DNA from: Acholeplasmataceae bacterium
Lineage (GTDB): Bacteria > Bacillota_I > Bacilli_A > ML615J-28 > CAG-698
Assembly: GCA_012841765.1 (NCBI GenBank)
Contig: DUUA01000048.1
Location: 1 to 24,410 of the forward strand
DNA: 24,410 nucleotides
Direction: 5' to 3'
In this document: positions 1-24,410 of the stretch, one piece after another
How positions within the stretch are numbered: position 1 is the stretch's first letter
Layout of the letters: every line of letters starts with the position of its first letter
Translations under genes and position numbers: made by a program
Notes under the pieces: model-generated
What the model was told of the DNA's origin: nothing
The model's input: only the letters and a program-made list of their open reading frames with translations
The model's database searches: none

Positions 1-2187
1 AATAAGTTAAAAAAGAAATATTTTGATTTTACTAATTTAGATATCGATGAATTTGAAGACGATTATACAAATATTTCTTTAATTAGTGATTATTTAGATA
101 GTTTAAAAGATACGTTATATTTTAAAAATGTTGTATCATTTTTTAAAGATAATAATAGAATAGGAAAAAAAGCATTTAATAGGACAAGAAATTCTTTTTC
201 AATATTTTTAGTTTCGTATAAAGAATATTTTAATATTCATGCAATTTATAAAAATTATGGATTTAATCTCAGTGAAGAATTTACCGAGTTTTATTATGAA
301 ATTATTAATATTAACAACTACTTGCAAAAGGTATTTTCTTCAAATGATAGGGTAGCTACTGTCGTTAAGGATGATACTTTAGATTATATTTCTTTTAAAA
401 CGTATTTGGATATTCGAGATTCTAAAAATGCTATTATTTCCATTACTGATTCTTTAAAATTGAACGATGATTATAGAGAAATATATGGGGAAATGTACAA
501 CGAGGGTTTAACTAACATTAATGCAATTAGTAGAGTTATACAAAACTTTGGTAACTATATAAAATGTTTTATTGATGATAAGAATGTTATCGAAACTTTA
601 AAAATTGATAAAAACTTTAAATTATCAAATCATCTTAACCGTTGTTTAGAAGTAAGTGATGAGATTAATACTCTTTTTCAACATTATAGTAAAGTATTTA
701 AATTTGGAGTTACAAAGTTTTTATATGCTGATTATAGTGAAACAATAGATTATATGAGTGATTTGTTAAAATCAGAAGAAGAATTAATTGCGTATTTAAA
801 TATAGTTGATGGTTTACAAGTGATATATGATAATAATTTAAATAAGTTAGCAGACTATATTCTTTTCTTAAAAGAAGAGGATACATTAGTTAATGATTTC
901 AAGTATACATATTTTTCTAATTTGCAAAATTTATTTTTAGAAAAATATGAAAATATTAATAATTATTTAGAAATAGAAGAAAAGCTTAAAGAAGTTGTTG
1001 TTTTAGAAAAAGAAATTATTAAAGATAATACTTTGAATATTGTTAATGAAATAAGGAAAAATACGGGCAATAAATTTAGTATTCACAATATTAATGAATT
1101 AGATTATAAAGCTTATTTACATAGAACTAAGAATATTAAAAATTTAGTTTTAGCGCCAACTTCAATTGTAAATCATTATCTAGATATTAATGAATTTGAT
1201 TTAGTAATTATTGATGATGCACACTTACTTGATGCTAATGAGTATAATGAAGCGATAAAAGGTAAACAAGTTATTATTTGTGGAGAGTTGCAGTTGCAAA
1301 GTGTTGCTTCAAATAATCTTATTTCTCGTATGAGAAGTAATTCTATTATTAATATGAATTATAGGTTTATACCTACTCCGAAAAATCTTCTTAATTATAT
1401 GGACGGAAGTTTAGGGCTGATCAAGAATACTTTTAGTAGTAATAAAGGTATTAAGGTTATAACTAATTCTATTTTAGATTTTGTGACAAATTTATACATT
1501 AATAATGATCATGTATTAATTAATATATTTTCTAAAGGTTTTAATGGCCAAAAAGAAATTTATGAAGATCTCACAAATTTATTTATCGAAAAAGATTTTA
1601 GTAAAAATAAAATAATTGACATATTTGCAAACAAATTAAATGTTGTGGATTTAAGTATTGGTTATTTATATCACTCTGATTATAATATTATTTATTTAGA
1701 AGATTATTATGATGTAGATTCTGAACCTCTAGTTAACAATATGATTGATTATTTATTATTATGTAAAGAGAAATTAATAATTTATGATAATAAAGGATAT
1801 TTGGAACAAATTGATTCCGGATTTGTAAATATATTAAATAAAATTGTAAATAGTCCTGAAAAATGGTTATTTAATGATAGAATAGTAAATAAGAGTGTAG
1901 TTGCTCTTGGCAAACTATTAATTAGTAAAGGTTATAATGCCTTCCCTGGTCATGATGAATTAAGTCTTACTTTGGAAAAAAATGATAAGTTGTATGGTGT
2001 TTTGCTGTTTTCTGATTACATGAGAAATAATTATGAAATGCTTAACGAATATAGAGATTACTATAATTTATTTATTAAAAGGGATTTTAATGTTATTATA
2101 GCTTGGATAAATTCTGAGGAGAATAATCTTGATGAAATTGCAAATAAGATTATAAAGGAGATAACAGATGGGGAAAACAATAAGTAA
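1..2187 (+). CDS. Degenerate superfamily 1 helicase-like protein, 5'-truncated by the window edge
   Basis: The reading frame is open from base 1, with 728 codons visible, so the true start lies upstream; the TTG at 322 is simply an in-frame leucine. The first ~380 residues are charged, helix-rich and not recognised. After them come SF1-helicase-like motifs: a Walker B-type IIDDAH (DDAH at 1213-1224), a motif III-like GELQ (1282-1293) and a motif IV-like NYRF (1357-1368). The Walker A region would be upstream and is not visible. The places where motifs V and VI belong (about 1642-1695 and 1741-1790) lack the usual QG.E and TRAR residues, reading YLYHSDYNIIYL and DYLLLCKEKLIIY. The last ~90 residues (from about 1897) resemble the Vsr-like nuclease domain at the end of DUF4011/AAA_11-type helicases, but no clear catalytic triad is visible. 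A role in nucleic-acid handling is inferred; ATPase activity is doubtful. It overlaps the next gene by 20 bases. Confidence 0.6.
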   Translation, partial: NKLKKKYFDFTNLDIDEFEDDYTNISLISDYLDSLKDTLYFKNVVSFFKDNNRIGKKAFNRTRNSFSIFLVSYKEYFNIHAIYKNYGFNLSEEFTEFYYEIININNYLQKVFSSNDRVATVVKDDTLDYISFKTYLDIRDSKNAIISITDSLKLNDDYREIYGEMYNEGLTNINAISRVIQNFGNYIKCFIDDKNVIETLKIDKNFKLSNHLNRCLEVSDEINTLFQHYSKVFKFGVTKFLYADYSETIDYMSDLLKSEEELIAYLNIVDGLQVIYDNNLNKLADYILFLKEEDTLVNDFKYTYFSNLQNLFLEKYENINNYLEIEEKLKEVVVLEKEIIKDNTLNIVNEIRKNTGNKFSIHNINELDYKAYLHRTKNIKNLVLAPTSIVNHYLDINEFDLVIIDDAHLLDANEYNEAIKGKQVIICGELQLQSVASNNLISRMRSNSIINMNYRFIPTPKNLLNYMDGSLGLIKNTFSSNKGIKVITNSILDFVTNLYINNDHVLINIFSKGFNGQKEIYEDLTNLFIEKDFSKNKIIDIFANKLNVVDLSIGYLYHSDYNIIYLEDYYDVDSEPLVNNMIDYLLLCKEKLIIYDNKGYLEQIDSGFVNILNKIVNSPEKWLFNDRIVNKSVVALGKLLISKGYNAFPGHDELSLTLEKNDKLYGVLLFSDYMRNNYEMLNEYRDYYNLFIKRDFNVIIAWINSEENNLDEIANKIIKEITDGENNK

Positions 2188-2743
2188 AAAAGCATTTTTT
2201 GATTTTTCTAAAACTGTAAAAGAGAATCCTCATCGATATCTGTATATAAAAAATAGCCTTATGAGATTTAAAAAAGAAGGTTTTGATATTAATACAAAAC
2301 ATCCTAATGGTAAGACTTTGTTACATATAGCTGTTAGGTTAAATGAGATTAAATTAATCAGGTTATTGAATAAATCAGGAGTTATAATTGATTTAGCTGA
2401 TGAACTGGGTAATACACCATTACATCAAGCTGTTAGTGAGAATAAGATTCAAATTGTGAAAGCGTTAGTTGCAGCTGGAGCAGATGTTAATTTAGGCGCT
2501 GAACAAGATCAAACACCATTACATCTCGCAGTAATTAATGGGAATTTAGATATTGTTAAATACTTAGTAAATAATAATGCAGATATTCTTTTAGTTGATG
2601 AGAAAAATTTTGATTCTATTGATTATGCAGTTGATGAAAGAGATGTAAATATTTTAAATTATTTTTTAACAAAAATGGAAATTACAAAAAAAAGGTTAGA
2701 TCAAATTGATAGAATAATGAAAGGTGAAGATTATGAAAGATAG
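2168..2743 (+). CDS. Ankyrin-repeat protein
   Basis: This is a 191-residue soluble protein with no signal peptide or membrane segment. Four ankyrin-type repeats are visible at about residues 47-78, 80-112, 114-145 and 147-175. The second and third carry the typical TPLH motif followed by a helix-loop-helix and a GADVN or NADIL turn; the fourth is degenerate. The first ~45 residues form a basic, helical cap. Ankyrin repeats mediate protein-protein contact, so the partner rather than a reaction is the open question. The start at 2168 follows an AAGGAG at 2155-2160, inside the end of the helicase-like gene. The 3' end overlaps the cdaA start by 11 bases, so production is probably translationally coupled to both neighbours. 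A role in controlling the cyclase is possible but only inferred from position. Confidence 0.85.
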   Translation: MGKTISKKAFFDFSKTVKENPHRYLYIKNSLMRFKKEGFDINTKHPNGKTLLHIAVRLNEIKLIRLLNKSGVIIDLADELGNTPLHQAVSENKIQIVKALVAAGADVNLGAEQDQTPLHLAVINGNLDIVKYLVNNNADILLVDEKNFDSIDYAVDERDVNILNYFLTKMEITKKRLDQIDRIMKGEDYER

Positions 2744-3536
2744 ATTTCAAGAAATAATCGATATTTTTGAAGTTAGAACAAGTACAACTCTAGGGCTCGT
2801 TACTTTAATAGTAGATATATTATTGTTTATTGCAGTTTTAGCTATTTTAGCAAAACTAATAAAAGGGAAAATTAAGATATCTTTATACTTAACAACAATA
2901 TTTACTTTAGGTTTTATCTATCTTGTGAGTTATGTGTTTGAACTGGTTTTGCTTACAAGCTTAGTCCAATTAGTATTTGTCTTAGGTATTGTGATGTTGA
3001 TTATCATTTATAATCAAGATTTAAGACATTTTATTGAAGGCAGAATGTTGATTTTTAAAGGAGATAATATTTTTTCGTCTAAACAAGAAAAAGATGATAT
3101 TATTAAAATATTGAGTTCAGCTGTTAAGGAACTTTCTGATAAGTCTGTTGGTGCGTTAATCACAATTGAGCGTGAAGATGGATTGCATAACATCATTGCT
3201 AATGCTATTCAAATAGATTCAAAAATTACTCATGAAATAATAACAACTATTTTTACTCCAGGGACTGCTTGTCATGATGGAGCAATGATTATTAGAAAAG
3301 ATAGAATTGTTTGCGCTGGTGCATATCTACCAACGACTGAAAAGTATAATGTACCAACATTTTTAGGAACAAGACATCGAGCAGCTATTGGCGTTAGTGA
3401 AAGATTTGATGCTATCACAATAGTTGTTTCTGAAGAAACTGGTAATATTAGCATTACCGCTGATGGAGTAATAACTTTAGATATTGATATTGAACGTCTT
3501 GAAGAATTACTTGATAAATATTTAATTAATAAATAA
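2733..3536 (+). CDS. cdaA: Diadenylate cyclase CdaA (membrane-bound c-di-AMP synthase)
   Basis: CdaA condenses two ATP into cyclic di-AMP, the second messenger that controls potassium and osmotic balance and cell-wall homeostasis in Firmicutes. The 267-residue protein has a hydrophobic N-terminal part (membrane segments at about residues 20-41, 49-66 and 69-93) followed by the DAC domain. Both signature motifs are intact: DGA at 182-184 within HDGAMI, and RHR at 214-216 within GTRHRAA. The length fits B. subtilis CdaA (about 273). I prefer the ATG at 2733 over the in-frame GTG at 2724, because AAAGGTGA (2720-2727) sits at normal spacing before the ATG. The usual cdaR (YbbR) and glmM partners are absent; an ankyrin gene lies upstream and mgsA downstream. 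The enzyme should be active, and its regulation may differ from the cdaA-cdaR-glmM arrangement. Confidence 0.96.
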
Positions 3537-3561
3537 GGTTAATAATAAGGAGGATAGATAT

Positions 3562-3915
3562 ATGAGGATTGCTTTAATTGCCCATGACAAAAAGAAAAGC
3601 CAAATGATTGAATTTTGTAAAGAAAATGAACAATTTTTAAGTGAACATATTTTGGTTGCTACAGGACAAACTGGGCATTTAATTATGGAAAAAACCAACT
3701 TAAAAGTACATTGCTATAAATCGGGACCACTTGGAGGAGATCAAGAAATAGGAGCTCAAGTTGCTAATAATGCCATTGATGTTGTTATTTTCTTAAGAGA
3801 TCCATTGACTGCCCAACCACATGAACCAGATGTTTCAGCGCTTTTAAGATTATGTGATGTTTATGAAAAACCACTTGCTACTAATATTAGTACTGCTAGA
3901 ATGATTATCAGATAG
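3562..3915 (+). CDS. mgsA: Methylglyoxal synthase
   Basis: MgsA converts dihydroxyacetone phosphate to methylglyoxal and phosphate, a bypass of lower glycolysis used when phosphate is limiting or sugar phosphates accumulate. The 117-residue protein keeps the family landmarks: an N-terminal [21 protein letters not shown] at 54-65, and a [12 protein letters not shown] segment at 79-90. His8, Asp60, Asp80, His87 and Asp90 match E. coli His19, Asp71, Asp91, His98 and Asp101 at a constant offset of 11, so the active site looks complete. It is shorter than the B. subtilis enzyme (about 137) because the C-terminal tail is missing. The start follows AAGGAGGA at 3547-3554. It lies 25 bases after cdaA and 8 bases before the PAS/GGDEF-like gene, so it is probably co-transcribed with both. 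Confidence 0.95.
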
Positions 3916-3923
3916 GAGAAATT

Positions 3924-5423
3924 ATGCCAGTAAATACTTATTATCTTTTATTGTCTATATTGTTTTCAATAATATCTATTGTAACATTTATAGTTATTGC
4001 CACTTTTTCTAAAAAATTAACTATTTTAAGTTTGTTTTTTACAGTAATAGGTATTGTTGGTTATAATCTTGTGTTTGTAATAAAAGATTTTCAGACAATA
4101 CAATTTTTAGATAAAGATCTTTCTTTTTGGTCTTTCTTGTTTGGAATGCTTTGTTTAATGTTTAATTTAATTATTTCGTTTTTCGCAGTATCCATTCATG
4201 TTAGAAGAAAAAAATTAATTTTTGGAGCTAAAGAAAAATATTTAAATAAATATTTTTGTTTAGTAGCTCATAATGACAACATGTTATTATTTAATGTAAA
4301 AATAAGAAATATCTTAAATGATGAAAATAACAGACATAATAAAAGAGATATTTATAAATTGTTAAAAAAAGAAGAAAAACCTAGTTTTACTTTAGTTGTA
4401 GATGGTAAAGAAGAGAATGTAAAATTAAAGAAGAAAGAAATATTATATAAAGAAAAATTAGTGGGCTATGCATTTGTCGGTTCAGAAGGTTTACTTTCTA
4501 AGATTTTAACTGAGTGTGAAAAATTTGAAGAAAATAATATTTTAAATAAATCTTTTCTTGGTGTCTTTGATTTGTCATTGGATATGTCTAAAGATATAGT
4601 TATGTATTATGATTTTAAAATAAATAAATATGTATTATCAAAATCAATGAGAGATTTATTGCAAGAAAAAGATAATTATTTAATTGATTCAAAATACCAA
4701 GAAAAAATTGTTTCTAGTGATTTAGCGATTTATTTGAAAAAAGAGTTTAATAGTGAATTCATTAATAAATATGAATATCGAGTTAAAACTGAAAAAGGAA
4801 TCTTAAAATTCGAAGAATTAGTTTATAAAGATAAAGATACTAGTTATGATATTGTCAGACTTTCTAGTAGAACGCATACTGAAGTTAATTATCTAACAAA
4901 GGCAAATCTAATTAGTGATATTAATTTAAATTATTTAGATAATATTGAATTTATTTTAGTAGTAATTGAGTTAAGAACAATTGCTAAAATATTAGTTTCT
5001 GATAAAGAATTAGGTGAGTTATTAACTAAAGACTATTTCATGTTATTAAAAGATGAATACTTACAAAATAAAGTATATAAACTTGATAAAAGTCAATTTG
5101 CATTTTTACTTAATAAAGAAGATGGAATGAGAATTAAAACAGATTTAGAAAATAATTGTTCATTATTAACTTCTATGGAGATAATGTTCGATGAGGAAAA
5201 AATATTAATTGAAAACACTGTGTCTTTTGTTAACTCTCAATATATAGATGAAAAGTCAGCAGATAAATTAATTAACATTGGACTTAATGAACTATACGTA
5301 ACTAGTGACCCTTATAAAGGAGAGGCATATAGTATATATCAACCTGTAAAAGAAGATGGAGATTATAGGTTTGAAGATATGATAATAGATTTGAATGATG
5401 ATGATTTAGACGAATTTCTATGA
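3924..5423 (+). CDS. Membrane protein with PAS-like and degenerate GGDEF-like domains
   Basis: This 499-residue protein begins with three membrane segments (about 7-28, 32-53 and 67-92). A region at 105-195 could be a first, divergent sensor domain. Residues 215-315 resemble a PAS_3 fold, with the pattern EYRVKTEKGILKFEEL near 284-299. Residues 324-475 follow the GGDEF-domain layout: an opening LTKANLI, a hydrophobic strand ILVVIEL, and an aligned signature segment YKLDKSQFAFLL (385-396) where active enzymes have RxGGDEF. The catalytic and metal-binding residues are therefore lost, so it is unlikely to make c-di-GMP. It may bind a nucleotide or act as a sensor scaffold. The C-terminus is strongly acidic. 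The TM-PAS-degenerate GGDEF order recalls GdpP, the c-di-AMP phosphodiesterase, but the DHH/DHHA1 catalytic part is absent. The start follows TAGGAG at 3913-3918, which overlaps the mgsA stop. Confidence 0.7.
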   Translation: MPVNTYYLLLSILFSIISIVTFIVIATFSKKLTILSLFFTVIGIVGYNLVFVIKDFQTIQFLDKDLSFWSFLFGMLCLMFNLIISFFAVSIHVRRKKLIFGAKEKYLNKYFCLVAHNDNMLLFNVKIRNILNDENNRHNKRDIYKLLKKEEKPSFTLVVDGKEENVKLKKKEILYKEKLVGYAFVGSEGLLSKILTECEKFEENNILNKSFLGVFDLSLDMSKDIVMYYDFKINKYVLSKSMRDLLQEKDNYLIDSKYQEKIVSSDLAIYLKKEFNSEFINKYEYRVKTEKGILKFEELVYKDKDTSYDIVRLSSRTHTEVNYLTKANLISDINLNYLDNIEFILVVIELRTIAKILVSDKELGELLTKDYFMLLKDEYLQNKVYKLDKSQFAFLLNKEDGMRIKTDLENNCSLLTSMEIMFDEEKILIENTVSFVNSQYIDEKSADKLINIGLNELYVTSDPYKGEAYSIYQPVKEDGDYRFEDMIIDLNDDDLDEFL

Positions 5424-5950
5424 TAAAATCTGAATTAAGAAAAAAGATGAAAATGGTAGAACTTGATAGTTCTACCAAGTTTCTCTATGATAAGGCGATT
5501 AATGAGCAATTGAAAAATTTGTTATTTAATTATGATCGAATTGCTTTATTTAAGGCTTTAAATTATGAAGTCAATATTGATGAGACAATTGATGAATATA
5601 TTAATGAAAAAAATATTTATTTGCCAGTTGCAAAAAAGAAATTAAGGTTTTATAAATATACTTTGGATACAAAATTGAAAAAAAGTAATTTTAATATATT
5701 AGAACCTTTATGTTCAATTGAAATTGATATTAGTAATTTAGGAGTTATTGTTATTCCGTCTTTAGCTATTAATCATAAAGGCTATCGGTTAGGTCATGGA
5801 GCCGGATATTATGATAAAGCTCTTAAGGATTTTAAGGGGTTAAAAGTAGGGGTTATTTATAGTTATGGTTTTGTAAAAGAAGAATATCAAGAGGATCATG
5901 ATATGAAATTTGATATTGTGATTACAGAGAAAGAAATTATAAGAATGTAG
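5420..5950 (+). CDS. 5-formyltetrahydrofolate cyclo-ligase
   Basis: This enzyme (MTHFS, the YgfA/YqgN family) uses ATP to convert 5-formyl-THF to 5,10-methenyl-THF, returning stored folate to one-carbon metabolism. The 176-residue length is typical. The family signature lies at residues 113-134: a PSLAI segment followed by GYRLGHGAGYYD. Near the C-terminus, HDMKFDIVITE (160-170) matches the conserved end of the fold. A basic N-terminal SELRKKMK also fits. The ATG overlaps the preceding stop as ATGA (5420-5423), and there is no strong Shine-Dalgarno sequence, so translation is probably coupled to the upstream membrane protein gene. The next gene starts 8 bases after the stop. Confidence 0.92.
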   Translation: MIKSELRKKMKMVELDSSTKFLYDKAINEQLKNLLFNYDRIALFKALNYEVNIDETIDEYINEKNIYLPVAKKKLRFYKYTLDTKLKKSNFNILEPLCSIEIDISNLGVIVIPSLAINHKGYRLGHGAGYYDKALKDFKGLKVGVIYSYGFVKEEYQEDHDMKFDIVITEKEIIRM

Positions 5951-5958
5951 GTGATAAT

Positions 5959-6627
5959 ATGTTTGATGCTGTTATTTTAGCTTCAGGCGGGTCAACAAGA
6001 TTTTCAGCAAAAGTAAATAAAATGCTAGTTTCATTAAAGGCAAGACCGCTGTTTTTAATATCTATTGATAAATTTTTAAAAATAAAAGATTGTGGTAATA
6101 TAATTTTAGTTATTAGCAAAGAAATTGAAGATAATGTTCTTTCTGTCCTTAGTAATTTAAATTTGCTTGAAAAAGTTAAAGTTGTTATTGGTGGAGAAAA
6201 TAGACAAGATAGTGCATATAATGGTTTGCAATTTGTTTCGAGCGATATAGTTTTATTTCATGATGCGGCTAGACCATTAACCCTAACTAGTGATATTAAT
6301 AGAGTATATGAAGAAGTCAAAAAGCATCGAGCTGCTTTTCTTGCTAGCAAATCAACAAGTACAGTAAAAATGGTTGATGGAAAAGTTGTAACAATTGATA
6401 GAGAACATATTTTCTTTTCTGAAACTCCTCAAGGAGGTTATAAAAAAGATTTTATAAAAGCTTACCAAAAGGCAAAGAAAAAGAAATTTAATGGGACCGA
6501 TGATATGATTTTACTTGAAAAGTTTTTAAAAATAAATCCATCACCAGTTCTAAGTAGAAATAAGAATATTAAAATAACTACTATTGAAGATTATCAATAT
6601 GCAAGATATTTAGTAGGTGATAAGTAG
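5959..6627 (+). CDS. ispD: 2-C-methyl-D-erythritol 4-phosphate cytidylyltransferase
   Basis: IspD catalyses the CTP-dependent third step of the MEP (non-mevalonate) isoprenoid pathway, giving CDP-methylerythritol. The 222-residue protein shows the nucleotidyltransferase opening AVILASGGSTRF. Arg14 and Lys21 are spaced like E. coli Arg20 and Lys27. HDAARP lies at 101-106, a STVKM segment at 134-138, ETPQGG at 155-160, GTDDM at 179-183, and NIKIT with Lys205 (like E. coli Lys213) at 203-207. These cover the CTP and substrate contacts, so it should be active. A ribosome binding site TAGGTGAT (5948-5955) precedes the ATG. The stop overlaps the start of ispF by one base, the common ispD-ispF pairing. 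Confidence 0.94.
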   Translation: MFDAVILASGGSTRFSAKVNKMLVSLKARPLFLISIDKFLKIKDCGNIILVISKEIEDNVLSVLSNLNLLEKVKVVIGGENRQDSAYNGLQFVSSDIVLFHDAARPLTLTSDINRVYEEVKKHRAAFLASKSTSTVKMVDGKVVTIDREHIFFSETPQGGYKKDFIKAYQKAKKKKFNGTDDMILLEKFLKINPSPVLSRNKNIKITTIEDYQYARYLVGDK

Positions 6628-7103
6628 TGGATATAAAAATAGGACATGACTCGGATACTCATCCTTTTGTCGAAGGGAAGCTTTTATATTTAAGTGGCCT
6701 TGAAATACCTTATGAAAAAGGGCTTGATGGTCACTCTGATGGAGATGTTGTTTTACATGCAGTAGCTGGCTCCATAATTGGAGCTTTAGGATTAGGAGAT
6801 TTAGGAACTCTTTTTAAAGATGATAATCCTTATTTTAAAGACATAAGATCTGAATATTTTATTAAAAAAGTTAATGATTTGATGAAAACTCAGGGTTATA
6901 ATATTAATAATATTGATATTACAATTTATATAGAAAAACCAAAAATTAATGAGTTTTTACCTTTTATGAAAGCAAATCTATGTAAGTTATTAAATGTTTC
7001 AGAAAGTAGAATAAATATTAAGGCGACACATTTAGAAGGCTTAGGATTTATTGGAAGAGGCGAAGGAGTTACTTGTGATTCTGTTGTTCTCTTAATAAAA
7101 TAA
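6627..7103 (+). CDS. ispF: 2-C-methyl-D-erythritol 2,4-cyclodiphosphate synthase
   Basis: IspF cyclises CDP-methylerythritol 2-phosphate to the cyclodiphosphate with loss of CMP, the fifth MEP-pathway step; it is normally a zinc-dependent trimer. The 158-residue protein has the metal ligands Asp10 and His12 (DTH) and His44 (like E. coli Asp8, His10, His42), the GLDGHSDGDVVLHA loop at 32-45, GALGLGDLGTLF at 52-63, and the C-terminal KATHLEGLGFIGRGEG at 132-147. It starts with GTG at 6627, which shares its G with the ispD TAG stop; AGGTGA at 6614-6619 serves as the ribosome binding site. It is the last gene of the tightly packed block that begins upstream of the window. Confidence 0.96.
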   Translation: MDIKIGHDSDTHPFVEGKLLYLSGLEIPYEKGLDGHSDGDVVLHAVAGSIIGALGLGDLGTLFKDDNPYFKDIRSEYFIKKVNDLMKTQGYNINNIDITIYIEKPKINEFLPFMKANLCKLLNVSESRINIKATHLEGLGFIGRGEGVTCDSVVLLIK

Positions 7104-7139
7104 AATAGCATATTAGTCTTACTTTTATTTTAAAAATAG

Positions 7140-7145
7140 TATAAT
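7140..7145 (+). promoter_or_regulatory. Probable sigma-A -10 element upstream of the NifU-type gene
   Basis: A perfect TATAAT lies 22 bases before the ATG at 7167, with the ribosome binding site AAGGAG (7152-7157) between them. No good -35 hexamer is visible at 16-18 bases upstream, and the preceding triplet is TAG rather than the TGn seen at other promoters here. It could be a weak internal promoter. Confidence 0.55.
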
Positions 7146-7166
7146 TGAAGCAAGGAGTGATTAAAT

Positions 7167-7406
7167 ATGAATATAGAAGAAAAAGAAAAGAAAGTTAGAT
7201 TTATATTAGATAAAGTAAGACCATATATTCAAAATGATGGTGGGGATGTTGAATTTGTAAGAATTGATAACGGTATTGTTTATGTAAAAATGCATGGCGC
7301 TTGTGTTGGTTGTGCGAGTGTTGATGTCACATTAACAGATGCCATTGAAACAATAATATTGGAAGAAGTTCCCGGAATTATTGGTGTTGAACAAGTTTTT
7401 GAATAG
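7167..7406 (+). CDS. NifU C-terminal-domain (Nfu-type) Fe-S scaffold protein
   Basis: This 79-residue protein is a stand-alone NifU C-terminal domain. It carries the DGGDVEF segment at 24-30 and the CVGC cluster ligands Cys46 and Cys49, followed by the VTLTDAIETII helix. Family members bind a 4Fe-4S cluster between two subunits and pass it to target enzymes. In this window the late MEP enzymes IspG and IspH (encoded elsewhere, if present) would be plausible clients, but that is inference. The size matches B. subtilis YutI-like proteins. It has its own ribosome binding site AAGGAG at 7152-7157 and a candidate -10 just upstream. Confidence 0.92.
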   Translation: MNIEEKEKKVRFILDKVRPYIQNDGGDVEFVRIDNGIVYVKMHGACVGCASVDVTLTDAIETIILEEVPGIIGVEQVFE

Positions 7407-7438
7407 CTTTAAAATATAGGAATTCGTTAATACTTTTT

Positions 7439-7468
7439 TTTATATGTTATCTAAAACTATGATATAAT
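7439..7468 (+). promoter_or_regulatory. Sigma-A-type promoter with extended -10
   Basis: TTTATA (7439-7444) as a weak -35, an 18-base spacer, and TATAAT at 7463-7468 preceded by TGA (7460-7462), which gives an extended -10. It lies 18 bases before the ATG of the small membrane protein, with AAGGAG (7474-7479) in between. Confidence 0.65.
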
Positions 7469-7486
7469 AAAAGAAGGAGATTTAAA

Positions 7487-7927
7487 ATGAAAAGTAAAAT
7501 TATAAATAATGTAAATAAAGAGAGAAAATCTTTCGGCAATGTCGTCTTTAAAATTATAGTTGGAATATCTGTTGTTGCTGTTTTTGGGACATTCTTTTTC
7601 TTAACAGCTCCATCTGAAGCTACAGAAGAAGAGTTAATCAATATTACAAAATATAGACATTTAGTTTCTTTTGCAGTTTTTGCTATATTACTTCCATTTG
7701 GTTCTGTCTTTTGGGAAATGATGGGTGGCATCTATGATCAAAATAAAATTATACTTAAAATTGTAGTTTGTTCTTTAATAGCTGTTATCGGAACGCTAGT
7801 TTCTTTACTAACTTGGAACGCGACTGTAATTGAAATTTCCATGTATATATCTTTGCTTTCACTAGTTTTTGCTTTAATTCCAACAATCAAACCAGAAGAG
7901 GTTAAGGAGTTAAGAGAAAATGCTTAA
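7487..7927 (+). CDS. Small four-helix membrane protein of unknown function
   Basis: This 146-residue protein is not recognised. It has a basic N-terminus (KSKIINNVNKERK) and four likely membrane helices at about residues 19-40, 57-78, 88-109 and 112-132. The first and second are separated by a short acidic loop (ATEEEL), and the C-terminus is charged. There is no catalytic motif and no lipobox. The start is well supported by AAGGAG at 7474-7479 and an extended -10 promoter upstream. The 3' end overlaps the S1-domain gene by 8 bases, so the two are made together. An antisense frame over the same bases is a shadow. Confidence 0.75.
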   Translation: MKSKIINNVNKERKSFGNVVFKIIVGISVVAVFGTFFFLTAPSEATEEELINITKYRHLVSFAVFAILLPFGSVFWEMMGGIYDQNKIILKIVVCSLIAVIGTLVSLLTWNATVIEISMYISLLSLVFALIPTIKPEEVKELRENA

Positions 7928-8258
7928 AAAAGGAGATATTTTTACTGGGGTAATTTCTAATATAGTTGATTATGGTGCTTTTGTAAAAACAAATGATTAC
8001 GATGGTTTAATCCATATTTCAGAAATTTCAGATAAGTTTGTCCGTAATATTCATGATTTTTTAAGTATTGGACAAAAAGTAAGAGTTCAAGTTTTAGATG
8101 TGGATGAAGAAAATAAACAATTGAAACTAAGTTTTAAATCAGTTAATAAGACTAGAGGTATTAAAATTTCAATTCCAGAATATGAAATTGGTTTTAAAAC
8201 TTTGAAAGAAGCAATGCCTTATATGATTCAAGAGTATGATAAAAAAAATAACTTTTAA
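7920..8258 (+). CDS. S1-domain RNA-binding protein (CvfD/YugI-like)
   Basis: The 112-residue protein consists of one S1 RNA-binding domain (about residues 1-75) plus a short tail. The S1 pattern is clear: GDIFTGVISNIVDYGAFVK, then GLIHISEIS, then IGQKVRVQVLDVD, ending in KQLKLSFK. Stand-alone proteins of this type in Firmicutes (general stress protein 13, YugI/CvfD) associate with ribosomes or regulate translation. Size and layout fit that group. The ATG lies within the last codons of the upstream membrane-protein gene. The stop codon is inside a palindromic terminator. Confidence 0.88.
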   Translation: MLKKGDIFTGVISNIVDYGAFVKTNDYDGLIHISEISDKFVRNIHDFLSIGQKVRVQVLDVDEENKQLKLSFKSVNKTRGIKISIPEYEIGFKTLKEAMPYMIQEYDKKNNF

Positions 8259-8270
8259 AAGTTATTTTTT
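8243..8270 (+). terminator. Rho-independent terminator, AT-only stem
   Basis: A perfect 28-base inverted repeat has arms 8243-8256 and 8257-8270. The stem core is AATAACTT/AAGTTATT, and the second arm ends in six T. It overlaps the stop codon of the S1 protein gene. A run of A on the 5' side would also allow weak function on the other strand. Confidence 0.8.
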
Positions 8271-8330
8271 TATTTCTATAAGTAAATAATACCTAATTTT
8301 AATTAAAACTGAGCTATGTTTTTAATGAAT

Positions 8331-8353
8331 TATAATGTTGAATATGATATAAT
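8331..8353 (+). promoter_or_regulatory. Promoter region of the t6A operon with two -10 hexamers
   Basis: TATAAT at 8348-8353 is preceded by TGA (8345-8347), an extended -10. A second TATAAT lies at 8331-8336, with a poor -35-like CTGAGC at 8309-8314, 16 bases away. No convincing -35 exists for the downstream copy, which fits an extended -10 promoter. The gene start at 8375 follows AAAGGAG (8357-8363). Confidence 0.65.
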
Positions 8354-8374
8354 ATCAAAGGAGATATATCTAAT

Positions 8375-8824
8375 ATGAAAAAAGAAATAATTTTAAATTC
8401 AATAAAAGAAACAATTAGTCTTGGTGAAAAGTTAGGGAAAAGATTAGAAAAAAATATGGTAATTTGCCTTGAAGGTGATTTGGGAGCTGGGAAAACTACT
8501 TTTACTAAGGGGATTGCTTTAGGATTAGATATTTTTGCTGTTGTTAATAGTCCGACTTTTGTTATTATGAAAATCTATAATGGAAGATTGCCTTTATATC
8601 ATTTGGATGTTTACCGTTTAAATAATGAAAGTGGTGATGATTATCTAGTGGAATATTTTGAAGCTGGTGGCGTTTCAGTTGTTGAATGGGCAGATAATAT
8701 TTCTGAATTACTACCAAATGAATATTTAAAAATTGTTATAAAAGACCTTGGTGACGAAAAAAGAAAATTTATTTTTGAAAGTAATTCTACTACTTACGAT
8801 AAATTAATAGAAAGAGTGATTTAA
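8375..8824 (+). CDS. tsaE: tRNA t6A biosynthesis ATPase TsaE
   Basis: TsaE is the ATPase that works with TsaB and TsaD to transfer threonylcarbamoyl to A37 of ANN-decoding tRNAs. The 149-residue protein has the P-loop GDLGAGKTT at 34-42, NSPTF at 58-62, the HLDVYRL segment at 76-82 and VVEWAD at 102-107, all family marks. It is the first gene of a run in which each gene overlaps the next by 1 or 4 bases. The partner TsaC, which makes threonylcarbamoyl-AMP, is not in the window. Confidence 0.96.
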   Translation: MKKEIILNSIKETISLGEKLGKRLEKNMVICLEGDLGAGKTTFTKGIALGLDIFAVVNSPTFVIMKIYNGRLPLYHLDVYRLNNESGDDYLVEYFEAGGVSVVEWADNISELLPNEYLKIVIKDLGDEKRKFIFESNSTTYDKLIERVI

Positions 8825-9408
8825 TGAAAACACTAATTATTGATACTTCAACAAAATTTCTTTATGTATCACTTGTAGTTGATAATTTTGAAGTATATAA
8901 AAATGTTTTAGAAGGTAAGAATAATCACTCTGAACAATTAATTCCTATTATTATACAAGCGCTAAACTCTAATAATATAACTGTTGGGGAAATTGACAAA
9001 ATTATTGTTGGTAAAGGTCCAGGAAGTTATACTGGTTTAAGAATTAGTATGACTGTTGCTAAAATGTTTGCCTGGACAAAAAATATTGATTTATATCCTC
9101 TTTCTAGTTTAGATATTATTGCTAGTGGGTATTATAAAGTTAATGGAAAGTATGCAATTAAAAGTATTGCGAAAAAGAATTATATTTATGGTAAAGTTGT
9201 AGAAATAAAAGATGGTAAGGCAAATAATTTGATTGATGATGAATTTTCTCTTGAAAATGATTTTGATGAGAAAATTAAAAATATAGATTGTATTATTATT
9301 GATGAAGGAAACTATCTTTATGACGGAATAAAGATTATTAGTTTAGCGGTTGAAAAATGTGAAGATGTTCATTTGCTTGGTCCTAATTATTTGAGGAAAG
9401 TTTTATAA
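8824..9408 (+). CDS. tsaB: tRNA t6A biosynthesis protein TsaB
   Basis: TsaB is the inactive ASKHA-fold partner that dimerises with TsaD in the t6A complex. The 194-residue protein opens with the strand LIIDTST, and has HSEQL at 35-39 and the signature GKGPGSYTGLR at 63-73. It is somewhat shorter than many homologues (about 220-230), mainly in the C-terminal half, which is divergent. Its ATG shares one base with the tsaE stop and no separate strong ribosome binding site is seen, so translation is probably coupled. Confidence 0.93.
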   Translation: MKTLIIDTSTKFLYVSLVVDNFEVYKNVLEGKNNHSEQLIPIIIQALNSNNITVGEIDKIIVGKGPGSYTGLRISMTVAKMFAWTKNIDLYPLSSLDIIASGYYKVNGKYAIKSIAKKNYIYGKVVEIKDGKANNLIDDEFSLENDFDEKIKNIDCIIIDEGNYLYDGIKIISLAVEKCEDVHLLGPNYLRKVL

Positions 9409-9860
9409 TGAATTATGAAATAAGGCAAATGAATGAAAATGATATTACTGCTGTTATTAAAGGGGAAGAAGAAGTTTTTGATAAGAGTTTAGGTTTTGAT
9501 TTCTTATATCAAGATTTAAAATTGAATCCTTTTGCTTATTATTTTGTTTTAGAGATAAATGGGATTGTTGAAGGATTTTGTGGTATTTACATAAGTGATT
9601 ATATGGGTGATATTGTTAGTTTTTATGTTAGAAAAAAATATCAAAATTTAGGTTTTGGTAAACTGCTTTTAGATTTTATTCTTGAACTTTGTGAAATGAG
9701 TAAGTGTATAAGTATTAGTCTTGAAGTTAGAAAAAGCAATCTAAAAGCAATTAGTTTATATGAAAGAAATGGATTTGAAATTTCGCGTGTTCGACCAAAT
9801 TACTACGATGATGCGGAAGATGCGATTGTGTATATAAAGTATTTTGAGGTGAACAAATGA
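9408..9860 (+). CDS. rimI: GNAT acetyltransferase, RimI-like
   Basis: RimI-type enzymes acetylate the N-terminal alanine of ribosomal protein S18 or other protein N-termini. The 150-residue protein has the GNAT acetyl-CoA loop with the pattern YQNLGFGKLL (about 82-91) preceded by a VSFYVRKKY strand, and the late ALSLYERNGF-type segment (here ISLYERNGFEI) followed by RPNYYDDAEDAIVY. The position between tsaB and tsaD is the standard place for rimI in Firmicutes, which supports the name. It starts one base into the tsaB stop and ends in TGA overlapping the tsaD ATG by 4 bases. Confidence 0.88.
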   Translation: MNYEIRQMNENDITAVIKGEEEVFDKSLGFDFLYQDLKLNPFAYYFVLEINGIVEGFCGIYISDYMGDIVSFYVRKKYQNLGFGKLLLDFILELCEMSKCISISLEVRKSNLKAISLYERNGFEISRVRPNYYDDAEDAIVYIKYFEVNK

Positions 9861-10819
9861 TAGTTTTAGGGGTTGAAACAAGTTGCGATGAAACAGCTGT
9901 AAGTATAGTTCGAGATGGAAAAGAAGTTTTATCAAATGTTGTTTATTCACAAATTGCTATTCATAGTAATTATGGTGGTGTTGTTCCAGAAATAGCAAGC
10001 AGACATCATGTTCTTAAAATTACTTATGTTTTTGAGCAAGCATTAAAAGAAGCTAAATTAGAAGCGAAAGATATTGATCTTGTTGCTGTTACTTCTCATC
10101 CAGGATTAATTGGTTCGTTATTTGTGGGCATTAATGCTGCAAAAGCATTTGCTCTTGCAAATGATCTTAAATATATAGAGGTAAATCACATAACTGGACA
10201 TATTTATGCTAATTATATTGAAAGTGATTTTTATTTTCCTTTATTAGCTTTGGTTGTGAGTGGTGGCCACACCGAGTTAATTGTTATGAAAGATCATTAT
10301 CAGTATGAACTCTTAGGCCAAACTTTAGATGATGCTGTTGGTGAAGCATATGATAAAGTGGGACGAGTTTTTGGGCTTCCTTATCCTGCTGGAAAGCCAT
10401 TGGATGATTTAGCTTTAACTGGGCAACCTACATATGAGTTGCCGCTTGTTTATCTTGATAAAAATGGATATGAATTTAGTTTTAGCGGATTAAAAAGTGC
10501 TGTATTAAATGTTGTAAATAAAGCTAATATGAAAAAAGAAGAAATTAATAAAGCAAACCTTGCTGCTTCTTTTCAAAATAGCGTTGTTAGAGTATTAGTA
10601 GATAAGACTATTAATGCTGCATTAGAATATAATGTTAAGCATATTGTAGTTGCTGGAGGAGTGGCAGCTAATAGAGGGCTTAGAAAAGCACTTCATGAAG
10701 CGGTGAAATCTCTTAATGGTGTTAAGTTAACTTTTCCAAGCATGAAGTATTGTACAGATAACGCGGCTATGATTGCAGTTAGCGGTTATTTTAAATATCT
10801 ACATGAGAATGGTAATTAA
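9857..10819 (+). CDS. tsaD: tRNA N6-adenosine threonylcarbamoyltransferase TsaD
   Basis: TsaD is the catalytic subunit that attaches threonylcarbamoyl to tRNA A37. The 320-residue protein opens with LGVETSCDETAVSIV. It has GGVVPEIASRHH at 40-51, the metal ligands His111 and His115 in NHITGHIYANY, the VSGGHTELI phosphate loop, a GRVFGLPYPAG segment, GVAANRGLR, and the C-terminal YCTDNAAMIA with the metal-binding Asp. Length and motifs are normal for bacteria. GAGGTGA at 9846-9852 is a good ribosome binding site. It ends the t6A operon; no strong hairpin follows before the next promoter. Confidence 0.97.
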   Translation: MIVLGVETSCDETAVSIVRDGKEVLSNVVYSQIAIHSNYGGVVPEIASRHHVLKITYVFEQALKEAKLEAKDIDLVAVTSHPGLIGSLFVGINAAKAFALANDLKYIEVNHITGHIYANYIESDFYFPLLALVVSGGHTELIVMKDHYQYELLGQTLDDAVGEAYDKVGRVFGLPYPAGKPLDDLALTGQPTYELPLVYLDKNGYEFSFSGLKSAVLNVVNKANMKKEEINKANLAASFQNSVVRVLVDKTINAALEYNVKHIVVAGGVAANRGLRKALHEAVKSLNGVKLTFPSMKYCTDNAAMIAVSGYFKYLHENGN

Positions 10820-10829
10820 AATTATTGTG

Positions 10830-10858
10830 TTGATTTTAAAACATTTTTTTGTTATAAT
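10830..10858 (+). promoter_or_regulatory. Sigma-A promoter of the leucine-rich-repeat lipoprotein gene
   Basis: TTGATT (10830-10835), a 17-base spacer, and TATAAT (10853-10858) preceded by TGT (10850-10852). It lies 37 bases upstream of the ATG and is close to consensus in all three elements. Confidence 0.85.
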
Positions 10859-10895
10859 ATTTATTAGATAAGATATATACTCACAAGGAGGCAAT

Positions 10896-11900
10896 ATGAA
10901 ATTATTTAAAAAAGTTTGGCTTCTAGCTTTGTTTTTTGTAACAGCTATATTTTTAGTAGGTTGTGGTTCAAGAACTTATAATGCAGAAGAAACTGGTATA
11001 AAAAACGATGGAGTTTTTAATTATAAAATAATAGAAAACCAAGTAATAGTAACTGATGAAGAAACGGGAACAGAAACAACTGAGTCTCGTAATTTTATTT
11101 TAATTGTTAATTTAGTTAAACAGCAAAAAGATGTTGTCATTCCGGAAACAATTGAGGGGTTTCCTGTTAAAGAAATTGCTGATTTTGCTTTCTATGAATA
11201 TTATAAGCTTTTAGGATTAATTACTATTCCAAGAAGCAAACTAAAAACAATTGAATTTCCAAGTAGCTTAAAGAAGATTGGTAAGTTTGCTTTTTATCAA
11301 GCAAGAAAACTAGAATCTGTTGTTTTACCTAATTCAATAGAAGAGGTTTCTGATTCAGCGTTTGCTGGAGCGAATAAAGTTTCTATATTTACCATTAATA
11401 GAGTTGAAGATGAATATATTAAGTATAGTAGTAATAGTGCTGATTCTGAGCCGATTATTATAACTGGTGGAAGAAGTTCTTATGCTGGGGATTTTTTCAG
11501 ATTGACAGCTAGTGAACCAGTAAGTTGGGAATCGAGTCATCCAGCAATTGCAAAGATAGACCAAGATTTAGGAAGAATTACAACAGTAAATTCAGGAATA
11601 TACACAATAACAGCTAGATCTAGACAATCAAATAAAGTTTCAACAATTACAATGGAAGTAGTAAAAGAAGATCTAACAAAGAAAATAGCTTTTAAAGATA
11701 AATCTATGGATAGATTAAATAAATTGGAATCTCTAGTTTTAAATGTTAAGAGTCCAGAATTACTTGGAATGTCTGAAAAGTTCTTAAAACTTAATAGCAA
11801 AGCTAAGATTTATGTGCCAGAAGTATCAGTTGAATTTTATAAAAATCATAAAGTGTTCAAGAAATATGCTGACTCAATTTTACCAATTTTAGAAAATTAA
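10896..11900 (+). CDS. Lipoprotein with BspA-type leucine-rich repeats and an Ig-like domain
   Basis: The 334-residue protein starts with a lipoprotein signal peptide: basic KLFKK, a hydrophobic core, and the lipobox LVGC with Cys23 as the lipidation site. Residues ~85-165 carry LRR_5/BspA-type repeats, with phrases such as VVIPETI, EIADFAF, TIEFPSSLKKIGKFAF, VVLPNSIEEVSDSAF. Residues ~200-255 resemble a bacterial Ig-like (BIG2) domain, with VSWESSHPAIAKID and GIYTITARS. The end resembles the closing element of LRR_5 proteins, with IYVPEVSVEFYKNH followed by YADSILPI. Such proteins act outside the cell in adhesion or surface binding; the ligand is unknown. It has its own promoter, AAGGAGG at 10885-10891 and a following terminator, so it is probably monocistronic. 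Confidence 0.85.
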   Translation: MKLFKKVWLLALFFVTAIFLVGCGSRTYNAEETGIKNDGVFNYKIIENQVIVTDEETGTETTESRNFILIVNLVKQQKDVVIPETIEGFPVKEIADFAFYEYYKLLGLITIPRSKLKTIEFPSSLKKIGKFAFYQARKLESVVLPNSIEEVSDSAFAGANKVSIFTINRVEDEYIKYSSNSADSEPIIITGGRSSYAGDFFRLTASEPVSWESSHPAIAKIDQDLGRITTVNSGIYTITARSRQSNKVSTITMEVVKEDLTKKIAFKDKSMDRLNKLESLVLNVKSPELLGMSEKFLKLNSKAKIYVPEVSVEFYKNHKVFKKYADSILPILEN

Positions 11901-11925
11901 AAACCTTTTTTAAAAGGTTTTTTTT
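11899..11925 (+). terminator. Rho-independent terminator
   Basis: Arms AAAAACCTTTT (11899-11909) and AAAAGGTTTTT (11912-11922) are perfect complements around a TT centre, followed by a T run to 11925. It begins at the stop codon of the lipoprotein gene. Confidence 0.85.
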
Positions 11926-11966
11926 ATATCTTAATTATTTACTGTTTTTAGAATAATACAAAGTTA

Positions 11967-11995
11967 TTGAAAAAAACATGTATTTTTGGTATAAT
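11967..11995 (+). promoter_or_regulatory. Near-consensus sigma-A promoter of the 10-kb operon
   Basis: TTGAAA (11967-11972), a 17-base spacer and TATAAT (11990-11995) preceded by TGG (11987-11989). It is the only clear promoter between the terminator at 11925 and the CvpA-like gene. The transcript leader of about 60 bases (12001-12064) contains a 9-codon ATG frame at 12015 without a ribosome binding site; I see no riboswitch fold in it. Confidence 0.85.
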
Positions 11996-12064
11996 AGATA
12001 AGAGAATTAAATTAATGGGAATATGTATATGCAATCTTAATTAATTAGAACAGAGGTAAGCATT

Positions 12065-13675
12065 TTGAAACTATTTACAGCTTTTAATTTTGATATAATT
12101 ATAATTATTATTGCAATATTTGGAATAATTTTGGGGATTTATCGAGGCGGATATAAACAAATACAAAAAACTTCTACTTTGCTAATTCCTTTAATTATAT
12201 TATATTTTTTGTTCCCATTAATTAGTAAAATATTTATTAGCAATGATAATTTTGTTGCTTTTGCAAAACTATTTATTTTCCCAAATTGGGAAGTTCATTT
12301 ATATTTAATTATTAATTTGTTTATTGGAATTATAATGTATTTTTTCTTTGCCATGATAGTTCATCTTACTTTTAAGTTACTGCAAAGTAAAAATATTGAT
12401 TATTACTTAATAAAGAAGAAAAAGTTTGGGAGAGTTATTGCTCCGTTTATTTCTCTTCTTTCTTCATATATAATTATTTTTATAGTTTTATATTTGTCAG
12501 GTCCTTTTATTAACAATACAAATAAACCGGTAACTTCTTTTTTGGAAAATAGTAGTCTTTCAATTAATGAAATTGCTACTAGCCATCTTTATCAAAATAA
12601 ATATAGTCAAGAGTTTAGTGAAGCAAATGAATTATATGATTATCTTTCCTCTGAAGGAATTAGTAAAAGTTTTAATTATTATAGTATCTTAACAGATTCT
12701 ATTAATGAAATAGAACAACTAATTAATAATCAGTATGATAATTTACACGATGATTCTAAAGATTTACTTAGAAATGAAAAAACAGTAGACAAACTAATAG
12801 AATTAAAAAATGATAAATATATAGTTGATCTTGTTTGGAAAATTGAGAAAAAAACTGGTTTTTTTGATGAAATCTATGCAAAAAGAAATTATATGATTGA
12901 TAATATTGGATTTATAAAGATTATTAATAGTGAATATTACACACTAGATGACCAAATGATTAATCAAATAATAGAAAATAAAGATGGATTAACTGATGTT
13001 TTCGTTACTAAAGCATCTTTGAATCGATTTCTGAAAATGATTAATTATTATGAGTTTTATTTGGATAACAAAGTAGGTTTGCATAGTTTGCTTGATTTGG
13101 CTGATTTGAATATTTTTGAATATAGAGAAAAAATAAACAAAGTATTTGCAGATAATTCATTAATGTTTAGCTATATTAATGAATTCAATAGTTATTATGA
13201 GAATAGTGAAAATAAAATAATTCAGGATATAATTATATTGTTTGAAGCAACAAAAGAAAATCAAGTAAAAATTTTAGAAATAGATGAACATATGAACTTT
13301 GCAAGTCGGTTTGTTATTTCCAAAAATTATAAAACAATGCAAATTAACAAAGAGTGGCTGAATAAAGCCTTTGTTAGAGGCTATTTTATTGATGGAATTC
13401 TTAATAGAGAAAGTCAAATGCATTTAGCTTATAAAGACATGTTATTTGTTTATTTGCTACCAGAATATAGTGTAGAAAATAAAGTTGATATTGAAGACAT
13501 CAACTCATTTATTATAAATTTAAATTTTTTGGTGGAAAAAAAGCTTTTGTATTCTAGAGATATAAATAATATTTTAACAATTTTATTTATGGATAATGAT
13601 TTTATTGTTAAAATGATGGAAAAAGAATTAATCAGTATAGATACTGTAGAGTATGCGAAAGGATTAATTGTGTAG
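12065..13675 (+). CDS. CvpA-like membrane protein with a long C-terminal extension
   Basis: The 536-residue protein has four hydrophobic segments in its first 150 residues (about 9-26, 36-57, 78-105 and 123-147). The opening resembles the CvpA (colicin V production protein) family: a FDIIIIIIAIFG helix followed by a GIYRGGYKQI turn, and a later FGRVIAPFISLL helix. CvpA proteins are poorly understood inner-membrane proteins linked to envelope stress and secretion. The remaining ~385 residues are charged, helix-rich and not recognised. The start is TTG at 12065, supported by AGAGGT (12052-12057); an in-frame stop at 12038 and the lack of another start codon exclude a longer form. It is the first gene of a block with a second membrane protein and a giant coiled-coil protein. 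The family call is tentative. Confidence 0.65.
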   Translation: MKLFTAFNFDIIIIIIAIFGIILGIYRGGYKQIQKTSTLLIPLIILYFLFPLISKIFISNDNFVAFAKLFIFPNWEVHLYLIINLFIGIIMYFFFAMIVHLTFKLLQSKNIDYYLIKKKKFGRVIAPFISLLSSYIIIFIVLYLSGPFINNTNKPVTSFLENSSLSINEIATSHLYQNKYSQEFSEANELYDYLSSEGISKSFNYYSILTDSINEIEQLINNQYDNLHDDSKDLLRNEKTVDKLIELKNDKYIVDLVWKIEKKTGFFDEIYAKRNYMIDNIGFIKIINSEYYTLDDQMINQIIENKDGLTDVFVTKASLNRFLKMINYYEFYLDNKVGLHSLLDLADLNIFEYREKINKVFADNSLMFSYINEFNSYYENSENKIIQDIIILFEATKENQVKILEIDEHMNFASRFVISKNYKTMQINKEWLNKAFVRGYFIDGILNRESQMHLAYKDMLFVYLLPEYSVENKVDIEDINSFIINLNFLVEKKLLYSRDINNILTILFMDNDFIVKMMEKELISIDTVEYAKGLIV

Positions 13676-13680
13676 TTATT

Positions 13681-14652
13681 ATGGCTGAGAGAAAGATTAA
13701 AGTATATAATGAAATAAACGGTAGTGTAACTACAATTGAAGAAAATAATGCTCAAACTAAAACTGAAGTTGATAAAATATTAGGGGATAAATATCAAAGA
13801 TTGCTTTTTCTAAAATCAAACCCTTTTTTGTATAATCATGAAATGGATAAAGATAAAGTAAAATCAATAGAAGAATATATAGTAATTTATAAAAAAAGAG
13901 AAAATTCTTTTGGGGAATTTATTCATAGTACAGATTTTAATAAAGCTGAAAAAATTAGAATTATTAAAAAAAGCTTTAAATTTTGGAATAAAGATTATAA
14001 TAAGCAAAGAAAAGAAAATGTTAATAAGAATTCTAATGCTTTAAAGGCTGTTGAAGTTGCTAAAATTAGAAGTTTTAATTTATTAAAAAGAATTTTATTA
14101 TTTGCGAGTTTTTTAGTTTTATTAATTATTATTAATTATGAGTCTAGATTGTGGTCCTCATTTAAAGATACTAATTTTGGATTTTATTTAAATGATAAAA
14201 TTGGAAAGATATTTAATACCTCCTGGGTATTTTATATAGGACTTATTGGTGTTTATTTGTTCGTAATCACTTTTTTCTATTTAGCTACTTATAATGAGAT
14301 TATTAAAAGTTATAAAAATCATTATAAAGAAAGTTTAAAAATGGTAAAGAAGACAAAAGCTAGTTTAAAAAGAGAACAAAAGAAAAAAAGCAAAACAACT
14401 TATGGATACTATTTAAAAAATATTAAAAATGGCAGATTAATTTTTCCAGGTGTAAAAATTACAGAAGCTGCTCCTGGAGTTTTGAATCTTGATTTTTATA
14501 ATCAAGTGAGTAATGAAATAGTACAAAGAACAGGTAAAATGAAAAAAAACAAATGGTTCTTTGTTACTTGTCGGTATTTATTGTTAGCTCTTAGTTTATT
14601 TAGCTTTGCTTTTGTAATAGGAGCTCTAATATTCCAAATGATTATCGGATAA
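13681..14652 (+). CDS. Membrane protein of unknown function, three predicted helices
   Basis: The 323-residue protein is not recognised. Residues 1-130 are hydrophilic and lysine-rich, followed by membrane segments at about 134-153, 181-203 and 293-319. A strongly basic, helical stretch at 205-240 lies between the second and third segments. It has no signal peptide, lipobox or catalytic motif. The ATG lies 5 bases after the stop of the CvpA-like gene and has no convincing ribosome binding site, so translational coupling is likely. It is followed 14 bases later by the coiled-coil gene. The position suggests that the three products work together, possibly with this protein as a membrane anchor (inference). 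Confidence 0.65.
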   Translation: MAERKIKVYNEINGSVTTIEENNAQTKTEVDKILGDKYQRLLFLKSNPFLYNHEMDKDKVKSIEEYIVIYKKRENSFGEFIHSTDFNKAEKIRIIKKSFKFWNKDYNKQRKENVNKNSNALKAVEVAKIRSFNLLKRILLFASFLVLLIIINYESRLWSSFKDTNFGFYLNDKIGKIFNTSWVFYIGLIGVYLFVITFFYLATYNEIIKSYKNHYKESLKMVKKTKASLKREQKKKSKTTYGYYLKNIKNGRLIFPGVKITEAAPGVLNLDFYNQVSNEIVQRTGKMKKNKWFFVTCRYLLLALSLFSFAFVIGALIFQMIIG

Positions 14653-14666
14653 TAGGAGGGTAAAAA

Positions 14667-17621
14667 ATGGAAACAAATAAGAAAGAAAAAGTTTTAGTTA
14701 TCGAAGAGACTGAAAAGAAAGAAAAAGCACCAGAAAAGAAAGCGGCGACACCAAGATCTTCGAAAATTCCAAAAAAGCCTGTTTCTAATGAAGATAACTT
14801 AAAAGAAAAACTCGCTAAAGCAAGTGGGAAGACTGTTGGAGAAAAACAAGCTAAAAGTAAACTTGAGAATAAAAATGTAGCTAGTGATTATGATAAAGTT
14901 ATGGCTAGAAATAAAGCTTTAAGAGAAGTGCATGAAAAAATGGACAAAGACAGTAGTCCAGACTTTTCTGCTGCTAAAGTTGAATTAGTAGTAGCGGCTG
15001 CTGAAACTGATCAATTAGCTGTAGATATTCAAAAAGAACAAGAGAAAATAATGAATTTTGAAGAAGAACGATTAAAATTGCTAAGTTCGAATGCTGAATT
15101 GCAAAAAGAATTGCAAGAAATAAACAAAGATCGAAAGAACTTAGATAATACTTTAAATGATATTAAAGTAAGACTTGATGAAGAAAATTTAAAAATTAGA
15201 GAATTACAAAATTTAAAAACTGATTTAGAATCTAATTTAAAAGATCTTTCTTTAGAGAGTAAAAATTATCGTAACATTGCTGAAAAAAGTGACCAATTAA
15301 TTAAAAAAACCGAAGAAAAACTTTTAGAAGAACAAAATAAAGTTAAAGAGTTAAAAAAAGAAATTACTGAGAATAAAGCGCAAATTGAGAAATTAGAAAC
15401 TAGTTTGGAAACACAAAAAAATGAAAAGAAAGAAACAATTAGTAAAGAAGATCTAGTTGAATGTAAAGCATTAATAAAAGAAAAAGACAAAGAGATTAGA
15501 GCAAAAGAAAGACTAATAGCTAATAGAGATAAAAAAATAGTTAAAATGACTGATGATCTTAAAGAAGCAAAGAAAGAAGCAAGAGCTGCTATTAGTAAAG
15601 ATAAAAAAACATTAAAGAAACTTGAAAAAATTGAAGAGTCTTTGAAAGAGTCAAAAAAAGAATTAACTAAAGCTAACAAAGAAGTTACTAGACTTTCTAA
15701 TACTATTGAACAACAAGAAATAGACTATAAAAAAGCAGAAGCAAACATTGGAAAAGAATATACAAGATTAAAAAATTATTTTGATCAAGAAGTTAAGAAT
15801 TTTAATAGCAAACTTTCTGAAAAAGAAAAACAAGAAAGAGAATACAAAAATAAAGAAGATGCTACAGCTAAGGAATATTTAGTATTAAAAAAATATTTTG
15901 ATCAGGAAATTAATGATTTAAATGATAGACTTGGAAAAAAAGAAGAACAACAAACTAATTTAAAAGAAGAAGTAGAAAATATCAATGAAGCAAAAGCGGA
16001 ATCTTTTGAAAAAGATTTAAAGAGTATTAATGACAAACATGAAAATGAATTATTAAAAAAAGAAATTGAATATAGTGAAAAATTACATGATAATTTAGAT
16101 GCTCATCAAGAAGATGTTTTAGAGTTACAAAATGAAATAGAAAAATATAAAGATGAGATTTATAAATTGAAATTAATAGCATCGCAAAGTGATTCAAATG
16201 AAGCTGTTGCCATTATGCAAGAAATTAAAGAAGAAGTTGTGAAAAATCGTGAAGTAATGCAAAGTATAGCTAATGAAACAGATGATCTAATTGAAGATGA
16301 ATATATTGATTACCAAGAACTAATTGACATTAAGGAAAATGAACTTAGAGCATTAGAAATTACAAATAAACAATATTTAGATGAAATAGACGATATCTTA
16401 AAAGAAATTGCTATTTTAAATATGACTTTACAAAATCTTAATGATAAAATAAATAGTTTATCTGAAAAAGATATTCACAATCCCGATTTTAAAAGAAACA
16501 TTTCGGAGATAAGAGAGAGAAAATCAGAATTAATTGCTAGAGCAAATGAAGAAGCTTTGGTTAGTGAAAAAGAGATTGCAAATCTTAATGAAAAAATTAA
16601 AATAAAGAAATCCGATATTGAATCTGTAAAACAACAAATTATAGAAACAAAAGAAGGATATCAAGAAAAACAAAATAGATCTTATTCTGATAAATTAGAA
16701 CATGAAAAAGAATTGCGTAAATTAAATTACACTCTTGATTTGCATGAAGTTAGACTAAATGAACTTTTTACAGACGAAAAAGCAAGATTAAAAAACAAAT
16801 ATCAAACTTTTGTTGAAGATTATAATAAAAGAATGAAAGAATATAATTTATCTGAACAAAAATTTATAGAATATTATCTTGGTAAAACTCGTGAAGAAGT
16901 GATTACTAAAGAAGATGAAAAATTATATATAGAACAAGAACAAGAAAAAGAAGAACTTACTAAAAAGCTGATAGCTTTAAAACAGTCTCAAAGATTAATT
17001 GCTAAAAAAATACGTGATTTAAAAGCAGAAATTTTTAGATTAAAACAAGCATTGGAAGAAATGAATAATCAATCTAATGATGACTATCAAGAGACAAAGG
17101 ATTATGTATTAAAAGAAATCGAATTAAATTTACTACAATTACAAAAGGATTATACTTTTTATCAAGAAAAACTGCAGGTTTTATATGATAAAAAAGCTGA
17201 ACGTTTTATGGTTCGTAATAAGCTTTTGCTTAATGAGCAGATTATTTTTGATTATGCGAAATTATTTAATCATTTAAAAAAGACTGATTTTTTGTATCGA
17301 CAAAACCAAATTAAACAAAAAAATATAAATGAAAATTTAAGTTTTGGTAAATTTAGTGATAATGAAAAAAAATTAATGAAAAGTGATATTAGTATGTTAG
17401 ATAAAGAACAAGAGAGATTATATAAGAGCATTGAAGAAAGTCGGGAAAAACTAAAAAGTATTAAAACACATGAAAAAGTGGTTTATTTTATCGAACTAGA
17501 AAATAGTATTGCAAGGCTTAAAATAATAGAAGAAAATTTAGGTAATTTAATTAAAAAAAATCAAAGCGATATGGAAACTAAAACTCAGGAGTTAGAAATT
17601 TTAAAAACAGGAACTTATTAA
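14667..17621 (+). CDS. Large coiled-coil protein (984 residues)
   Basis: Apart from a proline- and lysine-containing, probably disordered N-terminus (about residues 1-60), nearly the whole protein is a Glu/Lys/Leu/Asn-rich heptad-like coiled coil, with almost no proline or glycine. There is no Walker A or B motif and no hinge, so it is not an SMC or Rad50 ATPase despite the resemblance in composition. There is no signal peptide or membrane helix, so it is predicted to be cytoplasmic. Two related 28-residue segments lie 39 residues apart at 362-389 and 401-428, each with a KEY..LK.YFDQE core. AGGAGG at 14654-14659 is a strong ribosome binding site. The stop overlaps the next ATG by one base. 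Filament, scaffold or cytoskeletal roles are possible; none can be shown from sequence. Confidence 0.8.
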   Translation: METNKKEKVLVIEETEKKEKAPEKKAATPRSSKIPKKPVSNEDNLKEKLAKASGKTVGEKQAKSKLENKNVASDYDKVMARNKALREVHEKMDKDSSPDFSAAKVELVVAAAETDQLAVDIQKEQEKIMNFEEERLKLLSSNAELQKELQEINKDRKNLDNTLNDIKVRLDEENLKIRELQNLKTDLESNLKDLSLESKNYRNIAEKSDQLIKKTEEKLLEEQNKVKELKKEITENKAQIEKLETSLETQKNEKKETISKEDLVECKALIKEKDKEIRAKERLIANRDKKIVKMTDDLKEAKKEARAAISKDKKTLKKLEKIEESLKESKKELTKANKEVTRLSNTIEQQEIDYKKAEANIGKEYTRLKNYFDQEVKNFNSKLSEKEKQEREYKNKEDATAKEYLVLKKYFDQEINDLNDRLGKKEEQQTNLKEEVENINEAKAESFEKDLKSINDKHENELLKKEIEYSEKLHDNLDAHQEDVLELQNEIEKYKDEIYKLKLIASQSDSNEAVAIMQEIKEEVVKNREVMQSIANETDDLIEDEYIDYQELIDIKENELRALEITNKQYLDEIDDILKEIAILNMTLQNLNDKINSLSEKDIHNPDFKRNISEIRERKSELIARANEEALVSEKEIANLNEKIKIKKSDIESVKQQIIETKEGYQEKQNRSYSDKLEHEKELRKLNYTLDLHEVRLNELFTDEKARLKNKYQTFVEDYNKRMKEYNLSEQKFIEYYLGKTREEVITKEDEKLYIEQEQEKEELTKKLIALKQSQRLIAKKIRDLKAEIFRLKQALEEMNNQSNDDYQETKDYVLKEIELNLLQLQKDYTFYQEKLQVLYDKKAERFMVRNKLLLNEQIIFDYAKLFNHLKKTDFLYRQNQIKQKNINENLSFGKFSDNEKKLMKSDISMLDKEQERLYKSIEESREKLKSIKTHEKVVYFIELENSIARLKIIEENLGNLIKKNQSDMETKTQELEILKTGTY
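15750..15950 (+). repeat. Internal duplicated segment in the coiled-coil gene
   Basis: Bases 15750-15833 and 15867-15950 each encode 28 residues that align without gaps (15 of 28 identical by eye), beginning GKEYTRLKNYFDQE and AKEYLVLKKYFDQE. The period is 39 codons. This is an intragenic duplication, not a mobile element. Confidence 0.75.
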
Positions 17622-18274
17622 TGAATATAAAAATAGACAAAACTATTAAAAATATCTTACCAGATTTTAGTATTTTAGCTTTTAAAATGGATGTTAACTA
17701 CAATGAAGAAGATGCTCTTGATGAGCTAATTGTAAGTACTGAAAAAAAAGTTTTCAATAAATATACTTTGAAAGACGTTTTACAAGTTCCTTTAATTAAA
17801 GAAGCAAGAGATGGTTATAAAAAAATGGGAAAAGATCCTAGTAGGTACCGTCTTAGCTGCGAGTCTTTATTGAGAAGAATTGTCAAAGGGAATTCCTTAT
17901 ACAGAATTAACAATCTTGTAGATTTAGGTAATATTCTTTCTATTGAGACAAACAGAAGTGTTGCTGTTTTAGATTATGATAAAATTATTGGTGATATTAC
18001 GATTAGAATGGGAACAAAAGATGATGAATATTATGGTATTGGTCGAGGGTTAATAAACGTTTCTAATATTCCAGTTTACGAAGATACTGTTTCTCCGTTT
18101 GGATCAACTACTTCAGATACTGAAAGAACAATGATTACAAAACACACTAAAACAATTTTATTATTTTTAATCTATTTTAAAAAAGCTGAATATATAGAAG
18201 ATGGTAAGCTTGCAATTTCAATGTATGAGGAATATGCAAATGGAAGAAATATAGAAAGTAAATATATAACATGA
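17621..18274 (+). CDS. Free-standing B3/B4-domain protein
   Basis: The 217-residue protein matches the B3/B4 domain of the phenylalanyl-tRNA synthetase beta chain (COG3382-type stand-alone proteins). The core at about 60-115 reads ARDGYKKMGKDPSRYRLSCESLLRRI followed by YRINNLVDLGNILSIETN. The later segments IGDITIRMGTKDDEY and FGSTTSDTERTMIT also fit. In PheRS this domain hydrolyses mischarged tyrosyl-tRNA; stand-alone copies are not well characterised and could edit tRNA or bind amino acids. It starts one base into the coiled-coil stop, with a weak AGGA upstream, and its TGA stop lies 10 bases before GlnRS. The link to glutamine charging is only by position. Confidence 0.85.
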   Translation: MNIKIDKTIKNILPDFSILAFKMDVNYNEEDALDELIVSTEKKVFNKYTLKDVLQVPLIKEARDGYKKMGKDPSRYRLSCESLLRRIVKGNSLYRINNLVDLGNILSIETNRSVAVLDYDKIIGDITIRMGTKDDEYYGIGRGLINVSNIPVYEDTVSPFGSTTSDTERTMITKHTKTILLFLIYFKKAEYIEDGKLAISMYEEYANGRNIESKYIT

Positions 18275-18284
18275 GGGGAAATAT

Positions 18285-19922
18285 ATGATGGATGAAACAT
18301 CAAATTTTATAAAAACAATTGTTCAAAATGATTTAGAAAGTGGGAAAGTTAAAAACGTAGTTACGCGTTTCCCGCCTGAGCCAAATGCTTATTTGCATAT
18401 TGGTCATGCAAGAGCAATAATAACAGATTTTGAGATTGCAGAAGCTTTTGATGGAGAAACAAATTTACGTTTTGATGATACTAATCCTGCAAAAGAAGAG
18501 GAAGAATTTGTGGATGCAATAATTAATGATATTGAATGGTTAGGATATCATCCCAATAGAATTTGTTATGGTTCTGATTATTTTGATACTAAATATGAAA
18601 TGGCTATTAGATTAATAAATAAAGGCTTAGCTTATGTAGATGAGCAAACCCCTGAAGAAATTGTTTCAACAAGAGGAAATTTTAACGAAGCTGGAAAAAA
18701 TTCTCCATGGAGAGATCGTCCTATTAAAGAAAACTTAGAATTATTTGAAAATATGAAAAATGGGATGTATCAAGAAGGCGAAAAAGTTTTAAGAGCTAAA
18801 ATTGATATGGCTAGTCCCAATATTAATATGAGAGATCCAATAATATATCGTATTTTATTTATGCATCATCATCGCCAAAAAGATAAATGGTGTATTTATC
18901 CAATGTATGATTTTGCGCATCCTATACAAGATTCTATTGAAAAAATTACACATTCACTATGTTCAATAGAATTTGAAAATCATCGACCATTATATGATTG
19001 GTTTATCGTAGAATGCGAAATGGAACATGTACCTCAACAAATTGAATTTGGAAGATTAAATATTGAAAATACGGTTTTAAGTAAAAGGTATCTTCGTGAA
19101 CTTGTTAATCGTGGGTTTGTTGAAGGATATGATGACCCAAGAATGCCTACTTTAGTCGGCCTTAAAAGAAGGGGATATTCACCAGATGCTATTAAAAACT
19201 TCATAAAAGCTAGTGGATTATCTAAAGTTAATTCAACAATGTCTCTTTCAATGTTAGAACATTTTGTTCGAGAAGATTTTAAATTAAAAGCAAAAAGAAT
19301 AATGGCTGTTACTGATCCTTTATTAGTAATTATTGATAATTATGAAGAAGAAAAGGTTGAATATGTTAATGCTGCAAATAATCAAGAAAACCCAGAATTG
19401 GGTGAAAGACTAATGGCTTTTTCTAAATACATATATATAAATAAAGATGATTTTATTTTAGAAAAACCAAATAAGAAATGGAAAAGGTTAGCATTAAATA
19501 TTGAAGTTAGATTAATGAATGCTTATTTTATCAAAGCAGTAAATGTTGATTATGATAAAGAAGGGCATATTTTAGCAGTTCATTGTACATATGATCCAGA
19601 AACTAAATCTGGAAGTGGATTTGATGAGAGAAAGCCAAATGGAACTTTAACTTTTGTTGAAAAGACAACTGCCCAGAAAGCAACATTTAATATCTTTGAA
19701 CCGCTTTTTATTGAAGAAAGCGAAGGAAAAGATTTCAAAGATAGAATTAATCCTGATTCTTGGAAGAAGATGGAAGGCTATGTTGAAAAAGCGCAAGAAG
19801 AATTTAAAGAATTGGAACATTTTCAATTTATTAGAGATGGTTATTATACAGTTGATAAACTTTCAACAAATAAAAATATTATATTTAATCAAACAGTTGC
19901 TTTAAAATCATCATTTAAATAA
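18285..19922 (+). CDS. glnS: Glutaminyl-tRNA synthetase
   Basis: GlnRS directly attaches glutamine to tRNA-Gln. The 545-residue protein has the class I HIGH motif in FPPEPNAYLHIGHARA (about residues 25-40), the FDDTNP strand, and the KMSKS-equivalent LSKRYL preceded by ENTV, which matches GlnRS (VMSKR) rather than a typical bacterial GluRS. Further family segments are DFAHPIQD, EFENHRPLYDW and GYDDPRMPTL. The C-terminal half has the two-barrel anticodon domain with a CTYDPETKSGSG segment. GAGGGG at 18274-18279 precedes the ATG at 18285; the next codon is also ATG. Many Gram-positive bacteria instead use GatCAB amidotransferase, so its presence is notable. It is co-directional with pcrA, 16 bases downstream. 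Confidence 0.96.
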   Translation: MMDETSNFIKTIVQNDLESGKVKNVVTRFPPEPNAYLHIGHARAIITDFEIAEAFDGETNLRFDDTNPAKEEEEFVDAIINDIEWLGYHPNRICYGSDYFDTKYEMAIRLINKGLAYVDEQTPEEIVSTRGNFNEAGKNSPWRDRPIKENLELFENMKNGMYQEGEKVLRAKIDMASPNINMRDPIIYRILFMHHHRQKDKWCIYPMYDFAHPIQDSIEKITHSLCSIEFENHRPLYDWFIVECEMEHVPQQIEFGRLNIENTVLSKRYLRELVNRGFVEGYDDPRMPTLVGLKRRGYSPDAIKNFIKASGLSKVNSTMSLSMLEHFVREDFKLKAKRIMAVTDPLLVIIDNYEEEKVEYVNAANNQENPELGERLMAFSKYIYINKDDFILEKPNKKWKRLALNIEVRLMNAYFIKAVNVDYDKEGHILAVHCTYDPETKSGSGFDERKPNGTLTFVEKTTAQKATFNIFEPLFIEESEGKDFKDRINPDSWKKMEGYVEKAQEEFKELEHFQFIRDGYYTVDKLSTNKNIIFNQTVALKSSFK

Positions 19923-19938
19923 TAACAAGGAGGAATAG

Positions 19939-22029
19939 ATGCTTAAACTACTAAATGATAAGCAAAAAGAAGCGGTTTTAAGAACAGAAGGTCCATTGCT
20001 TATATTTGCTGGAGCTGGTTCAGGAAAAACCAGAACTTTAACTTATCGTATTGCCCACATGATCGAGTATAAAAATATTCCTCCTTTTAATATACTTGCT
20101 ATTACTTTTACAAATAAGGCAACTAATGAAATGAAAGAAAGACTTGCACAAATTATTGGTGATAGGATAAAGCAAGTTACTATTGCAACTTTCCATTCAT
20201 TTTGTGTCAGAATATTAAGGGTTGAAATCAAAAGATTAGGTTATGATAATAATTTTTTAATTTTAGATGAAGAAGATCAATTAAAGATTATTAATGAAAT
20301 ATATAAAGAAGATAATTTTAATAAGGAATTTGTAACCCCAAGATCAATGCAACATAGATTGAACTATTTTAAATGTCATGACCTTAAACCAGAAAGTAAT
20401 ATGGAAATTACTTTTGCAGCTGCTTATGAAAAGAAAACAAAAGAATATAATGCTTTAGATTTTCAAGATTTATTAAATAAAACTAGGGATTTATTTAAAG
20501 AGTTTCCAAAAGTTTTGGAAAAATATCAAGATAAGTTTAAATATATTTTAATTGACGAATTTCAAGATACAGATAATATTCAATATGAAATTATCAAGAT
20601 GCTAGCAAGAAAATCTAATAATATATTTGCTGTTGGTGATGATGACCAAAGTATATATAGTTTTAGAGGGACAAATTATAAAAATATGCAAAATTTTAAA
20701 AGTGATTTTCCTGATTGTGTTACAGTGCATTTGACTCAAAATTATCGTTCTACACAAACTATATTAGATGGAGCTAATAAATTAATTGCAAATAATATTA
20801 ACCGTGAAGCTAAAGAACTTTTTTCAATAATAAATGGAAAAATCAATGATGTGACTATGTTTCAGTCATATAATGAAAAAGAGGAAGTAGAATATGTTCT
20901 TGATGAGATCCAAACATTAAAAAACAAAGGCTTTAAATATAAAGATATTGCTATTCTTTATAGGAATTCTTCTATTTTAAGGAATTTTGAAATAGGGATG
21001 ATTCAAAGGAAACTACCTTACCGAATATATGGTGGAATTTCTTATATGAGAAGAATGGAAGTTAAAGATGCTATTGCTTATTTAAGGTTATTAGTTGATA
21101 GTGATGATTATTTTAGTTTTAAAAGAATTATAAATACTCCTGGAAGAAACATTGGTATTACTTCTATTAATAAACTTGATTATTTTAAAAGTGAAAACTC
21201 ATATTCAGTTTTTCAATTAATTGATAATTCTCTAGAAATTCTAACAGAGAGAAAGCAAAATAGTTTGTTTGATTTAAAAAATATAATTATTAAATATCAG
21301 GAAATGCTAGAACTGGATTCATTAGTTAATATCTTTACTAATTATTTAACTGAACTTGGATATTATGATTATTTAAAAGGTATGGATGACAGTATTGACC
21401 GAATTGATAATTTAAATGAATTTAAATCAATTTTATATAATATTGATGAACAAGATAGTGATTTATCAAATAAGAATAAATTAGTAAAATTTTTTGATGA
21501 GTCAACTTTAGCAGATAATATTAGTAAAAAGGTCATAGATAATAATGGTATTTTATTATCAACTATACATTCTGTAAAAGGGTTAGAATTTGAGGTTGTC
21601 TTTTTAGTTGCCTTAGAAGAAGGGATATTTCCAAATACATATTTATTTGATACAGATGAAGAATTAGAAGAAGAACGAAGAGTAGCATATGTTGCTGTTA
21701 CAAGGGCTAAACAAAAACTAATTTTAACAAATGCTAAATCAAGACTATTATATGGTAATAGCAAGAGAAATAGTGTTTCTAGATTTTTACTTGAATTTAC
21801 TGGAGGAAGTAAAATTCCAGAATTTTCTGGATTTGCTCAAGCAGAACCAGTAAAGTTTGATAATGCTATAGAAAAGTTAGTATTACAAATAGGGGATAAA
21901 GTAATAAATCCAAGATATGGAGAGGGAACAGTTTTAAAAATTGAAAAGGATATTGCTCAAATTGTTTTTCCTAAAAGTGGGATTATCACTAAATTCTTAA
22001 TAGATGCTAAATATTTAATGAAAATATAA
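19939..22029 (+). CDS. pcrA: ATP-dependent 3'-5' DNA helicase PcrA/UvrD
   Basis: PcrA is the essential SF1A helicase of Firmicutes, acting in nucleotide excision repair, plasmid replication and removal of RecA or stalled RNA polymerase. The 696-residue protein has a full motif set: the Walker A loop FAGAGSGKTRTL, AITFTNKA (motif Ia), DEFQDTD (motif II), GDDDQSIYSFRG (motif III), QNYRST (motif IV), TIHSVKGLEFEVVF (motif V) and VAVTRAKQKL (motif VI). The last ~50 residues (VGDKV-type IGDKVINPRYGEGTVL) form the Tudor-like RNA-polymerase contact domain. AAGGAGG precedes the ATG. The ligA gene that often follows pcrA is absent; a terminator comes instead. Confidence 0.97.
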   Translation: MLKLLNDKQKEAVLRTEGPLLIFAGAGSGKTRTLTYRIAHMIEYKNIPPFNILAITFTNKATNEMKERLAQIIGDRIKQVTIATFHSFCVRILRVEIKRLGYDNNFLILDEEDQLKIINEIYKEDNFNKEFVTPRSMQHRLNYFKCHDLKPESNMEITFAAAYEKKTKEYNALDFQDLLNKTRDLFKEFPKVLEKYQDKFKYILIDEFQDTDNIQYEIIKMLARKSNNIFAVGDDDQSIYSFRGTNYKNMQNFKSDFPDCVTVHLTQNYRSTQTILDGANKLIANNINREAKELFSIINGKINDVTMFQSYNEKEEVEYVLDEIQTLKNKGFKYKDIAILYRNSSILRNFEIGMIQRKLPYRIYGGISYMRRMEVKDAIAYLRLLVDSDDYFSFKRIINTPGRNIGITSINKLDYFKSENSYSVFQLIDNSLEILTERKQNSLFDLKNIIIKYQEMLELDSLVNIFTNYLTELGYYDYLKGMDDSIDRIDNLNEFKSILYNIDEQDSDLSNKNKLVKFFDESTLADNISKKVIDNNGILLSTIHSVKGLEFEVVFLVALEEGIFPNTYLFDTDEELEEERRVAYVAVTRAKQKLILTNAKSRLLYGNSKRNSVSRFLLEFTGGSKIPEFSGFAQAEPVKFDNAIEKLVLQIGDKVINPRYGEGTVLKIEKDIAQIVFPKSGIITKFLIDAKYLMKI

Positions 22030-22057
22030 GTACATTTTAAATAAATGTACTTTTTTT
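22028..22057 (+). terminator. Rho-independent terminator after pcrA
   Basis: Arms AAGTACATTT (22028-22037) and AAATGTACTT (22043-22052) are perfect complements around TAAAT, and seven T run from 22051 to 22057. It closes the operon that starts at 11967. Confidence 0.88.
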
Positions 22058-22083
22058 AATATCTACCAATAAAATAGATGTTT

Positions 22084-22104
22084 CATACGTATAGATAATG
22101 TATG
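22084..22104 (+). promoter_or_regulatory. Inverted repeat near the start of the acidic lipoprotein gene
   Basis: CATAC (22084-22088) and GTATG (22100-22104) are inverted around 11 bases; the second arm touches the ribosome binding site GGAGG (22104-22108). The 8-base palindrome ATACGTAT (22085-22092) lies inside. A CGTA at 22088-22091 recalls the -10 of ECF sigma promoters, but no matching AAC-type -35 is seen. An operator or translational hairpin is possible. Confidence 0.25.
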
Positions 22105-22116
22105 GAGGATATTAAT

Positions 22117-23286
22117 ATGAAAAATATTAAAAAATTTATTTTTGTTTTAGTTCTAGGTATTGTTGGTGTAGTGCTTTTTGGTTGTACTTTAACTGAAAAC
22201 CAAAATGTATTTAAAGAGAGTAAAGATGTAATTGCTTTTCAAGCAATTTCTAGTGTAGAACTTTTAGCAAGTTTTGAAGATGCAAAACCAGTGGTTGGGC
22301 CAGTAAGTGATTTAGCAGAAGAAACAGCAGTAGAGGAAGAATTAGATATACTTAACCATTATTTAGGAATAATGGAAAAATATTTAGGTAATAATAATGG
22401 TCTTACAATTACAGAAGAAGTATCTGAAATGGAAGGATATTCAAAATTAATGGTCATTAAGACGGTTGATATGACTGGAGCTAAATTAGAATATCATTTA
22501 TATTATAATGAAATTTTAATCACAGATGAGGAAGAAGATTTAGAAGAAGATTTAGATGTTGATCTTGATGAAGAGGACGAAGAGAAAATTGACGGTGAAG
22601 AAGAAAAAGACGAAGAAGAAGTAGAATATTTAATTGAAGGAATTTTAATTGTTAATGGTATTGAATACACTGTTGAAGGATCTAGAGAATTTGAAGAAGA
22701 TGAAGAAACTTTAATGTTAACAGCTAAAATTGATGATGATAATTTTGTAGCAATTCATTATGAAATAGAAGATGATGAAAGAGTATTTAACTATTTTGTG
22801 AAAAAAGACGGAGTTATTTCACGAACAAAAGTTGAGGTTGAAGAAGAAGACGATAAAATTGAAGTTGAACTAACATTTGTTGAAGGTACTGCAAAAGGGA
22901 AATATAAATTTGAAATGTCAAAAGACGATGACGGTACAGAAATTATAAAAATAAAGTACGTGTTAAAACAAGAAGATGAAACTATAGAAAAAGGACATAT
23001 TCGCATTTATATAACAATTGATGAAGAAACTGGCGAAGCTATTTATGATTATAAGATTTATAGTGAAAATAATGAATTTAAAGGAAAGCGACAAATGAAT
23101 AGAAAAGGTCATCATGGTGAAGTTCCAGAAGATTTTAAAGGTGGAAAAAATAGCGGAAAAAATAACGAAAATAGCAATGGGAAAAAGAATGGAAACAATA
23201 AAGGAAATAACAATGAAGATAATAACGGAATTAATAACAGAAATAACAACAGCAGTAATACAGGTAAAAAAGGTAAGAAATTTTAG
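22117..23286 (+). CDS. Highly acidic lipoprotein with an Asn/Gly/Lys-rich tail
   Basis: I place the start at 22117 rather than the in-frame ATG at 22102, because GGAGG (22104-22108) overlaps that first ATG and is correctly spaced for 22117. The 389-residue product has a lipoprotein signal (basic KNIKK, a hydrophobic core and lipobox LFGC with Cys23). Residues 36-130 form a segment similar by eye to the ectodomain of the anti-sigma-like protein encoded at 23878. After an Asp/Glu-rich stretch (about 137-170) come beta-rich, acidic segments that look like repeated strands (KVEVEEEDDKIEVELTF, KGKYKFEMSKDDDG). The last ~50 residues are low-complexity Asn, Gly, Lys and Ser. The function is unknown; the setting next to an ECF sigma factor suggests a role in the envelope response. 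No terminator separates it from the sigma gene. Confidence 0.8.
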   Translation: MKNIKKFIFVLVLGIVGVVLFGCTLTENQNVFKESKDVIAFQAISSVELLASFEDAKPVVGPVSDLAEETAVEEELDILNHYLGIMEKYLGNNNGLTITEEVSEMEGYSKLMVIKTVDMTGAKLEYHLYYNEILITDEEEDLEEDLDVDLDEEDEEKIDGEEEKDEEEVEYLIEGILIVNGIEYTVEGSREFEEDEETLMLTAKIDDDNFVAIHYEIEDDERVFNYFVKKDGVISRTKVEVEEEDDKIEVELTFVEGTAKGKYKFEMSKDDDGTEIIKIKYVLKQEDETIEKGHIRIYITIDEETGEAIYDYKIYSENNEFKGKRQMNRKGHHGEVPEDFKGGKNSGKNNENSNGKKNGNNKGNNNEDNNGINNRNNNSSNTGKKGKKF

Positions 23287-23325
23287 TGTTTAATAATTAT
23301 ATAAGCTAAATTATCTCTTAATTTA

Positions 23326-23334
23326 TGTTATAAT
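23326..23334 (+). promoter_or_regulatory. Extended -10 promoter of the ECF sigma gene
   Basis: TATAAT (23329-23334) is preceded by TGT (23326-23328). The -35 region (CTAAAT, 23306-23311) is poor, as is usual for extended -10 promoters. AAGGAG (23344-23349) and ATG (23358) follow. Confidence 0.65.
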
Positions 23335-23357
23335 TACTTTAATAAGGAGTTATTAAC

Positions 23358-23894
23358 ATGTTGGATTACGATGATTATATTGATGATTTAATTTTAAAGG
23401 ATGAAGAAACTTTTAGGATTATTTATGATGATACTAAAAATGCTGTTTTTAGTATCATCATTTCGGTTATAAAAGATAAAAATCTTGCTGAAGACATTAT
23501 GCAAGATACATATATTAAAATGATTAAGTCTATTAGAACATATAAACGTAATGGTAAGTTTATTAATTGGCTTCTTACAATAGCTAAAAATCAATCTATT
23601 GATTATTATAGGAAAAGAAGTCGAGAAGTTGTTATTGATTATAATGATAATAAAAATGAGCCTTTATTAGTAGATAATAACAATTATACTTTTTCATTAG
23701 AAACTAATAAGTTGTTAGATATGCTTAATAATATAGAAAGAGAAATAGTTATTTTAAAAATTGTTAATGATTTTAAATTTAGGGAAATTGCTGAATTTGT
23801 AGAAAAACCTTTGGGAACTGTTTTATGGCTCTATAACAAAAGTATAAAAAAAATGAAAAATCTAGAAGGGAGTAACAATGATGAAGACAAATAA
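23358..23894 (+). CDS. ECF-family RNA polymerase sigma factor
   Basis: The 178-residue protein has the two-domain layout of extracytoplasmic-function sigma factors. Region 2 (about 15-90) contains VIKDKNLAEDIMQDTYIKM, the core- and -10-binding part, and NGKFINWLLTIAKNQSIDYYRKRSRE. Region 4 (about 115-170) contains NNIEREIVILKIVNDFKFREIAEFVEKPLGTVLWLYNKSIKKMK, a helix-turn-helix for -35 recognition. It lacks the extra domains of sigma-70 group 1. The start is supported by AAGGAG at 23344-23349. The 3' end overlaps the next gene by 17 bases, the usual coupling with an anti-sigma factor, so it is expected to be held at the membrane until a signal arrives. Confidence 0.93.
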   Translation: MLDYDDYIDDLILKDEETFRIIYDDTKNAVFSIIISVIKDKNLAEDIMQDTYIKMIKSIRTYKRNGKFINWLLTIAKNQSIDYYRKRSREVVIDYNDNKNEPLLVDNNNYTFSLETNKLLDMLNNIEREIVILKIVNDFKFREIAEFVEKPLGTVLWLYNKSIKKMKNLEGSNNDEDK

Positions 23895-24410
23895 ATTAAA
23901 AAATAAGATTAAAAATGATATTTATCAGAGTACTCCTGAAGTATATTCAAAAATTAAATTAGATCAAATTAATATTGATCCTTTTCCAGAAAAAAAAGAT
24001 AGTAGAAGAAAATTAAAGTTTAATTTCAAATATGCTTTTTCTTCTCTAATAACTTTAGTAATAGTTTTTGTTGTTGTTGTCTTATTAATTAAACCTGATG
24101 GAGGGACTATTAATCAACCTGTTTACAATTATTCTCCTTTAGATTCAAATGAAGAAGTTTATGCTGTTTCTAGTGTTGTAGCTACAAATTTATATTTAGC
24201 AACATTTGCTAATACAGATAGCTTAGCAATTAAAAATAGTGGAAATGAAATGTTAATTAATACTGAATATGATAACTTAAATAAACTTTTAAATTCAGTT
24301 GAATCCTTAATTAATAATAAGGAGAAAAATAATATGAAGGAGTTAATATCGGATGATGCAGCTTATGATTTCATGATTGAAATTAATTCCACTGATTTAT
24401 TAAAATATAC
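23878..24410 (+). CDS. Probable membrane-anchored anti-sigma factor, 3'-truncated by the window edge
   Basis: The frame is open from ATG at 23878 (a second ATG follows at 23881) to the end of the window, 177 codons. AAGGGAG at 23866-23872 precedes it, inside the sigma gene. Residues 1-50 are cytoplasmic, lysine-rich, and contain STPEVYSKIKLDQI, a type of N-terminal stretch seen in Firmicutes anti-sigma proteins (tPe...kI pattern). There is no HxxxCxxC zinc motif, so it is not a zinc-type anti-sigma factor. One membrane helix lies at about 54-71. The rest is extracytoplasmic and resembles residues 36-130 of the acidic lipoprotein encoded upstream. The assignment rests on topology and the overlap with the sigma gene. 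Confidence 0.75.
   Translation, partial: MMKTNKLKNKIKNDIYQSTPEVYSKIKLDQINIDPFPEKKDSRRKLKFNFKYAFSSLITLVIVFVVVVLLIKPDGGTINQPVYNYSPLDSNEEVYAVSSVVATNLYLATFANTDSLAIKNSGNEMLINTEYDNLNKLLNSVESLINNKEKNNMKELISDDAAYDFMIEINSTDLLKY

Follow-up and report, generated by a model that had tools for sequence, protein, structure and literature searches.

An ECF sigma gene flanked by a lipoprotein and a predicted anti-sigma factor that share an extracytoplasmic domain in Izemoplasmatales

Introduction

The sigma-E regulon of Escherichia coli includes extracytoplasmic proteases, and the periplasmic protein RseB has a LolA-like fold and is not known to be related to RseA. RsgI, of the SigI/RsgI system of Clostridium thermocellum, has one membrane helix and an outer domain, and carbohydrate-binding modules of the RsgI type are also found in secreted enzymes. 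In sigma-E/RseA/RseB, as in AlgU/MucA/MucB, an ECF sigma factor and a membrane anti-sigma factor are co-encoded with an extracytoplasmic third protein, which touches the outer domain of the anti-sigma factor (available portions of PMC8103513 and PMC7593790). The outer sensor domain of RsgI varies and can be, for example, a carbohydrate-binding module (available portion of PMC12203970). SigV/RsiV of Bacillus subtilis combines an ECF sigma factor with a receptor anti-sigma factor activated by regulated proteolysis, with no lipoprotein partner described in the available portion of PMC7593790, which also describes BlaR1/MecR1, where the outer domain of the sensor resembles the induced secreted product, beta-lactamase. 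In the sigE-cseABC operon of Streptomyces coelicolor, loss of the lipoprotein CseA raises the sigE promoter, perhaps via the outer domain of the sensor; here the sensor is a histidine kinase with no known anti-sigma factor in the system, sigma-E does not target the sigE promoter, and a shared domain is not described (available portion of PMC6767563).

The locus described here lies at the end of the window, that is, the whole 24,410-nucleotide stretch analyzed (contig DUUA01000048.1, Acholeplasmataceae bacterium), and comprises a lipoprotein gene (L), an ECF sigma gene (S), and a predicted anti-sigma gene (A). It is like sigma-E/RseA/RseB and AlgU/MucA/MucB in its ECF sigma factor, predicted membrane anti-sigma factor, and co-encoded extracytoplasmic third protein, but here the third component is both lipid-anchored, as a lipoprotein, and paralogous to the anti-sigma ectodomain, whereas RseB is periplasmic. 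The presence of a lipoprotein within an ECF sigma operon recalls sigE-cseABC, although here L and A share a domain. We rejected this type because the membrane-protein gene A directly follows S in the window and in relatives, and because the interval from L to A in the window contains no gene for a kinase or response regulator. The single membrane helix and outer domain of A are like those of RsgI, but S matches ECF sigma models and the window copy of A, which is cut, has no RsgI N-terminal or RsgI_M Pfam match at E ≤ 1. BlaR1/MecR1 differ in using repressor cleavage instead of a sigma factor and in having a domain with a known ligand and an enzyme fold. In contrast to SigV/RsiV, the locus includes a lipoprotein, and neither window L nor the cut A has at E ≤ 1 in Pfam the RsiV-type outer domain, which we take to be DUF3298/DUF4163. 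The titles and abstract openings surveyed held no recognized description of an L-S-A layout, in agreement with an earlier sequence-only reading of this DNA, which knew of no named family with it.

Results

The window locus

The features of the locus, all on the forward strand, are as follows.

22066–22072 (CCAATAA) and 22088–22093 (CGTATA), forward: predicted ECF promoter of L (motif m1), 15-nt spacer, from a motif match
22117–23286, forward: L, lipoprotein gene, 389 aa, from the ORF call
22183, forward: Cys23 of the L lipobox LFGC (residues 20–23), from the ORF translation
22222–23118, forward: ectodomain of L common to A (hhalign probability 100, E 3e-61; AlphaFold model)
23326–23334, forward: sigma-A-like extended -10 element TGTTATAAT upstream of S, by eye
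23358–23894, forward: S, ECF sigma gene, 178 aa (PF04542, TIGR02937)
23878–24410, cut by the window end, forward: A, predicted anti-sigma gene, one membrane span
24034–24090, forward: predicted membrane span of A (residues 53–71), its most hydrophobic 19 residues, aligned with the spans of relatives
24133–24410, forward: N-terminal part of the A ectodomain (helix 1, helix 2, first strand region), from the lipoprotein-only HMM (32.6 bits)

Judged by its domain matches, S is a predicted ECF sigma factor, with sigma-70 region 2 (PF04542, E 3.3e-15), region 4 (PF08281, E 2.8e-5, at 24.1 bits just below the cut-off of 25.7), no region 3 model among its Pfam matches, and TIGR02937 at 63.7 bits against an NCBIfam cut-off of 42.9. 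Window L, with its signal peptide and lipobox cysteine, is a predicted bacterial lipoprotein, and a lipobox-type cysteine was found in the L of relatives for 62 genes by script and four more by eye. The start of A overlaps the end of S by 17 bp (14 bp with the second ATG as start), and its short cytoplasmic N-terminus, single span, and outer domain appear to fit a membrane anti-sigma layout; its anti-sigma role is predicted from position, topology, and the overlap with S. The N-terminus of the cut window copy matched neither Pfam nor NCBIfam, no anti-sigma domain was detected in that copy with either database, and neither window L nor A had a Pfam model above cut-off or an NCBIfam match. The plasmid collection gave no near match, and the 81 stretches of viral contigs that fitted a pattern encoded no relative.

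A domain common to L and A

The sequence-only reading had aligned, by eye, L residues 36–53 and 75–90 with A residues 93–110 and 130–145, and proposed a common extracytoplasmic domain. The four peptides lie at those residues and the alignment was recovered by MAFFT and Smith-Waterman, the latter scoring 65 against a shuffle mean of 36.9 with 0 of 1000 shuffles equal or higher (1 of 1000 with the first 110 residues of mature L). BLASTP of whole L against whole A did not find the shared region (best E 1.3, on a different segment), and the single pair is thus only marginal, the match by eye requiring profiles. An HMM built from 63 lipoproteins, with window L excluded and no A included, scored 37.1 bits against whole window A (E 2.5e-13 when three sequences were searched), a score to which the A membrane span contributes by falling on signal-peptide positions. 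Against the A ectodomain alone it scored 32.6 bits, while the best shuffle reached 11.5 (1909 scored of 2000 made), which places the match above the level of composition. Comparison of the L and A profiles with hhalign gave probability 100 and E 3e-61.

Reversed ORFs gave no match to the lipoprotein HMM at E ≤ 10. Among 1181 non-family ORFs, 11 matched at this threshold, including one missed L (183 bits) and one partial L, the remainder scoring at most 26.6 bits, with matches concentrated toward the signal-peptide end. All 55 A genes tested matched the L model, which partly reflects selection because the profile (A2) used to find the mapped loci contains both L and A rows, although not window A. 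Two proteins found with an L query, P0007 and P0008 (E 6e-43 and 7e-42), have an A-type N-terminus and membrane span joined to an L-like ectodomain. Another relative, P0001, is almost identical to window L, and its cluster contains a contig of up to 81 kb.

AlphaFold models of L and A, built from disjoint alignments, agree in the order of their secondary-structure elements, two helices plus 15 strands; in the L ectodomain model (md8fe28aebd59, pLDDT 65), the second helix is broken. The profiles, shuffles, and predicted structures by which the sequence-only reading had proposed to check its claim all bear out the shared domain. Structure searches with Foldseek and VIA-align turned up nothing that clearly matched either model, to the LolA-like fold of RseB/MucB or any other, a missing match there excluding no fold. 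The domain lies a median of 17 residues from the lipid-bearing cysteine in L (64 of 66 genes) and, in A, 19 from the span (52 of 58), and relatives' A have a median of 49 residues ahead of the span (52 of 58 placed). L is extremely acidic (D+E 28% and K+R 6%, against 12% and 11% in other ORFs), the very acidic window L having a tail rich in Asn, Gly, and Lys, and the A ectodomain is also acidic (20%).

In a tree made with a quick method without bootstrap, most L and most A fall in separate clades (three label changes versus a shuffled mean of about 41), and the starred branches require a change of label between L and A two or more times, indicating that the domain can be exchanged. By eye, L branches are shorter than A branches, as if L were more conserved, and the L and A clades have a similar branching order across genomes.

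Gene neighborhood in relatives

We call the order Izemoplasmatales after one record (L005, Candidatus Izemoplasmatales); other records of the same order are labeled Bacillales or Acholeplasmatales. Of the lipoprotein-sigma-anti-sigma order that the sequence-only reading had proposed to look for in relatives, the grouping is conserved, 43 of 83 mapped loci being complete, and the exact order varies. Complete trios were arranged as S-A-L (23), L-S-A (16, in three of which a contig or window end truncates A), divergent L with S-A (two, one with L cut), S-A-L-L (one), and L-L-S-A (one). The L-S-A layout is thus one of several, and L can also occupy a separate locus, without adjoining S-A (e.g., loci L125, L129, and L131) or, in the fetched G063 loci, without S. 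A genes, recognized by adjacency to S with two added by eye, start between -83 and +13 relative to the end of S (56 A genes in mapped loci). Outside the order, the trio was complete in 15 of 20 loci, which is not a rate because these were picked from strong, often paired matches.

Promoter and candidate regulon

The motif CCAATAA-N15-CGTATA, the predicted promoter read by S, occurs once in the whole window (mean 0.00 in 100 shuffles) and ends 23 bp upstream of the L start. At one mismatch or fewer it lies upstream of 38 of 66 L, 25 of 58 S, and none of 58 A genes. Genes of a second sigma type, divergent from the first, go with a different element, GAGAAAA-N14-TGTATATA; with either promoter type at up to two mismatches, the counts are 59 of 66 L, 36 of 58 S, 0 of 58 A, and 10 of 415 other ORF starts, leaving 7 L and 22 S genes with neither. 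The spacer is exactly 15 in all 55 exact matches upstream of listed L and S genes, with 13–17 allowed; one further copy, upstream of a partial L in locus L099, has a spacer of 16. In L-S-A loci the motif precedes L in 14 of 16 and S in 1 of 16, and in S-A-L loci it precedes S in 21 of 23 and L in 23 of 23. It is retained by L genes on a contig other than that of S-A and away from contig ends (loci L068, L071, L075, L080, and L082; L098 was left out since its contig and that of L099 may be continuous). Upstream of many S genes in relatives we also saw, by eye, an element TGATATAAT similar to the sigma-A-like one of the window.

Across 90 genomes of the order, CCAATAA-N15-CGTATA had 102 matches against eight for the reversed control, and the second element, searched genome-wide at exact match only, had 25 against one, with 21 of the 25 upstream of L or S. 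After removal of matches in G069 and G090 and of two duplicate pairs, 82 of 98 distinct m1 instances lay upstream of L, of S, or of members of four families of exported proteins, two of these families being proteases, a count to be read with the families having been defined by 16 reference proteins taken mostly from the motif matches themselves and with no background rate for unrelated promoters. The predicted targets include RsgI_M lipoproteins. The other 16 fit no recurrent target.

Among those counted as "other" are, by eye, copies inside a thiamine pyrophosphokinase-like gene (L157, L193, and L215), which look like coding conservation, and singletons at DnaK-like (L177), HD-domain-like (L186), large membrane protein (L214), permease-like (L206), and ATPase-like (L211) genes, together with L182, probably the cut start of a subtilase.

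Discussion

From sequence, S appears to switch on L, itself, and surface proteases, and this predicted status of L as a sigma target would make the arrangement a feedback loop, beyond a shared ligand pocket. Drawing on the computed shared domain, conserved trio, promoter, and candidate regulon, we give about an even chance to an ECF sigma/membrane anti-sigma system with a co-regulated L that acts, as a paralog of the sensor domain, as its feedback partner. In the resting cell, A would bind S and hold it at the membrane; surface stress would alter the A ectodomain and inactivate A, probably by cleavage via the RseP-type site-2 protease that most genomes have. Peptidase_M50 was matched in 80 of 90 genomes (77 above cut-off), but such matches extend to genomes that lack the system, and of the 10 M50-less genomes, perhaps incomplete, 8 carry the ectodomain; since M50 does not track the system, it allows cleavage without supporting it. 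Freed S would transcribe from CCAATAA-N15-CGTATA promoters; besides raising S and A themselves, this would supply L, a secreted DUF2202 protein, and an exported protease, either a subtilase or a trypsin-like lipoprotein. Located on A's side of the membrane, with its domain at about equal height, L may then reset A through the common domain, by pairing with A or taking up the same ligand. We infer a negative sign for this effect, its direction being a guess.

Another reading, which we regard as possible yet doubtful, is that the sensor was copied from an effector, following the logic of BlaR1: L would bind or absorb an outside threat that A senses through the same domain, with no L-A contact needed. 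The place of L within the predicted regulon, its apparently greater conservation, the exchangeability of the domain implied by the tree, and an extreme acidity that would suit a trap for cationic molecules are all consistent with this. However, the A ectodomain is acidic too, an informal look noticed no enzyme-like conserved site, and of the other recurrent target families, four in number, two consist of proteases rather than traps. It is distinctly unlikely that L is instead a positive co-sensor presenting a ligand to A, as the sequence-only reading also suggested. Location on the same membrane side at similar height fits this, as does the similar branching order of the L and A clades, though species history alone gives the same; but as a predicted sigma target that can sit at another locus with its own promoter, L looks more like a product of the response than like a constitutive co-sensor. 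That L and A are relics of one ancestral membrane protein, with no present functional link, agrees with their mostly separate clades but seems very improbable, because the recurrence of the neighborhood, also outside the order, and a promoter shared even by L on other contigs argue that the link is maintained. Chance or composition, which the BLASTP null and the acidity of both proteins might suggest for such acidic, low-complexity sequences, is ruled out for practical purposes as the source of the likeness by the 0 of 1000 shuffles reaching the pair score, the unmatched reversed ORFs, and the profile E of 3e-61.

Izemoplasmatales are relatives of the mycoplasmas. They have been described as having no peptidoglycan wall (available portion of PMC10868615), and nothing on ECF/anti-sigma signaling in the order was found among the titles and abstract openings surveyed. 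We read L, S, and A as an autoregulated surface-stress system with L as the sigma-induced feedback partner. More tentatively, and at rather less than even probability, an anti-sigma factor may work together with a twin of its sensor domain, anchored by lipid, as a self-limiting receptor pair, in which the sigma factor drives the twin from the cognate promoter so that the twin-to-sensor ratio tunes surface proteolysis; two sigma subtypes would each have their own twin and promoter, the arrangement would be general in Izemoplasmatales and neighboring orders, and the domain would be one without a named family or clear solved-structure match. One family brings together a sensor and a sigma factor with a promoter sequence, a small set of candidate targets, and a candidate for feedback, all testable in a heterologous host. 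Because nature has here placed a duplicate of a sensor domain in a co-regulated surface protein, the system would show whether such copies serve as dampers or effectors.

Gene organization

The end of the window carries three co-oriented genes and one predicted ECF promoter element:

22066-22093, + strand, promoter element of L, the sole copy in the window, 23 bp upstream of the L start codon
22117-23286, + strand, lipoprotein gene (L), ORF
23358-23894, + strand, ECF sigma factor gene (S), ORF, PF04542 (sigma region 2, E 3.3e-15), also passing the NCBIfam sigma70-ECF model
23878-24410, + strand, open at the window end, start only of a membrane protein gene, the predicted anti-sigma factor (A), ORF

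Neither window L nor window A matched a Pfam model above cut-off or an NCBIfam model at E ≤ 1. The neighbourhood reads, by eye, as an ordinary chromosomal one, with gene runs resembling ispD-ispF (5959-7103) and tsaE-tsaB-rimI-tsaD (8375-10819). A further lipoprotein gene (10896-11900) appears by eye to encode BspA-type leucine-rich repeats; it matches the L profile at 16 bits, from the signal peptide onward.

A shared ectodomain

The sequence-only reading had proposed by eye that L and A, flanking S, have similar ectodomains. Its alignment was reproduced by MAFFT and Smith-Waterman, and the window pair scored 65 against a shuffled mean of 36.9 (0/1000 as high). BLASTP of window L against window A did not return this alignment, so the pair alone is marginal; on sequence comparison, it is the relatives that decide that the shared domain is real. 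Two of the nine proteins returned by the L-query search (P0007 and P0008) combine an A-type N-terminus and membrane span with an L-type ectodomain. An HMM of 63 lipoproteins, window L left out, scored window A at 37.1 bits. Restricted to the ectodomain of A, a test that omits the signal-peptide end of the model, the score was 32.6 bits, with a top shuffle of 11.5 bits (1909 scored of 2000 made) and no matches among reversed ORFs. Of 1181 other ORFs, 11 matched at E ≤ 10, including two overlooked L genes, and the remaining non-L matches reached at most 26.6 bits, chiefly via the signal-peptide end. Reciprocally, an A-only HMM scored window L at 172.6 bits, and the L and A profiles aligned over 307 columns (probability 100, E 3e-61), the A profile here also including P0007 and P0010. 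The original observation was confirmed and is understated.

The two L genes overlooked by the first profile (L134 3408-4394, 183 bits; L099 4709-5038, 22 bits, both scored with the lipoprotein HMM) lie in loci containing a sigma gene. A 549-aa lipoprotein-like protein (P0025) carries PF00173 (cytochrome-b5-like), apparently in two copies, ahead of this ectodomain, which may point to an extra ligand-binding module.

Predicted folds agree in the order of secondary-structure elements. AlphaFold models of window L (pLDDT 65, pTM 0.55; 19-row lipoprotein alignment) and of a complete A from a relative, L005 (pLDDT 71, pTM 0.61; 25-row alignment), both comprise two helices followed by 15 strands, helix two being broken in L. 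The two alignments had no rows in common, although some A rows have L-like ectodomains. PDB searches with both models returned no clear match.

A quick tree built from 122 ectodomains kept L and A largely apart (3 label changes versus a shuffled mean of about 41). Since starred branches force at least two of these changes, the domain has, judging from this tree, moved between lipoprotein and anti-sigma contexts. The A and L of a second, divergent sigma type fall near one another, and the A of locus L055 sits among lipoproteins; the position of window A, with only 27% of columns available, is unsure.

Distribution and gene order

A genome scan yielded five loci in MAGs labelled Bacillales, Acholeplasmatales and Candidatus Izemoplasmatales, and the domain was found in 55 of 90 genomes of the last order. 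The grouping is kept in relatives: 43 of 83 mapped loci (window counted) hold complete trios, four of which have one gene truncated at a sequence end, as do 15 of 20 loci fetched from outside the order. Trio layouts were S-A-L (23), L-S-A (16), divergent L with S-A (2), S-A-L-L (1) and L-L-S-A (1); incomplete loci, many terminating at contig ends, held L alone (16), S-A alone (13), another part (6) or nothing classified (5). In a class-level sample, 125/395 genomes matched at E ≤ 1e-3, some of them only weakly, and these 125 include members of the order itself; in a phylum-wide sample 61/392 matched at E ≤ 1e-10, only one (G540) being new relative to earlier samples. In L107, an RsgI_M-lipoprotein-like gene (214-1038, by eye) immediately precedes L-S-A.

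A predicted promoter and candidate regulon

Upstream regions of L and S have in common the element CCAATAA-N15-CGTATA, whose spacer was 15 in 55/55 matches ahead of listed L and S genes (13-17 permitted); one additional copy, upstream of the partial L in L099, has a spacer of 16. No copies occurred in 100 shuffles of the window. The divergent sigma type has its own element, GAGAAAA-N14-TGTATATA (25 matches versus 1 control), upstream of L or S in 21/25. Allowing up to two mismatches, either type preceded 59/66 L, 36/58 S, 0/58 A and 10/415 other ORF starts. Placement tracks gene order: the element lies ahead of L in 14/16 and of S in 1/16 L-S-A loci, versus 23/23 and 21/23 in S-A-L loci. In five genomes with L and S-A on separate contigs (L068, L071, L075, L080, L082), L retains the element and is not near contig ends. 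Many S genes also have a TATAAT-type box near their start (by eye). The AAT-17-CGT spacing matches that of AAC-17-CGT in one entry of the sigma-E promoter list given in PMC6767563. In L084 (G022, near 2480), a second promoter copy less than 100 bp past L is followed by a short L-like fragment ending ...KYLEMMESFLGSIDLLNVTRTITDIESY, apparently a duplicate that has degenerated.

Exact copies of the element number 102, spread over 37 of the 90 genomes (reversed control, 8), and the ectodomain is present in 35/37 genomes with the element versus 20/53 without (Fisher p 1.4e-8, related genomes not being independent). Among 98 distinct instances, 29 lie ahead of L, 24 of S, 12 of an exported subtilase, 10 of a secreted DUF2202 protein, 4 of an RsgI_M lipoprotein, 3 of a trypsin-like lipoprotein and 16 of nothing recurrent, with most class reference proteins drawn from the element hits themselves. 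Pfam on ten target examples returned PF00082 with PF09479 and PF16403, PF13365, PF23750, and PF09968 at modest scores (1/4 under cut-off). RsgI_M lipoproteins follow the element in L184 (motif at 8431), L198 (3441-4541), L200 (3323-4300) and L207 (2803-4395), three identified by Pfam; by domain assignment, they are a second instance of an anti-sigma-type domain (RsgI_M being an anti-sigma central domain) on a lipoprotein. In L080, L082, L068 and L075 (four genomes: G006, G008, G009, G010), L has a secreted DUF2202-like gene as a divergent neighbour close by on its contig, each with a promoter copy of its own and both away from S-A.

Proposed mechanism and known systems

At rest, S would be restrained by A; upon surface stress A would be inactivated, and S would then drive higher expression of the S-A pair, of surface proteases and further exported proteins, and of L. 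The shared domain is about equally distant from the membrane in both proteins (median 17 residues in L, 19 in A), and both proteins are strongly acidic, with a D+E content of 28% in L and 20% in A against 12% in other ORFs. The preferred reading makes L a feedback partner that would act on A itself or on the ligand of A; a close rival is that L is the effector and A carries its sensor copy. RseP-type proteases occur in 80/90 genomes and are not restricted to those with the system.

In its proposed working, the system is closest to sigma-E/RseA/RseB (PMC8103513, PMC7593790), with partial parallels in CseA of Streptomyces (PMC6767563) and BlaR1 (PMC7593790). By Pfam on the window proteins, window A being cut, it does not belong to the RsgI or RsiV families. 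Searches of open-access literature, at the level of titles and abstract openings, gave no recognisable description of the L/S/A layout. The system is of the ECF/anti-sigma kind, to which it adds an unusual third component, along with its predicted promoter and candidate regulon.
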